Shown here in pieces: positions 1-64,000 of a stretch of DNA of 64,000 nt (the first letter of the stretch is position 1; each line of letters begins with the position of its first letter). Both the position numbers and the translations under genes were made by a program. The stretch is taken from contig NZ_LN623543.1 of assembly GCF_000826065.2 (NCBI RefSeq), forward strand, positions 1 to 64,000, given 5' to 3'. The notes under the pieces are model-generated. The model saw only the letters and a program-made list of their open reading frames with translations, was not told the DNA's origin and searched no databases. The stretch is from Tessaracoccus massiliensis (GTDB taxonomy: Bacteria; Actinomycetota; Actinomycetes; Propionibacteriales; Propionibacteriaceae).

Positions 1-78
1 TTTTGGATTTTTGTGTCAGTGTTGAACTTGGTTGATGGTTTTCGGATCCTGCTTTGGTGGGGTTTGTGCCGATATTTT

Positions 79-5034
<4,956 letters not shown>

Positions 5035-5035
5035 T

Positions 5036-5068
5036 CTACAAAGATGCTACGCGTCCACTGTGAGGTTC
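5036..5068 (+). repeat. 23S processing stalk, right arm
   Basis: Partner of the arm at 1903-1934. It lies directly after the mature 23S 3' end and pairs back across the whole 23S gene. Confidence 0.85.
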
Positions 5069-5139
5069 CCGAGATACGGTCGAGGGCACCAACAAAAATT
5101 CAATATGTTTGTTGTTGTGCTGAGATCACTCTCGTTGAG

Positions 5140-5257
5140 TGTTTCGGTGGCCATAGCGAGAGGGAAACACCCGGTCCCATCCCGAACCCGGAAGTTAAGC
5201 CTCTCTGCGCCGATGGTACTGCGATGGGGACATCGTGGGAGACTAGGACGCCGCCGG
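5140..5257 (+). rRNA. rrf: 5S ribosomal RNA
   Basis: 5S rRNA is recognised from TTTCGGTGGCCATAGCGAGA, then CCCGAACCCGGAAGTTAAGC and the end GACGCCGCCGG. The length of about 118 nt is usual. It is the third gene of the rRNA operon, about 105 bases after 23S. Confidence 0.95.
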
Positions 5258-5271
5258 ACTATTTTTATGAT

Positions 5272-5314
5272 CGGACCCTCCGAGCCTTGTGTTCGGGGGT
5301 CCGTTCTTTTTCTG
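5272..5314 (+). terminator. rRNA operon terminator
   Basis: Hairpin of CGGACCCTCCGA (5272-5283) with TCGGGGGTCCG (5293-5303), one bulged base, followed by TTCTTTTTCT. It is an intrinsic terminator placed right after 5S. Confidence 0.85.
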
Positions 5315-5554
5315 GACTCTTTTTCGTGTCGTGGCTGGGTTCCCCGGGCCTGGCTTGTGTTGAGGTCAACGTTCGTGTCGTGGCCGCCAAGGTTGGGTGT
5401 CTTGGTGCGTGGGTTGGTGTTTGTCGCTGGCGTCATGTCACAGGGGCCGGGAAACAGTTCTGGCTCGGTGACGTTGGGTCGGCGTCGTGTACCCCCGCTG
5501 CAAGCCCGCGTCCTGAGTTGGGGGATGTGGCCCCTGCCTGGGATGATGGTGGGT

Positions 5555-7204
5555 ATGAGTGACAACTCCACACCGGACGAGGGCCAGGGGCACCGCGGGC
5601 GCGACATGAACGGCAACGATCGAGCGGGGCGTAACGACACGCCTCGTGGTGGCCGGCGACCGCGCCCCAACGATGACGAGCGCGGAGCGCGCCCCTACGG
5701 CGAACGCTCCGGTTGGCGCGGAAGGGACGAGCGGTCCTCCGGTCGCCGTGGCCCCCGTCGTGATGATGATCGTCGTGGTCCTCGCGCTGAGGGTGGTGAG
5801 CGTCGTAGCTGGGGTGATCGTGATGATCGCCGTGGCCCGCGCCGTGATGATGATCGTCGTGGTCCTCGCGCTGGGGGTGGTGAGCGTCGTAGCTGGGGTG
5901 ATCGTGATGATCGCCGTGGCCCGCGCCGTGATGATGATCGTCGTGGTCCTCGTGCTGAGGGTGGTGAGCGTCGTAGCTGGGGTGATCGTGATGATCGCCG
6001 TGGCCCGCGCCGTGATGATGATCGTCGTGGTCCTCGTGCTGATGGTGGTGAGCGTCGTAGCTGGGGTGATCGTGATGATCGCCGTGGCCCGCGCCGTGAT
6101 GATGATCGCCGCGGTCCCCGTCGTGATGATGATCGTGGTGAGCGTCGTTCCTGGGGCGATCGCGGTGACCGCCGTGGTCCGCGCCGTGACGATGACCGCC
6201 GTGGTCCGCGGCGTTACGATGACCGTCGTGGTCCGCGCCGTGATGACGACCGCCGCGGCCCCCGTTTTGACGATCGTGAGGAACGGGTGCATCGTCCGGG
6301 TACGGCGCCCCGAGCGGACGAGCCCGAGACCCCGACAGATTCTGATGAGTCAGCGCTGCACCCTGGCGTACGGGCTGAACTGAGGGGGCTGCCGAAGGAT
6401 CTTTCGGACGCCGTGGCTGCTCACATCTGGGCAGCGGGACAGCTGATCGACACGGACCCTGCGCTTGCCTTCCGCCACGCCGAGGCTGCTCGTCGTCGCG
6501 CGGCACGCCTCCCGATCGTGCGTGAAGCCGCCGCTGAGACCGCGTATGTGGCCGGTGAGTATGCCGTTGCGCTGCGCGAGTTCCGTGCCATTCGCAGGAT
6601 GGCAGGTGGGGACGAACTCATCCCACTGATCGCCGACTGCGAGCGTGCGCTCGGCAGGCATCGCGACGCGCTGGAGGTGCTCGAGGAGCTCAACCCGAAG
6701 AACCCGGACGTCAACCTGCACATCGAATGCCTGTTGGTCGAGGCGGGGATCCGTGACGACCTCGGGCAACGCGACGAGGCATTGCGCCTCCTGAAGGCGG
6801 CGATCTCGAGGAGGATCGGCCCGCCGCAGGCGCAGGCACGCCTCCACTATGCGCTGGCCAACCTCCTGGAGGAATCCGGCGACGCTGAAGGCGCCCGCAC
6901 CTGGTTCAGCTCAGCGGCTGAGTCGGACCGCTACGGAGATCTCGACACCGCTGAGCGCCTCGCCGCCATCGACGGCATCACGTTGCCGGACTTCGCCGAG
7001 GACGACGAGGACGACGAGGACCTCGACGCTGCAGAGGCCGACGAGGCGGTAGATGCCGGGGAGGAAACGCCGGTCGAGGAGGACGAAGAGGCTGTCATGG
7101 CCGAGGCGGAAAGTGCTGGGGAAGCCCAAGCCGAACCCCAGGAAAGCTCCGAGATCCCGGCCGATAATCTGGAGGGCACCACCACGGAGGAGACCGAGCG
7201 ATGA
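5555..7204 (+). CDS. TPR protein with basic tandem-repeat N-terminus and acidic C-terminus
   Basis: A 549-residue protein of unknown function. Three zones are visible. Residues 1-240 are extremely rich in Arg, Asp and Gly, with four near-identical 28-residue repeats (core RRGPRRDDDRRGPRA, then GGERRSWGDRDD) from about residue 64 to 175 and degenerate RRGPRRDDD units after them. Residues of about 275-470 are helical TPR-like sequence (HAEAARRRAARLP, AAETAYVAGEYAVALREFRAI, PQAQARLHYALANLLEESGD). The last 65 residues are strongly acidic. The basic RGG/RRD zone resembles RNA-binding low-complexity segments, but that role is inference. The reading frame is open much further upstream, into the rRNA operon; I chose ATG 5555 (MSDNSTPDEG) because upstream codons lie in rRNA and terminator. 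The weakly purine-rich stretch before it is not decisive, and ATG 5543 or 5546 are alternatives. The stop overlaps the next start (ATGA), so it is probably the first gene of the operon running towards recN. Confidence 0.85.
   Translation: MSDNSTPDEGQGHRGRDMNGNDRAGRNDTPRGGRRPRPNDDERGARPYGERSGWRGRDERSSGRRGPRRDDDRRGPRAEGGERRSWGDRDDRRGPRRDDDRRGPRAGGGERRSWGDRDDRRGPRRDDDRRGPRAEGGERRSWGDRDDRRGPRRDDDRRGPRADGGERRSWGDRDDRRGPRRDDDRRGPRRDDDRGERRSWGDRGDRRGPRRDDDRRGPRRYDDRRGPRRDDDRRGPRFDDREERVHRPGTAPRADEPETPTDSDESALHPGVRAELRGLPKDLSDAVAAHIWAAGQLIDTDPALAFRHAEAARRRAARLPIVREAAAETAYVAGEYAVALREFRAIRRMAGGDELIPLIADCERALGRHRDALEVLEELNPKNPDVNLHIECLLVEAGIRDDLGQRDEALRLLKAAISRRIGPPQAQARLHYALANLLEESGDAEGARTWFSSAAESDRYGDLDTAERLAAIDGITLPDFAEDDEDDEDLDAAEADEAVDAGEETPVEEDEEAVMAEAESAGEAQAEPQESSEIPADNLEGTTTEETER
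5744..6079 (+). repeat. 84-bp tandem repeat, four units, inside the TPR gene
   Basis: Units start at 5744, 5828, 5912 and 5996, each 84 bp and nearly identical at DNA level (for example CGTGATGATGATCG recurs at 5759 and 5843). Degenerate shorter units (18-30 bp codon blocks for RRGPRRDDD) continue to about 6275. The length is a multiple of three, so copy number can change without breaking the frame. Confidence 0.9.
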
Positions 7205-8190
7205 AGGCCCTTGCCTCTGACTACGACGCAACCCTGTTCGACCTCGACGGGGTGATCTACCTGGGGCCGTACGCGATCGAGGGCATCCCCGAGGCGCTCG
7301 ACGAACTGCGTTCGCGCGGCAACCATGTGGGTTTCGTCACGAACAACGCCGCCCGCACGCCCGCAGCGGTGGCGACGCACCTCGAGGACCTCGGCATCCG
7401 CGCCAGCGAGGACGATGTGGTCAACTCGACCCAAGCCACGCTGCGCATGTTGGCCGACGACCTGCCCGCCGGTACGAAGGTGCTGGCCGTGGGCACGGCG
7501 GCCCTCGCTGAGCAGCTGACCGGCGCAGGGTACACCGTCGTGACACGGCTGGAGGACGAGCCGGTGGCCGTGGTGCAGGGGTACCACCCCACGATCGAGT
7601 GGCAGCGCCTGGAGGACGCCGCCCTGGCCATTCAGGCCGGAGCCGCCTGGTATGCCACTAACCCGGATCTGACCCGCCCCTCCGAGCGCGGCATCGTGCC
7701 GGGGCTCGGCTCCCAGCTAGGGGTGGTGCGCAACTGTGTGAGCGTCGACCCGATGATCGCCGGTAAGCCGTACCGCCCGCTCCTCGACGAGACGGTGCTG
7801 CGGATGCGTGCTGAGCGGCCCATCTTCGTGGGGGACCGGACCGACACCGACGTCCTGGGCGCCAACAACGTGGGGATGGACTCGCTCTTCGTCTTCACCG
7901 GAGCGCACGGCAAGGCAGATCTCGCTGAGGCCCCGCCTGACTTCCGGCCCACCTTCATCGGCTACGACGCGACTGCGCTGCTGGAGCCCAAGCGCGAGGC
8001 CGAGTTCCAGGAGAACCGATTCGTGTGCGGCTATCAAGAGGTGGACTTCGCCGATGGCATGGGATACCTCTCCACCAGGCCCGTGACGCGTGACGAGCAA
8101 CTCGACGCGCTGTGGGCCGGCCTCCAAGCCAAGTGGCGCTTCGACGTGGACATCACGGCAGTGCTGAACTCGCTGGACACCTTGCGATGA
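7201..8190 (+). CDS. HAD-IIA family phosphatase (NagD / phosphoglycolate phosphatase-like)
   Basis: A 329-residue haloacid dehalogenase-type hydrolase. Motif I is FDLDGVIY (residues of about 15-22; nucleophile and acid/base Asp), motif II VTNNA near residue 45, the conserved Lys is in AGKPYRPLLDETV near 185, and motif IV VGDRTDTDV near 210. The cap arrangement is type C2, as in NagD/PGPase proteins, which dephosphorylate sugar phosphates or 2-phosphoglycolate; the true substrate cannot be read from the sequence. ATG 7201 overlaps the stop of the TPR gene (ATGA) and its own stop overlaps the start of the next gene, so translation is probably coupled. Expected to be cytosolic and Mg-dependent. 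Confidence 0.93.
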   Translation: MKALASDYDATLFDLDGVIYLGPYAIEGIPEALDELRSRGNHVGFVTNNAARTPAAVATHLEDLGIRASEDDVVNSTQATLRMLADDLPAGTKVLAVGTAALAEQLTGAGYTVVTRLEDEPVAVVQGYHPTIEWQRLEDAALAIQAGAAWYATNPDLTRPSERGIVPGLGSQLGVVRNCVSVDPMIAGKPYRPLLDETVLRMRAERPIFVGDRTDTDVLGANNVGMDSLFVFTGAHGKADLAEAPPDFRPTFIGYDATALLEPKREAEFQENRFVCGYQEVDFADGMGYLSTRPVTRDEQLDALWAGLQAKWRFDVDITAVLNSLDTLR

Positions 8191-8399
8191 ACCAACAGCC
8201 CACTCCACGCAGCACGGTTCCCGCGGACGTGCGGCGCACTGAGTTGGTGGCCGAGGCGATGGTCGGGCTCGACTCGCTCGAAGAACTCCCGTTGGAGGAA
8301 CAGACGGCCAAACTCACTGAGGCCCAGGCAGTCCTGCAGGCGGTGTTGAACAACGACCCCAGCATCACGCAGTTGGGGATCCCCGGCGTCGCGCGGTGA
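8187..8399 (+). CDS. Small conserved hypothetical protein between HAD phosphatase and tlyA
   Basis: A 70-residue acidic protein starting MNQQPTPRST. It is all-helical in appearance (AEAMVGLDSLEELPLEEQTAKLTEAQAVLQ is two amphipathic helices). No motif or domain is recognised. The start was chosen at ATG 8187 because it overlaps the preceding stop by 4 bp, and the gene itself overlaps the GTG of tlyA by 4 bp. The longer open frame upstream lies within the HAD gene. Small proteins at this place between HAD and TlyA genes are common in actinobacteria; the role is unknown. Confidence 0.75.
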   Translation: MNQQPTPRSTVPADVRRTELVAEAMVGLDSLEELPLEEQTAKLTEAQAVLQAVLNNDPSITQLGIPGVAR

Positions 8400-9112
8400 G
8401 GTTGGACGTTGCGCTCATGGAGCGTGGCCTCGCCCGTTCTCGCACGCATGCCGCCGCCCTGATCGCTGAAGGGCGGGTGACCGTCAACGGCCGGCCCGCG
8501 ACCAAGGCAGCACATCGCGTGACGGTTGATGACGATCTCGGCGCAGACGCCGAGCGGTGGGTCTCGCGAGCTGCCCACAAACTGCTCGGCGCGCTGGCCT
8601 CCTCCGCCTTCACTGTGCAGGGACGGGTGCTGGATGCGGGGGCGTCCACGGGAGGCTTCACCCAGGTGTGCCTCGAGCGCGGCGCGACCCTGGTCCACGC
8701 CGTCGACGTGGGCCACGACCAACTCGTTGCCCAACTGCGCCGGGACCCGAAGGTGCGGGTGCACGAGGGCCTCAACCTGCGCGACCTGACCGTCGACCAC
8801 CTCGACGGTGTGCCAGTTGACCGCATCGTGGGAGACGTGTCGTTCATCTCGCTGAGGCTGCTGCTGCCTGCGCTGCTCGGTGTGTTGAGCCCCGAAGGCG
8901 AGGCCCTACTGCTCGTGAAGCCGCAGTTCGAGGTGGGGCGGCAACTGCTGGGCTCAGGCGGAGTGGTGCGCGACGGGGCGCTGCGCCGGGCCAGCGTTGA
9001 CGCGGTGGCGGCGGATGCGGCGAGCCTTGGTTGGCGGGAGCGCTGGCGCGGGGAGAGCGAGCTGCCCGGGGCCGCCGGCAACGTGGAGTACTTCGTCCAC
9101 CTGACTCGGTAG
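8396..9112 (+). CDS. tlyA: TlyA family rRNA 2'-O-methyltransferase
   Basis: A 238-residue protein with an N-terminal S4 RNA-binding domain (residues 1-60, RLDVALMERGLARSRTHAAA and GRVTVNGRPATKA) and a C-terminal FtsJ-like Rossmann methyltransferase (SAM motif LDAGASTGGFTQV near residue 82; later DVSFISLRLLLP and LVKPQFE). Mycobacterial TlyA methylates 16S C1409 and 23S C1920 and makes ribosomes sensitive to capreomycin; that activity is inferred by homology. GTG start at 8396 overlaps the stop of the small upstream gene (GTGA). It lies in the usual tlyA-nadK-recN order. Confidence 0.93.
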   Translation: MRLDVALMERGLARSRTHAAALIAEGRVTVNGRPATKAAHRVTVDDDLGADAERWVSRAAHKLLGALASSAFTVQGRVLDAGASTGGFTQVCLERGATLVHAVDVGHDQLVAQLRRDPKVRVHEGLNLRDLTVDHLDGVPVDRIVGDVSFISLRLLLPALLGVLSPEGEALLLVKPQFEVGRQLLGSGGVVRDGALRRASVDAVAADAASLGWRERWRGESELPGAAGNVEYFVHLTR

Positions 9113-9122
9113 GCTGGGGCCC

Positions 9123-10022
9123 GTGACTAAGCGAACCGTGGCCGTCCTCGTCCACCCGGACCGAGACGAAGCCCTCGACACAGCAGTGGAGTTCATGGTG
9201 GACCTCCACGCCAGGGGCTTCGAGTTCCGCGTCTTCGCGGAAGATCTCGAGAGGGTCGGGGCCAGGGTGGGCGGCGAGATCCGGTTCGCCGCACTAGGTG
9301 AGGATCTTCCCGAACTGGCCGTCGTCTTCGGCGGCGACGGCACCATCCTGCGCGCGGCCGAATGGGCGCTGCCGCTGGGCGTGCCGCTGTTGGGAGTCAA
9401 CCTCGGCCACGTCGGTTTCCTGGCGGAACTTGAGCCTTCAGACGTCCATGATCTGGCCACGGTGGTGGTGGAGAAGCGCTATCAGGTGGAGGAGCGGCTG
9501 GCCCTCGAAGTGAGGGTGACGGACGCTGCCGGCAACCTCACGTGGACCTCGCCGGCAGTCAACGAGGTATCGCTGGAGAAGGTGGCGCGCGAGCGCATGC
9601 TCAACGTGCTGGTCAGCATCGACGAGCGGCCGTTGTCGCGCTGGGGCTGCGACGGCGTCCTCGTGTCCACTCCCACCGGTTCCACCGCCTATGGGTTCTC
9701 CGCCGGGGGGCCGGTGATCTGGCCCGATGTGCAGGCGATGCTGGTGGTACCGCTCGCGGCGCACGCCCTGTTCAACCGGCCCATGGTGCTGAGCCCCGCG
9801 TCGAAGGTCCGCCTCGACATCACACCGGATGTCCCTGCCCGCGGGATCCTGTGGTGCGACGGCCGGCGCAGCCACGAAGTCGCAGACGGCGAGGTCATCG
9901 AAGTGACCCAGTTCGACGTGAAGCTCCGCCTCGCCAGGCTGAGCGAGCAGCCGTTCACCACCCGCCTCGTGAAGAAGTTCGCCCTGCCCATCGACGGCTG
10001 GCGCAAACAGACGGAGAAGTGA
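9123..10022 (+). CDS. nadK: NAD kinase
   Basis: 299 residues; phosphorylates NAD to NADP with ATP or polyphosphate in the cytosol. The family signature GGDGT is in AVVFGGDGTILRAAE (about residues 68-82), followed by GVNLGHVGFLAEL and the second conserved block GDGVLVSTPTGSTAYGFSAGGP-like (here CDGVLVSTPTGSTAY), then WCDGRR near the C-terminus. Length is usual. The GTG start at 9123 is exactly 7 bases after TAGGCT (9110-9115), so the mRNA may begin at the start codon itself (leaderless), in addition to read-through from tlyA 10 bp upstream. Confidence 0.95.
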   Translation: MTKRTVAVLVHPDRDEALDTAVEFMVDLHARGFEFRVFAEDLERVGARVGGEIRFAALGEDLPELAVVFGGDGTILRAAEWALPLGVPLLGVNLGHVGFLAELEPSDVHDLATVVVEKRYQVEERLALEVRVTDAAGNLTWTSPAVNEVSLEKVARERMLNVLVSIDERPLSRWGCDGVLVSTPTGSTAYGFSAGGPVIWPDVQAMLVVPLAAHALFNRPMVLSPASKVRLDITPDVPARGILWCDGRRSHEVADGEVIEVTQFDVKLRLARLSEQPFTTRLVKKFALPIDGWRKQTEK

Positions 10023-11692
10023 TGCTGACGGCGCTGCGGTTGACCGCGTTCGGCGTCGTCGACGCCGCCGAGCTGGAACTGGGGCCCGGCCTGACGGCCC
10101 TGACCGGCGAGACCGGAGCCGGCAAAACGATGCTCGTTTCGGGCCTCGGCCACCTCCTCGGCAGCCGCGGTGACGCCGGCATCGTGCGGCGCGGTGCAGA
10201 CAAGGCCGTGGTGGAGGGCCGCTGGGAGGTGCCGGAGTCGCTGGCTGAGCGCGTCCGCGAACTCGGCGGTGACGTCGAGGACGGCGAACTGGTGACGCTG
10301 CGCCAGGTCACGGCCCAGGGCCGCTCCCGGGCCGTGCTGGGCGGGGCAGGGGTGCCCATCTCGGCGTTGGCCGATGTCATCGGCGAGATCGCCACCATCC
10401 ACGGCCAGTCCGGCCAGATCCGCCTGTCGAGCCCGGACCGTCAGCGTGAATTGCTCGACGCCCACGCCAGGCCGCCTGAGCTTGAGCGCTACCGCGCCAA
10501 TTTCGCCGAGCGGAAAGCCTCCGCCGCGGAGTTGGAGTCGCTGGAGCAGGAGTCGATGGCCCGCGCCCGAGAAGCGGACATGTTGCGCTTCGGCCTCGAC
10601 GAGATCGCGGCGGTCGACCCCCAGCCGGGGGAGGACGACGCGTTGGCGGCGGAGCAGGCCAAACTCATGGACCTCGACGACCTTCGCAGCCTCGGAGCCC
10701 GCGCGCACGAGGCGCTGAGCGGATCCGAGGCAGACTTCGACGCGCCCAGTGCCGTCGGCCTGTCAGGCGAGGCGCGCAAGGCACTGGCTGAATTGGCCGA
10801 GCGGGATGAGGACGCCGCCACGCTCTCCGCGCGAGCCGTGGAACTGGCCATGCTCGCCGGAGAGCTCGCCGCGGACGTGGCCGGCTACGTCGACGACCTG
10901 GTGGCCGATCCGCTCCGGTTGGAGGCCGTGGGTGAACGGCGCGGCGCGCTGGCCGGGCTGACCCGCAAGTACGGCACCACCGTCGACGAGGTGCTCGCCT
11001 GGGCGGCAACCTCTGCGGCGCGTGTGGGGGAGCTCGTCGGTAGCGACGAGCGCATCGGGGAGTTGCGCGCCCGGATCGCTGAGCTGGACGAGCTGCTTGC
11101 GGCAGATGCCGCGGCCATCTCACAGGCACGGCACAGGGCGGCAGATGATCTGGCGGGTCTGGTCAAGGAGGAGCTGACGGCGTTGGCGATGCCGCACGCC
11201 GAGCTGCGCTTCGACGTGACCGACGCGGCCATCGGACCGCACGGGGCAGACCGGATCGAGCTGCTGTTCACCGCCAACCCGGGCTCCGAACCCGCCCCGC
11301 TGGGGAAGGTCGCCTCCGGCGGCGAGCTGTCGCGCGTGCGACTGGCGCTGGAGGTGGTGCTGGCTGATGCCGGGGCACAGCACACCTACGTCTTCGACGA
11401 GGTCGACGCCGGGGTGGGCGGCGCCGTCGGTCTCGAGATCGGGCGTCGGCTGCAGCGGCTGGCCAGCCACAGCCAGGTGATCGTCGTGACGCACCTCGCG
11501 CAGGTGGCCGCGTTCGCCGATGCACACTTCGTAGTGGCCAAGGAGTCAGACGGCCAAGTGACCACTTCGGGTGTGCGACTGCTCGGAGATGACCAACGCG
11601 CCGCGGAACTCGCCCGTATGATGGGCGGCGCCTCCTCATCGACGAAGGGGATCGAGCACGCACAAGAGCTGCTCGCCAAGGCGGCCCGCTAG
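10022..11692 (+). CDS. recN: DNA repair protein RecN
   Basis: A 556-residue SMC-like ATPase of double-strand-break repair. The N-terminus carries Walker A GETGAGKT at about residues 29-36. The middle has helical coiled-coil segments rich in Ala, Glu and Arg. The C-terminus has the ABC signature ASGGELSRVRLALEV and Walker B TYVFDEVDAGVGG, then VTHLAQVAAFAD. ATG 10022 shares its A with the stop of nadK (TGATG). The open frame extends far upstream, but that part is the shadow of nadK. Length is as expected for the family. It is the last gene of the tlyA-nadK-recN cluster. Confidence 0.96.
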   Translation: MLTALRLTAFGVVDAAELELGPGLTALTGETGAGKTMLVSGLGHLLGSRGDAGIVRRGADKAVVEGRWEVPESLAERVRELGGDVEDGELVTLRQVTAQGRSRAVLGGAGVPISALADVIGEIATIHGQSGQIRLSSPDRQRELLDAHARPPELERYRANFAERKASAAELESLEQESMARAREADMLRFGLDEIAAVDPQPGEDDALAAEQAKLMDLDDLRSLGARAHEALSGSEADFDAPSAVGLSGEARKALAELAERDEDAATLSARAVELAMLAGELAADVAGYVDDLVADPLRLEAVGERRGALAGLTRKYGTTVDEVLAWAATSAARVGELVGSDERIGELRARIAELDELLAADAAAISQARHRAADDLAGLVKEELTALAMPHAELRFDVTDAAIGPHGADRIELLFTANPGSEPAPLGKVASGGELSRVRLALEVVLADAGAQHTYVFDEVDAGVGGAVGLEIGRRLQRLASHSQVIVVTHLAQVAAFADAHFVVAKESDGQVTTSGVRLLGDDQRAAELARMMGGASSSTKGIEHAQELLAKAAR

Positions 11693-11705
11693 GGGGAGAG
11701 ACACC

Positions 11706-12167
11706 ATGCCAGCAGAGCCTCTGGGAGTGCTGCACCGATTTCTGGACCGGATACTGGTGGTGCTCGGGGTGGTCCTGCTGTTCTGGGTCTCGCACCTGGC
11801 CTTCCTCGAATGGGGCGTCGACCGATACGTCCCCACATGGATGCACGACCGGATCCTCATCTTCGCTGCCGTGGCGCTCCTCCTGGCAGTCCTCGGACTG
11901 GTCCGGGCCGCACTGGCCACAGCGTTCGCCTACCCGGTGGTCACCATCGTGGGTGAGATGCTCGGCAACGCCGGCTGGGACCTGCAGGAGATGTTCCTCG
12001 GCGAGGAACACGATCCCCTCCACGTCGGCTGGTGGATTGCAGTGGCGCTGTTCGCCTGGGTCGCGGTGGGCGGCGCGTGGGGCGAGTGGCGATCGCGGCG
12101 TTGGGCGCGGATCGAGGCGGAGCACAAGGTGCAGCGGGCGGTCACCGAAGACGTGACGCAGCCGTAA
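11706..12167 (+). CDS. Hypothetical membrane protein
   Basis: 153 residues with three likely membrane segments: about residues 13-33 (ILVVLGVVLLFWVSHLAFL), 50-72 (ILIFAAVALLLAVLGLVRAA) and 105-122 (WWIAVALFAWVAVGG), and a charged C-terminal tail. No known domain recognised. A Shine-Dalgarno GGGGGAGAG at 11692-11700 supports the ATG at 11706. It sits between recN and pyrG in the same direction; function unknown. Confidence 0.75.
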   Translation: MPAEPLGVLHRFLDRILVVLGVVLLFWVSHLAFLEWGVDRYVPTWMHDRILIFAAVALLLAVLGLVRAALATAFAYPVVTIVGEMLGNAGWDLQEMFLGEEHDPLHVGWWIAVALFAWVAVGGAWGEWRSRRWARIEAEHKVQRAVTEDVTQP

Positions 12168-12203
12168 CGCGACGGAAACCTGGATTCCCTAGGGTGGAGT
12201 TCC

Positions 12204-13841
<1,638 letters not shown>

Positions 13842-13843
13842 GC

Positions 13844-14467
13844 ATGCGCGTTGACGAGCCGATGAAGTGGCCGGTGTATTCCCGGGAGGTGCTGGGCACC
13901 GGGCGGGTGTCGTCCTTCGTGGAGGAGGAGATCGAGACGCCTTCGGGCGAGACCATCGCCCGGCAGTTCATCACACATCCCGGCGCGGTGGCGGTCGTTG
14001 CTTGGCGGGAGGAGACCGACGAGGTCGCCGTCCTGCGGCAGTACCGTCACCCCGTGGGCATGGAGCTCGTGGAGATTCCCGCAGGCCTGCTCGACGTCGA
14101 CGGTGAGGACTGGCTGCTGGGGGCCCAACGAGAGTTGGCCGAGGAGGTGGAGCTGGCCGCTGATCGCTGGGACGTGCTGATCGACATCACCACTACGCCC
14201 GGCTCGTCGGAGGAGTCGTTGCGGATCTACCTGGCGCGCGACGTGCGGCCGGCCGCGCGTCCCGATGGCTTCGTCCTGGAGGGCGAGGAGGCCCACATGA
14301 CGTGGGAGTGGGTGCCCCGTCAGGATCTCGTGGACGAGATCCTCGCTGGCCGGTGCCAGTCGCCCTCCCTCGTCTCCGGGGTGTTGGCCTTCGAAACCGC
14401 CCGGCTGTCCGGCCGGCTGGAGGAGCTCCGCCCGGCCGATGCCCAGTGGCCGATCCGGGCCCGATGA
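13844..14467 (+). CDS. NUDIX hydrolase, ADP-ribose pyrophosphatase type
   Basis: 207 residues. The Nudix box is readable from IPAGLLDVDGEDWLLGAQRELAEEVELAAD (GX5EX7REUXEEXGU pattern, with REL-EEVEL near residues 95-110). Upstream AVLRQYRHPVGMELVEIPAG is typical of ADP-ribose pyrophosphatases, which cleave ADP-ribose to AMP and ribose 5-phosphate. The place between pyrG and xerD is the standard actinobacterial one. Its stop overlaps the xerD start (ATGA). Confidence 0.9.
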   Translation: MRVDEPMKWPVYSREVLGTGRVSSFVEEEIETPSGETIARQFITHPGAVAVVAWREETDEVAVLRQYRHPVGMELVEIPAGLLDVDGEDWLLGAQRELAEEVELAADRWDVLIDITTTPGSSEESLRIYLARDVRPAARPDGFVLEGEEAHMTWEWVPRQDLVDEILAGRCQSPSLVSGVLAFETARLSGRLEELRPADAQWPIRAR

Positions 14468-15378
14468 TCAGCCTGGAGGATGCGCGCGACGACTACCTCA
14501 ACCACGTCCGCGCCGAGCGCGGCCTGTCAGCCAACACCGTGGCGGCCTATCGTCGGGACCTGGCCCGGTACCTTGACTTCCTGGCGGAGCGCGGCATCTC
14601 GACGGTGCGGGATGTCACCCCCGTGGAGGTCACCGAATTTGTCCGGGAGTTGAGCGCCGCGCAGGCGCGGGCGTCGGTGGCGCGGGTGGTGGTGAGCGTG
14701 CGCACCTTTCACCAGTTCTGCGCCGAGGAGGGGCTCACCGACACGAATCCCGCCGCGGAGGTCTCCCCGCCCAAACTGGAGCAGCGGCTGCCGAAGGCGC
14801 TGTCGGTCGACGAGGTCGCACGCATCCTGGACGCTCCGGACCGCACGGAGGTCACGGGGCTCCGCGACGCGGCGCTGCTGGAACTGCTCTACGGCACGGG
14901 CGCCCGGGTCTCCGAGATCTGTGGGCTCGACGTCGACGAGGTGAGCGCAGCGCTCTCGGAGCCGGATGCAGGTATCCGGCTCCTGGGTAAGGGCGGCAAG
15001 GAACGCGTCGTGCCACTGGGCAGCTTCGCGGCCCGGGCCGTGTCCGACTACCTGGTGCGCGCGCGGCCAGCGCTGGCGCAGGCGGGAAAGAAGCACACGC
15101 CCGCGCTGTTGCTGAACCAGCGCGGTGCGCGGCTGAGCCGCCAATCGGCGTGGGCGGTCATCCAACGGGCCGCAGCGTCCGCGGGGATCACTGCCGACGT
15201 GTCGCCGCACTCGTTGAGGCATTCGTTCGCCACCCATCTCCTCGACGGCGGCGCGGACCTGCGAGTGGTGCAGGAACTGCTGGGCCATTCCTCGGTGGCC
15301 ACCACCCAGATCTACACCCTGGTCACGATCGAGCATCTCCGCGAGGTGCACACCGCCGCCCACCCCCGCGCCAGGTGA
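14464..15378 (+). CDS. xerD: Tyrosine recombinase XerD
   Basis: 304 residues. It resolves chromosome dimers at dif together with XerC. The N-terminal SAM-like DNA-binding domain (EDARDDYLNHVRAERGLSANT) is followed by the catalytic domain with Arg in GTGARVSEICGLDVDE, Lys in LGKGGKERVVPLG, HxxR in SPHSLRHSFATHL, His in LLGHSSVATTQIY and the nucleophile Tyr in that last motif. All catalytic residues are present. I chose ATG 14464, which overlaps the NUDIX stop; the longer frame is a shadow. XerD rather than XerC because of the pyrG-NUDIX context and the downstream segregation genes. Confidence 0.93.
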   Translation: MISLEDARDDYLNHVRAERGLSANTVAAYRRDLARYLDFLAERGISTVRDVTPVEVTEFVRELSAAQARASVARVVVSVRTFHQFCAEEGLTDTNPAAEVSPPKLEQRLPKALSVDEVARILDAPDRTEVTGLRDAALLELLYGTGARVSEICGLDVDEVSAALSEPDAGIRLLGKGGKERVVPLGSFAARAVSDYLVRARPALAQAGKKHTPALLLNQRGARLSRQSAWAVIQRAAASAGITADVSPHSLRHSFATHLLDGGADLRVVQELLGHSSVATTQIYTLVTIEHLREVHTAAHPRAR

Positions 15379-15387
15379 CCGGAGCCG

Positions 15388-16656
15388 TCAGAAGACGGCG
15401 AGGTTCATCGGCGGCTCATCCACCTGGAAGAGGCGCGACAGACGGCCGATGGCAGCGTCCTCTCCCTGGAGCAGACCGGAGAGGGCCAGCTCGGAGGCCG
15501 TGCGGTCACCGTGCCACATCGCGGCCAGCACATCGACGGGCAACTCGACCTCCGGCTGATCCTCCGTGCACTCGGCGGTGCCGACGCCGTCTGCCGCGGA
15601 GAGCCGCCATGTGCCGCCGCAGTAGTCCATCGGATCGACGAGGCGCACCGCGACGGAGCCCTCACCGTTGAAACCGCGCTGGGCCACCGCGGAGGGGAGG
15701 TCCAGGATCCGCAGCCACACCGGGTCGTCGCCCTCCTTGGGCTGGACGGCCCACGGGTCGACGAGGGAGGCGGCGAGGGGGTCGCCGGGAGGGGAGAGCG
15801 GGTAGGTGAGTCGCTCGACCATGTCCATGTCCGCCATCGCCTTCCACAGCGCCCGGTTGACGGCCTGATCCGAGGCGCAGACCTTACGCACCTCGGTGGT
15901 GATGGGGGTCTCGTGCCAACCCTTCGGAGTGAACAGGGCGAACCCGTCCACGTCGCCGCCCGGGGTGAAGTGCGCGACGCACCGCAGGGAACGGCTGGGG
16001 CCGCCCTCGCCGGAATCCCACTGGCCGGTGTCCATCAGGAAATGGCCGTGCAGGTGGCCCACCGCGCCGCGGTAGCGGGCCTGGTTCTCGCTGACGAGGC
16101 GCTGCCAGTGCTCCTCCAGGAATGACGGGTGCACGAACTCCACCGAGCCCTCCGCAACGGGCACGTCCGTCCGGAACGCCAGCCGGCGGGTGTCGACGTG
16201 GATCGGGTGTGTGTGCGTCGCGATGCCGAAGCCGAAGCGGCCGTAGATCGTGGCTTCAGAAGCCGTCAGCGTGGCCAGCGCCATGCCCTTGTCGCGGGCG
16301 GCATCAGGTTGCGCGCGCATCATGTGCTTCAGAAGGCCGCGGCGCCGGTGGCTGGGGCGCACCGCGACGGTGTTGATCACCAGCGCATCGACCAGTCCAC
16401 GACCGCAGTTGATGGTGGTGGGGGCTGCCGCGAAGCCTGCGATGGCTTCACGGCCGTTGAGGCCGATGCCCTCGGCGGTGATCCTGCCGAGCCATGCCCT
16501 GTCCACGCGTCGGTGCTGACGGTAGGTGGCAACCCGTTCCTCGGTCGCCCGGGCGTCCAGGAAACTGAACCCGAAGATGTCGAGATATTCGGCCCATTGA
16601 GGGCTGTCATCCGGGGTCTCGAGGGGCATGAGGTCGAACTCGTAAGGTGCTTCCAC
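15388..16656 (-). CDS. Eis-like GNAT N-acetyltransferase
   Basis: 422 residues. The layout is that of Eis / MMPL-associated enhanced intracellular survival proteins: an N-terminal GNAT fold with the acetyl-CoA loop VAVRPSHRRRGLLKHMMRA (about residues 105-125), a second GNAT-like half and a C-terminal SCP2-like domain ending MNLAVF. Eis proteins acetylate aminoglycosides and lysines in hexamers; the substrate here is unknown. The gene faces xerD, stops 10 bases apart. The frame opens at GTG 16665, but GTG 16656 is exactly 7 bases after TAGAGT (16669 down to 16664), the leaderless pattern seen at other genes here, so I prefer it. Confidence 0.88.
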   Translation of the reverse strand: MEAPYEFDLMPLETPDDSPQWAEYLDIFGFSFLDARATEERVATYRQHRRVDRAWLGRITAEGIGLNGREAIAGFAAAPTTINCGRGLVDALVINTVAVRPSHRRRGLLKHMMRAQPDAARDKGMALATLTASEATIYGRFGFGIATHTHPIHVDTRRLAFRTDVPVAEGSVEFVHPSFLEEHWQRLVSENQARYRGAVGHLHGHFLMDTGQWDSGEGGPSRSLRCVAHFTPGGDVDGFALFTPKGWHETPITTEVRKVCASDQAVNRALWKAMADMDMVERLTYPLSPPGDPLAASLVDPWAVQPKEGDDPVWLRILDLPSAVAQRGFNGEGSVAVRLVDPMDYCGGTWRLSAADGVGTAECTEDQPEVELPVDVLAAMWHGDRTASELALSGLLQGEDAAIGRLSRLFQVDEPPMNLAVF

Positions 16657-16692
16657 CCGCTCCACTCTAATGGCGTTGGAACCCCGATGTCA

Positions 16693-16725
16693 GAGCCCGG
16701 ACCACCTCATACGTGGTCCGGGCTC
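16693..16725 (+). repeat. Long hairpin 1 with CTCATAC loop
   Basis: Perfect 13-bp stem GAGCCCGGACCAC (16693-16705) with GTGGTCCGGGCTC (16713-16725), loop CTCATAC, then ACTTTTA 6 bases later. It resembles an intrinsic terminator on the plus strand, but no plus-strand gene ends before it. It is homologous in form to the hairpin at 16996-17030. Confidence 0.85.
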
Positions 16726-16810
16726 GCATCACTTTTACCGGCCGAAGGTGGATCGAAGGTTGCGACACGCCGCGGAAGCGGAGAATTTCCGATGAAATTT
16801 CCTGATTCTG

Positions 16811-16839
16811 CTGACAACCGGCGCGCAGGCGTGTAGAAC
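16811..16839 (+). promoter_or_regulatory. Putative housekeeping promoter in the 16.7-17.1 kb gap
   Basis: CTGACA (16811-16816), 17-base spacer, TAGAAC (16834-16839). Spacing is ideal for the main sigma factor. No coding region begins within 270 bases downstream, so transcription would run through hairpin-rich sequence. Confidence 0.45.
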
Positions 16840-16844
16840 TATCC

Positions 16845-17030
16845 ATACGCACTTCCTCCCGAGGAAGAGCGGGAAGGGATTGTCCCACTTCCGATTGCCC
16901 CAGGATCCGTCCAGGTGGCACCCCATCCGGCGAGATGGGAGCGGAACACCAGGATGCCCTTCCAGGCAGGTGACCCGCCACCACCCGCCAACCCAGGTGG
17001 CCCGACCAACTCATACTTGGTCGGGCCACC
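16845..17030 (+). ncRNA. Putative structured small RNA upstream of parA
   Basis: This gene-free stretch of about 185 bases follows a promoter-like sequence and contains several hairpins: CTTCCT-CCCG-AGGAAG (16852-16867), a nested GGAA/GGGA-TTG-TCCC hairpin (16872-16892) and CCCATC-CGGCGA-GATGGG (16922-16939). It ends in a 14-bp hairpin (16996-17030) that would serve as terminator, although no U-tract follows. Conserved reading frames are absent. The RNA family is not one I recognise; I compared it with the actinobacterial 6C RNA and did not see its C-rich loops. A long parA leader is excluded because parA has its own TAGGCT element at 17078. Confidence 0.35.
16996..17030 (+). terminator. Long hairpin 2 with CTCATAC loop
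   Basis: Perfect 14-bp stem, GGTGGCCCGACCAA (16996-17009) with TTGGTCGGGCCACC (17017-17030), loop CTCATAC, identical to the loop of the hairpin at 16693. Stem bases differ from hairpin 1 in a compensatory way (loop-closing C-G versus A-T, seventh pair G-C versus C-G). It could terminate the putative small RNA; no T-run follows, which is common in actinobacteria. Confidence 0.6.
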
Positions 17031-17116
17031 GCCCTGTTCCGGGCCGGTGTGGGCAATGGGGCGCATCCCGGGTCCACTAGGCTGGGGGCACTTGCAAGGA
17101 AGTAGGAGGCACAACC

Positions 17117-18037
17117 GTGGCCGATGACGGGCTGTTCGAGAAGCCGGAGTTCCAGGTGCCGGACGCACCAGTGGAATCGACCCTCGTCGATACCGGTGTG
17201 ATCGGTCCGACGGGGCGGCCGTTGCCAGAGTTCCCGGAGCCTGAGCCGCCAGCGCCGGGCCGCAAGCGCGCCGTCGTGATCTCGATGTGCAACCAGAAGG
17301 GCGGCGTGGGAAAGACCACCACCGCCATCAACCTGGGCGCAGCACTCGTCGAGACCGGCCGCAAGGTGCTGCTGGTCGATTTCGACCCCCAGGGGTCACT
17401 GTCGGTAGGGCTCGGCGTCAATCCGCACACCCTTGAGCGCTCCATCTACAACCTGCTGCTCAGCCGCGAGTACGAGCCCCAGGACGTGATCACCGAGTCC
17501 ACCGTGCCGGGCCTCGACATCCTGCCCAGCAACATCGACCTGTCCGCCGCCGAGGTCCAGTTGGTCAGCGAGGTGGCCCGCGAACAGACCCTCCAGCGCG
17601 TGCTGAACAAGCTGCGCTCCAGCTATGACTACATCCTCATCGACTGCGCCCCGTCCCTGGGCCTGCTGACGATCAACGCGCTCACCGCCAGCGACTACGT
17701 GCTGATCCCGCTGGAGTGCGAGTTCTTCGCGCTGCGCGGCGTCGCCCTGCTGACCGACACCATCTCGAAGGTGCAGGACCGCCTCAACCCGGATCTTGAG
17801 GTCGTGGGCATCCTCGGCACCATGTACGACGCCCGCACGCTGCACAGCCGCGAGGTACTCGAGCGCGTGGTCCAGGCCTTCGGCGACGACGTTTTCCACA
17901 CCGTGATCCGCCGCACCATCAAGTTCCCCGAGACGACGGTGGCCGGCGAGCCCATCACCACCTACGCGACGGCGTCACCGGGCGCAGATGCCTACCGCCA
18001 GCTGGCCCGCGAGGTGCTCCTCAGGAGCGCTGAGTGA
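17117..18037 (+). CDS. ParA family ATPase (segregation locus, ScpAB-linked)
   Basis: 306 residues. After a 50-residue low-complexity Pro/Glu-rich extension comes the deviant Walker A CNQKGGVGKTTTAINLG (residues of about 57-73), then VDFDPQGSLSVGLG, Walker B YILIDCAPSLGLLT and the ParA C-terminal block ILGTMYDARTLHSREVLE. It is a Soj/ParA-type ATPase, but it lies beside scpA/scpB and not beside parB; the chromosomal parAB pair is normally near oriC. Its role in segregation is inferred. GTG 17117 has a good Shine-Dalgarno AGGAGGC. A TAGGCT -10-like element lies at 17078. It overlaps the next gene by GTGA. Confidence 0.9.
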   Translation: MADDGLFEKPEFQVPDAPVESTLVDTGVIGPTGRPLPEFPEPEPPAPGRKRAVVISMCNQKGGVGKTTTAINLGAALVETGRKVLLVDFDPQGSLSVGLGVNPHTLERSIYNLLLSREYEPQDVITESTVPGLDILPSNIDLSAAEVQLVSEVAREQTLQRVLNKLRSSYDYILIDCAPSLGLLTINALTASDYVLIPLECEFFALRGVALLTDTISKVQDRLNPDLEVVGILGTMYDARTLHSREVLERVVQAFGDDVFHTVIRRTIKFPETTVAGEPITTYATASPGADAYRQLAREVLLRSAE

Positions 18038-18402
18038 GCAGGCGCGCCGAGCTGCCCGGGGCCTCCGAACTCTTCCGCCCCACCCGGCCGGCCCCAGAGC
18101 CGCCGCCGGCGCCCACGCCCGCGGCTGAACCGCGGCGACCCGCAGCGGAGCCTGCCGCTGATCCCGCCCTCGAGCAGGCTCCGGTGCCGACGGGGCGGGT
18201 CAAGCACGATCACAAGATCACGGTCTACTTCAGCGAGGATGAACTCCTGGCCCTGGAGGATGCCAACCTCGACCTGCGGCGCACGCACGGCATCCGCGTG
18301 GACCGGGGACGCATCGTGCGCGTGGCGGTCGCCCACGCCGTGGCGGATCTGATCGCACGCGGCGCCGACAGCGATCTCGTGGCCGAACTCAGAGACCAGT
18401 GA
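18034..18402 (+). CDS. Hypothetical protein, possible ParA partner
   Basis: 122 residues. The first 55 are Pro/Ala-rich and probably disordered. The last 65 (KITVYFSEDELLALEDANLDLRRTHG then RVDRGRIVRVAVAHAVADLI) look like a ribbon-helix-helix fold: one strand followed by two helices, as in ParB-like or plasmid-partition RHH proteins. That match is by eye. It overlaps parA at its start (GTGA) and scpA at its end (GTGA), so its product is translated with both. A DNA-binding partner for the neighbouring ParA is the simplest hypothesis. Confidence 0.75.
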   Translation: MSRRAELPGASELFRPTRPAPEPPPAPTPAAEPRRPAAEPAADPALEQAPVPTGRVKHDHKITVYFSEDELLALEDANLDLRRTHGIRVDRGRIVRVAVAHAVADLIARGADSDLVAELRDQ

Positions 18403-19229
18403 GCCGAGGCAAAGCTCAGGGCGAGCAGCGCGACGAGCTGCCGGGCTTCGAGCTGCGCCTCTCCAACTTCGAGGGCCCATTCGACCTGCTGCTCGACCTC
18501 ATCTCACGTCGCGAGCTGGACATCACGGAGGTGGCGCTCAGCGCCGTGACCGACGAATTCATCGCCTACGTCAAGCTCGGCGGCGAGGTGTGGGACCTCG
18601 ACAAGACCAGTTCCTTCCTCGTCGTGGCGGCCACCCTCCTCGACCTCAAGGCGGCCCGGCTTCTGCCAGGCGGGGAAGTCAGCGACCCCGAGGACATCGC
18701 CGCGCTGGAGGCTCGCGATCTGTTGTTCGCACGGCTGCTGCAGTACCGCGCCTTCAAGAGGCTGGCCGAATGGGTCTCCGAACACATGCTCGCCGCCGAA
18801 TCCACGCATTGGCGCCCCGGCGGACTCGAGGAACAGTTCCGCGGCGTCCTGCCCGAAGTGGAACTCAACCTCACGCCCGACGACGTGGCCAGGCTCGCCG
18901 CCGGCGCCATGGTCCCCAAACCTCCACCGGTGGTCGAGCTGAGCCACCTCCACGGCAGCTCGGTCAGCGTGCCCGAGCAGGTCTCCCACGTGGCCGACCG
19001 GCTCCGCCGGGACGGCTCGGCCACCTTCCGCTCCCTGATCTCCGGCGCGGACCGGCTCACCGTGGTGGTGCGCTTCCTCGCCATCCTCGAACTGTTCCGG
19101 GCCCAGCAGGTGGCCTTGGAGCAGTTGGAGCCGCTCGGCGAGCTCACCATACGGTGGACCGCCGGAGACCAGGCCGCCGTCGAGGTCACCGACGACTACG
19201 GCCCCCAACCCGAACTGGAGGATGCATGA
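18399..19229 (+). CDS. scpA: Segregation and condensation protein A
   Basis: 276 residues; the kleisin of the SMC-ScpAB condensin. The diagnostic start FELRLSNFEGPFDLLLDLISRRELDITEVALSAVTDEF (here described from residue 14 on) is the N-terminal helix pair that binds the SMC neck, and the C-terminal winged helix around TFRSLISGADRLTVVVRFLAILELFRAQQVALEQ binds the SMC head. GTG start at 18399 overlaps the preceding stop. Length is normal. Followed by scpB with a 4-bp overlap. Confidence 0.95.
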   Translation: MSRGKAQGEQRDELPGFELRLSNFEGPFDLLLDLISRRELDITEVALSAVTDEFIAYVKLGGEVWDLDKTSSFLVVAATLLDLKAARLLPGGEVSDPEDIAALEARDLLFARLLQYRAFKRLAEWVSEHMLAAESTHWRPGGLEEQFRGVLPEVELNLTPDDVARLAAGAMVPKPPPVVELSHLHGSSVSVPEQVSHVADRLRRDGSATFRSLISGADRLTVVVRFLAILELFRAQQVALEQLEPLGELTIRWTAGDQAAVEVTDDYGPQPELEDA

Positions 19230-19828
19230 GCACCCAGGCCGCCCTCGAAGCCATCCTGCTGATGGCCACCGAACCCGTGCCCACCAATGAGTTGGCCGCC
19301 GCGCTGGAGCTGACCTCTGACGAGGCAGAGCGCGAACTGGAGGCCATCGCCTCCTTCTACGACGAGCACGAACGCGGGATCAGGCTGCGCCGGATCGCGG
19401 GCGGGTGGCGGTTCGCCACGGACACCGCCCTGGCCGACGTCCTCGAGGCATGGCTCGTCTCGGACCAGCGCTCGCGCCTCACCCAGGCTGCGCTGGAGAC
19501 GCTGTCGGTCATCGCCTACCTCCAGCCCGTCACCCGTAGCCGGATCTCCGGGGTGCGGGGCGTGGGCGTCGACGGGGTGGTCAAGACCCTGTTGGTGCGT
19601 GGCCTGATCGCGGAGGCGGGGGAGGACCCCGTCACCGGGGCCATGACGTTCGGCACCACACCTCTGTTCCTGCAGAAACTGGGCCTCAACTCACTCAAAG
19701 AGCTGCCGGACTTGGCGCCACTGCTGCCAGACGCCGTAGCCTTGGAAGCTGAGCTGGGCCAGTTGGCCGCCGCGACGGCGCCCGAACCCCCAGCCGAAGA
19801 GGAGCAGGAAGATGAACAACCAGCCTGA
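19226..19828 (+). CDS. scpB: Segregation and condensation protein B
   Basis: 200 residues; partner of ScpA in condensin. Two winged-helix domains: EAILLMATEPVPTNELAAAL near the start and LSVIAYLQPVTRSRISGVRGV near residue 95, then the typical TTPLFLQKLGLNSLKELPDL. The tail is acidic. I start at ATG 19226 (overlap ATGA with scpA); the much longer open frame upstream is antifunctional shadow of scpA. It overlaps rluB by 17 bp. Confidence 0.95.
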   Translation: MSTQAALEAILLMATEPVPTNELAAALELTSDEAERELEAIASFYDEHERGIRLRRIAGGWRFATDTALADVLEAWLVSDQRSRLTQAALETLSVIAYLQPVTRSRISGVRGVGVDGVVKTLLVRGLIAEAGEDPVTGAMTFGTTPLFLQKLGLNSLKELPDLAPLLPDAVALEAELGQLAAATAPEPPAEEEQEDEQPA

Positions 19829-20573
19829 GGCACAAGGACCGAAAACACAGGAAGGCGTGCGCCTGCAGAAGGTGCTGGCGGCCGCCGGCATCGCGTCGCG
19901 CCGAGCCAGCGAGATCCTGATCGATGAGGGCCGGGTGGAGGTCAACGGCAAGATCGTCACCGAGCAGGGCAGGCGCGTCAACCCGGAGACGGACCACATC
20001 CGTGTGGACGGCTCCCGCATCCCGCCGCCGCGCCACCACCTATACCTGGTGATGAACAAGCCCCGCGGCGTCGTGTCCACCATGGAGGATCCAGAGGGCC
20101 GCAAGACGCTGCTCGACTACCTGCCGCGGCTCAAGGAACGCATCTTCCACGTCGGCCGGCTCGACACCGACACCGAGGGGCTCATCCTGCTGACCAACGA
20201 CGGCGAGTTCGCCCACCGGATGGCGCATCCCAGTTACGAGGTGCCCAAGACCTACCACGTGCAGGCCGCCGGCGTGATGGACAACCGCACGCTCAAGCGA
20301 CTCGAGAAGGGCGTCACGCTCGACGACGGCCCCGTCAAGCCGGACAAGGTCAAGCTCATCTCCCGCGCCCAGAGCCGCACGCTGCTCGAGGTGTCGTTGC
20401 ACTCGGGCCGCAACCGCATCGTGCGCAGGATGCTCGACACGGTCGGCCACCCCGTCGACAGGCTGGCCCGCACCGCCATCGGCCCCGTCCGGCTCGGCAA
20501 CCTGCCCGTCGGTGAGATCCGTGAGCTGAGCCGGGAGGAGCTGGGCGCGCTGCTCGACCTCGTCGGCATGTGA
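19812..20573 (+). CDS. rluB: 23S rRNA pseudouridine synthase, RluB family
   Basis: 253 residues. N-terminal S4 domain (RLQKVLAAAGIASRRASEILI), then the RsuA-type catalytic domain with HVGRLDTDTEGLILLTNDG, which holds the catalytic Asp, and later LHSGRNRIVRRMLDTVGHPV. The RsuA/RluB/E/F group isomerises single uridines in rRNA; RluB (E. coli U2605) is the usual name in this scpA-scpB context. ATG 19812 has AGGAGCAGGAAG before it. Confidence 0.93.
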   Translation: MNNQPEAQGPKTQEGVRLQKVLAAAGIASRRASEILIDEGRVEVNGKIVTEQGRRVNPETDHIRVDGSRIPPPRHHLYLVMNKPRGVVSTMEDPEGRKTLLDYLPRLKERIFHVGRLDTDTEGLILLTNDGEFAHRMAHPSYEVPKTYHVQAAGVMDNRTLKRLEKGVTLDDGPVKPDKVKLISRAQSRTLLEVSLHSGRNRIVRRMLDTVGHPVDRLARTAIGPVRLGNLPVGEIRELSREELGALLDLVGM

Positions 20574-20609
20574 TCGACGTGCGCTAGGTTGAAAGCCAAG
20601 GAGGTGCCT

Positions 20610-21527
20610 GTGAGCGGGTACAAGGATTTCGACTTCGACTTCGATGCGACTCAGCAGAGCGCCTGGGAGCAGTTCACCGAACGCCTCGATGAGGTGCTGT
20701 CCGTCATGGACTCCACGGCGGACCTGACGATCTCCGTCGCGCCACCTCCGCACAAGGAGGGGCGCGACGATCAGAGTGAGCGCCCCGGAATTCTCTTCGC
20801 GGTGCATGAGCCGGGCACGATCTCGGCCTACGTCAAGGGCCCCGACGACGGTGAGCCGACGCCGGAGCAGGCCGAGGCGCTGCACCGCCTCGCCTGGGGG
20901 CAACCCACAGCCGAGGAGCCGCGGTTCCACACCGTGGCCGATCAGGAGGAGTCGGCGGCGCTGGCCCTGCTGGCCACGGAGACCCTCTCCGAGGTGTTCG
21001 GCGTGCTGCACCCGATCTTCCTGGAGCCTGACCAGTTGGCGGAGATCCTGCAGGGTCAGACCGACTGGGTGCCGCTGACGCCCAAGCCGCTGAGCAGGGA
21101 ACAGGTCTCGGTGATGCCGGTCAACCGCACAGATCTGGACAACCTGGTCGACTACGAGTTGGCCAAGGCCTTCGGCCATCCGCCGCTGCGCAATCAGCAG
21201 GGCGACGTGGCGATCCGGGTGGGCTCCACGATGGTGTTCCTGCGATCCACGCCAGATGCCGCCGAGTTGGTGCTGTTCTCCGCGCTGGTGCACGACGTGG
21301 AGGGTCGTTCCCGCGCGTGCGAGGTGCTCAACGACCTCAACGTGGAGGCCCGCTACGGCCGCTTCGCGCTGCACCGCGACCGCGTTTTCGTGCAGATCTC
21401 GGTGGCGGCCAAGCCATTCGTGCCGGCACACCTGCACCAGGCGCTGACCCACCTGAGCCAGATCGCGGACGGCATCGACGACGCGCTGGCCACCAAGCTG
21501 GGTGGCCGCACCACGTTCTCCGGCTGA
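20610..21527 (+). CDS. TY-Chap / YbjN-like chaperone-fold protein
   Basis: 305 residues. The protein has three alpha/beta segments resembling the type III secretion chaperone-like (TY-Chap, YbjN) fold found in actinobacteria: an N-terminal part to about residue 110, a middle part (VMPVNRTDLDNLVDYELAKAFG) and a C-terminal part (AELVLFSALVHDVEGRSRACEVLNDLN ... RVFVQISVAAKPF). No catalytic motif. GTG 20610 is chosen over the earlier ATG 20589 because AAGGAGGTG ends 4 bases before it. A TAGGTT -10-like element lies at 20585. The family is a visual assignment; the function is not known. Confidence 0.8.
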   Translation: MSGYKDFDFDFDATQQSAWEQFTERLDEVLSVMDSTADLTISVAPPPHKEGRDDQSERPGILFAVHEPGTISAYVKGPDDGEPTPEQAEALHRLAWGQPTAEEPRFHTVADQEESAALALLATETLSEVFGVLHPIFLEPDQLAEILQGQTDWVPLTPKPLSREQVSVMPVNRTDLDNLVDYELAKAFGHPPLRNQQGDVAIRVGSTMVFLRSTPDAAELVLFSALVHDVEGRSRACEVLNDLNVEARYGRFALHRDRVFVQISVAAKPFVPAHLHQALTHLSQIADGIDDALATKLGGRTTFSG

Positions 21528-21546
21528 CAGCGCTAGGGTTTGGTAC

Positions 21547-21948
21547 ATGACCGATCCGCAACAGGTGACCTACTTCAACACGCTCGACGCTGGAGAATGC
21601 TGGGCGCTCCTGGGTGAGACCGAGGTCGGCCGCATCGCCTGGCAGGGAGGCGACGGCATCGTCGTCGTGCCGGTCAACTACCGGGTGATCGACCGCAGCA
21701 TCGTCTTTCACACCGCCGACGGATCCGGGCTGTCGAAGCTGGCAGACGGCAGACAGGTCTCCTTCCAGGCCGACGAGATCGACCGGGAATCCGCCATCGG
21801 CTGGTCTGTGCTCGTCCGCGGCACCGCCACGCCGGCGGACCCTGCGGTGGTCAACACGAGTTGGCTCGAGGGCGAACGCACCGTGGGCGTGGCCATCACC
21901 GCGACGTCGATCGACGGCCGCGTCGTCTCCGGCACCAAGAAGGGCTGA
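21547..21948 (+). CDS. Pyridoxamine 5'-phosphate oxidase-related flavin-binding protein
   Basis: 133 residues. Split-barrel fold pattern: CWALLGETEVGRIAWQGGDGIVVVPVNYRVIDRSIVFHT at the start, then GLSKLADGRQVSFQADEIDRESAIGWSVLVRGTA. Members bind FMN or F420 and act as reductases; the cofactor cannot be told here. Start ATG 21547 is exactly 7 bases after TAGGGT (21534-21539), so it is probably leaderless. Three bases separate it from the universal stress gene, a common pairing in actinobacterial stress regulons. Confidence 0.85.
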   Translation: MTDPQQVTYFNTLDAGECWALLGETEVGRIAWQGGDGIVVVPVNYRVIDRSIVFHTADGSGLSKLADGRQVSFQADEIDRESAIGWSVLVRGTATPADPAVVNTSWLEGERTVGVAITATSIDGRVVSGTKKG

Positions 21949-21951
21949 AAC

Positions 21952-22827
21952 ATGACAGACAAGACACTCCCGCTCGTGGTGGTCGGCGTCGACGGCAGCG
22001 ACGACGGCCTGCGCGCCGTGCGCTTCGGGACCAACGTGGCGCTGCGCGTCGACGGTGAGATCCTGCTGGTCAACGCAGTCGACGACACGCTCATGGCCGG
22101 CGCGTGGGGCGTGGTGTATGACCCCGAGGTGCTGCAGTCCGCCGGCCTGACGGCCAATGAGCAGGCCCGAGACCTGGCACTGAGCCTCGGCCTGCCCGAG
22201 CACCGCATCAAGACCGAGGTCGTCATGGGGTCGCCCGGCGGTGTGATGGCCAGGCTGAGCGAGGTCGCCAGCCTCGTCGTCGTGGGCCGACGCGCCGCCT
22301 CCGGAGTGGAGCGCATGTTCGTGGGTTCCACCTCCGTGTCCGTCGTGGCCAACGCGTCGTGCCCCGTGGTGGTCATTTCCGCCGCCGCGCACCCCAACCC
22401 GGTGGGGCAGAAGGGCATCGTGGGAGTAGGTCTGCAGACCAGCCCCGGCTCCGAGCACACTCTCGCCGCAGGCTTCGAGCAGGCCCACCGCCTCGGCGCC
22501 CGGCTCGAGATCGTGCACGCCATCCAGCCTCCGGTCGGTCTCTTCGCCCGCAAGCTGTCGCCCGCCCAACTCGACGAACAGGTGCGCTTCGCGAAGGGTG
22601 GTATCGAGGCCATCGCCAACGAAGCCGCCCAGCGGTACCCCGAGGTGCAGTACCGCGTGGAGGTGGCCGTCGACAGCCCCATCAACGAGCTGGTCAGCCG
22701 CAGCGCCGGCTACGACCTACTGGTCGTCGGCGTTGGGGAATCGCCCATCCCGGGGCTGTCCCTGGGTGGCCTGATGCGGGGCCTGCTGGCCCACGCCGAG
22801 TGCCCGCTGTACGTCGCGCGCGGATGA
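21952..22827 (+). CDS. Universal stress protein with two UspA domains
   Basis: 291 residues, tandem UspA domains. Domain 1 starts LVVVGVDGSDDGLRAVRFG and ends with the ATP-binding signature VVVGRRAASGVERMFVGSTSVSVVANASCPVVVI. Domain 2 starts GIVGVGLQTSPGSEHTLAAGFE and ends VGVGESPIPGLSLGGLMRGLLAHAECPLYVAR. The first domain keeps a G-2x-G-9x-G(S/T) loop. Start ATG 21952. Stop overlaps the hrpA start (ATGA). Confidence 0.92.
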   Translation: MTDKTLPLVVVGVDGSDDGLRAVRFGTNVALRVDGEILLVNAVDDTLMAGAWGVVYDPEVLQSAGLTANEQARDLALSLGLPEHRIKTEVVMGSPGGVMARLSEVASLVVVGRRAASGVERMFVGSTSVSVVANASCPVVVISAAAHPNPVGQKGIVGVGLQTSPGSEHTLAAGFEQAHRLGARLEIVHAIQPPVGLFARKLSPAQLDEQVRFAKGGIEAIANEAAQRYPEVQYRVEVAVDSPINELVSRSAGYDLLVVGVGESPIPGLSLGGLMRGLLAHAECPLYVARG

Positions 22828-25800
22828 CAGAGGCTCCCGCCGCGCCCACCGTCGAGGTCGACCCGCAGCTGCCCATCGCGGCGGAAGCGGACCATATCGC
22901 CGACCTGATCCGCAACCACCAGGTGGTGGTCGTGGCGGGGGAGACCGGCTCGGGTAAGACCACCCAGCTGCCCAAGATCTGTCTCCTGGCCGGCCGCGAA
23001 CACATCGCGCACACCCAGCCCAGGCGCATCGCGGCGCGCACGGTCGCGCAACGCATCGCCGACGAATGCGGTGTGGAGCTGGGCGACTTCGTGGGCTACC
23101 AGGTGCGCTTCACCCGTAAGGTCACCGGGGCCACCCGCATCAAGGTGATGACCGACGGCATCCTGCTGTCCGAACTGACCCATGACAGGTTGCTGCGACG
23201 CTACGACACGATCATCATCGACGAGGCGCACGAACGCAGCCTCAACATCGACTTCCTCCTGGGCTACCTGAAGCAACTGCTGCCCAAACGCCCGGAACTG
23301 CGGGTGATCGTCACGTCGGCCACCATCGACACCGCCCGCTTCTCCGCCCACTTCGGTGACGCCCCCGTGGTTGAGGTCTCCGGCCGCACCTATCCGGTGG
23401 AGACCCGCTACCGCCCGCTGGACGACACCGAAGACGAGATCGACGGCATCGTCGGGGCGGTGCAGGAGATCCTCACCGAGCCCGGCGGGGGCGACATCCT
23501 GGTGTTCCTCAGCGGCGAGCGGGAGATCCGTGACGCGGCGGAGGCCATCGAGGGGCTGAAGAGCGGGCTGGAGGTGCTGCCGTTGTTCGCGCGACTCTCC
23601 GCCGCTGATCAGCAGCGCGTGTTCTCCGGCCACAGAGGCAGGCGCATCGTGCTGGCCACCAACGTGGCGGAGACCTCCATCACGGTGCCGCGCATCCGCT
23701 ACGTCATCGACACCGGCGTGGCCAGGATCTCGCGCTACTCGGCGCGCACGAAGGTGCAGCGGCTGCCCATCGAACCCGTGTCGCAGGCCTCCGCCAACCA
23801 GCGTGCCGGGCGCTGCGGCCGCATCGGCCCCGGCGTCGCCATCCGGTTGTACTCGCAGGAGGATTTCGAGTCGCGGCCCCTGTACTCGGAGCCCGAGATC
23901 CTGCGCACGAACCTGGCCACCGTGATCCTGCTCATGGCGCAGGCAGGGCTGGGCGACGTGGAGAGCTTCCCCTTCGTCGAAGCCCCCGTGCTCAGCCAGA
24001 TCAACGACGGCGTGCGCGTCCTCAGCGAGCTCGGTGCCATCCACCCACGCAAGCGGCACGCGCAGGTGCGGCTGACCCGTACCGGCCGCATGCTCGCGCG
24101 CATGCCGGTGGACCCGCGACTGGGCCGGATGATCATCGAGGGCCACCGCCGCAAGACCTTGAGCACCGTGCTGGTGCTCGTCGCCGGGCTGACAGTGCCG
24201 GACGTGCGGGAACGGCCGGCGGAGTTCCAGCAGCAGGCCGACCAGCTGCACCGGCGGTTCTGGGGCGGCGACGCGGCCGCCCCGCCCGATGAGGCCGGCG
24301 GCGCCCCCAAGCGCCACACGGTGCATACCGGCACGCGCAAGGAGACAGCCGCCAAACCCTCGCTGGAGGGCGGGGACTTCGAGGTGCTGCTCAACATCTG
24401 GAACTACCTGCGACGGCGTCGCCGGGAACTGTCCGGCAACCAGTTCCGCCGGATGTGTCGAGCCGAGTACCTCAACTTCGTGCGCTTCCGCGAGTGGGAG
24501 GACCTCGTCTCCCAGTTGCGGCAGGCGGCCAGGGAACTCGACCTGGACACCCGCAGGCACGGCTCGACGGAGGCGGTGCTGACCAGCCTGCTGAGTGGGC
24601 TGCTGTCCAACGTCGGCCTCGCAGAGGAACAGCGTGCCAAGAAGGAACCCGGAAAGCGCCGCCCCCTCCAGGAGTACCAGGGCACCCGGGGGGCGAAGTT
24701 CGCGATTCAACCGGGCTCGGCGCTGGCTAAGTCGCCACCGCCGCTGGTGATGGCCTTCGAACTGGTGGAGACCTCCCGGCTGTGGGCACGGACCGTCACC
24801 CAGATCAAGCCGGAATGGGTGGAGGAGGTGGCCGGACCGCTGCTCACCCGCACGGTCTCGGAGCCGGTCTGGTCCCAGCGCACGGCCAGCGTGGTGGCCA
24901 GCGAACGGCTCACGCTGTTCGGGGTGCCGATCGTGGTGGGACGGCGCACCGATTACGCCAAGGACCATCCGGAGGAGGCGCGCGAGATCTTCCTACGCAC
25001 CGCGCTGGTGGAGGGGGAGTGGGAGACCGGCAACCCCGTCGTCCGCGGCAACCGGGCGGTCATCGAGGAAGCGGAGAAGATGACCGACCGCATGCGGCGG
25101 CCCGATCTGCTGATCTCCGACGAGGCGCTCTACGCGTTCTACGAGGCGCGGGTGCCCAGCGACGTGGTCTCGGGCGCAACGCTTGACAAGTGGCTGCGCT
25201 CCATCCCACGCGAACAGTGGCCGCTGCTGATGATCGACGACGCCATCGTCGATGTCACGCAGCTGCGGCCCAGCGACTTCCCGGACCGCTGGACGTTCGG
25301 CGAGCACCGGCTACCGATCGACTACACCTTCGATCCCGGAGCTGGCAGCGACGGCGTCACCCTCAAGCTCCGGCTCGAGCTGCTCGGCCAGTTGAACGCT
25401 GACGAGTTCTCCTGGCAGGTTCCCGGGTTGCGCCGGGAACTGGCCACCGAGCTGATCCGCTCGCTCCCCAAATCTGTGCGCACCAACTTCGTGCCCGCCC
25501 CGGATTTCGCGGCGCGGGCCCTGGCGTGGCTGGAGGATCGCGGCGAGGTGGGGGAGGGAGCCTTCACCGATGCCCTGGCCCGCGCGCTGACCAACCTGAC
25601 CGGGGTGATCGTCGAAGGAGATCAGTTCTCACCCGCGTCCGTCGGCAGGCACCTACGCCCCACCTATGTGATCCTCGACGACGGCCGCGAGGTGGCCCGC
25701 GGCGCCGACCTTGAAGAGCTCAGGCAGAAGCTGTCGCCCAAGGTCGCCGCCAAGCTCACCGCGTCGGCGGGGGACAAGGCCGTCTCGGGACAGACCTCGT

Positions 25801-26630
25801 GGACCTTCGGTGCCGTCCCGCCGGAGACCACGGTCAGCAAGGGCGTGGTGGGATACCCCGCCCTGGTCGACGAGGGTCGCAGCGTCGGGCTGCGGGTCTT
25901 CGACTCGGCCAGCAAGGCGCAGCGCTCGCACGGGCACGGCATCCGACGGTTGCTGACGCTCACCAATCCGGATCCCACCAAGTGGGTGGTGGCGCACATG
26001 GGGCGCACGGAGAAGCTCGCGCTGGCGGACTCGGCCTACCCGAAGGTGCCGGAACTGCTGGCCGACGCCTGGCTCAAGGCCGGCGAACAGTTGGCGCTCG
26101 AGGAGGGGCCACTCGACGAGGTGCGGACCGAGGCCGACTACCAGAAGGTGGCTCTGGCCGTGCGACAGGACTGCCCGGGGCGGACGCTGCAGGTGGTCAA
26201 CACCGCAGCCCACGCCCTCACCGCCGTCACGCAGGCCCGCATCCTGCTCGCCGGGCTGCCGGCCGACGACCCGGTGCGGGTTGATGTGACCGCGCAGCTC
26301 GACAACCTGTTCTTCAACCGGTTCATCTCCGCCACCCCCGATCCGTGGTTCGGGCATCTGCCCCGCTACGCGCAGGCCGCAGTCGCCCGGCTGCAGGCCG
26401 CGGCGGTCAACCCGGCCAGGGACGACAAGGTCGCCGTCGAGCTCTACGCGGTGGAGGACGCCTACGCCGAGCTCACTGACGCTCAACCGCCCGGTCCGCT
26501 ACGTCCGGAGGTGGAGGAGATCGCCTTCCTGCTGGAGGAGTTCCGCGTGAGCCTCTTCGCGCAACAGCTCAGGACGGCGGTCCCCATCTCCGCCAAGCGC
26601 ATCAGGCAGGCCATCCGCCAGGCCCGTTGA
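22824..26630 (+). CDS. hrpA: ATP-dependent RNA helicase HrpA
   Basis: 1268 residues, the usual length for HrpA. DEAH-box helicase: Walker A GETGSGKTTQLPK (about residues 36-48), DEAH in IIIDEAHERSLN, SAT motif VTSATIDTARFS, motif V TNVAETSITVPRIRYVIDTG, motif VI QRAGRCGRIGPG. It is followed by the winged-helix/ratchet region (ETLRTNLATVILLM-like, here EILRTNLATVILLMAQAGLG), the OB-fold and the long C-terminal DUF3418 part. E. coli HrpA acts on stalled ribosomes and mRNAs. ATG 22824 overlaps the stop of the Usp gene; the earlier part of the open frame is a shadow. Confidence 0.95.
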   Translation: MTEAPAAPTVEVDPQLPIAAEADHIADLIRNHQVVVVAGETGSGKTTQLPKICLLAGREHIAHTQPRRIAARTVAQRIADECGVELGDFVGYQVRFTRKVTGATRIKVMTDGILLSELTHDRLLRRYDTIIIDEAHERSLNIDFLLGYLKQLLPKRPELRVIVTSATIDTARFSAHFGDAPVVEVSGRTYPVETRYRPLDDTEDEIDGIVGAVQEILTEPGGGDILVFLSGEREIRDAAEAIEGLKSGLEVLPLFARLSAADQQRVFSGHRGRRIVLATNVAETSITVPRIRYVIDTGVARISRYSARTKVQRLPIEPVSQASANQRAGRCGRIGPGVAIRLYSQEDFESRPLYSEPEILRTNLATVILLMAQAGLGDVESFPFVEAPVLSQINDGVRVLSELGAIHPRKRHAQVRLTRTGRMLARMPVDPRLGRMIIEGHRRKTLSTVLVLVAGLTVPDVRERPAEFQQQADQLHRRFWGGDAAAPPDEAGGAPKRHTVHTGTRKETAAKPSLEGGDFEVLLNIWNYLRRRRRELSGNQFRRMCRAEYLNFVRFREWEDLVSQLRQAARELDLDTRRHGSTEAVLTSLLSGLLSNVGLAEEQRAKKEPGKRRPLQEYQGTRGAKFAIQPGSALAKSPPPLVMAFELVETSRLWARTVTQIKPEWVEEVAGPLLTRTVSEPVWSQRTASVVASERLTLFGVPIVVGRRTDYAKDHPEEAREIFLRTALVEGEWETGNPVVRGNRAVIEEAEKMTDRMRRPDLLISDEALYAFYEARVPSDVVSGATLDKWLRSIPREQWPLLMIDDAIVDVTQLRPSDFPDRWTFGEHRLPIDYTFDPGAGSDGVTLKLRLELLGQLNADEFSWQVPGLRRELATELIRSLPKSVRTNFVPAPDFAARALAWLEDRGEVGEGAFTDALARALTNLTGVIVEGDQFSPASVGRHLRPTYVILDDGREVARGADLEELRQKLSPKVAAKLTASAGDKAVSGQTSWTFGAVPPETTVSKGVVGYPALVDEGRSVGLRVFDSASKAQRSHGHGIRRLLTLTNPDPTKWVVAHMGRTEKLALADSAYPKVPELLADAWLKAGEQLALEEGPLDEVRTEADYQKVALAVRQDCPGRTLQVVNTAAHALTAVTQARILLAGLPADDPVRVDVTAQLDNLFFNRFISATPDPWFGHLPRYAQAAVARLQAAAVNPARDDKVAVELYAVEDAYAELTDAQPPGPLRPEVEEIAFLLEEFRVSLFAQQLRTAVPISAKRIRQAIRQAR

Positions 26631-26655
26631 CGCGGTTCGTGGCACGATGGAGCCC

Positions 26656-27495
26656 GTGCCCAAGGATGTCAATGAACTCATCGCCCTGTTCGACCTCACC
26701 GAGACGGGGCCGACCAGCTTCCGAGGCCCACAGCCGCGGACCTATCTGCAACGGCTGTTCGGTGGCCAGGTGCTGGGCCAGACACTGGTGGCAGCGGCAC
26801 GTACCGTCGCCCCCGAGCGGCACATCCATTCGCTCAACGCGTACTTCCTGCGTCCCGGAGCCAACGACACACCCCTGGATTTCGAGGTGGAGGTGGTCCG
26901 TGACGGCGGTGCGTTCAGCAACCGTCGCGTCGTGACCCGTCAGGGGGACCGGGAGATCTTCATGATGACCGCCTCCTTCCAGGAGGCGGAGGAGGGGCTG
27001 GACCATTCGGCCGCCGAGCCCACCGATGTGGCGGTGCCTGAGGCCAGCCCGTCGCTGCGTGAGGTGCTTGAGCGTCGCTTCGGCGCCAGCTTCACCCTCC
27101 TGGCGGAATGGGATGCGCTCGACGTGCGGCTTGCGGCGCGCCCGGACCGCACGGATTCGGGCGGCTCGATGAAGGCCTGGGTCCGCACCCGCCAGCCGAT
27201 GCCGGACGATCCCATCCTGCACGCGGCGGTGCTGGCCTACCTCAGCGACATCACCTTGTTGAGCGTGACGACGGTGCCGCACGAGGTGGAGTTCCTGTCG
27301 CCCGCGATGCAGGCGGCGTCGATCGACCACGTCATGTGGTTCCACCGGCCGGTCCGCGTCGACGAGTGGCTGCTCTACGACATGGTCTCGCCTTCGGCCT
27401 CCCACGCGCGGGGCTTCGCCACCGGTCGCCTGTTCCAGGGTGGCCAGGCGGTGGCGAGCTGCGCGCAGGAGGGCCTGATCCGCGTGCTGCGTTAG
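26656..27495 (+). CDS. tesB: Acyl-CoA thioesterase II (TesB family)
   Basis: 279 residues with a double hot-dog fold. The first hot-dog has RTYLQRLFGGQVLGQTLVAAARTVAPERHIHSLNAYFLRPGA, and the second has DHVMWFHRPVRVDEWLLYDMVSPSASHARGFATGRLF with the family Asp and Gln/Thr region (LAYLSDITLL). It hydrolyses medium and long acyl-CoA. ATG 26647 opens the frame, but CACGAT (26643-26648) is followed after 7 bases by GTG 26656, so I prefer the GTG as a leaderless start. It converges with the sigma factor gene and overlaps it by 4 bases. Confidence 0.92.
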   Translation: MPKDVNELIALFDLTETGPTSFRGPQPRTYLQRLFGGQVLGQTLVAAARTVAPERHIHSLNAYFLRPGANDTPLDFEVEVVRDGGAFSNRRVVTRQGDREIFMMTASFQEAEEGLDHSAAEPTDVAVPEASPSLREVLERRFGASFTLLAEWDALDVRLAARPDRTDSGGSMKAWVRTRQPMPDDPILHAAVLAYLSDITLLSVTTVPHEVEFLSPAMQAASIDHVMWFHRPVRVDEWLLYDMVSPSASHARGFATGRLFQGGQAVASCAQEGLIRVLR

Positions 27496-28424
27496 GCGGC
27501 GACGCCCTGCGCCTCGCGCATGGTCGCGAGGGCGGCGCGCTCGATCTGGCGGACCCGCTCGGCGGTGATGCCCCAGTGGGTGCCGATGTCGGCGAGCTTG
27601 GCCTGGCGGCCGTCGAGCAGGCCGTAGCGACGGCGCACCACGTCCTGCGAGCGTTCGTCGAGGTCTGACAGCATGCCCTCGAGGCGGGCGCGCTCCTCCG
27701 CGTCGAGCACCATCTCGTCCGGCCCGGGGGCGGTTTCGCGGGCGATGAGGTCACCCAGCGCGGTGTCGCCGTCGGCCTCGACCGGGGCGTCCAGCGAGAC
27801 GTGGTCACGCGAGTAGCGGATCAGGTCGACGATGCGGCTCTCCTCGAGGCCGAGTTCCGCCGCGATCTCATGGACCTCGGGCTCGCGGCCGAGTTCGCGC
27901 TCCAGGTTGCGGCGCGTGGCCGAGACCTGATTGACCTGCTCCGCGACATGCACGGGCAGCCGCACGATGCGGCTCTGCTGGGCGATGCCGCGGGAGATGG
28001 CCTGGCGCACCCACCACGTCGCGTAGGTGGAGAACTTGAAGCCCTTGGCGTAGTCGAACTTCTCCACGGCGCGGATGAGGCCGGTGTTGCCCTCCTGCAC
28101 GAGGTCGAGCAGCGGCATCTGTGCCCGGCCGTAGCGGCGGGCCACGGAGACCACGAGCCGCAGGTTGGCCTGCACGAAGCGCTGGATGGTGCGCTCGCCG
28201 ATAGCGGCCAGTTCACGCAGTTCATCTTCGGTGGCCTTGACGGACGTGGTCACTTCGCCGTCGAGGATCTTCTGCGCGTACAGCCCGGCCTCAATGGCGC
28301 GAGCCAACTCGACCTCTTCCAGTGCGGAGAGCAGGGGCGTCTTTGCAATGGCGTCGAGGTAAAGCCCCACGGAGTCCTTGCCCTCGATGCCTTCGGTGCT
28401 TCGCATGCGCGCAGTACGATTCAT
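27492..28424 (-). CDS. sigB: RNA polymerase group 2 sigma factor, SigB-like
   Basis: 310 residues. Regions 1.2 (DSVGLYLDAIAKTPLLSALEEVELARAIEAG), 2 ([62 protein letters not shown]), 3 and 4 (GITAERVRQIERAALATMR) are all present; region 1.1 is missing, as in group 2 factors (SigB of mycobacteria, HrdA/C/D). Such factors serve stationary-phase and stress responses. AGGTCTGGAGA precedes ATG 28424. An ECF-type promoter sequence lies at 28460-28486. The sigA gene is 248 bases away, divergent. Confidence 0.92.
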   Translation of the reverse strand: MNRTARMRSTEGIEGKDSVGLYLDAIAKTPLLSALEEVELARAIEAGLYAQKILDGEVTTSVKATEDELRELAAIGERTIQRFVQANLRLVVSVARRYGRAQMPLLDLVQEGNTGLIRAVEKFDYAKGFKFSTYATWWVRQAISRGIAQQSRIVRLPVHVAEQVNQVSATRRNLERELGREPEVHEIAAELGLEESRIVDLIRYSRDHVSLDAPVEADGDTALGDLIARETAPGPDEMVLDAEERARLEGMLSDLDERSQDVVRRRYGLLDGRQAKLADIGTHWGITAERVRQIERAALATMREAQGVAA

Positions 28425-28459
28425 ATTCTCCAGACCTTTCGCCAGTCGTCACTTGTATC

Positions 28460-28486
28460 AACGAAGGCCATCCCGGGAAGGTTCCC
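28460..28486 (-). promoter_or_regulatory. Putative ECF sigma (SigE/SigH-type) promoter of sigB
   Basis: On the minus strand GGGAAC (28486-28481), a 17-base spacer, CGTT (28463-28460). This matches the GGAAC-N16/18-CGTT pattern of actinobacterial stress ECF factors. The ATG lies 36 bases downstream. In mycobacteria sigB is known to be driven by SigE and SigH. Confidence 0.55.
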
Positions 28487-28671
28487 GGTCGCCGAGATTC
28501 CTGCTGATTTCATCCTTAGGGATGAGCCCGGCAGTGGAGGACTCAGGGTTGCGCCTGACGCGGGCGTTTGAAGGGGGATGATCCGCATGCAAGAATGGAC
28601 GCTGCGTCACCCTTGACTAAGGCGGGGCGGCGCATGCGCACATTGCAGTTGAAGGCCTCGAGAGGACCACA

Positions 28672-30168
28672 GTGAGCGAAAACGCTGAAGGCACCGGCAA
28701 GACCACCCGTACCAGCCGGAGCACGTCGAGCGCTGCTGCGAAGGAGGCGCCGAAGCGCACCATCACCCGCAAGCCAGCGGGCACGAAGGCTGCCGCCACG
28801 AAGGCCGCTGCTGGGACGACGGCGGCGGCCAAGACCCCCGCTGCGAAGGCTCCTGCCGCGAAGGCTCCTGCCGCCAAGACCCCCGCTGCGAAGACACCTG
28901 CCGCGAAGGCTCCTGCCGCCAAGACCCCCGCTGCGAAGACACCTGCCGCGAAGGCTCCTGCCGCCAAGACCCCCGCCGCTCGGAAGCCTGCGGCCAGGAA
29001 GCCCGCAGCGAAGAAGGAACCCACCATCGCTGAGGCATCCACCGGAGAGGTGGAGGTGCAGTTCCAGCGCGACGGGGACGACGTCGTGCTCACCGTCGGT
29101 GGCAAGAAGCGGACGCTCGACGATGTCGACGAGTCGAACTTCAGCGTGGCAGAGGCCGCCAAGGAGGAGAAGGAACTCGTCGAGGAGGAACAGGGGTTCG
29201 CCCTGTCGGACTCCGACGACGGGGACGAACCCGAGCAGCAGGTGGTCTCCGCCGGAGCCACGGCGGATCCGGTCAAGGACTACCTCAAACAGATCGGTAA
29301 GGTCGCGCTGCTCAACGCCGTCGAGGAGGTTGAACTCGCCAAGCGGATCGAGGCCGGACTGTTCGCTGAGGAGCGGCTCACCTCCGAGAAGCCCCCGAAG
29401 AAGCGAGACGACATCGAAGACTTCGAGTGGATCGCCGAGGACGGCCGCCGCGCGAAGAACCACCTCCTCGAGGCGAACCTGCGCCTCGTGGTCTCCCTGG
29501 CCAAGCGGTACACCGGCCGCGGCATGCTGTTCCTGGACCTCATCCAGGAGGGCAACCTGGGCCTGATCCGAGCGGTGGAGAAGTTCGACTACACGAAGGG
29601 CTACAAGTTCTCCACCTACGCCACCTGGTGGATCAAGCAGGCCATCACCCGCGCCATGGCTGACCAGGCCCGCACCATCCGTATCCCCGTGCACATGGTG
29701 GAGGTCATCAACAAGCTCGCCCGCGTCCAGCGTCAGATGCTGCAGGATCTCGGCCGCGAACCAACCCCGGAGGAACTGGCCGTCGAGCTGGACATGACGC
29801 CGGAGAAGGTCGTCGAGGTGCAGAAGTACGGGCGCGAGCCCATCTCGCTGCACACGCCGCTGGGCGAGGACGGCGACTCCGAGTTCGGTGACCTCATCGA
29901 GGACTCCGAGGCCATCGTGCCCGCGGACGCCGTGAACTTCACGCTCCTGCAGGAGCAGCTCAACGACGTGCTGGACACGCTGAGCGAGCGCGAGGCGGGC
30001 GTCGTGCAGATGCGCTTCGGTCTGACGGACGGGCAGCCGAAGACCCTCGACGAGATCGGCAAGGTCTACGGGGTAACGCGTGAGCGCATCCGCCAGATCG
30101 AGTCGAAGACCATGTCGAAGCTGCGTCACCCGTCGCGGTCCCAGGTCCTGCGGGACTACCTGGACTGA
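28672..30168 (+). CDS. sigA: Principal RNA polymerase sigma factor SigA/HrdB
   Basis: 498 residues. The N-terminal 115 residues are a Lys/Ala/Pro-rich, histone H1-like stretch (repeats of KTPAA and KAPAA), then an acidic linker, then region 1.2 ([36 protein letters not shown]), region 2 ([74 protein letters not shown] described in parts), region 3 and region 4.2 ([33 protein letters not shown]). It is the housekeeping sigma factor. GTG 28672 follows AGAGGA. A possible promoter TTGAAG-N17-AAGAAT lies at 28568-28596. Confidence 0.96.
28861..28950 (+). repeat. Two perfect 45-bp tandem repeats in sigA
   Basis: Bases 28861-28905 and 28906-28950 are identical, and a third partial copy starts at 28951. 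Each encodes [15 protein letters not shown]. The basic unit is 15 bp (five residues). All lengths are in frame. Confidence 0.95.
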
Positions 30169-30180
30169 TCATCCCGGTAC

Positions 30181-30226
30181 ACAACGAAGAGGCCGCCTGC
30201 GCTGCAGGCGGCCTCTTCATTGTTGT
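30181..30226. terminator. Bidirectional terminator between sigA and the secreted protein gene
   Basis: Perfect 15-bp stem GAAGAGGCCGCCTGC (30186-30200) with GCAGGCGGCCTCTTC (30204-30218), flanked by ACAAC and GTTGT that extend the pairing. It sits between two converging genes and can serve both. Confidence 0.9.
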
Positions 30227-30229
30227 CGG

Positions 30230-31270
30230 TCAGCTGAAGCGGACCATGTTGTTGAGGATCTCCTTGGTGACCCACTGGTACTTGCCGCCGCGGTATTCGA
30301 TCACGCTGGCGGTGGCCCAGGTGCGGCAGCCGTTGCGGCCCGTGGTGGAGGAGTCGCACTCGGTGCGCCAGGTGCGGCCGGCGTCGGTCCAGGTGTGCTT
30401 GCCTCCGACGACGCCGTTGGCGGCCAGGGGGTTGCCCTTCCAGTTGCTGCGGGGGCTGGCCTTGTAGGTCAGGTTGTTGAACACCCAGCCGTTGGTCTGC
30501 ACGAAGCGGCCGCGGTTATAGCTGACGGTGGTGGCCTGGATCTCGGTGCGGCAACGCTCGGTGGTGGAGTAGGGCTCGCACGTGGTGCGCCAGATGCGGC
30601 CGTTGACGTTGTGGGTGCCGGGCGTGATGTAGACGTCCACGTTGCTCGGGGGCGGGGTGGGCTGGCTGCCTCCGCCGCCACCGCCTCCGCCGGTGCCGGT
30701 CAGGCCTGCGCACTGGTCCTCGGCGCTACCGCGCACGACGTTGCCGCCGCCGGTGGGTGCGGGGTTGTTCTCCTTGCACTGCAGGTTGCCGTCGATGGTG
30801 TTGCGGTTGATGGTCTTGGTGCCGGCCGGGTTCTTGAAGACCTGGATGTCGCCGCCGACCTTGTTGTCGGCCAGCGCGATGGCGGAGCGGCTCTCGACGA
30901 TCTGGATGTTGCCGTCGACGGTGGCGTTGGCGACACTCACCGTCCCGGTGGCGTACTTGACCTGGATGTCGCCGTCGACGCGGGTGCCCTTGACGATCAC
31001 GTTGGCGGGGGACTGCTCCTCGGCCTGCACGTTACCGCTAATGAACCCGCCGTTGATCGTGACCGAGGAGCCCGAGCCGAGCTTCACGTCGCCGTCGAGG
31101 TTGATGCTGTTGAGGGTGCAGCTGCGGCCGGACGGCACGTAGATGGTGTCGTCGTGGCTGCCCGAGAGGGTGCCGGTACAGTTGATGTCGGCCGAGGCCA
31201 TCTGGGGTGCGACCGCCAGGCCGGTGATCGCAAGGGCGGCCGAAGCGGCCACGCTCAGGATTGACTTCAT
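30230..31270 (-). CDS. Secreted beta-helix-like protein with duplicated C-terminal Cys module
   Basis: 346 residues, exported. A Sec signal peptide (residues 1-27, cleavage after ASA) is followed by residues 28-185 with short repeated turns of the type INLDGDVKLGSG, VDGDIQVKYATG, VDGNIQIVESRS, VGGDIQVFKNPAG and IDGNLQCKENNP, which suggests a right-handed beta-helix as in bactofilin-like or polymer-forming proteins. A Gly/Pro linker (GGGGGGGG, PTPPP) follows, then two similar modules of about 50 residues: GRIWRTTCEPYSTTERCRTEIQA and GRTWRTECDSSTTGRNGCRTWATA, each with a pair of Cys likely forming a disulfide. No catalytic motif is seen. A Shine-Dalgarno GGAAGGAA precedes ATG 31270. A cell-surface role is inferred. 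Confidence 0.85.
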   Translation of the reverse strand: MKSILSVAASAALAITGLAVAPQMASADINCTGTLSGSHDDTIYVPSGRSCTLNSINLDGDVKLGSGSSVTINGGFISGNVQAEEQSPANVIVKGTRVDGDIQVKYATGTVSVANATVDGNIQIVESRSAIALADNKVGGDIQVFKNPAGTKTINRNTIDGNLQCKENNPAPTGGGNVVRGSAEDQCAGLTGTGGGGGGGGSQPTPPPSNVDVYITPGTHNVNGRIWRTTCEPYSTTERCRTEIQATTVSYNRGRFVQTNGWVFNNLTYKASPRSNWKGNPLAANGVVGGKHTWTDAGRTWRTECDSSTTGRNGCRTWATASVIEYRGGKYQWVTKEILNNMVRFS

Positions 31271-31376
31271 GGTGGTTCCTTCCGTTCAGGCGGGGTGCCG
31301 TCACTGACAAGGATCACTCAATCGGGCGCAACTGAGGTGCAGATGGAAGCAGGATGAGAGATCTCTCACCGCTCGT

Positions 31377-32117
31377 TCACCCGGCGTTTGCCCAGCGGGC
31401 CAGAGCCACGAAGTTGGTCAGGATCCGGTGCACGCCCGGGGTGGGCGTGGTGCCCAGCGCGTACTCGACGAGTCTGTCCGTCTCATCGGGGGCGAAGTAG
31501 CCGGCATCGCGGTAGATGCGGATGCGCGCGGCCAGCCCCGCCGAGTCCAGCTCGGGGTGGAACTGCGTGGCGTAGATCCGGGTGCCCACGCGAAAGGCCT
31601 GGACGGGGCAGACCGTGCCGGTGGCCAGCAGCGTCGCGCCCGGTGGTAGCCGGCGGCAGGCCTCCTTGTGTCCCACGAAGGCTTCGAACTCGGTGGGCAC
31701 GCCGTCGAACAGTGGATCCTTCAAGCCTTCTGATGTGACGGTGGCCCGCGTCGTGCCCACCGGCTCGCTGTACTTGCGGTCCACCACCCCACCCAGGCGG
31801 TCGGTCAGGGTACCCACGCCGTAACAGAGCCCGAGGAAGGGGAAGTCGCGGGCGACCACCTCGTCGATGACGCGGTTGAGATCCGCCTCGACCCGGTGCT
31901 GCAGAGGAGACTTCTCGGCATCGCTGGCGTTGAACGGGCCGCCACCGAGGAACACCCCTGAGTACTCGTCGAGGTTGACCTCGGGCAGGTCGTCGGCCTC
32001 CACCCGGAACTGGACGAGGTCGGCGTTGGTGAGGCCGGCCAGACGCACCACGGCCTCACGTTCGCCTTCGGCGGCATCGTCCTCCGGGCGGGTGCTGAGC
32101 AGCAGGAACGGTTTCAC
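31377..32117 (-). CDS. Class I glutamine amidotransferase
   Basis: 246 residues. GATase-1 fold with the nucleophile Cys in FPFLGLCYGVGTLTDRLGG and the His-Glu pair in YATQFHPELDSAG. It resembles stand-alone GuaA-type amidotransferase domains (often labelled GMP synthase-like or YfeJ-like) that release ammonia from glutamine or hydrolyse gamma-glutamyl amides. GTG 32117 with AAGGAGGCACT upstream is the start; it overlaps the stop of the upstream GCS2 gene by 4 bases, so the two are co-translated. A link between a gamma-glutamyl ligase and a gamma-glutamyl hydrolase-like enzyme is suggestive but not proven. Confidence 0.88.
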   Translation of the reverse strand: MKPFLLLSTRPEDDAAEGEREAVVRLAGLTNADLVQFRVEADDLPEVNLDEYSGVFLGGGPFNASDAEKSPLQHRVEADLNRVIDEVVARDFPFLGLCYGVGTLTDRLGGVVDRKYSEPVGTTRATVTSEGLKDPLFDGVPTEFEAFVGHKEACRRLPPGATLLATGTVCPVQAFRVGTRIYATQFHPELDSAGLAARIRIYRDAGYFAPDETDRLVEYALGTTPTPGVHRILTNFVALARWANAG

Positions 32118-33256
32118 AGTGCCTCCTTGAACTGCGGGCGACCGGCGCGCAGCTCCTCGACGATGGAACGGGTGACCGCGCACATGTCGCCGTCAGTGGC
32201 AGCGGCGACGCGACGCTGGCGCAGGTAGCTGGGGCCCTTCCTGACCAGGTCGCGGACGTGTTCGAACTGCTCCTGGCAGCCGAGCTCGTCCGCGATGTAG
32301 CCGAGCTTGTCCAGCCAGTACCCGATGCCGTCTGGGGCGTGGATGATGTAGTCATCCTTGCGCACGCTGATGATGTCGGCGGCCAGCCCGTAGCGGGCGG
32401 CCCGCCACTTGTTCTCCCGCATGAACCAGAACGGGAGCCGGTCGAGTTGCTCGCCTTTGGCCAGCACCCGGGACATCCGCTCGACGAGGGTCTGGCTCAG
32501 CGCGGCGAGCGCCCCCACCTCCATGAGCGTCGGCACCGAATCCATGATCCGGTTCTCCACCGTGCCCCACTGCGAGGGCCGCACGTCCCACCGGATCTCC
32601 GAGGGGTTCTGGATCATCCCCACCCCCTCCAACTGGGAGGCGAACGCCTCCAGTTCCTTCCAATCCGACATGTGGTACGGCAGGCCGTTGGTGGGCAACT
32701 GCTGGAAGATCATGGTGCGCTGCGACGCGAAGCGGGTGTCCTCACCCATCCAGAACGGGGAGGAGGCCGACAGCGCGATGAAGTACGGGGTGAAGCGGGC
32801 CAGCCCGTAGACGATGGGTAGGGCCTTGGCCTTCTGGTCGATGCCCACGTGGATGTGGAGCCCGTTGATGGCCATCTGCTGGCCCCACCAGCCGTTGCGC
32901 TCGGTGACGCGACGATACTGCGGCTTCTCGTAGGGCTTCTGATCGCCCGGGTTGCCGAAGGGGTGCGCCCCGGCGCCAAGCAGGGTCAGGCCGTGGGGCT
33001 CGAGCACTGACAGCGCCCACTCCAACCGCTCGCGTAGCTCCGCGACCGCTGATGTCACGTCTGCATGGACGCCCGTGACGAGCTCCACCATGGACTGCAG
33101 GTACTCACCCCGGATGGGGCCGTCGACCGGGTCCTCGACCTTCTCCAGCAGGAACGGCGCGCCGGGAACCTGCTCGTACGTCGTGGAGTCGACGACGGCC
33201 AACTCCCACTCGATGCCGAGCGTGGACTGCTTGGACTGCCCGAACTGGATCTTCAT
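32114..33256 (-). CDS. Glutamate-cysteine ligase family 2 (GCS2, YbdK-type carboxylate-amine ligase)
   Basis: 380 residues. Typical start FGQSKQSTLGIEWELAVVDSTTYEQVPGA, then RGEYLQSMVELVTGVHADVTSAV, LLGAGAHPFG and INGLHIHVGI, all hallmarks of GCS2. It is an ATP-grasp-like (glutamine-synthetase fold) enzyme that joins a carboxylate to an amine; E. coli YbdK has weak glutamate-cysteine ligase activity. The true substrate here is unknown; actinobacteria normally use mycothiol rather than glutathione. Start ATG 33256, in an operon with the amidotransferase. Confidence 0.9.
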   Translation of the reverse strand: MKIQFGQSKQSTLGIEWELAVVDSTTYEQVPGAPFLLEKVEDPVDGPIRGEYLQSMVELVTGVHADVTSAVAELRERLEWALSVLEPHGLTLLGAGAHPFGNPGDQKPYEKPQYRRVTERNGWWGQQMAINGLHIHVGIDQKAKALPIVYGLARFTPYFIALSASSPFWMGEDTRFASQRTMIFQQLPTNGLPYHMSDWKELEAFASQLEGVGMIQNPSEIRWDVRPSQWGTVENRIMDSVPTLMEVGALAALSQTLVERMSRVLAKGEQLDRLPFWFMRENKWRAARYGLAADIISVRKDDYIIHAPDGIGYWLDKLGYIADELGCQEQFEHVRDLVRKGPSYLRQRRVAAATDGDMCAVTRSIVEELRAGRPQFKEAL

Positions 33257-33363
33257 CTGGCCTCCAGGTGATTGGCAAGCAGACTAGTGCACGGATCTGG
33301 ATGCGGCCCAGCCGGTCCGGCCATCGGCGTTACGCTGGGCATGCGAGAAAGTGAGGACTCCCC

Positions 33364-34563
33364 ATGTCGCTGTTCGATGCCGTCGAGCTTGCCCCCGCAG
33401 ATCCGATCCTCGGCCTCACGGAGGCCTTCAACGCCGATACCAATCCCGCCAAGGTGAATCTGGGGGTGGGGGTATACCTCGACGAGGACGGCAAGCTGCC
33501 GCTGCTCGAGTGCGTCCGCATCGCGGAGCAGCGGCTCGCGGAGGACGCCAAGCCGAAGTCCTACCTTGCCATCGACGGGATGCCCGCCTACCGCGACGCG
33601 GTGCGCGAGCTCGTCTTCGGTTCGCATTCGGAGGCGTTGAAGGACAACCGGGTGGTCACCGTCGAATCCATCGGCGGCACGGGCGCCCTCAAGGTGGGAG
33701 CGGATCTCCTCAAGCAGATCAACTCGTCGGCCACGGTGCTGCTGTCGGATCCGAGCTGGGAGAACCACCGTGCGTTGTTCACCCGGGCGGGCTTCCGGGT
33801 CGACACCTACCGCTACTACGACGCGGAGGCCAAGGGGATCAACTTCGACGGGATGCTCGCGGATCTCCGGGTCGCCGACCCGGGCACCATCGTGGTGCTG
33901 CACGCCTGCTGCCACAACCCCACAGGTTATGACCTCAACGAGGACCAGTGGGATCAGGTCATCGCGGTGCTGCGTGAACGCTCGCTCGTCCCGTTCCTCG
34001 ACATGGCATACCAGGGATTCGGTTTCGGGTTGGAGCGCGATGGCGCCGTGGTCCAGCGGTTCGTCGACGCAGGCCTCGAATTCTTCCTGTCCACGTCCTT
34101 CTCCAAGTCGCTGAGCCTCTACGGCGAGCGGATCGGCTCCCTGTCGATCGTCACGGGGGACGAGGATGCGGCCAAGCGCACGCTCTCGCAGCTCAAGATC
34201 TGCATCCGCACGAACTACTCCAACCCCGCCACCCACGGTGCCGCCATCGTCACCACGGTGCTGACCGATCCGGAACTGCGCGCCACCTGGGAGCAGGAAC
34301 TGGGGGCGATGCGCGACCGGATCAAGAAGGTCCGGCAGGGCCTCGTCGACAGGCTCGACGCCAAGGGCATCGAGGACATGGGCTTCATCGCCGAGCAACT
34401 GGGCATGTTCAGTTACTCCGGGTTGACGAAGGCGCAGATGATCGAACTGCGCGACAGGCACGGCGTCTACGGCACGGACACGGGGCGGATGTGCGTGGCG
34501 GCACTCAACGACAAGAATCTCGACATCGTCGCCGATGCCATCGCGGCGGTGCGGGGAGGCTAG
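33364..34563 (+). CDS. Aromatic / aspartate aminotransferase (class I, PLP)
   Basis: 399 residues. The protein belongs to the AspC/TyrB group: start FDAVELAPADPILGLTEAFNADTNPAKVNLGVGVYLDEDGKLPLLECV, substrate region ESIGGTGAL, LLSDPSWENHRALF, HACCHNPTGYDL, the PLP-binding Lys in STSFSKSLSLYGERIG, and the substrate Arg in TGRMCVAAL. It moves amino groups between aspartate or aromatic amino acids and 2-oxoglutarate. Start ATG 33364 follows GTGAGGACTC; a TACGCT -10-like element is at 33330. It converges with recD, 2 bases apart. Confidence 0.93.
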   Translation: MSLFDAVELAPADPILGLTEAFNADTNPAKVNLGVGVYLDEDGKLPLLECVRIAEQRLAEDAKPKSYLAIDGMPAYRDAVRELVFGSHSEALKDNRVVTVESIGGTGALKVGADLLKQINSSATVLLSDPSWENHRALFTRAGFRVDTYRYYDAEAKGINFDGMLADLRVADPGTIVVLHACCHNPTGYDLNEDQWDQVIAVLRERSLVPFLDMAYQGFGFGLERDGAVVQRFVDAGLEFFLSTSFSKSLSLYGERIGSLSIVTGDEDAAKRTLSQLKICIRTNYSNPATHGAAIVTTVLTDPELRATWEQELGAMRDRIKKVRQGLVDRLDAKGIEDMGFIAEQLGMFSYSGLTKAQMIELRDRHGVYGTDTGRMCVAALNDKNLDIVADAIAAVRGG

Positions 34564-34565
34564 CC

Positions 34566-36302
34566 CTAGCGGGCCAGACCGCTGGCGCGTCGGGCCGGCG
34601 TGGCCACCGCCGTGGCCAGCGCGTCCCAGGATCCGTAGAGCGTGACACTGTCCTGCGCGCGGGTCACCGCCGTGTAGAGCAACTCCCTGGTGAGCAGCGG
34701 AGACCCGGGTGGGGGCAGCACCACCGAGACGGCCGCGAACTGGCTGCCCTGCGACTTGTGGATGGTCATGGCATGCAGATCAGCCGCGTCATCGAGGAGT
34801 GACGGGGCCACCTGCAACGGCCACCCCGGCAGATCCACCACGGCGGTGAGCCCTCCCTCCGCATCAGCAACGACGACGGCGGTGTCGCCGTTGCTGAACA
34901 GGTCTGTGTTGCGTTGGATCAGCAAGGGCTGGCCGGGGTAGGGCCGCGTGTCGAAGCCATAGTGGGGCAACTGGGTGCCCAGCCAGGTGCGCACCGAGCG
35001 CGCCCACTGACCCACACCGAATGGCCCCTCGCGGTGCGCGCAGAGGATCCGGTGCTGCTCCAGCGCACGGTTGGCCACGGTCCCGAGGCCTTTGAGGGCA
35101 GCGGCCTGTACCCGGGTTGCCGCGTCCAGGCAGTCTTGGCGTACCTCCGGCAACGTGGCAGGTTCCGAGGCACCGGTGAACTCGACGAACCGCAACGCCT
35201 CCGAAGACTTGATGATCTGCCTGGCGCCATCGGCATCGCCGGTGAGGATGGCCTCAGCGAGGTCGTTGATGGACTGCTTGGAGCGGTAGTTGTGCTGGAG
35301 CCTGACGATCGCACCGCCGGGGCCCTGCACCAGATCGTCGGCGCGTTCGATGTCTGCCAGGACGGCCCCGGCCTCGACGGAGCGCAACTGGTGCGGGTCT
35401 CCCAGCATGATCAGACGGGTTTCGGGTGAGATCGCCTCCAGTAGCGCCGTCATGAGCTCGAGCGAGACCATGGAGGTCTCGTCCACCACCACCACGTCGA
35501 AGGGCACCGGGTTCTGGGCGTGGTGCTCCAGCTCTGCCGAACGGGGGCGTGCCCCCAGAAGCTTGTGGATGGTGCCGCCCCAGACCTTGTTGAGCTGGCC
35601 CACGTCCGCCCGCACTGCTTGCTGTAGCCGGGCCGCGGCCTTGCCGGTGGGTGCCACCAGCGCCACCCGGGGCTGGTGCACCGCCAGCGCGTTCAGGATG
35701 CGTGCCACGATCGTGGTCTTGCCGGTGCCTGGGCCACCTGTGATGACGGTGGTGAGGTGGTTCAGGGCGGCGAGTACGGCCGCGTTCTGATGCTCATCCG
35801 CCTCCGGGACCGTGCCATCCTCACGTGGGGGTGCCGCCGGGGCCGCTGTGAGGTCGGACAGGGCCGGCAGCGTGCTCCGCTGGCGCAGGATGTGCGACAG
35901 CCTGCGCTCCTGACGCCAGTATCGGTCCAGGTAGAGCAGCGTCCCGTCGAGCCTGAAGGGGCGCCCCGCTGCGCTGTCTGCGGAAGCCGTGGCAGGCGAG
36001 GCCGCGACCGCCTTCACCCAGGCCTCCGGCTCGGGCCAGGGCGGCTCGACGGCCAGCTCCGCTGTGCTGTCCTCCTCATCCGATTCTGGGCGTAGCTCGG
36101 TGGCGGCCGTGGCCAGATCCACGCAGACCGAGCCCAGGCGCAGCTCCCGGGCGGCCAACGCGAACGCGAGCAGCACCTGGGGATCTGCCTCGCCACCCAG
36201 GCCGCCGAGGCGTCTTGCCAGGTGGAAGTCGATCAGGCCCAGCCAGCCTGCCTCGCAGAAGGAGCGCAGCAGGCCGGTGGCCGCTACCGGAATCTCACGC
36301 AT
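34566..36302 (-). CDS. recD: Exodeoxyribonuclease V alpha chain, RecD
   Basis: 578 residues. SF1B helicase of the RecBCD complex: Walker A VITGGPGTGKTTIVARIL (about residues 178-195), motif Ia LVAPTGKAAARLQ, Walker B DVVVVDETSMVSLEL, QLRSVEAGAVLAD and the C-terminal LHAMTIHKSQGSQFAAV plus LLYTAVTRAQD. The start chosen is ATG 36302 (MREIPVAATG), which lies 10 bases after GGGAGG and overlaps the recB stop region by 8 bases; the longer frame is a shadow. It is the last gene of the recC-recB-recD operon. Gene order C-B-D matches other actinobacteria. Confidence 0.95.
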   Translation of the reverse strand: MREIPVAATGLLRSFCEAGWLGLIDFHLARRLGGLGGEADPQVLLAFALAARELRLGSVCVDLATAATELRPESDEEDSTAELAVEPPWPEPEAWVKAVAASPATASADSAAGRPFRLDGTLLYLDRYWRQERRLSHILRQRSTLPALSDLTAAPAAPPREDGTVPEADEHQNAAVLAALNHLTTVITGGPGTGKTTIVARILNALAVHQPRVALVAPTGKAAARLQQAVRADVGQLNKVWGGTIHKLLGARPRSAELEHHAQNPVPFDVVVVDETSMVSLELMTALLEAISPETRLIMLGDPHQLRSVEAGAVLADIERADDLVQGPGGAIVRLQHNYRSKQSINDLAEAILTGDADGARQIIKSSEALRFVEFTGASEPATLPEVRQDCLDAATRVQAAALKGLGTVANRALEQHRILCAHREGPFGVGQWARSVRTWLGTQLPHYGFDTRPYPGQPLLIQRNTDLFSNGDTAVVVADAEGGLTAVVDLPGWPLQVAPSLLDDAADLHAMTIHKSQGSQFAAVSVVLPPPGSPLLTRELLYTAVTRAQDSVTLYGSWDALATAVATPARRASGLAR

Positions 36303-39300
36303 CGGTGCCTCCCAGCAGATCCGAGACCGCCACCACCAGAGGTGCCGGTGGGAACCAGCCGAAGACACCGCAGGCAGTACCGTCGACGACGGGGGTCTCC
36401 GGGCCGGCCATTCCTCGCACGAACAGATAGCCGACCCCACCCAGGTGCCGTTCAGGCGAATAGTCCGGCAGGCGCTGACCAAGGTAACGGTGGAGAGCTG
36501 CGCAGTAGAGGATCGCCTGCAGGGGATAGTGGGCCTGCATCATGGCCTCTGCCATCGCCGGCTGGGTGTAGTGACCGAGGATCAGCTCGTCGTGTGCGGT
36601 GGGAGCGAGCCTGTTGGTCTTGTAGTCCACCACGACGAAGCGTTCCCCCAACTGGAGCACGCCGTCGATGGAGCCGGTGAGGAAGCCGTTGAGGACGGCC
36701 TCTGCGGCCTCAGACGAAGCCAACCGCTCGGGATACTCAGCCAGCGGGTCTGTGGCGGGAAGGTGCTCGGCCATGAGCTCGGCCAGTTGGCGCAGCGTGG
36801 CCGGGGCGCGACGGTCCGCCAGTGGGAGGTCGAAGTCAAGCTCCGGCAGGCGGTGGGAGGTGGGCACATCAGTGAGTGCCTCGGCGGCCAGAGGATGCAG
36901 CGGCGTACGGCACATCCGCACCAGCGCTTCGGCCAGCTGTGACGACGACCCCTGGTCGAGGTTGTGGGCGGGGCCCATCTCGGCGAGCAGTTGCGCGGCA
37001 TGGGTCTCCAGCGTGCGGGGACCCCATTCGAGAACCTCCAGCGCCTCGTGGACCAGGGTGCCGAAGGCGGCACCCGCCGGGAGCCCTGACATGGGCGAGG
37101 GCGCGAGGAGTGCCGGATCCACCGGCTCCGGCGGCGCGACGTCGAGTTCGACGGATTCGTCTGAGACCACCCGCACCGCCGATTCGTGGAGCCCCTGCGT
37201 GAGGCCGGAGTAGGAGGTGCGGCGCCAGGTGTGGTCTATGGAACGGTGGAGCCCGGCCAACCGCAGGGTTGGACCGGTCCCGAGAGAGGGGAGTGCGGGT
37301 GGGGGCCCCGGATCTGAGCCGTCCAGTGTGGATTCGTGCACCAGGCCGGTGCCGATGGCAGGGCGCTTGGCCAGCAGCGCGCCGAGCGGGCTGTCAGTGC
37401 GGGCGCCCTTCGGTGGGGCGATGTGCCAGGCGATGGCCAGGTGCTCGGCCCGGGTGAACCCGACGTAGAGCAATCGCAATTCCTCTGCGAGATGCTGGGC
37501 GTTCAGGTCCTGTGTGATGGCGTCCCTCCAATCAGGGGTGGGACCGACGTACAGGTGGCGCCTGCCTCCCTCGACGATGGTGAACGGCTTGTACCGCTGC
37601 GCTTTGACGCCATCGGTCTGCGGGAGCAGCACGATGGGGAACTCCAGCCCCTTGGCTGCATGCATGGTCATCACGCGGATGGCGGGTTGATCGGTGGACA
37701 CGCGCAGCGAATCTGCCTCTTCGTCTGAGGAGTTGCGTGCCTCGCCCAGCGTAATGAGGCCGTCGAGCGTGGTCTCTCCCGACGCGTCGAACAGCTCCGC
37801 CAGATGTTTGATGTCTGCCAGTTGACGGTCCCCGTCCGGCTCTGCCAGCACCCGGGCGTCGAGGGAGGTGCGGGTGCGCAGCAGCGTCAGGACGGCGGAG
37901 ACCCCGCCAGAGTGCCAACGCTGGGACAGTTCGCGCACGAGGGTGCTGACCCGGGCCGCCTCCATCGGATCAGCGGAGAACAGTTGCGCCAGCGGCGACC
38001 CGATCAGCGGTGTCATGGCCGCAAGGCGGATGTGGGTCTGGGTGGGATCCGCCATAGCGCGCAGCACGGAGACCCAATGCTGGCTGGATGGCTGTGTCCA
38101 GACGGATTGGCTGCCGGTCAGCACCGCGGGATGACCCGCCTCCGTGAGGGCGGTGCGGATGCTGCGGCCCCGTGCCGCGGTGCGGACCAGCACCGCGATG
38201 TCCGACGGCGAGAAGGTCTCGCCGGGCTTGTCGGAGGGGCAGGCCAGAATCTGGCGCACCTGTCGGATGAGGTCGTGCTCAACGGCTGTGTCCGGGGAGA
38301 CATCGCCCAACTGATCCGAAATGGCGGTGCGCAGCCAGAGCCGGGAGGCAGCGGGCAGCCCCGTGCGGGGTCCGTGATGTGAGGACACCGGGGTGACGGT
38401 GACCGTCTCCTCGCCCAGCGCGGTCTGCCCGAAGAGCTCCACCACGCCGTCGACGAGCGGCTTGTCGGTGCGGAAGTTGGTGCCCAGGCTCGCGGTCTGT
38501 GCGTGCTTCCTGGCGGCGAGGTAGCTGCCCAGATCCGCACCACGGAACCCGTAGATGGACTGCTTGGGGTCGCCGATAAGGATCGTGGGGCGGGCCCGAC
38601 CGACGAAGGCGGCACGGAGGATGGCCCACTGGTCGGGATCCGTGTCCTGGAACTCGTCGACGAGCACCACACTGAATCTGCGCCGCAACTCCTGTGCGAC
38701 TGCTTCGCCCGTGGTGGCGTCGGTGAGTAGTTCGCGCAGCCGGGTGGTCACGTCGTCGAAGGTGCACACGCCCTGCACCGCCTTGCGGTGCGCGTACAGT
38801 TCGCGCACGGCGGAGGCATAGTCTGCGTGGGGGCCCTCCTGCGGGAGCAGCGGCAGGGATGTGGTGCAGGCGGCTTCGCCGATGCGCAGCGCATCACGCG
38901 GCGTGATGTCCGGGGTCTCCGCCGTACGGAAGAGCCTCAGATAGACGTCGGTGGCGCACTCCCTGGCCAACTCGATGGGATCTGAACCCACCGTCTCAGC
39001 CGGATCCCAGTCTCCGAGAATGCCCAGCTCGTACAACATGGCTTGGCAGAAGGCGTGCGTGGTGAGGATGGTGGCCTCGCTGAACCGGGCCACCGCCTCG
39101 GCTAGCCTGGCGCGGTGGAGGGGGGCGTCCCCTTCGGCGAGGAGCCTGGCGACGGGGTCTTCCACCCGTCCCTCAGGTATGGGGAGGCCCTGCGCGATGC
39201 GGTCCATCTCATCGATGATGGCCTGCAGCCTGGTGAACACCCTGGTGCGCATTTCGCCGGCGGCGTGGTTGCCGAAGGTGATGAGCAGCAGGTGCGATAC

Positions 39301-39429
39301 GTCCAGCCCCTGCTCGGCCAGATAGCGGGCGGTGAGCGCCGCGATGGTGTAGGTCTTGCCGGTGCCGGCGCTGGCCTCCAGCAGGACGGTGTCTGTGGGC
39401 AGCGGGGCTGTCAGGTCGAAGATGGTCAC
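36295..39429 (-). CDS. recB: Exodeoxyribonuclease V beta chain, RecB
   Basis: 1044 residues. SF1A helicase plus nuclease. Walker A VLLEASAGTGKTYTIAAL (residues of about 15-32), motif Ia LITFGNHAAGEMRTRV, Walker B VVLVDEFQDTDPDQW, GDPKQSIYGFRGAD, MTMHAAKGLEFPIVLLP and LLYVGFTRAEH. The C-terminal nuclease has the RecB motif GSIDGVLQLG then FVVVDYKTNRL, with the metal-binding Asp and the Lys present. GTG 39429 (GTGACCATC) has GGAGGTG upstream and overlaps the recC stop by 4 bases. Confidence 0.95.
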   Translation of the reverse strand: MTIFDLTAPLPTDTVLLEASAGTGKTYTIAALTARYLAEQGLDVSHLLLITFGNHAAGEMRTRVFTRLQAIIDEMDRIAQGLPIPEGRVEDPVARLLAEGDAPLHRARLAEAVARFSEATILTTHAFCQAMLYELGILGDWDPAETVGSDPIELARECATDVYLRLFRTAETPDITPRDALRIGEAACTTSLPLLPQEGPHADYASAVRELYAHRKAVQGVCTFDDVTTRLRELLTDATTGEAVAQELRRRFSVVLVDEFQDTDPDQWAILRAAFVGRARPTILIGDPKQSIYGFRGADLGSYLAARKHAQTASLGTNFRTDKPLVDGVVELFGQTALGEETVTVTPVSSHHGPRTGLPAASRLWLRTAISDQLGDVSPDTAVEHDLIRQVRQILACPSDKPGETFSPSDIAVLVRTAARGRSIRTALTEAGHPAVLTGSQSVWTQPSSQHWVSVLRAMADPTQTHIRLAAMTPLIGSPLAQLFSADPMEAARVSTLVRELSQRWHSGGVSAVLTLLRTRTSLDARVLAEPDGDRQLADIKHLAELFDASGETTLDGLITLGEARNSSDEEADSLRVSTDQPAIRVMTMHAAKGLEFPIVLLPQTDGVKAQRYKPFTIVEGGRRHLYVGPTPDWRDAITQDLNAQHLAEELRLLYVGFTRAEHLAIAWHIAPPKGARTDSPLGALLAKRPAIGTGLVHESTLDGSDPGPPPALPSLGTGPTLRLAGLHRSIDHTWRRTSYSGLTQGLHESAVRVVSDESVELDVAPPEPVDPALLAPSPMSGLPAGAAFGTLVHEALEVLEWGPRTLETHAAQLLAEMGPAHNLDQGSSSQLAEALVRMCRTPLHPLAAEALTDVPTSHRLPELDFDLPLADRRAPATLRQLAELMAEHLPATDPLAEYPERLASSEAAEAVLNGFLTGSIDGVLQLGERFVVVDYKTNRLAPTAHDELILGHYTQPAMAEAMMQAHYPLQAILYCAALHRYLGQRLPDYSPERHLGGVGYLFVRGMAGPETPVVDGTACGVFGWFPPAPLVVAVSDLLGGTDA

Positions 39430-42400
39430 GAGGCACCTCCGGCCAGCGGACGGTAGAGTTCCCAGGCCCACGCCTGAAAGGCGCTCGGCTGGCCATTGGC
39501 AGGGTCAGCGGGGCGCGGCGGATCCTCAAAGAGTTCGCCTACATCAGCGGAGTAGAAGAGCCGCCATGCCGGGCCTGCCCCGCTCCACCTGCCACGGAAG
39601 TCCCCGATCGGCCCGGTCCACTGGGCCGGGGTGAATCTGTCCGCCGCATGCTCTAGGGCGTAGGTGAGGGCGGGAGCTGCAGGCACGGGCAGCAGACGGT
39701 GCTGCGCCTGAGCGTAGGCCGCGATGATCGTGGTCAGGTGCTCGAGAGCCTCGGCTTGGGGCAGTGGCGCCACCTCCCACTGCTCAGTCCCGATCGCGAA
39801 ATTGGTGTTGCGGTTCTTCACGAAGTGGTGGAGCTTGGCGGGCACCTGCATGCCCTGGGCCCCCAGGGCCAGGCTCTCGAGCCAGGGCCGCAGGATTCCG
39901 GTTCTGTTCCGGCTGGGGTTGGCGGCCAGCGCGAGCCCAGACCGGGTGCGCACCTCATCGACCAGCCGGACATGCTGCGCTGCGTCCAGGCTGACCGTGA
40001 GCTCGATGACCTGGGTATCGACTGCGCCGGACCATTCCCCCCATGCGCTCTTCCAGAGTTGGGTGGCCTCGTGCTTGGCCGCACGGAAGGCCGCGTCGCC
40101 GATGGCTTGTGGCGGCAGGTCCTCACGCTGACGGAAGTAGTCCTCCACGGACTCCAGGCTGGTGCCGGTCTTCCAGGAATCAACCAGCGCGTTGACGAGG
40201 CGCCAGTTCTCCAGGCCACCCACCTCAAGGGGCAGTTCATCGGTGACCTGCGGCTCGTCGTACAGGGCGATGCCTCCCGCAGCGCGCAGGAATGTCTTGG
40301 CCGGATCCGTCAGAAACCGTTCCAGCTGGGTGAGCGTGACCTGCGTCGGGGCAGGGCCCAGTGGCCGGGCGGTGGCCTCTCTTCTGCGTCTGGCCGCGAG
40401 GGGGGCTCCGGACAGGGATGAGGAGCGGCGTGCCTGCGCGCCCGCAAAGGCAGGGGCGTCGAAGCTGGGATGAGCTCCGAAGTTGCCGGGCGAGGTTGCC
40501 GTCGGCGGATGCCCGATGGGCTGCTCCGCGACGCCGAGTTGCTCGAGGAGCCAACTCACGGCCACCGGCACGGACGCGCGGTCATTGGTTCGCTGTGAGC
40601 GTGCCTGCCGCACGATCACAAGCTTGTCCGCGCAGCGGGCATGGGTGAGCAGTTGCTGGAGGCGACGCCCGGGCAGGTCTGGGGCCCTGCTGCCAAGGTC
40701 TACCGAATCAGGGAGGTGACCTGCGCGGCCCGGCACCACGTCATCGGTGACGCCCAGCATGGCGACGAGCTTGAACTCCACGTGCTGCAGCTCACCCAGT
40801 GGGATCAGCTGCATCGTGCCGTTGCCGGCGGCGACGCGCGCCCGGGGCGGGGATGCGGCCTCCTCCAGTAGAAGCGCGAACTCGTGCGGGGTGAGGTTGG
40901 TGGGGTGCCCCTGGTGGTCCGCCTCGAAGCGGGCCAACACCGCGAGGGCGTGGAGCTCCTGCCACTGGTCCGCGTGGGGGAGTGCGATCAGCGCCTCCAT
41001 CGCCCGCCGGGCACGTTGGACCCAGCCCGACACTGTGGTGGGCGCCTGGGTGGTGGCAACCACGCGGCGCAGCCGGGCGAGGACCTCGCACAGGGACCCC
41101 ACGAGCGTGAGATCCGAGGCGGTGACCGCCTCCGTGCCTGAGAGCCCCAACCCGGCGTCGGTGCCGGGGGCGACGGCCAAGCCGATGAGCAGCCTGTCGA
41201 TGCCGCGCGTCCAGGTGTTCTGATCCACTCCTGCCAGGTTGAAGGCGGCACGGTGGCCGGCATCCAGTCCCCACCTGATGCCCGCCCCGGAGACCAGCTC
41301 CACCACCGCCCGGCGGTCCGTGAGGTTCCAGCGGTGCGCGATGGGCGGGCTCAGCAGAAGCTCGACGGTGTCGCTCGCGGTGGCGCGGGACGACCCCAGC
41401 CGGATGAGGCGCACGAGGAGGTGGAGGACGGGATTGGTCTCGAAGGCGCCGGGCGGTTGCAGCCGCAGCGTGCGGCCCGGGTGAGCCTCGTCATCTGCGG
41501 GGGCGAACGCGGCCTCCAGGAGGCCCGCGTAGCGCTCGGCCTGGGGGCACACGATCACGACGTCCCGGGGCTGGAGCGTGTCATCCTCGGCGAAGGCGCG
41601 GGTTAGCTCATCGCGCAGTACCTCCACCTGCCTGGCTTCTCCGTGCGAATCGTGCAGGGACACCGCAGGCGCGGGCGCCGCCTCCCCCGGCAGGTCCAGC
41701 GACTCTGAGGCCAGTGCCTGGGCCCAGGCCTCGCCCGGTGACCCGGACGGCTGCAGAATGGTCAGACCGTGGCCCTCTGCCAGCGCCTGGATGATGGAGG
41801 CCTGGGGAGCGGTCAGGTGATCCACGGCCAGCACGAAGGTGGGCATGGTGTCCTGAGCCGCCGCGTCGAGCATGTCGTCGAGGATGGCGAGCGGATCGAG
41901 TTCAAGGGCGGAGGCGACGCGGCGGAACAGCTCTGGCTGCCAGGCGAGCTCGTCCGGGAGAGGCTTCGCATCCAGGCCCGCGTCTGAGCCCTCGAGCCAC
42001 TGGGCAAGGAGCTCGGGCGCCTGGTCCAGGTAGCTGCGCAACAACCTGGCGACACGCATGGCCGTGGCCCGACGACGGCCGGGGCGTGCGTCATCCGCGG
42101 CCAGTGCGCGCCTCACCAGGGGGTGGGACACCGACGTCAGGGCGTCCGCGACGGCGATGTCCAGTGGGGTGCCCCGCCAGCGAGAGCGATCTCTTCCGAC
42201 GCCGGCCCGCTCCGCGATGTGGCGCATCAGATCGGTGGGGGACAGGTACTCGATGCCGGCCGAGATCCCCAACCGGGCTGCCACCTCCTGCCCGACGACG
42301 CGGCCGGTGGCGCGCGTCGAGACCACTACCCGCAGCCTGCGGAACGGATCTGTGGCGGCACCGGTGAGAAGCTCCGCGAGATGGTCGATCAGGGCGGCCC

Positions 42401-42431
42401 ATCGGGCCCCTCTCACCAGTCTCACGGTCAT
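39426..42431 (-). CDS. recC: Exodeoxyribonuclease V gamma chain, RecC
   Basis: 1001 residues. RecC is the Chi-recognising subunit, a catalytically dead SF1 helicase plus nuclease fold. Diagnostic stretches are YLSPTDLMRHIAERAG-like (here EYLSPTDLMRHIAE), AQWLEGSDAG, HFVLAVDHLTAPQ-like (here FVLAVDHLTAPQASIIQALAEGHG), and CPQAERYAGLLEAAF, HPGRTLRLQ, FLTDPAKTFLRA. The start is set at ATG 42431 because TAGGGT (42444 down to 42439) lies exactly 7 bases before it, indicating a leaderless transcript; the longer frame runs antisense into uvrD2. First gene of the recCBD operon. Confidence 0.94.
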   Translation of the reverse strand: MTVRLVRGARWAALIDHLAELLTGAATDPFRRLRVVVSTRATGRVVGQEVAARLGISAGIEYLSPTDLMRHIAERAGVGRDRSRWRGTPLDIAVADALTSVSHPLVRRALAADDARPGRRRATAMRVARLLRSYLDQAPELLAQWLEGSDAGLDAKPLPDELAWQPELFRRVASALELDPLAILDDMLDAAAQDTMPTFVLAVDHLTAPQASIIQALAEGHGLTILQPSGSPGEAWAQALASESLDLPGEAAPAPAVSLHDSHGEARQVEVLRDELTRAFAEDDTLQPRDVVIVCPQAERYAGLLEAAFAPADDEAHPGRTLRLQPPGAFETNPVLHLLVRLIRLGSSRATASDTVELLLSPPIAHRWNLTDRRAVVELVSGAGIRWGLDAGHRAAFNLAGVDQNTWTRGIDRLLIGLAVAPGTDAGLGLSGTEAVTASDLTLVGSLCEVLARLRRVVATTQAPTTVSGWVQRARRAMEALIALPHADQWQELHALAVLARFEADHQGHPTNLTPHEFALLLEEAASPPRARVAAGNGTMQLIPLGELQHVEFKLVAMLGVTDDVVPGRAGHLPDSVDLGSRAPDLPGRRLQQLLTHARCADKLVIVRQARSQRTNDRASVPVAVSWLLEQLGVAEQPIGHPPTATSPGNFGAHPSFDAPAFAGAQARRSSSLSGAPLAARRRREATARPLGPAPTQVTLTQLERFLTDPAKTFLRAAGGIALYDEPQVTDELPLEVGGLENWRLVNALVDSWKTGTSLESVEDYFRQREDLPPQAIGDAAFRAAKHEATQLWKSAWGEWSGAVDTQVIELTVSLDAAQHVRLVDEVRTRSGLALAANPSRNRTGILRPWLESLALGAQGMQVPAKLHHFVKNRNTNFAIGTEQWEVAPLPQAEALEHLTTIIAAYAQAQHRLLPVPAAPALTYALEHAADRFTPAQWTGPIGDFRGRWSGAGPAWRLFYSADVGELFEDPPRPADPANGQPSAFQAWAWELYRPLAGGAS

Positions 42432-42498
42432 GGCAGCCACCCTACTGGTGGTCACCGACAATTCTGTTTTGTCCGTGCGGGGCGGTATGAATGGGGCC

Positions 42499-44520
42499 GT
42501 GAGCAACCACATCCTCGATGCCCTTGACCCCGAGCAGCGCAACGTCGCCACGCTGCTGGACGCCCCCGTCGTGGTGCTCGCAGGGGCGGGGACGGGCAAG
42601 ACGCGCGCGATCACCCATCGCATCGCGCACGCCGTCAGCGAGGGGAGATACTCGCCCACGGCCACCCTCGCCGTCACCTTCACCACGCGGGCGGCCGGTG
42701 AGATGCGCGCCCGGTTGGCTGGGCTCGGGGTACGTGGCGCGCAGGCGCGCACCATCCACTCCGCTGCGCTGCGCCAATGCCAGTTCTTCTGGCCCAAGGC
42801 CTACGGGGTCGCCTTTCCAGCCGTGGCGGAGAACACCTTCGGGCTGGTCGCGCGCGCCACGCACCAGGTGCTGGGCAGCTCAGACACCGCCCTTGTGCGT
42901 GATCTCGACGCGGAGATCTCCTGGGCCAAGACGAGCAACGTCACGCCCGCGCAGTACGTGGAGATGGCGGAGGGGCGCTCGGTGAACGGGGCGAGCGCTG
43001 CCCAGGTGGCCAACGTGATGACGCTCTACGAGAAGGCCAAGCTCACCGAGGGGACGGTCGATTTCAACGACATCCTGCTGTGCAATGCCGTGCTGCTCAG
43101 CGAACACGAGGAGATGGCCGCCACGATCCGGGGCGCCTACCGGCATTTCGTGGTGGATGAGTACCAGGACGTCTCCGCGCTTCAGCACCGGCTCATCAAG
43201 TTGTGGGTCGACGGCCGTCCGGATGTGTGCGTGGTGGGGGACCCCAACCAGGCCATCCACTCTTTTGCGGGCGCGGACGCCGGCTACCTCCTACGGTTCG
43301 CCGATGAGTACGACGATGCACGCACGGTCCGGTTGATGCGCAACTACCGCTCCTCGCCGGAGGTGATCGCTGCCGCAAACAAGATCCTGCGGGTCCGCAG
43401 CGGCGCACCCGGGGCGCTGCAGGCGACCCAACCTGCCGGGCCTGCCCCTTCATTCCACGGTGCGCCTGATGAGACGGCCGAATCCGCGGACGTGGCCGAG
43501 TGGTTGCGAGCGCAGCACGCAGCGGGCACCAGATGGTCCGAGCTGGCTGTCCTCTACCGCATCAATGCACAGTCGCCGTCCTTGGAGGCTGCGCTCACCG
43601 AGCGTGGCATCCCGTACACGGTGCGGGGCACGGAGCGGTTCTACGACAGGGCCGAGGTCCGCCAGGCCATCGTGGAGTTCGGGAGGTTCACCCAGCGCGA
43701 CGACAGCGCCCCGCCCACCGATGTGCTCGGTGCCGTGCTCACCGGTCTCGGCTGGAAGCCGGAGGCGCCCTCGGGGCAGGGCAGGCAGCGGGAGCGGTGG
43801 GAGTCCCTCGCGGCGCTGCGCACCATGCTCGCCGAGGAGGCCGAGAAGCGTGAAGAGTGGACCGCGCATGAGGCCATGACGTGGCTGCAGGAGCGCGCCA
43901 CCTGGCAGGCGGCGCCCGTCGCGGAGGCCGTCACCCTCTCCACGTTGCACGCCGCCAAGGGCCTCGAATGGGATGACGTGGCCATCGTCGGTGTCAGGGA
44001 GGGCATGATCCCCTTCGTGTTGGCGCAGGAGGAACCGGCGCTCTCGGAGGAGCGCCGGCTTCTCTACGTGGGGTTCACCCGCGCACGGCGGGCGCTGCGC
44101 GTCAGTTGGGCGGCCTCACGCGGCAAGGCCACCCGTTCCCGGTTCATCGCGGATCAGGTGTCAGGCCCCATCACGGTGGGCAAACCCCGGCAGACCACCT
44201 CGGTGCGTTCACGTACCTGCCGGGTCTGTGGCAACCCGCTGCACAGCGCAGCAGAGCGCAAGCTGAGCAGGCACGAGGACTGCGAGGTGGCCTACGACGA
44301 GGAACTGTTCGAGGCGCTGCGGGACTGGCGAAAGCGGGTGGCCGAGGAGACGAAGATGCCTGCCTTCGTGGTGTTCACTGATGCCACGCTGCAGGCCATC
44401 GCCGAGGCCGTGCCCACCACGCCGAGCGAACTGTTGAAGCTGCCGGGGATCGGCCAGTCGAAGCTGACCAGGTACGGCGACGGCGCGCTGGAGGTGATCA
44501 GGGCCCATCAGGCGAACTGA
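42499..44520 (+). CDS. uvrD2: UvrD2-type ATP-dependent DNA helicase with HRDC domain
   Basis: 673 residues. SF1A helicase: Walker A AGAGTGKT (residues 28-35), FTTRAAGEMRARL, Walker B FVVDEYQDVSALQ, GDPNQAIHSFAGAD, LMRNYRSSPEVI, TLSTLHAAKGLEWDDV and LLYVGFTRARRALR. It then has a Cys-rich linker CRVCG ... HEDC (mycobacterial UvrD2 has a tetracysteine motif at this place; here one position is His) and a C-terminal HRDC domain (FVVFTDATLQAIAEAVPTTPSELLKLPGIGQSK). The frame also has ATG 42487, but TATGAA (42486-42491) is followed after 7 bases by GTG 42499, so the ATG is likely part of the -10 element and GTG the leaderless start. Divergent from recC. Confidence 0.93.
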   Translation: MSNHILDALDPEQRNVATLLDAPVVVLAGAGTGKTRAITHRIAHAVSEGRYSPTATLAVTFTTRAAGEMRARLAGLGVRGAQARTIHSAALRQCQFFWPKAYGVAFPAVAENTFGLVARATHQVLGSSDTALVRDLDAEISWAKTSNVTPAQYVEMAEGRSVNGASAAQVANVMTLYEKAKLTEGTVDFNDILLCNAVLLSEHEEMAATIRGAYRHFVVDEYQDVSALQHRLIKLWVDGRPDVCVVGDPNQAIHSFAGADAGYLLRFADEYDDARTVRLMRNYRSSPEVIAAANKILRVRSGAPGALQATQPAGPAPSFHGAPDETAESADVAEWLRAQHAAGTRWSELAVLYRINAQSPSLEAALTERGIPYTVRGTERFYDRAEVRQAIVEFGRFTQRDDSAPPTDVLGAVLTGLGWKPEAPSGQGRQRERWESLAALRTMLAEEAEKREEWTAHEAMTWLQERATWQAAPVAEAVTLSTLHAAKGLEWDDVAIVGVREGMIPFVLAQEEPALSEERRLLYVGFTRARRALRVSWAASRGKATRSRFIADQVSGPITVGKPRQTTSVRSRTCRVCGNPLHSAAERKLSRHEDCEVAYDEELFEALRDWRKRVAEETKMPAFVVFTDATLQAIAEAVPTTPSELLKLPGIGQSKLTRYGDGALEVIRAHQAN

Positions 44521-45046
44521 GCCCATCGTCGCGGCAGCCGCGCGTCCTGCAGCCGCTGCGCCATGGCCAGGTCAACAGGCTGAGGCCCGGATCGTCGACG
44601 TGCCACGTCCAACTGGAGCCCATGAGATCCGTGGTGCCCTGTTGCACCACGGCCAATGCCTGGAGCGCCGCCCAACTGGCTGCCCAGGCCGTGAGGTGCA
44701 GCGCGCCGCCGCGGTGGGGAGGCCGCCGGTCTGCCGAGGCGAGGCATCCCGGGCAAGGCCCGAAGCCCGGGCTCACGAAGGGGCCCACGGAGGCGCCCTT
44801 GGAGTGCCACCACACATGCAGGGCGCCGGTTTCCGCGCCGTAGATCTCAGATTCGAGGATGGGGTTGGCTCCCGGTGGCCAGGCCAGGATGGCCAGCGCC
44901 GCCCCGGACGTGCTGCCAGGGGACTGCAGCGCGGCGCGTGGCGTGGTCGTCTTGGCGACGAGGCCTGCCCGCTGGATGCCCGCTGCAATGGGGGCGGTGC
45001 GGGTGGGGGCGCCGAGGATCATCAGGATGGGAGTGGCCGACATCAT
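44498..45046 (-). CDS. Short ThiF / cyclodehydratase-like protein
   Basis: 182 residues. The C-terminal half resembles the actinobacterial proteins labelled TOMM leader-binding or bacteriocin biosynthesis cyclodehydratase: GPFVSPGFGPCPGCLASADR, TAWAASWAALQALAVVQQGT, SWTWHVDDPGLSLLTWPWRSGC and the end CRTRGC. Four Cys in two pairs (CPGC and the C-terminal CRTRGC) could hold a zinc ion, as in E1-like ThiF folds. The N-terminal adenylation half is short, and no nucleotide loop is clear. Homologues lie near uvrD2 and DUF2342 metalloprotease genes in other actinobacteria. No precursor peptide or dehydrogenase gene is nearby, so a role in peptide modification is not supported. The start is uncertain: ATG 45046, 45043 or GTG 45052. 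The last 23 bp overlap uvrD2 tail to tail. Confidence 0.7.
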   Translation of the reverse strand: MMSATPILMILGAPTRTAPIAAGIQRAGLVAKTTTPRAALQSPGSTSGAALAILAWPPGANPILESEIYGAETGALHVWWHSKGASVGPFVSPGFGPCPGCLASADRRPPHRGGALHLTAWAASWAALQALAVVQQGTTDLMGSSWTWHVDDPGLSLLTWPWRSGCRTRGCRDDGLSSPDGP

Positions 45047-45097
45047 GGTCACACTGTGATCGCCAGAGGTGATCACGCGCCGGAATCGGTCGCCGAC

Positions 45098-45148
45098 GGA
45101 CAACACCTCACCGCAAACGGACAACACTTCCAGTCGCTGGGACAACAC
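45098..45148. repeat. Three 9-bp direct repeats with exact 21-bp period
   Basis: GGACAACAC occurs at 45098-45106, 45119-45127 and 45140-45148. The spacing of 21 bp is two helical turns, so the sites face the same side of DNA. They lie 52-102 bases upstream of the minus-strand gene that starts at 45046. It may be an operator, or the leftover end of a transposable element with several transposase sites. Confidence 0.8.
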
Positions 45149-45303
45149 CCTGTGGCGCGAGACGGGCGGTAGCCGCAGGGGAGCGCTGACAATGCCCAGA
45201 AAAGCGGAGTCCCGGCTGCCTGATCCGCCTTCCCCTGCGAATCGACATCCGGGACTCTCGGGACTGAGTTAACCGTGCAACAGCGTCCGCGTCAAGCAGT
45301 TGC

Positions 45304-46635
45304 TCAGCCCTCGTCGCCGAGCAGTTTGCGCAACTCGGCGTCCATCTCATCCTCCTGCGGGTCAGCGTCATCGTGGCTCCGGGTGAAGGACAGCGGATCC
45401 TCCAGGTGCGCCTTGGTGGGAAGCAGATCCGGGTGGCCCCAGACCGCGTCGCGTCCTTCGAGGCCCCGCTCATGCTCCACTGCGGCCCAGAGGTTCTTAG
45501 CGTCGCGCACGAGCCGCGGGCTGAGATCCAGCCCGAGCAGTTCCTTGAACACCCCGGTCACCGGCGTGGCAGAGGCGCGGCGACGGTGGAGGACCTCCTC
45601 CAACTGGGGGGCGTTCGGCATCCAGGCGGCGCTGGCCCTACCCGCCACGTGGTCGACCCACCCCTCGACCAGAGCCAGGAGCACCTCCAGCCGCTCCAGA
45701 ATCTCCATCTGGGTCTGGGTGCTGGCGGGCTGGAAGAAGGAACCGCGGACCTGCTCGCCCACGGCCACCATGTCCTCCATGGTGAGCTGCTCCAGGTTGT
45801 CCGGGCGTAGTGACTCAGCGATCGCGTCGAAATCGATGGTGATCTCTCGCGCGAAGTGCGCCAGGAGCGCGCTCAACTGGGGCGAGAGCCATCCGACGGC
45901 GTGGAACAGCCGTTGGCGGGCGGCCTCGCGGAGCAGAAGATACAAGGTCACGTCGGTGTCGCTGGCATCCAGATCCCGGGTGAACTGGGCCACGTTCGCG
46001 GGCACCATCACGACGTCGGAGGAGCCGAGCAGGTTGAACCCGAGCTCGGTCCCGGTCAGGATGTCGCCCGCGACCCGGGAGAGCTCGCGCTTGAGCCGGT
46101 CACGATAGATCAACGAGGCCGACTGCTTCATCATGGGCCCCATCATCTGGGCCAACGGCTGCAACTCGTCGCCCTGTTCGGCGACGCTGCCGCGCTGGAG
46201 TGCATCAGCCAGGCCGTCGATGATCGGTTCGATGACGGACCGCCAGCCATCGCCGGTCTCGTCCAGCCACGTGCCCCTGGTGATCGCACGAGCGGGACGG
46301 CCGGTCTCTGAGAACGTGGTGGCGGGTGTGAGCCAGGTTTGTGCCAACCTTTCAGCGTCGACGATGGCTGCACGTTCCTCAGGGCGGAGCGCGGGGTCTC
46401 CGCCGGCCTCGGCAGCTTGGTGCTTCGCGGCGGTCAGAGTGGTGCGCCATGCAGCGTCCGGGTCGCGATCCGCCGGGGTCATGCCGAACATGAACCCACC
46501 CCCGGCCGACTGCATCTTCTGGACCTGCGCGACGAGGTCCTCGAAGTTGAGGTTCTCGGCGTCTCCCAGCCCGAGTTGTTCGAGCATCTTGCGCAACTGT
46601 TCGAAGTCGAAGGGACCGAACGACGGGTTGGACAT
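45304..46635 (-). CDS. Zinc-dependent metalloprotease-like protein (DUF2342 family)
   Basis: 443 residues. The beginning FGPFDFEQLRKMLEQLGLG ... GGGFMFGMTPADRDPD and the later VALLEGWVDHV-like segment (here VLLALVEGWVDHVAG), RRRRASATPVTGVFKELLGLDLSPRLVRDAKNLWAAVEHERGLEGRDAVWGHPDLLPT are typical of the TIGR03624/DUF2342 family often annotated as zinc-dependent metalloprotease. Proteolysis has not been read from a clear HExxH here (the segment reads EGWVDH), so the activity is uncertain. AGGAGGAAATTG gives a strong ribosome site for ATG 46635; the earlier ATG is rejected. Divergent from the Lon-like gene. Confidence 0.85.
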   Translation of the reverse strand: MSNPSFGPFDFEQLRKMLEQLGLGDAENLNFEDLVAQVQKMQSAGGGFMFGMTPADRDPDAAWRTTLTAAKHQAAEAGGDPALRPEERAAIVDAERLAQTWLTPATTFSETGRPARAITRGTWLDETGDGWRSVIEPIIDGLADALQRGSVAEQGDELQPLAQMMGPMMKQSASLIYRDRLKRELSRVAGDILTGTELGFNLLGSSDVVMVPANVAQFTRDLDASDTDVTLYLLLREAARQRLFHAVGWLSPQLSALLAHFAREITIDFDAIAESLRPDNLEQLTMEDMVAVGEQVRGSFFQPASTQTQMEILERLEVLLALVEGWVDHVAGRASAAWMPNAPQLEEVLHRRRASATPVTGVFKELLGLDLSPRLVRDAKNLWAAVEHERGLEGRDAVWGHPDLLPTKAHLEDPLSFTRSHDDADPQEDEMDAELRKLLGDEG

Positions 46636-46747
46636 CAATTTCCTCCTGTGCACCGTTACAGGCCATTGTTCCGCATGGGGCAAGCGCCGCGCGACGGCTT
46701 GTCGCCGCTTGGTAATGTGACCACAGCCTCAGGAGAAGGGAGAAGGT

Positions 46748-47797
46748 ATGTCGCGCAACGCTGTGGCGATCGTGAGTTCCCTTCTCTTCGCCGCGTTGGC
46801 GGCGGCTCTGGTGATCACTCCCGTGCCCTATGTCGCGTGGCGTCCCGGGCAGACGGTCGACGTGATGGGCACCACGGATTCGGGTCCCATCATCGCCGTG
46901 GCAGGCGGGTTGCCCAGCTATCCATCAGAGGGCCAGCTGCTGATGACGACGGTCTCCGCCACCCGGGTGGAATCGACGATCAGCCTCCCCGAGGCACTGG
47001 TCGTCTACCTGGGTGCCGGATCGGATGCCATCCCGCGGGAGGTCTACTACCCACCGGGCAAGACCATCGAGCAGGTCCGTGCGGAGGCCACTTTGCAGAT
47101 GGACAACTCCCGCACGCTCGCCACTGTCGCGGCGCTCCGGGCGGAGGGCGGCGTCACCGTGACCGAGGTCCCCAGCGTGGGAGCTGTGTCACTCACCGGG
47201 CCCGCCGCAGACAAGTTGTTGCCGGGCGACATCATCGAATCGGTCAACAACCAGCCGGTCGAGACGGTCGACGACGTGGCGCAGGCGGTTGCCCGGCACT
47301 CGCCGGGTGACACGATCACCTTCACGTTCCAGCGCGACGGACGCCAGCGCAGCGAGGCTGTCACCGCTGCTCCCAGCGGCAGCAACCCCCGCGGCGTGGA
47401 GGTCGGCGTGCGCTGGGACGTCGGATACCAGTACTCACCCCAGGTCACCTTCGGTATCGATCCCGCGGTCACCGGCCCGAGCGCCGGCCTGGTTTTCGCA
47501 CTCGGCATCTACGACCGCATCACAGAGGGTGACCTCCTCGGCGGGCGGGTGGTGGCCGGGACGGGCTCGATCGATGCGAGCGGCCGGGTGGGACACATCG
47601 GCGGCATCCGCGAGAAGATCACCGGGGCCGAACGCGACGGTGCCACCATCTTCCTTGTCCCCGAACGCAACTGTCTCGACATCGGTGATCTCGACACCGA
47701 CCTGACGCTCATCCGGGTGGCCACGTTCAAGGATGCGGTGGCCGCCCTGCAACTCATCAACGAAGGAAACTACGCGGAGGTGCCCACCTGTGGCTGA
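46748..47797 (+). CDS. PDZ-domain Lon-like (S16) membrane protease, YlbL type
   Basis: 349 residues. N-terminal membrane anchor (about residues 7-27, AIVSSLLFAALAAALVITPV), a PDZ domain (LLPGDIIESVNNQPVETVDDVAQAVARHSPGDTITFTF, about 155-195), then an S16 Lon-type serine protease with the catalytic Ser245 in TGPSAGLVFALG and Lys290 in HIGGIREKITGAERDGA; the Ser-Lys dyad is intact. It acts on the outer face of the membrane by inference. GGAGAAGGGAGAAGG precedes ATG 46748. It overlaps the PPA1309 gene by 8 bases. Confidence 0.92.
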   Translation: MSRNAVAIVSSLLFAALAAALVITPVPYVAWRPGQTVDVMGTTDSGPIIAVAGGLPSYPSEGQLLMTTVSATRVESTISLPEALVVYLGAGSDAIPREVYYPPGKTIEQVRAEATLQMDNSRTLATVAALRAEGGVTVTEVPSVGAVSLTGPAADKLLPGDIIESVNNQPVETVDDVAQAVARHSPGDTITFTFQRDGRQRSEAVTAAPSGSNPRGVEVGVRWDVGYQYSPQVTFGIDPAVTGPSAGLVFALGIYDRITEGDLLGGRVVAGTGSIDASGRVGHIGGIREKITGAERDGATIFLVPERNCLDIGDLDTDLTLIRVATFKDAVAALQLINEGNYAEVPTCG

Positions 47798-48302
47798 CCG
47801 ACTGATCGCCTGCCTCATGGACGTGGAACGTCACGTGTCCACCTCGGGATGGGACCAACCAGCCCGGCTCTTCGCGCTGGTCACGACGGGCACTTTGCTC
47901 GACGTCGAACCCCAGCTGCGGGGGCGCGTCCCCGAGACCGCACCCGATGCGCTCACCGCCATCGAACAGGACGAGTTCCACGCCACCGATGACCTCTTCG
48001 AGCGGTTGGAGACCATCTACTGGCCGGACACCGTCGAGGGCTGCGCGCTGGCCCTCGAGCGCGCCTTCCTGCCACCGGAGTATGAGAAGGACATCCCGGA
48101 CGACCCGGATGACGCCGCCCAGTTTGTGATGAAGCACCCTGCCAAGACCGATGTGCGCGTTGTGGTGGGGGTGCTGCGCGAGGGCCCCAAGCACGGTTTG
48201 GCGCGCCTTCAGAGCAACCCGGACGATCTGTTGGGCGGTGAGGACCTCGTGCCCGGGCTGGCAGAGGCACTGCTCAACACCTTCAGGAGTGATGACGCGT
48301 GA
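47790..48302 (+). CDS. PPA1309 family protein
   Basis: 170 residues, acidic. The sequence DVERHVSTSGWDQPARLFALVTT, IEQDEF, TIYWPDTVEGCALALERAFLPP and DVRVVVGVLREGPKHGLARL matches the actinobacterial PPA1309 family as I know it; there is no known function. GTG 47790 overlaps the protease gene and its own end overlaps the UPF0182 gene by 4 bases. The three-gene order protease-PPA1309-UPF0182 is widely conserved in actinobacteria, which points to a shared envelope role. Confidence 0.88.
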   Translation: MADRLIACLMDVERHVSTSGWDQPARLFALVTTGTLLDVEPQLRGRVPETAPDALTAIEQDEFHATDDLFERLETIYWPDTVEGCALALERAFLPPEYEKDIPDDPDDAAQFVMKHPAKTDVRVVVGVLREGPKHGLARLQSNPDDLLGGEDLVPGLAEALLNTFRSDDA

Positions 48303-51247
48303 GTACTGAGACCTTGGCCGACGTGCCGACCGAACCCCGCCGCGGGCCGCTGCTGTGGACTGTGCTGATCATCGGCGTGTTGATCTTCCTCGCGGTGATC
48401 GGTTCCAGGCTGGCCACGGACTACCTGTGGTTCCGCAGCCTCGACTTCGAGACGGTGTTCACCACGCAACTGGCCGCCCGCTTCGGCCTGATGCTCCTGT
48501 TCGGTCTGCTGCTGTTCGCGGCCGTGTTCTTCAGCATGCTCATCGCCTACCGGCTGCGGCCCAAGGTGCGGCGGGCGAACCTGGATTCAGAGTTCCTCGT
48601 CCAGATGCGCGACGCCCTCGACAGGCGCTCCAAGGTACTCATGGCCGTGCCCGCCGCGGTCCTCGGCGTGCTGGGTGGGCTCACTGCGGCCGGCATGACG
48701 CCGGTGTTCCTGGCGTGGTGGCACCGCACTGATTTCGGCACGACAGATCCCTACTTCGGGTTGGACGCCAGCTTCTTCGTGTTCACGCTGCCCTGGCTGC
48801 AGTTCGTCACGGGGTTCCTGCTGTTCGCGCTCATCGCCGGCGGGATCGCGGCGGCGGCGGTGCATTTCATGACCGGGTCGATGAACACCGCCGCCATCCG
48901 CGGGCGGGGCAACAGCCCGGCCTCCGTGGGAGCGCAGCGACAGCTGTCCATCATGCTGGGCCTCGTGTTGCTGATGATCGCGGTCAACACCCTGCTCGAC
49001 CGCTACGGGCTCAGCGTCACGGAGTCGACGCTCTTCACGGGCATCGGCTACACCGATGCGAGCACCCGAATGCCGGTGGGCATCATCATGGCCGCGATCG
49101 CCGCGATCTCGGCCATCGCGTGCTTCGTCAACGCGTGGAAGGTGCGCTGGAGCGTGCCCGGTGCCTCGGTGGCGCTGCTCGTGGTCTCCGGGCTGCTGCT
49201 GTCCATGGCCTACCCGTGGGCGATCCAGACCTTCGAGGTGGATCCCAGCCCGCAGGAGAAGGAAGCTCCCTACATCGCCAACAACATCGCCGCCACGCGG
49301 CACGCCTACGGCATCGACGAGGTGGAGATCGAGGACTACGAAGCCACCACGTCGGCCAACGCCGGCCAGCTCCGGCAGGATGCCGAGGCGCTGCCCGCCA
49401 TCCGGCTCATCGACCCCATGGTGGTGCCACCCACCTTCGAGCAGCTGCAGCAGGTGCGTGGCTACTACTCGTTCCCCCGCACGTTGGACGTGGACCGCTA
49501 CGTCATCGACGGCAAGCCCACGGATTCCGTGGTGGCGGTCCGTGAACTCAACCTGGAATCGATCGAGGGAGGCGACACCTGGAACAACCGCCGCACCGTC
49601 TACACGCACGGCTACGGCATGGTGGCCGCCTACGGCAACCAGCGTGAAGCCAACGGCGAACCTGTGTTCTTCTCGGGTGGCATCCCCACCATGGGCGAGT
49701 TGGACGCCCACGAGCCGCGAATCTACTTCGGTGAGCGTACGGACTACTACGTCGTGGTGGGCGCTCCCGAGGGCACCGAACCCGTCGAGCTCGACACCCC
49801 GTCGGGCGGTGAGGGGCGGTCCGAGTCCCTCTACACCTACACGGGCTCGGGCGGCGTGCCCATCGGTAACTGGTTCACCAAGGCCGCGTTCGCGATCCGC
49901 TTCGGCGACATCAACCTGATGCTCTCGGATCGTGTCAACGAGGAGTCGCGCGTCCTCCACGACCGGCTCCCCGTGCAGCGGGTCCAGGAGGCGGCTCCGT
50001 GGCTGACGATCGATTCGGATCCCTTCCCCAGCATGGTCGACGGCCGCATCGTGTGGATCATCGACGGCTACACCACCACGGATTCCTACCCCAACTCCAC
50101 GCGCCTCGACTGGACGCAGGCCATCTCTGACTCGCGCACGGCCGCAGACCGGCTCCTGCTCGGCCAGCAGGTCAACTACGTGCGCAACTCGGTCAAGGCC
50201 ACCGTCGACGCCTACGACGGCACGGTGAAGCTGTACCAGTGGGATGAGGAGGACCCCATCCTCGAGACGTGGGACAAGGTGTTCCCTGGCGTCATCACGC
50301 CGAAGGACGAGATCTCGCCTGACCTGTTGGCACACCTGCGCTATCCGCAGGACCTGTTCAAGGCCCAGCGCGAGATCCTCGGCCGCTACCACACCACCAA
50401 CCCCGGCACGTGGTACCAGCAGTCCGACGTGTGGCAGGTGCCGACCGATCCCATCCGGGGGACCGAGGCCCGCCAGAAGCAGCCGCCATACTTCCTGACC
50501 ATCCGCTGGCCGGGGGACGAGACCCCCGTCTACTCCAACACTGCGGTGTTCGTGCCGAAGGACCGTGAAAACCTCTCGGTCTACCTCGCCGTCAACGCAG
50601 ATGCGACGACGGACAACTATGGCCGGATGCGGGTGCTCAAGCTCTCCGATGAGGAGCAGATCGCCGGCCCTGGTCAGACGTTCAACTTCATCTCCACCAA
50701 CCCGGTGGTGGCCGAGCGGCTACTGCCGTTCAACAGGCAGGGAGCCTCGGCGACGGCGATCTACGGCAACCTGCTGACGCTGCCGCTGGGCGGTGGCCTG
50801 CTCTACGTGCAGCCCATCTACACCCAGGCGGTCACCTCCGGCTCGTACCCGGCGCTGCGGTTCATCGTGGTGCGCTTCGGCGAGCAGATCGGCATCGGGG
50901 ACACTCTGCAGGCGGCGCTCGACCAGGTGTTCCAGGGCGACGCCGGTGCGGAGACCGGTGAGGGCGGCGCCGACGGCGTGCCCCCGGCCACTGATCCGGA
51001 CGGCGAGACACCCGATCCCGGTGCTGTGGAGCCCACCGAGCCGGGCACAGATCCCACCACTCACCCGGGCTCTGTGCCGGCCCTCGGCGGCGAGGCGCGC
51101 GCACGCCAGTTGCTGGACGAGGCCCAGGACCTCTACGAGAGCGCAGACGTCTCCCTGAAGGAAGGCAACCTCGGCGAGTATCAGGCCAAGGTCAGCAGCG
51201 CCGAGGAGAAGGTGGCCGAGGCCATCAAGGCGCTGGACGAAGGCTGA
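48299..51247 (+). CDS. UPF0182 family membrane protein
   Basis: 982 residues. The first 310 residues contain about seven membrane segments (WTVLIIGVLIFLAVIG, LMLLFGLLLFAAVFFSMLI, VPAAVLGVLGGLTAAG, FVTGFLLFALIAGGIAAAAV, LSIMLGLVLLMIAVNTLL, IIMAAIAAISAIACFV, VALLVVSGLLLSMAYPWAI). The large outer part (320-860) has RLIDPMVVPPTFEQLQQVRGYYSF and HGYGMVAAYG. The last 120 residues are Pro/Glu-rich, then a helical tail. Function is unknown. GTG 48299 overlaps the PPA1309 stop. It converges with an M16 gene, overlapping its tail by 23 bases. Confidence 0.93.
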   Translation: MSTETLADVPTEPRRGPLLWTVLIIGVLIFLAVIGSRLATDYLWFRSLDFETVFTTQLAARFGLMLLFGLLLFAAVFFSMLIAYRLRPKVRRANLDSEFLVQMRDALDRRSKVLMAVPAAVLGVLGGLTAAGMTPVFLAWWHRTDFGTTDPYFGLDASFFVFTLPWLQFVTGFLLFALIAGGIAAAAVHFMTGSMNTAAIRGRGNSPASVGAQRQLSIMLGLVLLMIAVNTLLDRYGLSVTESTLFTGIGYTDASTRMPVGIIMAAIAAISAIACFVNAWKVRWSVPGASVALLVVSGLLLSMAYPWAIQTFEVDPSPQEKEAPYIANNIAATRHAYGIDEVEIEDYEATTSANAGQLRQDAEALPAIRLIDPMVVPPTFEQLQQVRGYYSFPRTLDVDRYVIDGKPTDSVVAVRELNLESIEGGDTWNNRRTVYTHGYGMVAAYGNQREANGEPVFFSGGIPTMGELDAHEPRIYFGERTDYYVVVGAPEGTEPVELDTPSGGEGRSESLYTYTGSGGVPIGNWFTKAAFAIRFGDINLMLSDRVNEESRVLHDRLPVQRVQEAAPWLTIDSDPFPSMVDGRIVWIIDGYTTTDSYPNSTRLDWTQAISDSRTAADRLLLGQQVNYVRNSVKATVDAYDGTVKLYQWDEEDPILETWDKVFPGVITPKDEISPDLLAHLRYPQDLFKAQREILGRYHTTNPGTWYQQSDVWQVPTDPIRGTEARQKQPPYFLTIRWPGDETPVYSNTAVFVPKDRENLSVYLAVNADATTDNYGRMRVLKLSDEEQIAGPGQTFNFISTNPVVAERLLPFNRQGASATAIYGNLLTLPLGGGLLYVQPIYTQAVTSGSYPALRFIVVRFGEQIGIGDTLQAALDQVFQGDAGAETGEGGADGVPPATDPDGETPDPGAVEPTEPGTDPTTHPGSVPALGGEARARQLLDEAQDLYESADVSLKEGNLGEYQAKVSSAEEKVAEAIKALDEG

Positions 51248-52547
51248 CGGCCAGGCCGAGCTGCTCCAACGCAGGGACCAGCTCGGCCGCCTCGCCGGTC
51301 ACGGCGATGGTCAGGGCGCCGGGGTCGATCACCTCGCGGAACGCCGCCGTCGCCTCTTCTGCCGTGACTGCAGCCAACTGCGCAAAGTGCGCGTTGAGGT
51401 ACTCCGGGCCGAGCCCGGACGCGGCCAGCGTGCAGGCCTGGTTGACGATGTCGGCGGAGGTCTCGTTGGCCAGCGGCGCGATCCCGATCAGGAACTGCCG
51501 GGCGTCCTCGGCCTCCTTCCCGGTGAAGGGTTCCGCCGCGCCGAGGGCGTCAAGGACGCGTGCGACGGCGTCGCCGGCGACCTCGGTGCGCACGCTGGTG
51601 CCCACCGTGAACTGCCCCTCATCGACGCCGGGCGCGAACCCGCCGCCGATGCCGTAGGTGTAGCCGAGGCGCTCGCGGAGTTCCAGGTTGAGCCTGGAAG
51701 CGAACGCTCCGGCCATGGCGTGCCCGGCCACGCGGAGGGCCGGCCAGCGCGGATCCTGCCTGGTGACGGTCCGGGTGGCCATGGCGATTGTGGCCTGCAC
51801 AGCGCCGGGGTGGTCGAGGACCACGACCCGGGGTTGCTGTAGCGGTGACGTGGGGCGCAGCCCGTCGCGGACCGGCGGGGGAGCCTGCCAGGAGGAGACT
51901 CCGTCGAGGACCTCATCGAGCCCCGTCGCGCCGGCGACGACCAGGGTGGCGCCAGCGGGGGAGAAGTGGTTGCGGTGCCACTGGGCGGCGACCTCGGCAG
52001 TGATGTGCTCCAAGGTCTCCGGGGTGCCGCTGGCGGGGCGGGCGTCGCGGTGCCCGGCGTCGTACAGGGCGGCGCGCAGAGCCAGCCGGTTGGCGGACCC
52101 TGGCGACGCGAGCCGCGACTCGTAGCCCGCGATCTGGGCCTCCACGTGGTGGGCCACGTCGCGCTCAGCGTAGGCAGGCTGTGTCAGCACCTCGCGGAAC
52201 AGCGGCAGCACGTCGGTGAGCCGGCGGGACGGGGCCTGCCCGCCGAAGGTGGTGTACCGGTGCCGCGTCGTGCCGTGCAGCGTGGCGCCCTGCGCTTCGA
52301 GCAGTTCGCCGATCTCGCCGTCGGGGTGGGAGAGGGTCCCCTCGTCGATGGCGTGCAGCGCGACATTGGCGACCCCTTCGAGACCACGCGGCTCGTGCGT
52401 GAGGGGGGCCGGGAGCACCACGTCGAAGGTGGCCACGTGCTGGCCGGGGAGGTCGAAGTGCCAGAGGGTGAGCCCGCTGTCGAGGTGTACGACGGTGGGG
52501 GTGGGGAAGTGCCAAGCCGTGGCGAGGCGGACGTCGGGGCGCATCAT
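51225..52547 (-). CDS. M16-type peptidase, non-catalytic subunit
   Basis: 440 residues. M16 fold: start LDSGLTLWHFDLPGQHVATFDVVLPAPLTHEPRGLEGVANVALHAIDEGT, in which the HxxEH position reads VANVA and the zinc site is missing, and the C-terminal half with the Arg-Tyr pair in ELRERLGYTYGIGGGF, used for substrate binding. That pattern marks the inactive partner of a two-subunit M16B peptidase. ATG 52547 overlaps the stop of the catalytic partner by 4 bases. The UPF0182 gene ends in its tail. Confidence 0.9.
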   Translation of the reverse strand: MMRPDVRLATAWHFPTPTVVHLDSGLTLWHFDLPGQHVATFDVVLPAPLTHEPRGLEGVANVALHAIDEGTLSHPDGEIGELLEAQGATLHGTTRHRYTTFGGQAPSRRLTDVLPLFREVLTQPAYAERDVAHHVEAQIAGYESRLASPGSANRLALRAALYDAGHRDARPASGTPETLEHITAEVAAQWHRNHFSPAGATLVVAGATGLDEVLDGVSSWQAPPPVRDGLRPTSPLQQPRVVVLDHPGAVQATIAMATRTVTRQDPRWPALRVAGHAMAGAFASRLNLELRERLGYTYGIGGGFAPGVDEGQFTVGTSVRTEVAGDAVARVLDALGAAEPFTGKEAEDARQFLIGIAPLANETSADIVNQACTLAASGLGPEYLNAHFAQLAAVTAEEATAAFREVIDPGALTIAVTGEAAELVPALEQLGLAVSLRPAP

Positions 52548-53815
52548 GAGTGGTTCTCCGCACGGTAGAGGAGTCGGTTGGCCGCGTCGGGTTGCAGCCA
52601 GCAGGCTGCGGCGGCGCGCACGTCGTCGGGGGTGAGGGCCAGGATCTCGGCCAGGTAGGTGTTGACGCGCCCGGGGTCGCCGTGGACCAGCCAGGCCTCG
52701 TTGATGGCGTCTGCGCGACCGCTGGTGGTGGCGACATCCCACAGGTAGTCGCGTTCGAACTGCGCCACCGCCCGTGCCAGTTCCTCCTCCGTGGGGCCTT
52801 CGTCGAGGAATAGGGCCAGTTCCGCGGTGACGGCGTCGGAGACCTGTTCGAGTGAGATGTCCGTCGCGGGGCGGGAGGTGAGCGTGGTGATGGAATCGGT
52901 GGAGCGGTTGCTGAGCAGGCCGCCGTGGACCTCGTAGGCGACATCGGCGCGCTTGACCAGCGCGCGGTGCAGGCGGCTCGCGTGCCCGTCCGCCAGCACG
53001 GACAGTGCCATCTCGAGTGCGGCGCCGTCGGGGTGCGCCGCCGGTGGGGTGGCCCAGGAGAGGTAGCTCAGCGAGTGCGGCACCGGCCGCGACACCGACG
53101 TGTGCGACGGCGCCCGCTCGCCGTCAGCGATCGGTGCGCGCTCTGGCCTGGGCACGGTGGGGAGGTGACCGAAGTGCCGCTCGGCAAGCGCGAACCCCTC
53201 GTCGGCGCTGATCGGGCCGCAGAGCACCAGCCGAAGGTTGCTGGCCGGGTACCAGGCGTGGAAGAAGCCGGCCACGTCCTCGAGCGAGGCTGCGTCGAGA
53301 TCCGCCATGGAGCCGATCGGGAGGTGGCCGTACGGGTGCGCCGGCTCGAAGTGCTGCGCCACCAGGAGTTCGAGCAGGTCGCCGTAGGGCTGGTTGTCGT
53401 AGCGCTGGCGCTTCTCCTCCTTGACGACCTGGCGTTGGGCTTCGAAGTTCTCCGGCGTGATGGCCAGAGACGCGAAGCGGTCCGCCTCCATCCAGAGGGC
53501 CCGTTCCAGCGCGCCGCGCGGCACCGTCTCGAAGTAGTTGGTCCGGTCTGAGGAGGTGGTGGCGTTGACGGTCCCGCCCAGGGCCTCGACGGTGGCCATG
53601 TGCTCGCCGCTGGCGACGTGGGCGGAGCCCTGGAACATGAGGTGCTCGAACAGGTGGGCGAACCCCGTGCGCCCGGGCGCCTCGTCGGCAGAGCCCACCG
53701 CCACCCAGATGTTGACGGCCACGCCGGGTGCCGCGTCGTCCGGCGAGACCACCACCTGCAGCCCGTTGTCGAGGCGGTGCTGGCTCAGCTCGTAGTGCAG
53801 ATCGGCCTGGGTCAT
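52544..53815 (-). CDS. M16 zinc peptidase, catalytic subunit
   Basis: 423 residues. Zinc motif HLFEH at residues 54-58 (GRTGFAHLFEHLMFQGS) with the downstream Glu in VNATTSSDRTNYFETVPRGALERALWMEADR; QRQVVKEEKRQRYDNQPYG follows. It pairs with the non-catalytic subunit downstream, as in bacterial M16B heterodimers related to mitochondrial processing peptidase. ATG 53815 follows TAGGCT (53828 down to 53823) by 7 bases, so the mRNA is likely leaderless. Probably cytosolic, as there is no signal peptide. Confidence 0.93.
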   Translation of the reverse strand: MTQADLHYELSQHRLDNGLQVVVSPDDAAPGVAVNIWVAVGSADEAPGRTGFAHLFEHLMFQGSAHVASGEHMATVEALGGTVNATTSSDRTNYFETVPRGALERALWMEADRFASLAITPENFEAQRQVVKEEKRQRYDNQPYGDLLELLVAQHFEPAHPYGHLPIGSMADLDAASLEDVAGFFHAWYPASNLRLVLCGPISADEGFALAERHFGHLPTVPRPERAPIADGERAPSHTSVSRPVPHSLSYLSWATPPAAHPDGAALEMALSVLADGHASRLHRALVKRADVAYEVHGGLLSNRSTDSITTLTSRPATDISLEQVSDAVTAELALFLDEGPTEEELARAVAQFERDYLWDVATTSGRADAINEAWLVHGDPGRVNTYLAEILALTPDDVRAAAACWLQPDAANRLLYRAENHS

Positions 53816-53868
53816 GGGGGCGAGCCTAGCGCGACCGGGGCGCTCCGCCAGGGAGTAGCGTGGGGGCC

Positions 53869-54870
53869 ATGAAGTATCGCTATCTCGGCAACTCGGGCCT
53901 CAAGGTGACCGAGCTCATCTACGGCAACTGGCTGACCCACGGCTCCCAGGTGGTCAACGACGCGGCGACGGCGTGTGTGCGCGCAGCGCTCGACCATGGC
54001 ATCACCTCCTTCGACACGGCGGATGTCTACGCCAACACGGTGGCGGAGGAGGTGCTGGGCGAGGCCCTCAAGGGCGAACGGCGCGAGTCGTTGGAGATCC
54101 TCACCAAGGTCTACTGGCCCACCGGCCCCAAGGGCGCCAACGATTCCGGCCTGTCCCGCAAGCACATCATGGAGTCGATCGACGGTTCCCTGCGCCGGCT
54201 GCAGACCGATTACGTCGACGTGTACCAGGCCCACCGCTTCGATGTGGAGACCCCGCTGGAGGAGACGATGGTGGCCTTCGCCGACATCGTGCGCCAGGGC
54301 AAGGCCCTCTACATCGGTGTCAGCGAATGGCGGGCCGAGCACATCCGTGAAGCCGCCCGCTACGCCAAGGAACTACGCATCCCGTTCGTCTCGAACCAGC
54401 CGCAGTACAACATGCTGTGGCGCGTCATCGAGGAGGAAGTGGTCCCCGCGTCGCGCGAGGTGGGCATCTCGCAGATCGTGTTCTCGCCCATCGCGCAGGG
54501 CGTGCTGACCGGCAAGTACCTGCCGGGGCAGGCTGCTCCGGAAGGCTCGCGGGCGACTGACGCCAAGGGCGGCCAGCAGATGATCAGCCGCTTCATGCAC
54601 GACGACCTGCTCGCCGCCGTCCAGAACCTCAAGCCCATCGCCGAGGAACTCGACCTGACGATGGCGCAACTGGGCCTGGCCTGGGTGCTGCACAACGACA
54701 ACGTGGCCGCCGCCATCATCGGCGCCTCGCGCCCCGAGCAGATCACCGAGAACGTCAAGGCCAGCGAGGCGGAGCTTTCCGACGACGTGCTCAAGCGGAT
54801 CGACGAGGTGCTCGACGGCTTCATCGAGCGCGATCCGGCCAAGACGCAGCCCCCGGCACAGCGCCCCTGA
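53869..54870 (+). CDS. Aldo/keto reductase (potassium channel beta-subunit-like)
   Basis: 333 residues. NADPH-dependent AKR of the Kv-beta/YghZ-like group: MKYRYLGNSGLKVTELIYGNW, catalytic Asp and Tyr in FDTADVYANTVAEEVLGEAL, Lys in EILTKVYWP, His in VDVYQAHRFD, and NADP-binding IIGASRPEQITENV. All four catalytic residues are present. TAGCGT (53856-53861) lies 7 bases before ATG 53869, so leaderless. Substrate unknown. Divergent from the M16 genes. Confidence 0.93.
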   Translation: MKYRYLGNSGLKVTELIYGNWLTHGSQVVNDAATACVRAALDHGITSFDTADVYANTVAEEVLGEALKGERRESLEILTKVYWPTGPKGANDSGLSRKHIMESIDGSLRRLQTDYVDVYQAHRFDVETPLEETMVAFADIVRQGKALYIGVSEWRAEHIREAARYAKELRIPFVSNQPQYNMLWRVIEEEVVPASREVGISQIVFSPIAQGVLTGKYLPGQAAPEGSRATDAKGGQQMISRFMHDDLLAAVQNLKPIAEELDLTMAQLGLAWVLHNDNVAAAIIGASRPEQITENVKASEAELSDDVLKRIDEVLDGFIERDPAKTQPPAQRP

Positions 54871-54963
54871 TGTGAGACCCGATGGCGCAGGGCGCCGTCA
54901 TGTCGTTACTGTGCTGAGGTAACAGTCACGCGAAGGAGACTGACGCGGCCCTCGGAATGCGAT

Positions 54964-55127
54964 GTGAGCACCACTGACACCGCGGCCCCGAAGCGGGGAT
55001 TCATGCAGCGGTTCCTCGACCTCGTGGAGAGGGGAGGCAACAAGCTACCGGATCCCATCGTGCTGTTCGCTTCGCTCTGCGCGATCATCACTCTGGCCTC
55101 CTGGGTCACCGCGCTGGCCGGCCCGGC
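54964..55127 (+). pseudogene. abgT: Remnant of an AbgT-family transporter (5' end only)
   Basis: About 54 residues survive: GTG start, then KRGFMQRFLDLVERGGNKLPDP and IVLFASLCAIITLASWVTALAG, the cytosolic start and first membrane segment of AbgT-type p-aminobenzoyl-glutamate transporters (normally about 500 residues). At about 55127 the frame changes straight into an M20 amidohydrolase. The rest of the transporter is gone. Confidence 0.75.
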
Positions 55128-56103
55128 CCGAAGCTGGGGCTGCGCGCCGACATCGACGCGCTGGGGCTGCAGGAGGACCGCCCGGATCTCGAGTTCGCCT
55201 CCAAGGTGCCCGGGAAGATGCACGGCTGCGGGCACGATGCCCACACGGCGGTGATGATGTCGGCCGCCGCATGGGTCGACGACCACTTCGACGAGCTGAC
55301 CGGCGAGGTGCACGTCATCTTCCAGCACGCCGAGGAGACCCCACCCGGCGGCGCGAGGGAGATGGTGGATACCGGCTACTTCGAGGGCTTCGACTTCATG
55401 TACGGCCTCCACTTCTGGGCCACGCTGCCCACGGGCCAGATCGACATCAAGGACGGGCCGGCGTCGGCCAACTTCTACCTCTTCGAGATCGCCCGCCGGA
55501 CGTGGCGGTCACGCCTCAACCCGGGACGTGGCGATCGACCCGGTCACGGCCGCCGCCGGGCTCGTGAGCCAGATCCAGACCATCGTGGCGCGCCGCGTGG
55601 TGCCCCGTTCGCCGGCGGTGGTGTCCACCACCTATCTGGAGGCCGGCAAGCAGGTGGCGCTCAACGTCATCCCCGCCACCTCCCGCCTGGGCGGCAGCAT
55701 CCGCGCCACCGACGACGAGACGCGCGCCGTGGTGCGAAGCAGCCTGGAGAACTTCGTCGCAGGACTGGAGTCGGCCAACCCGGGGCTGACGGCCGAGCTC
55801 GACTACCTCGTCGGTTACGACGCAGTGCTCAACGATCCAGCCTGCACCGCTGTCGTGCGCGAACTCGCTGCCCCGATCTGGGGTGAGGACGCCATCCTCG
55901 AGGAACCCGCCATGCTGGGCGGGGAGGACTTCGCGGCGTTCTCCCGCGTGGCCCCCGCCTGCTACGTGTTCATCGGGGCCGGCAACGAGCAGTTCGACAG
56001 CTCGCACCACAGCCCCACCTTCGGGCTGGACGAGGCCGCGTTCCCGCAGGCGTTCGCCCTGGCGGTGGCGGTCGTGCAGAACGGGCCACGCTTCGTAGCT
56101 TGA
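55128..56103 (+). pseudogene. M20 amidohydrolase (AbgA/AbgB-like), truncated and frameshifted
   Basis: The M20 peptidase fold is readable from PKLGLRADIDALGLQ onward, with HGCGHDAHTA, QHAEETPPGGARE and GLHFWATLPTG. At 55491-55500 the frame shifts: CGCC is present twice in tandem (GATCGCCCGCCGGAC); removing one copy restores EIAGRGGHASTRDVAIDPV. The rest (55498-56103) continues to the stop with IGAGNEQFDSSHHSPTFGLDE. About 75 N-terminal residues are missing and no start codon fits. The gene therefore has two lesions. AbgT plus amidohydrolase together would import and hydrolyse p-aminobenzoyl-glutamate; that pathway is lost. Confidence 0.85.
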
Positions 56104-56150
56104 GGGTGCAAGGGCGCTCCCGCCCGGCATAGGCTCGACGGGGGCCGGCC

Positions 56151-56510
56151 CTACCCTGCCGCGGCCAGCACCAGGACGACGCCACCGGCGATCGCTGGAA
56201 CAGCGAGCATGGATGCCGGCTGAGCCCGGCCACAATGAGGTGTGCGGCGGCCTGCCCGAGCCCGGCCCAGCCGCGCCACGACGGGGGATCGAGGAGCCAG
56301 GCGAGTGACCCCCAAACCAGTACGGCCACGAGCATCGTGCCCAACCCGTACCAGTCCCGGCCCGAGGCGCGTGGCGCCAGCAGCCATGCCGCATAGCTGG
56401 CGGCCAGCAGCAGCCCCAGTACAGCCAGCAGCAGCCCCTGCCTGGATGGGGAGAGAAGTAGGCCCAGGAGGAGCAAGGGTGGCGCCGGCTGCGGCCAGCA
56501 TTCGCACCAG
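56151..56510 (-). pseudogene. Frameshifted small membrane protein gene
   Basis: Coding signal is spread over three frames on the minus strand. An N-terminal piece VRMLAAAGATL (to about 56478), a hydrophobic middle LLLGLLLSPSRQGLLLAVLG then LLLAASYAAWLL and LVAVLVWGSLAWLLD in another frame, and the end PASMLAVPAIAGGVVLVLAAAG back in the first, stopping at 56151. The first shift is near 56478, the second near 56222. Restored, it would be a 4-segment membrane protein of about 118 residues. Identity unknown. Confidence 0.6.
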
Positions 56511-56537
56511 GGCGGCGAACGGCCAATGGTGGCCGAG

Positions 56538-56626
56538 TTAGGAGAGCCACCCCAGCACCATCACCACGACGAGGAAGACGGAGGTCCACAGGGAGTTCTG
56601 CGCCACGACGGGTGCGAGGATGGCCG
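56538..56626 (-). pseudogene. C-terminal remnant of a membrane protein
   Basis: Minus-strand frame ending TAA at 56538 with GAAILAPVVAQNSLW and TSVFLVVVMVLGWLS: a hydrophobic final segment like the end of a transporter. No matching upstream part exists; the sequence before it is the 3' end of the hydrolase gene. Confidence 0.4.
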
Positions 56627-56648
56627 CGCCGCCTCAGTCGTGGCCCCA

Positions 56649-57581
56649 TCATTCCCTGGCCGCGGGGCCACGGGCAGCCGACCCTGCAGAACCCCCAGAA
56701 CGCAGCCAGCGTTGCAGGAAGTCGTCGACCAATGCGATGTAGCCCGGACGGTCGGCGAAGTAGCCGCCGCAGTGGTAGACACCCTCGAAGGTGACCAGCT
56801 CGACGGCGTCCTGACCGCCAGCGGCCTCCTGCAGGTCAAGCGCGTGCTGGTAGGGGATGATCTGATCCTCGGTGCCATGCAGCAGCAGGATGGGCCGGGG
56901 CGGGAGATCCGCGATGGCATCGATGGGGCGCACCTCATGGAAGCGGTAGCCGTGCAGGAGACGGTTGGCCAGTGCCACGATGGGCACGAACGGCGCGGCC
57001 GGCACCCGGCGCCCCCGGAACGCCTGGGCCACCACGTCGGTGAGCGTGGCGAAGGGGGAGTCCAGGACGAGCGCCTCGACGCGCGGTTCCTTGGCGGCGG
57101 TGAGGATCGCCGTCGATGCACCCCCGGAGAAGCCGACCACCGCGATCCGCGCGTCCGGGCGTCGGACGGCCACGAAGTCGACGGCCGCTGCCAGGTCCAA
57201 CTGTTCATGGAAGGCCAGGGAGAGAGGCCCATCCTCGGAGTCGCTGGAGCCGCGGAAGTCGAACAGCAGCACGCTGTGGCCGCGCTTGAACAGCCCGGGC
57301 CCGATGCCCAGCATGTCCGCCTTCGTTCCCCGGTGCCCGTGCGCGACGACGAGGACACTCTCGGAACCAGGCTCGTCGAACCACCAACCGGCGATGCGCA
57401 CCCCATCCTCCGTGCGGAAGGTCACGTCCTCGGCCTCGAGGCCCACCTCGAAGGGCGTGAACCCGTAGGGCGGCCAGACGCGACGAGGTCCGTTCAACGA
57501 GCGTGCACCGATCGCCCCCACCGCAGTTCCGGCCAGGCCCATACCAGTCGCCGTCCATCCCAGCGCACGCCACCACTTCAT
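56649..57581 (-). CDS. Alpha/beta hydrolase with N-terminal membrane anchor
   Basis: 310 residues. A membrane anchor at about residues 8-28 (GWTATGMGLAGTAVGAIGA) is followed by a serine-hydrolase fold: oxyanion segment VLVVAHGHRGTKADMLG, nucleophile Ser in VVGFSGGAST, Asp in LLHGTEDQIIPYQHA and His near YHCGGYFAD. It resembles dienelactone-hydrolase/bem46-like proteins; the substrate is unknown. ATG 57581 has GTAGGAAAGAAG upstream. It is intact although its neighbours are broken. Confidence 0.88.
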   Translation of the reverse strand: MKWWRALGWTATGMGLAGTAVGAIGARSLNGPRRVWPPYGFTPFEVGLEAEDVTFRTEDGVRIAGWWFDEPGSESVLVVAHGHRGTKADMLGIGPGLFKRGHSVLLFDFRGSSDSEDGPLSLAFHEQLDLAAAVDFVAVRRPDARIAVVGFSGGASTAILTAAKEPRVEALVLDSPFATLTDVVAQAFRGRRVPAAPFVPIVALANRLLHGYRFHEVRPIDAIADLPPRPILLLHGTEDQIIPYQHALDLQEAAGGQDAVELVTFEGVYHCGGYFADRPGYIALVDDFLQRWLRSGGSAGSAARGPAARE

Positions 57582-57611
57582 GGCTTCTTTCCTACCACTC
57601 CCACCAAGCTG

Positions 57612-57637
57612 CGCATCACTGATGCGTAGCTATAGCT
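57612..57637 (+). promoter_or_regulatory. Palindromes at the vapB promoter
   Basis: CGCATCA-C-TGATGCG (57612-57626) is a perfect 7-bp inverted repeat, directly followed by AGCTATAGCT (57628-57637), which holds a TATAGC -10-like hexamer. This is where toxin-antitoxin complexes usually bind to repress their own operon. Confidence 0.6.
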
Positions 57638-57658
57638 TCAGAGGTGCAGCATTGGTCC

Positions 57659-57898
57659 ATGCGGACCACGATCAGGCTCGATCCAGAAGTTGCCGCCGCG
57701 GCCGAACGCCTGCGGCGGGAGCGCCACATCGGTCTCGGCGAGGCTGTCAATGAGTTGGCAAGGGCGGGGCTGCTCCACTCGCCGCGGAACCGTGGGTTCC
57801 ATCAGCGGACCGTTGAGGTTGGGCTGAAGATCGACGTCACCAATATTGGAGACACCCTTGAGTTGTTGGATCAGCTCGATGCCGGGGACGCTCCGTGA
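57659..57898 (+). CDS. vapB: VapB-type antitoxin
   Basis: 79 residues. N-terminal ribbon-helix-helix (MRTTIRLDPEVAAAAERLRRERHIGLGEAVNELARAGL described in two parts) gives DNA binding; the C-terminal FHQRTVEVGLKIDVTNIGDTLELL wraps the toxin. ATG 57659 preferred over 57644 because the RHH strand begins directly there. The stop overlaps the vapC start by 4 bases (GTGA). Antitoxin appears intact although the toxin is truncated. Confidence 0.88.
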   Translation: MRTTIRLDPEVAAAAERLRRERHIGLGEAVNELARAGLLHSPRNRGFHQRTVEVGLKIDVTNIGDTLELLDQLDAGDAP

Positions 57899-58272
57899 TC
57901 GTCGACGCGAACGTTCTGCTCTATGCCGTGGACAGCCGGTCCCACTTCCATGGTGCGGCTCGGTCGTGGTTGGAGAAGGCCTTGAACGGGGTCGAGCCTG
58001 TCGGGCTTCCCTGGGCATCCCTGCTGGCCTTCCAACGCATCGTCACCCATCCGCGGTCTACCGCTGAGCCACTGACCGCCACCGAAGCGTGGCAGTTCGT
58101 CACCGGTTGGCTCGAGGCCGATCTGGCCTGGGTTCCCAACCCTGGCGCGCGGCACGGCGAGATCCTCGGACGGCTCCTGGCCGAGGGTGACTGCCGAGGG
58201 AGCCTCGTCACTGATGCCCATCTCGCCGGATGCAGATCTGCGATACGGCGCATCGCCAGCCCTGGCAGGTAA
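57895..58272 (+). pseudogene. vapC: VapC PIN-domain toxin, C-terminus replaced by an IS110 relic
   Basis: Frame of 125 residues. PIN start IVDANVLLYAVDSRSHFHG with the first Asp, then LPWASLLAFQRIVTHPR and GSLVTDAHLA with a second acidic group (near residue 105-112). From about 58231 the sequence is antisense transposase, giving a foreign tail GCRSAIRRIASPGR. Normal members go on for about 25 residues with the last active-site Asp (ST-D-xDF). That Asp is absent, so the RNase is probably dead. It might still bind VapB. Confidence 0.8.
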
Positions 58273-58517
58273 GCCACCTCGATGCCCATCGCGCGAGCCA
58301 CCGTCACGGGCAGAGCCCCGATCGTGGCGGGCTGATCCACGATCACCAACACTGACCCATAGCCAGCGAGCTTCGCGAACACCTCCTGCAAAGCGGACTC
58401 GTCTTGCGGCAGGACCTTGTCATGCAGACGTTTGCCTGCGGTGTTGAGGGCGGTGGCGTGGTGGTGTTCCTTGCCGACATCGAGGCCGACGAACACGTCG
58501 AACCGGTCTTGGTTCAT
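58231..58517 (-). pseudogene. IS110 transposase, N-terminal fragment
   Basis: About 96 residues: MNQDRFDVFVGLDVGKEHHH, then VLVIVDQPATIGALPVTVAR and VAYLPGLAMRRIADLHP. This is the RuvC-like DEDD domain start (first catalytic Asp in GLDVGK). After LHP the usual GEAKTDARDA is missing and vapC sequence follows. ATG 58517 has a strong GGAGGACT ribosome site. Confidence 0.85.
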
Positions 58518-58690
58518 GACAGTCCTCCTTCAAGGACTCATTCTGGCCGCCCGAGTCAGGCGAAGATCGTCGGCACCCACGTTACGAAGAGACCACGCTG
58601 TCGATGCAGCGGGCCGTGTCCCTATCAGCGATCAACCCACGCCACCAGGACCCGGTGACAACACCCCCCCGGATCATCAATGACAGGGGC
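58231..58690 (-). mobile_element. IS110 family relic (left end and 5' part of transposase)
   Basis: The element is read on the minus strand. 58517 down to 58231 encodes the DEDD transposase start and 58518-58690 is its upstream non-coding end. The outer limit near 58690 is a guess. In the IS110 group, this upstream non-coding end carries the bridge RNA in studied elements such as IS621, so a relic of such an RNA may lie here. The 3' part of the element is missing, deleted together with the vapC end. Confidence 0.6.
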
Positions 58691-58780
58691 AGTAAGTCAT
58701 GCCGGGCCTGGCGACCAGAACCCCGACCATCGGGGCTACCTAAAAGGTAACGGGCTTCAGTGGGTGTCCCCAGCCTCGAT

Positions 58781-58809
58781 TTGAGTTCTCGGGGCCAGAT
58801 CCGTATAGT
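58781..58809 (+). promoter_or_regulatory. Promoter of tRNA-fMet
   Basis: TTGAGT (58781-58786), 17-base spacer, TATAGT (58804-58809). Start of transcription is expected near 58816, a few bases before the mature tRNA. Confidence 0.8.
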
Positions 58810-58820
58810 TATCAAAGCGA

Positions 58821-58894
58821 CGCGGGGTGGAGCAGTTCGGTAGCTCGCTGGGCTCATAACCCAGAGGTCATAGGTTCAAATCCTATCCCCGCTA
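58821..58894 (+). tRNA. Initiator tRNA-fMet (CAT)
   Basis: 74-nt cloverleaf. Acceptor CGCGGGG pairs with CCCCGC leaving C1 and U72 unpaired, the anticodon stem CTGGG/CCCAG carries the three G-C pairs of initiators, the loop is CTCATAA and the T-arm is ATAGG-TTCAAAT-CCTAT. The C1 mismatch at 1-72 and the GGG:CCC pairs identify the initiator rather than the elongator. CCA is not encoded. Confidence 0.97.
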
Positions 58895-58901
58895 CGAAAA
58901 G

Positions 58902-58946
58902 GCCCTCTGACTAGGGGTTTAACCCAGTCAGAGGGTCTCTTTTTTG
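58902..58946 (+). terminator. Terminator of tRNA-fMet
   Basis: CCCTCTGACT (58903-58912) pairs with AGTCAGAGGG (58926-58935), also inner GGGTT/AACCC, and is followed by TCTCTTTTTTG. It is a textbook intrinsic terminator. Confidence 0.92.
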
Positions 58947-58960
58947 TCCCTGTTCGGAAA

Positions 58961-59006
58961 ACTACCGTCTAGACTACGGTCTAGAAATCTCAGAACTACG
59001 GTCTAG
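58961..59006. repeat. Three 12-bp repeats ACTACSGTCTAG
   Basis: ACTACCGTCTAG 58961-58972, ACTACGGTCTAG 58973-58984 and again 58995-59006. The first two are in tandem. CTAGAC-TACG-GTCTAG (58969-58984) is also a palindrome. They lie between the tRNA terminator and the IS5-type relic; no gene is here. Confidence 0.85.
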
Positions 59007-59016
59007 TCGGTGACTA

Positions 59017-59263
59017 GGGCGTGTTGCTAAAGGGGTCTGGGGGTGTTTCGCGCGAGAATTGGGACGTGTCGCGCGATGTGATCTCTGACGAAGTCTGGGC
59101 ACGGATCGGCCCGTTGTTCCCTGCTCCCAAACCGACGGGGCGTCCCCTGATAGAGCGACGCACGGTGGTCGAGGCAACTGCGTGGCGATTCCGGACAGGG
59201 GCACCGTGGAGGGACCTGCCTGCCCGGTTCGGGAACTGAAACACCATCTACAAGAACTTGGGT
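59017..59263 (+). pseudogene. IS5-type transposase fragment with a stop in place of Trp
   Basis: From GTG 59066 the frame reads ISDEVWARIGPLFPAPKPTG then VVEATAWRFRTGAPWRDLPA and RFGN, the DUF4096 start of IS5-family transposases. Next comes TGA (59237-59239) where the family has Trp (GNWxTIYK), then NTIYKNLG, and at 59264 the IS3 element begins. So the gene has both a nonsense change and loss of everything after about 70 residues. The element's outer end is near 59017 (GGCGTGTTGCTAAAGG) next to a CTAG. Confidence 0.8.
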
Positions 59264-59291
59264 CTGCTGAAGGTTTGGTTGACCTCCGGGG

Positions 59292-60178
59292 TTATGCCGC
59301 CAGTGTAGCGGCGGGGTTGTAGATGAGTTCGTACTCGATGGGGGTGAGTTTCCCGAGGCGTCGTTGACGACGTTTCCGGTGGTACTTGCCCTCGATCCAC
59401 GAGACGATCTCGAGGCGGAGTTCGTGGCGGGTAGTCCAGGGTTGGCGGTCGAGGACGTTCTTCTGCAGCAGGGCGAAGAACGACTCCATCGCAGCGTTGT
59501 CACCACAGGCCCCGACGCGGCCCATTGAGCCGCGTAGCCCGTGACGTTTCAGGGCTTTCAGGAAGCGTCTGGAGCGGAATTGAGAGCCGCGGTCCGAGTG
59601 CACGATCACTCCGGTGGGCCGGCCTCGGTGAGCCACGGCCATCTCAAGAGCGTTGACCGCGATCCGGGCCTTCATCCGCGAGTCGATCGAGTAGCCCACG
59701 ATCCGGTTGGAGAACACATCCTTGATCGCACACAGATACACCTTTCCCTCGCGGGTACGGTGCTCGGCGAGGTCGGTGAGCCATAGTTCGTTGGGGCCGT
59801 CGGCGCTGAGCTGCCTGTTGACCAGGTCATCGTGGACGGGCGCGCCGGCTTTCTTGTACCGGGACTTGCGTTTCACAATGGTCGATTGGATGCCGGCGAC
59901 CCGGCACAGCCGCCACACGCGCCGTTCCGAGAGTGTGTACCCGAGCTCGGTGATGTCGTCGGCCAGTACCCGGTAGCCGCCTTCTGGATCGTCACCGTGG
60001 AGCTGGTGCAGCACCGAGATGAGCTCTTGCTCTTCGGCCTCACGGGCGGAGACAGGCTGTTTGAGCCATTTGTAGTAGCCCTGTGTGGAGAATCCCAGTA
60101 TCCGGCACGCGACCGCCACCGGCACCCTCACCGGGGCACCCGACAGCAGCCATCTCCTTGGACGTCCGGATAGATCAT
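59292..60178 (-). pseudogene. IS3 OrfB transposase, frame broken near its start
   Basis: DDE integrase-type transposase. The long frame (59292-60131) shows VPVAVACRILGFSTQGYYKWLK, HGDDPEGGYRVLADDI, ELWLTDLAEHRT (first Asp), VIVHSDRGSQFRS (second Asp), GDNAAMESFFALLQKNVLD (Glu) and the end LIYNPAATLAA, all catalytic residues present. The natural start should be ATG 60178, which overlaps the orfA stop (ATGA, -1 frame, as usual for IS3). From there the reading MIYPDV-KEMAAVG-APVRVPVAVA needs two single-base insertions removed, one near 60160 and one near 60140. Without that, no OrfB or OrfAB fusion can be made, so the element is likely immobile. Confidence 0.75.
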
Positions 60179-60489
60179 TGTGGGGGTGTGATGTGAGCCT
60201 GCGACAGATACGCTGCTGCGCGGCGTAGCACCTCGTTTTCCATCTCCAACTCACGGATCCGGCGCAACGCCTGGGACATGTCCTTGCGTGCCTCGGGGTC
60301 CGTGGTGGGTGTCATCCCGTGGGACTGGAACCTGGCGTCACGGACCCACGCCTGCAGCGTGGTCTTCGCGACACCCAGGTCCTTGACGACCTGCTTTTGC
60401 GGGATGCCTGAGGCGACCAACGCGACCGCCTCGCGCTTGAACTCCTCGGTGTAAGTGATCTTCGCCCATGATTGCCATCCTTTCAGCAC
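60175..60489 (-). CDS. IS3 OrfA
   Basis: 104 residues with the helix-turn-helix of IS3 OrfA (YTEEFKREAVALVASGIPQKQVVKDLGVAKTTLQAWVRDA split here) and the leucine-zipper-like end ELEMENEVLRRAAAYLSQA. It is intact. ATG 60489 is internal to a frame near the right end. In working elements it is fused to OrfB by -1 frameshifting; see OrfB. Confidence 0.88.
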   Translation of the reverse strand: MLKGWQSWAKITYTEEFKREAVALVASGIPQKQVVKDLGVAKTTLQAWVRDARFQSHGMTPTTDPEARKDMSQALRRIRELEMENEVLRRAAAYLSQAHITPPQ

Positions 60490-60538
60490 GACCTTCTAGA
60501 AGTCATGCGGTCTTGAAGTCAACCAAACCCTTCAGCAG

Positions 60539-60803
60539 TCCCTCGGAGCACTGGCGCAAGATCTGGTCGAACAACCCCATCGAGCGTCTCAACCGCGAGA
60601 TCAAACGCCGCGCTGACGTGGTCCAGATCTTCCCCGACCGAGGATCGGTGACCCGCCTGATCGGCGCGATCCTGCTCGAACAACACGAAGAATGGCACTA
60701 CGGCGAACGCCGCTACCTGTCAGAGACCTCCATGCGACGCCTTACCGAGACCCTCCAACAACGCGCCGACCAGACCCTCAACCCCCTCCCATTGACCGCC
60801 TAG
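60539..60803 (+). pseudogene. IS256-family transposase, C-terminal fragment
   Basis: 86 residues: SEHWRKIWSNNPIERLNREI, KRRADVVQIFPDRGSVTRLI and LLEQHEEWHYGERRYLSETSM, the classic C-terminus of mutator/IS256 transposases, ending PLPLTA and a stop at 60803. The N-terminal 300 or so residues are absent; the IS3 end abuts it. Confidence 0.85.
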
Positions 60804-61166
60804 AAAAACACCACCGAAAGGGACTTGACCAGCCTCCCAGAACCGCGGTCAACGCGCGCCAACCCAACGATCCAATCCAGCCCCGATTGGCCTACGGCGG
60901 TCCCGTTGTGTCACAACCTGGGTCGCATCACTGCGAGCAGCGACCGTTCTTGGGGTGGATTGTCAGTGCTGAACCGTCGAATAGGGCCAAGGAGCATGAG
61001 GGTGAGGAGCTAGAGGTGCATGTGTGCGGATGTGATGTATGAGGAGGCGAGTGCGTTCGCGGACGGTGCGGCTGGCCACCGGGTGAGCGAGACGAAGAAC
61101 AGCGAGCGACAAGAAGCGGTCCGAGCCAGGGCAGGCGCAAGCCGACTACGAACAGGAGAACCCGCC
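60804..61166. other. Gene-free 363 bases between the IS256 relic and the XRE pseudogene
   Basis: The first 60 bases are probably the IS256 right end (GGACTTGACC). Near 61090-61166 there are short pieces such as HRVSETKNSERQEAVRARA and, in another frame, QADYEQENPP with a stop overlapping the next ATG. They look like the worn C-terminus of a HigB-type toxin that would have preceded the antitoxin. This is a weak reading. Nothing else seen. Confidence 0.35.
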
Positions 61167-61483
61167 ATGAGCACTACACCATCTGGATACGTTGACCTCG
61201 ATGACCTCCGCACTGAGGTCGATGCCTCTTACACCGATGCGCAGTGCCAGGAGTACGCCGACGCTGAAGCTGACGCAGACACTCAGATCGCTCTAGCTGA
61301 GTTGGTCTACAAGATGCGCACCGAAGCAGGAATCAGTCAAACCGAACTGGCGCGCCGGATGGGGCTCGGCAGCCCTTCATCTCGGACTTGGAGTGAGGTG
61401 GCCGAACCCCAACGGTGGCCAGGCTCAACCGGATTTCGCACGCCACGGGTAACCGGCTCCGGCTGGTGGCTGAGCCCGCATAG
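61167..61483 (+). pseudogene. XRE-family antitoxin (HigA-like), frameshifted
   Basis: Starts ATG 61167 after AGGAGA with STTPSGYVDLDDLRTEVDAS, a helix-turn-helix begins (VYKMRTEAGISQTELARRMG), then the frame shifts at about 61362. In the second frame ARQPFISDLE, a TGA (61394-61396), and GGRTPTVARLNRISHATGN with the stop at 61481. Both the shift and the TGA must be undone to obtain a normal HigA of about 105 residues. It is probably dead. Confidence 0.75.
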
Positions 61484-61567
61484 GCTCTGTGCTTCTCTCA
61501 AAACTCCTTCTGTGGATAACTCTGGCTCCGTCCGGTTTTGTCAGAGTGGCCGTTTAATATCGGTTGT

Positions 61568-62968
61568 ATGAACGAGATGCGGGCTCTGACACAGCGGTAC
61601 ATCGCCGCACTGTGGGACACCGCGCGCTCACAGGGAAGCGACGAAACCGCTCACGAGGTGTTGGCTGGGCTGGTCGAAGATCTGGCCGAAGCCGAGGCTC
61701 AACTGGCCGGGTTGAAGCTGCACCTGCTCCACGAAGCCCGCCTCTCTGGCGCCGACGCCGTGGTGGCCGGGGTGCGGGAATCGGTGCGCACCACCACAGC
61801 GCAGGCCACCTCCACGTTGAAACTTTCCGTCGAGTTGGGTGAGCGCTTCGAGGTGATCGGGTCCGCGTTGAACGACGGCAACATCTCACTGGCGCAGGCC
61901 GAGGCGATCGTGGCGGGGCTACGGAAACTACCTTCGCGGTTGACGCGGGCCGAGCTCGTCCGGTGTCAGGAAACGATCCTGGAGTACACCGACACCTTCG
62001 GCCCCAGCGAACTGCGGACCTTGGCGTCGCGGTTGCTGGAGATCATCGACCCGGAACAGGCCGAACTGGAGGACGCCAAACGCCTCGCAGCCGAAGAACG
62101 CGCCGCCCGGCGGGGCCGGTTCCTGCGCCTCTCGCCGGATTTTCATGGGTCGATGCGGATCACGGGCCAGTTGCCTGTGGCTGATGCCGCGCAGTTGGCT
62201 GCCCAGTTGGATGCGTTGATGCCGTCGATCTCGTCGTATGCGGAGACCGGTGAGGTCCCGGGCCCGGACGTGCGGCGTGCTGATGCGCTGGTGTTGCTGT
62301 GTCAGGGAGCGGCGAACGCCGGCACCCTGCCCGCCCACGGCGGGGACCGCCCCACGGTGCACATCACCATGGACTTCGACACCCTCGTCTCCGGGCTGGG
62401 CAGCATTGACCTGCTCGGCCATGATTCCGTGGACGGGATCTCCGCCGGTGAAGCACGGCGCCTGGCCTGTAACGCGAACATCATCCCCGTCGTGCTCGAC
62501 GGAACGTCACGTCCGTTGGATGTGGGCCGCGAGAAGCGGTTGTTCACCCCGGCGATGATCGCGGCCCTTGCTGAACGGGACAAGGGCTGTGCTTTCCCCA
62601 ACTGCCACGTCCCGCCGGCGTCGTGTCACGCGCACCACATCGTGCCCTGGTGGGCATGGGGACCCACCTGCGTCTCGAACGAGGTGTTGCTGTGTCCGCA
62701 CCACCACAGGGTGGTGGAACCAGACCCGAACCAACCTGAAGAGTCGCAATGGCAGGTCCACCTCGACGAGGTCACAGGGCTGCCGTGGTTCACCCCACCC
62801 AGACACATCGATCCCAGGCGAAGGCCCCGGCAGAACGCCAGATTCATCCTCCACCACATCAAACTCGAACCCGCCGCTGGGACACCACCATGCCCACCCG
62901 AGAGCAGGGAGCTCATCCTCAAGGACCTGCTCCAACACGCCTCACCGGCTTGGGTGGGGAGTGACTAG
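61568..62968 (+). CDS. DUF222 / HNH endonuclease (13E12 repeat family)
   Basis: 466 residues. The N-terminal DUF222 part is helical (AEAEAQLAGLKLHLLHEARLSGADAV, LAQAEAIVAGLRKLP), and the C-terminal HNH nuclease has CAFPNCHVPPASCHAHHIVPWWAWG, then VSNEVLLCPHHHRVVE, with the His-His and Cys pairs for metal in place. The family is repeated in mycobacterial and propionibacterial genomes and linked to mobile DNA; function unknown. ATG 61568 is 7 bases after TAATAT (61555-61560), suggesting a leaderless mRNA. Intact, at the edge of the decayed zone. Confidence 0.9.
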   Translation: MNEMRALTQRYIAALWDTARSQGSDETAHEVLAGLVEDLAEAEAQLAGLKLHLLHEARLSGADAVVAGVRESVRTTTAQATSTLKLSVELGERFEVIGSALNDGNISLAQAEAIVAGLRKLPSRLTRAELVRCQETILEYTDTFGPSELRTLASRLLEIIDPEQAELEDAKRLAAEERAARRGRFLRLSPDFHGSMRITGQLPVADAAQLAAQLDALMPSISSYAETGEVPGPDVRRADALVLLCQGAANAGTLPAHGGDRPTVHITMDFDTLVSGLGSIDLLGHDSVDGISAGEARRLACNANIIPVVLDGTSRPLDVGREKRLFTPAMIAALAERDKGCAFPNCHVPPASCHAHHIVPWWAWGPTCVSNEVLLCPHHHRVVEPDPNQPEESQWQVHLDEVTGLPWFTPPRHIDPRRRPRQNARFILHHIKLEPAAGTPPCPPESRELILKDLLQHASPAWVGSD

Positions 62969-63120
62969 GAAAGCGCTCGACTCCTCACGTCCTTCGATAC
63001 ACCTCGCAGCGACCTTGTCTGTGGTGCTGTTGGCTTCCCGCGAGGCACTCAGGACTCGACTCTCGGCCCGCTCATCGTCCGACATGTAACGTTGTCGCAG
63101 GTTCGTGGAAGGTGGTGCGT

Positions 63121-64000
63121 GTGAGGGTTGTGGTGGCGGCAATTGGCAGCCGTGGCGATGTGGCCCCGTTCGCCAACCTCGCGGCTCGCTTCGCCTCGGC
63201 TGGGCACGACGTCACGCTGATCACCCACGCAACCCTGCGGCATCTCGTGGACCCGACCATTCCGGTCAACGAGGCTGCCAGTGATCCGGGGGAGCTGATG
63301 GCCAGCCCCGCCGCGAAAGCCGTGAAGCGGGGCAACATCAGGCAGCTCAACGCCACCCGGCACGTCTTCGCCGAGTTCGTGCACTCGGCCTTCGAGCCCG
63401 CCACCGAAGCGCTCGAAGACGCCGCCGTGCTGATCGCCTCCACCTTCGCGATCGGCGCAGTCAACGAGGCGGTGCGGCGAGGGATACCGGTGGTGCGCGC
63501 CCACATGTGGCCCGAGTATCCCGAGCTGGACGGTCCCATGCCGCTACTGCCGTACGGCTGGTTGGCGCCGAGGCCTGTGGTGCGACAGGCGCGTGCCGGG
63601 CTGCGCCGCGTCGAGAAGTACCTGGGTGGCGTGCGGGGCTGGTGGCGGCGCGGCAGGCTGCATCTGGAGGCCCGCCACCCGGTGGGCCTGACGACGGCGA
63701 CGCTCGGTTCCCTCTACGCCTTCAGCCCGCACCTGATCGACGAGTACCCTGCGGACGGCACTGTGACCGGCTGGTGGACGGATCCCCGCCGTGACCCTGC
63801 ACTCTCCGGCCCTCTGGTGGAGGCGTTGGCGAGCGGCGACGACTGGATCTTCATCGGCTTCGGTTCCATGGCCCAAGATGATCCGCAGGCCCTCCTCCGA
63901 CGGGTGGGGGAGGCGTGTGCGCAGGTGCGGGTCCGCGCCGTCGTCCAGGTGGGTGACGTGCGCGGCACGCCTCACCCCAACCTGCTCTGCGTGGGGGACG
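63121..64000 (+). CDS. Glycosyltransferase, GT-B / UGT-like (partial)
   Basis: 293 residues visible, and the gene runs off the window. RVVVAAIGSRGDVAPFANLA is the N-terminal signature of GT1 (sterol/macrolide glucosyltransferase-like) enzymes with the GSRGD loop, and DWIFIGFGSMAQDDPQALLRRV is the start of the nucleotide-sugar domain. Substrates are probably a lipid or polyketide acceptor and UDP-sugar, by family. GTG 63121 follows GGAAGG (63107-63112) by 8 bases. An in-frame GTG at 63115 is possible. Confidence 0.85.
   Translation, partial: MRVVVAAIGSRGDVAPFANLAARFASAGHDVTLITHATLRHLVDPTIPVNEAASDPGELMASPAAKAVKRGNIRQLNATRHVFAEFVHSAFEPATEALEDAAVLIASTFAIGAVNEAVRRGIPVVRAHMWPEYPELDGPMPLLPYGWLAPRPVVRQARAGLRRVEKYLGGVRGWWRRGRLHLEARHPVGLTTATLGSLYAFSPHLIDEYPADGTVTGWWTDPRRDPALSGPLVEALASGDDWIFIGFGSMAQDDPQALLRRVGEACAQVRVRAVVQVGDVRGTPHPNLLCVGD

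Follow-up and report, generated by a model that had tools for sequence, protein, structure and literature searches.

What is the function of three perfect, evenly spaced repeats that lie just upstream of a gene in Tessaracoccus massiliensis? Within the window, by which we mean the entire 64,000-nucleotide stretch of DNA analyzed, GGACAACAC occurs at 45098-45106, 45119-45127 and 45140-45148 with an exact 21-bp period, and the perfect triplication named in the original prediction matches exactly at all three sites. On the strand of the adjoining minus-strand gene, the array reads as GTGTTGTCC separated by 12-bp spacers, with the promoter-distal (first) copy at 45140-45148, the middle copy at 45119-45127, 21 bp from each neighbor, and the promoter-proximal (last) copy at 45098-45106. 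The gene had been placed 52 bases away; it is indeed there, at a corrected distance of 51 nt between the last copy and its start codon (ATG, 45046-45044). A two-copy pattern with up to three mismatches matched the window three times, compared to 0.08 matches expected, and none of 100 shuffled windows contained three matches. Between the array and the gene lies a -10-like hexamer, CACAGT (NANNNT; 45053-45058, minus strand), at -12 to -7 of the ATG, which would form part of a predicted leaderless promoter. An activator-controlled operator array would be expected to show copies in helical phase and at a constant distance from the start downstream of them, and the sequence has both features.

The adjoining gene (44498-45046, minus strand) encodes a protein of 182 amino acids and belongs to a family in which four cysteines are invariant among 20 aligned members. 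Its sole profile match is TIGR03882 (TOMM leader peptide-binding), with 14.2 bits against a cut-off of 36.9, and the best family member tried reached 32.7 bits. Because all scores fall below the cut-off, this name serves as a label only. A UvrD-type helicase with an HRDC domain (listed frame 42058-44520, plus strand; the true start is probably further in) converges on the gene, and the end of a Zincin_2 metallopeptidase-like gene (45304-46683, minus strand) lies upstream of the array. In each of the ten retrieved Tessaracoccus loci in which the gene has an array, the array sits at this place, flanked by the helicase C-terminus in ten out of ten and, on the other side, by the zincin in nine; in the tenth (L066), the contig ends there. 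Among 12 loci from seven other genera, the helicase is present in 11, the zincin in eight and both in seven. The check proposed at the outset, namely to look for the array at the same place in relatives, thus had a positive outcome, with gene order kept.

When up to three mismatches were allowed, the 3.2-Mb genome that contains the window yielded two further convincing arrays. One (L001) has three copies, of which one carries a mismatch, and is followed at 51 nt by an AbiEi-like gene (PADLOC AbiEi, E = 9e-9; no Pfam match above cut-off). The other (L005) has four copies and is followed, likewise at 51 nt, by a DUF6459 gene (70.7 bits, cut-off 27), beside which lies a gene whose end is SecA-like by eye. 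At L001, near-identical palindromic sequence (TGGCAGATCTGTCGC...GGATCTGCCA) at positions 425-480 and 1555-1615 of that locus flanks the gene together with its array, and the AbiEi-like gene looks as if it resides in a movable or repeat-flanked cassette.

Across the Propionibacteriaceae, 63 of 197 genomes, representing 19 of 29 genera, contain exact pairs of copies, and the reversed control gave none. Within the genus, a pair is found in 23 of 39 genomes at up to one mismatch (one match in the control) and in 34 at up to two (four control matches); five genus genomes contain no pair even with two mismatches. The element is found in a Cutibacterium genome, too. In the rest of the order, two of 81 genomes have exact pairs: L254, in which the spacers agree (8.5 of 12 bases), and L255, in which the array is in frame with a protein that is hydrolase-like by eye. 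The rest of the phylum sample yielded exact pairs in three of 395 genomes, two of them at the same site in one genus, and the spacers of these three matches do not agree. Among 22 three-copy stretches in a collection of named genomes, 18 belong to Propionibacteriaceae or actinomycete bins. The remaining four (Methanosarcina, a gammaproteobacterium, Chitinophaga and Lachnospiraceae) and one viral contig are tandem duplications, with spacers that agree as well (8 to 12 of 12 bases), in contrast to the arrays described here; these unrelated duplications in other organisms (L137, L142, L149, L151 and L152) have the same 21-bp period. Among the papers listed in literature searches, which include 40 titles out of 291 and 357 papers containing the bare letters, none pointed to such an element, and most subscription journals lay outside their reach, so that absence from print is not implied.

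Next to the conserved place of the array, a second line of support for an operator comes from its distance to many other genes. We collected 139 arrays from 66 Propionibacteriaceae genomes, with duplicates removed; this is not an unselected sample, as it leaves out about 17 exact-pair places, one single-mismatch array of G014 and at least 21 two-mismatch matches, and the two-mismatch matches it does contain are mainly those resembling variants. Start codons of long frames lie at offsets of 50, 51, 52 and 53 nt from 14, 32, 20 and 2 arrays, respectively (68 in total), and no other single offset exceeds seven, in a histogram that does not represent unselected rates. A smaller rise at offsets 70 to 75 (26 in all) would fit a last copy that has been lost or has decayed. 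Alignment of 67 upstream regions shows 58 NANNNT hexamers that start at -13 or -12, in keeping with the place of CACAGT in the window, and eight that start elsewhere. The base at -1 is a C in 85% of these regions, and ribosome-binding-site words show no excess (seven of 67, versus 6.7 in shuffled sequences). By these features the upstream regions look leaderless, and their predicted -10 elements are poor.

The genes next to the arrays recur as well. Eight families adjoin 127 of the 139 arrays (again not an unselected rate), with 12 arrays outside them. DUF6459 genes (29 arrays), AbiEi-like genes (27, plus one reversed) and the family of the window's gene 44498-45046 (23) have the most; the others are a sigma-like family (15, reversed), sigma-70-like genes (nine), DUF222/HNH-type genes (nine, plus four reversed), the DUF4244 pilin operon (seven) and a small HTH protein (three). 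At L072 of genome G082 (positions 1530-2830), which we counted under DUF6459 and not under sigma-70, a sigma-70-like frame (tblastn E = 5.6e-18) comes after the DUF6459 frame that the array precedes, a second sign of a link between these two families. The 12 arrays outside the eight families include L205, with an AbiEi-like gene at +93 by eye, L215, with a DUF222-like gene at +52 by eye, and L217 of genome G004. There, a two-copy array with two mismatches (positions 1400-1900) stands 52 nt before a small secreted, cysteine-containing peptide of 112 amino acids that has no Pfam match and looks bacteriocin-like by eye.

The identity of these targets rests on profile and structural matches of differing depth. 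The sigma-70-like genes match sigma regions 2 and 4, and the pilin matches DUF4244 above the cut-off; a TadE protein in the pilin operon was named by eye, its piece having no Pfam match. The pilin operon carries the array in seven genomes and the sigma-70-like gene in nine, neither of which is the case in the genome of the window. Since none of the seven pilin arrays has a start codon at 50-53, a leader must be assumed there. For the DUF222/HNH-type genes, L120 has an HNH match above the cut-off and the L218 piece a DUF222 match below it. Five genes of this type (L047, L216, L218, L219 and L221) combine the array with a PafBC-like (RecA-independent) promoter that immediately precedes the ATG. 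The model of one AbiEi-like protein (pLDDT 90.3, pTM 0.84) has a single PDB match with E < 0.001, the AbiEi antitoxin 6y8q. Conserved residues of the protein (D225 and E236-x-D238) hint at a nuclease domain, and the DUF559 matches of such proteins remain below the cut-off. In the sigma-like family, 20 of 30 fetched loci hold the array, always upstream of the gene and always reversed. A region-4 match above the cut-off was obtained for one of three members, and the profile match to the sigma-70-like protein of L043 is weak (E = 0.00088, probability 23%). The model of this family (pLDDT 82.2, pTM 0.54) has no PDB match below 0.001, yet the 50 PDB matches listed all represent sigma factors, alone or in complex.

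Upon comparison of the copies, we noticed that different targets of a genome share their variants of the motif. About 10 of the 21 bp are informative, with GTGTTGTCC as the core, and within arrays the spacers share 4.6 of 12 bases, that is, they are not conserved. In some Tessaracoccus the motif is GTGTTGTCA/G, and in G004 it is mostly GTGTTGCCC. The mean difference between targets of the same genome is 0.139, versus 0.311 after shuffling within target families (one of 5000 shuffles as low), and a second comparison gave 0.091 versus 0.197 (0 of 5000), both uncorrected for the relatedness of the genomes. A common factor would predict such shared drift among targets that are unrelated. Together, the recurring position and targets point to a common regulator of a small gene set.

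We therefore consider it very probable, from sequence evidence, that the array is an operator bound cooperatively by one putative DNA-binding protein of the Propionibacteriaceae, most likely an activator. In this mechanism, each of the like sites in the row would be taken by one subunit of a sequence-specific protein. Because the copies are 21 bp apart, the subunits would sit on the same face of the helix, which makes cooperative binding probable; one copy would be bound per two helical turns, upstream of a weak leaderless promoter. Some 51 bp separate the last copy from the predicted start of a leaderless transcript, and the -10 element there is poor; activation, presumably through recruitment of RNA polymerase, is therefore the most likely role of the protein. 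The original prediction of an operator with same-face spacing and cooperative binding that controls the minus-strand gene finds support in these patterns. The reversed arrays before the sigma-like family and some DUF222/HNH-type genes count against this explanation, as do the start codons of the pilin genes, which lie outside 50-53, the 12 arrays with no assigned target and the five genus genomes that lack a pair. None of the candidates considered for the regulator (LytTR proteins, the HTH protein of L076 and sigma-like family A1) is universal. For the small HTH protein of L076, five of 39 genus genomes gave a weak match (best E = 8.4e-5), and that of the window gave none. Of 97 Propionibacteriaceae genomes, 75 match sigma-like family A1, 59 of them with E < 1e-33; with 30 candidates scored per genome, so that a divergent copy may be missed, there was no match in five of six sampled Tessaracoccus, including the window's, a weak one in the sixth, and none in all six genomes of genus g17.

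The same operator array could instead be bound by a protein that mainly represses, for example an AbiEi-like protein that targets its own promoter as well as others. AbiEi antitoxins are DNA-binding autorepressors, 27 arrays precede AbiEi-like genes, and the modeled AbiEi-like protein resembles the antitoxin structure. Furthermore, in four loci with a reversed array, the nearest copy and the start codon are 32-33 nt apart, and a protein bound there could block the promoter. By contrast, the predicted -35 region lies downstream of the copies of forward arrays, a placement typical of activators, the -10 elements predicted are poor, and AbiEi-like targets are confined to 15 of 66 genomes. Taken together, we regard repression as unlikely.

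The arrays could also belong to the PafBC DNA-damage response, the promoter consensus of which is given as tTGTCRgtg, 8 nt, TannnT (PMC5656591). TTGTC is common to both motifs, and five of eight DUF222/HNH-type forward-array regions also contain a PafBC-like promoter (TTGTCR-type, 8 nt to TAnnnT). However, the PafBC element is a single box beside the -10, whereas the array is phased and lies at about -52 and further upstream, and the window's upstream region has no such box by eye. This makes membership in that response decidedly improbable. In its geometry the array resembles LytTR-type operators: in Streptococcus mutans, the HdrR/BrsR operators are described as 9-bp direct repeats 12 bp apart just upstream of the promoter (PMC6193735), and the array has this same repeat and spacer length. 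Yet its sequence is unlike the published repeats, it has up to five copies and several targets genome-wide, and its distance to the assumed -35 would be about 15 bp rather than 10. A match to the LytTR domain (PF04397) was obtained in five of 39 genus genomes and not in that of the window, rendering a LytTR-type regulator very improbable. Another direct-repeat operator from the Propionibacteriaceae, that of PolR in Microlunatus phosphovorus, consists of GTTCAC repeats (PMC6754071), and differs in its repeat, its 11-bp period and its targets. Some transposable elements have short direct repeats near their ends, but that the array is a surviving transposon end with several transposase sites, the alternative originally offered, is hardly credible and is refuted by synteny: its position is orthologous in eight genera and not random, its distance to start codons is fixed, its spacers are unconserved, no inverted partner lies within 44500-45400, and no transposase accompanies it.

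An operator for a common activator raises the question of what its targets do together. The pilin and sigma targets of some genomes make a pilus or DNA-uptake program possible. Competence cascades can run through a sigma factor, as ComE-ComX does. A broader reading, tentative and in our estimate rather doubtful, is that the arrays form the first layer of a family-wide DNA-handling and pilus program under a putative master activator. This activator would act on a sigma-70-like factor in several Tessaracoccus and another sigma-like one in many other genera, as well as on the DUF4244 pilin operon, on nuclease-like proteins (AbiEi/DUF559-like and DUF222/HNH-type) and on one genome's small secreted peptide. 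The ComE-ComX-type cascade, as outlined in PMC8467076, is alike in its sigma factor and pilin targets; it differs in that the array is absent upstream of comEA/comEC. All 12 Tessaracoccus genomes searched for it contain comEC, and no pair was found upstream of comEA/comEC in these 12 (up to three mismatches of 16, both strands, 3 kb, or 1.3 kb in one), which argues against direct control of the uptake channel, and we rejected comEA/comEC as a target. A 2026 paper (PMC12849477) states that neither the signals nor the regulators of competence have been identified in the actinobacterium Micrococcus luteus. If the broader reading were true, the arrays would mark a counterpart of ComE-ComX and offer an entry point to competence control in actinobacteria. 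The element itself links several conserved uncharacterized genes to sigma factors and a pilin operon within a single putative regulon, and, being recognizable by eye in Propionibacteriaceae genomes, it may serve as bait for finding the regulator.
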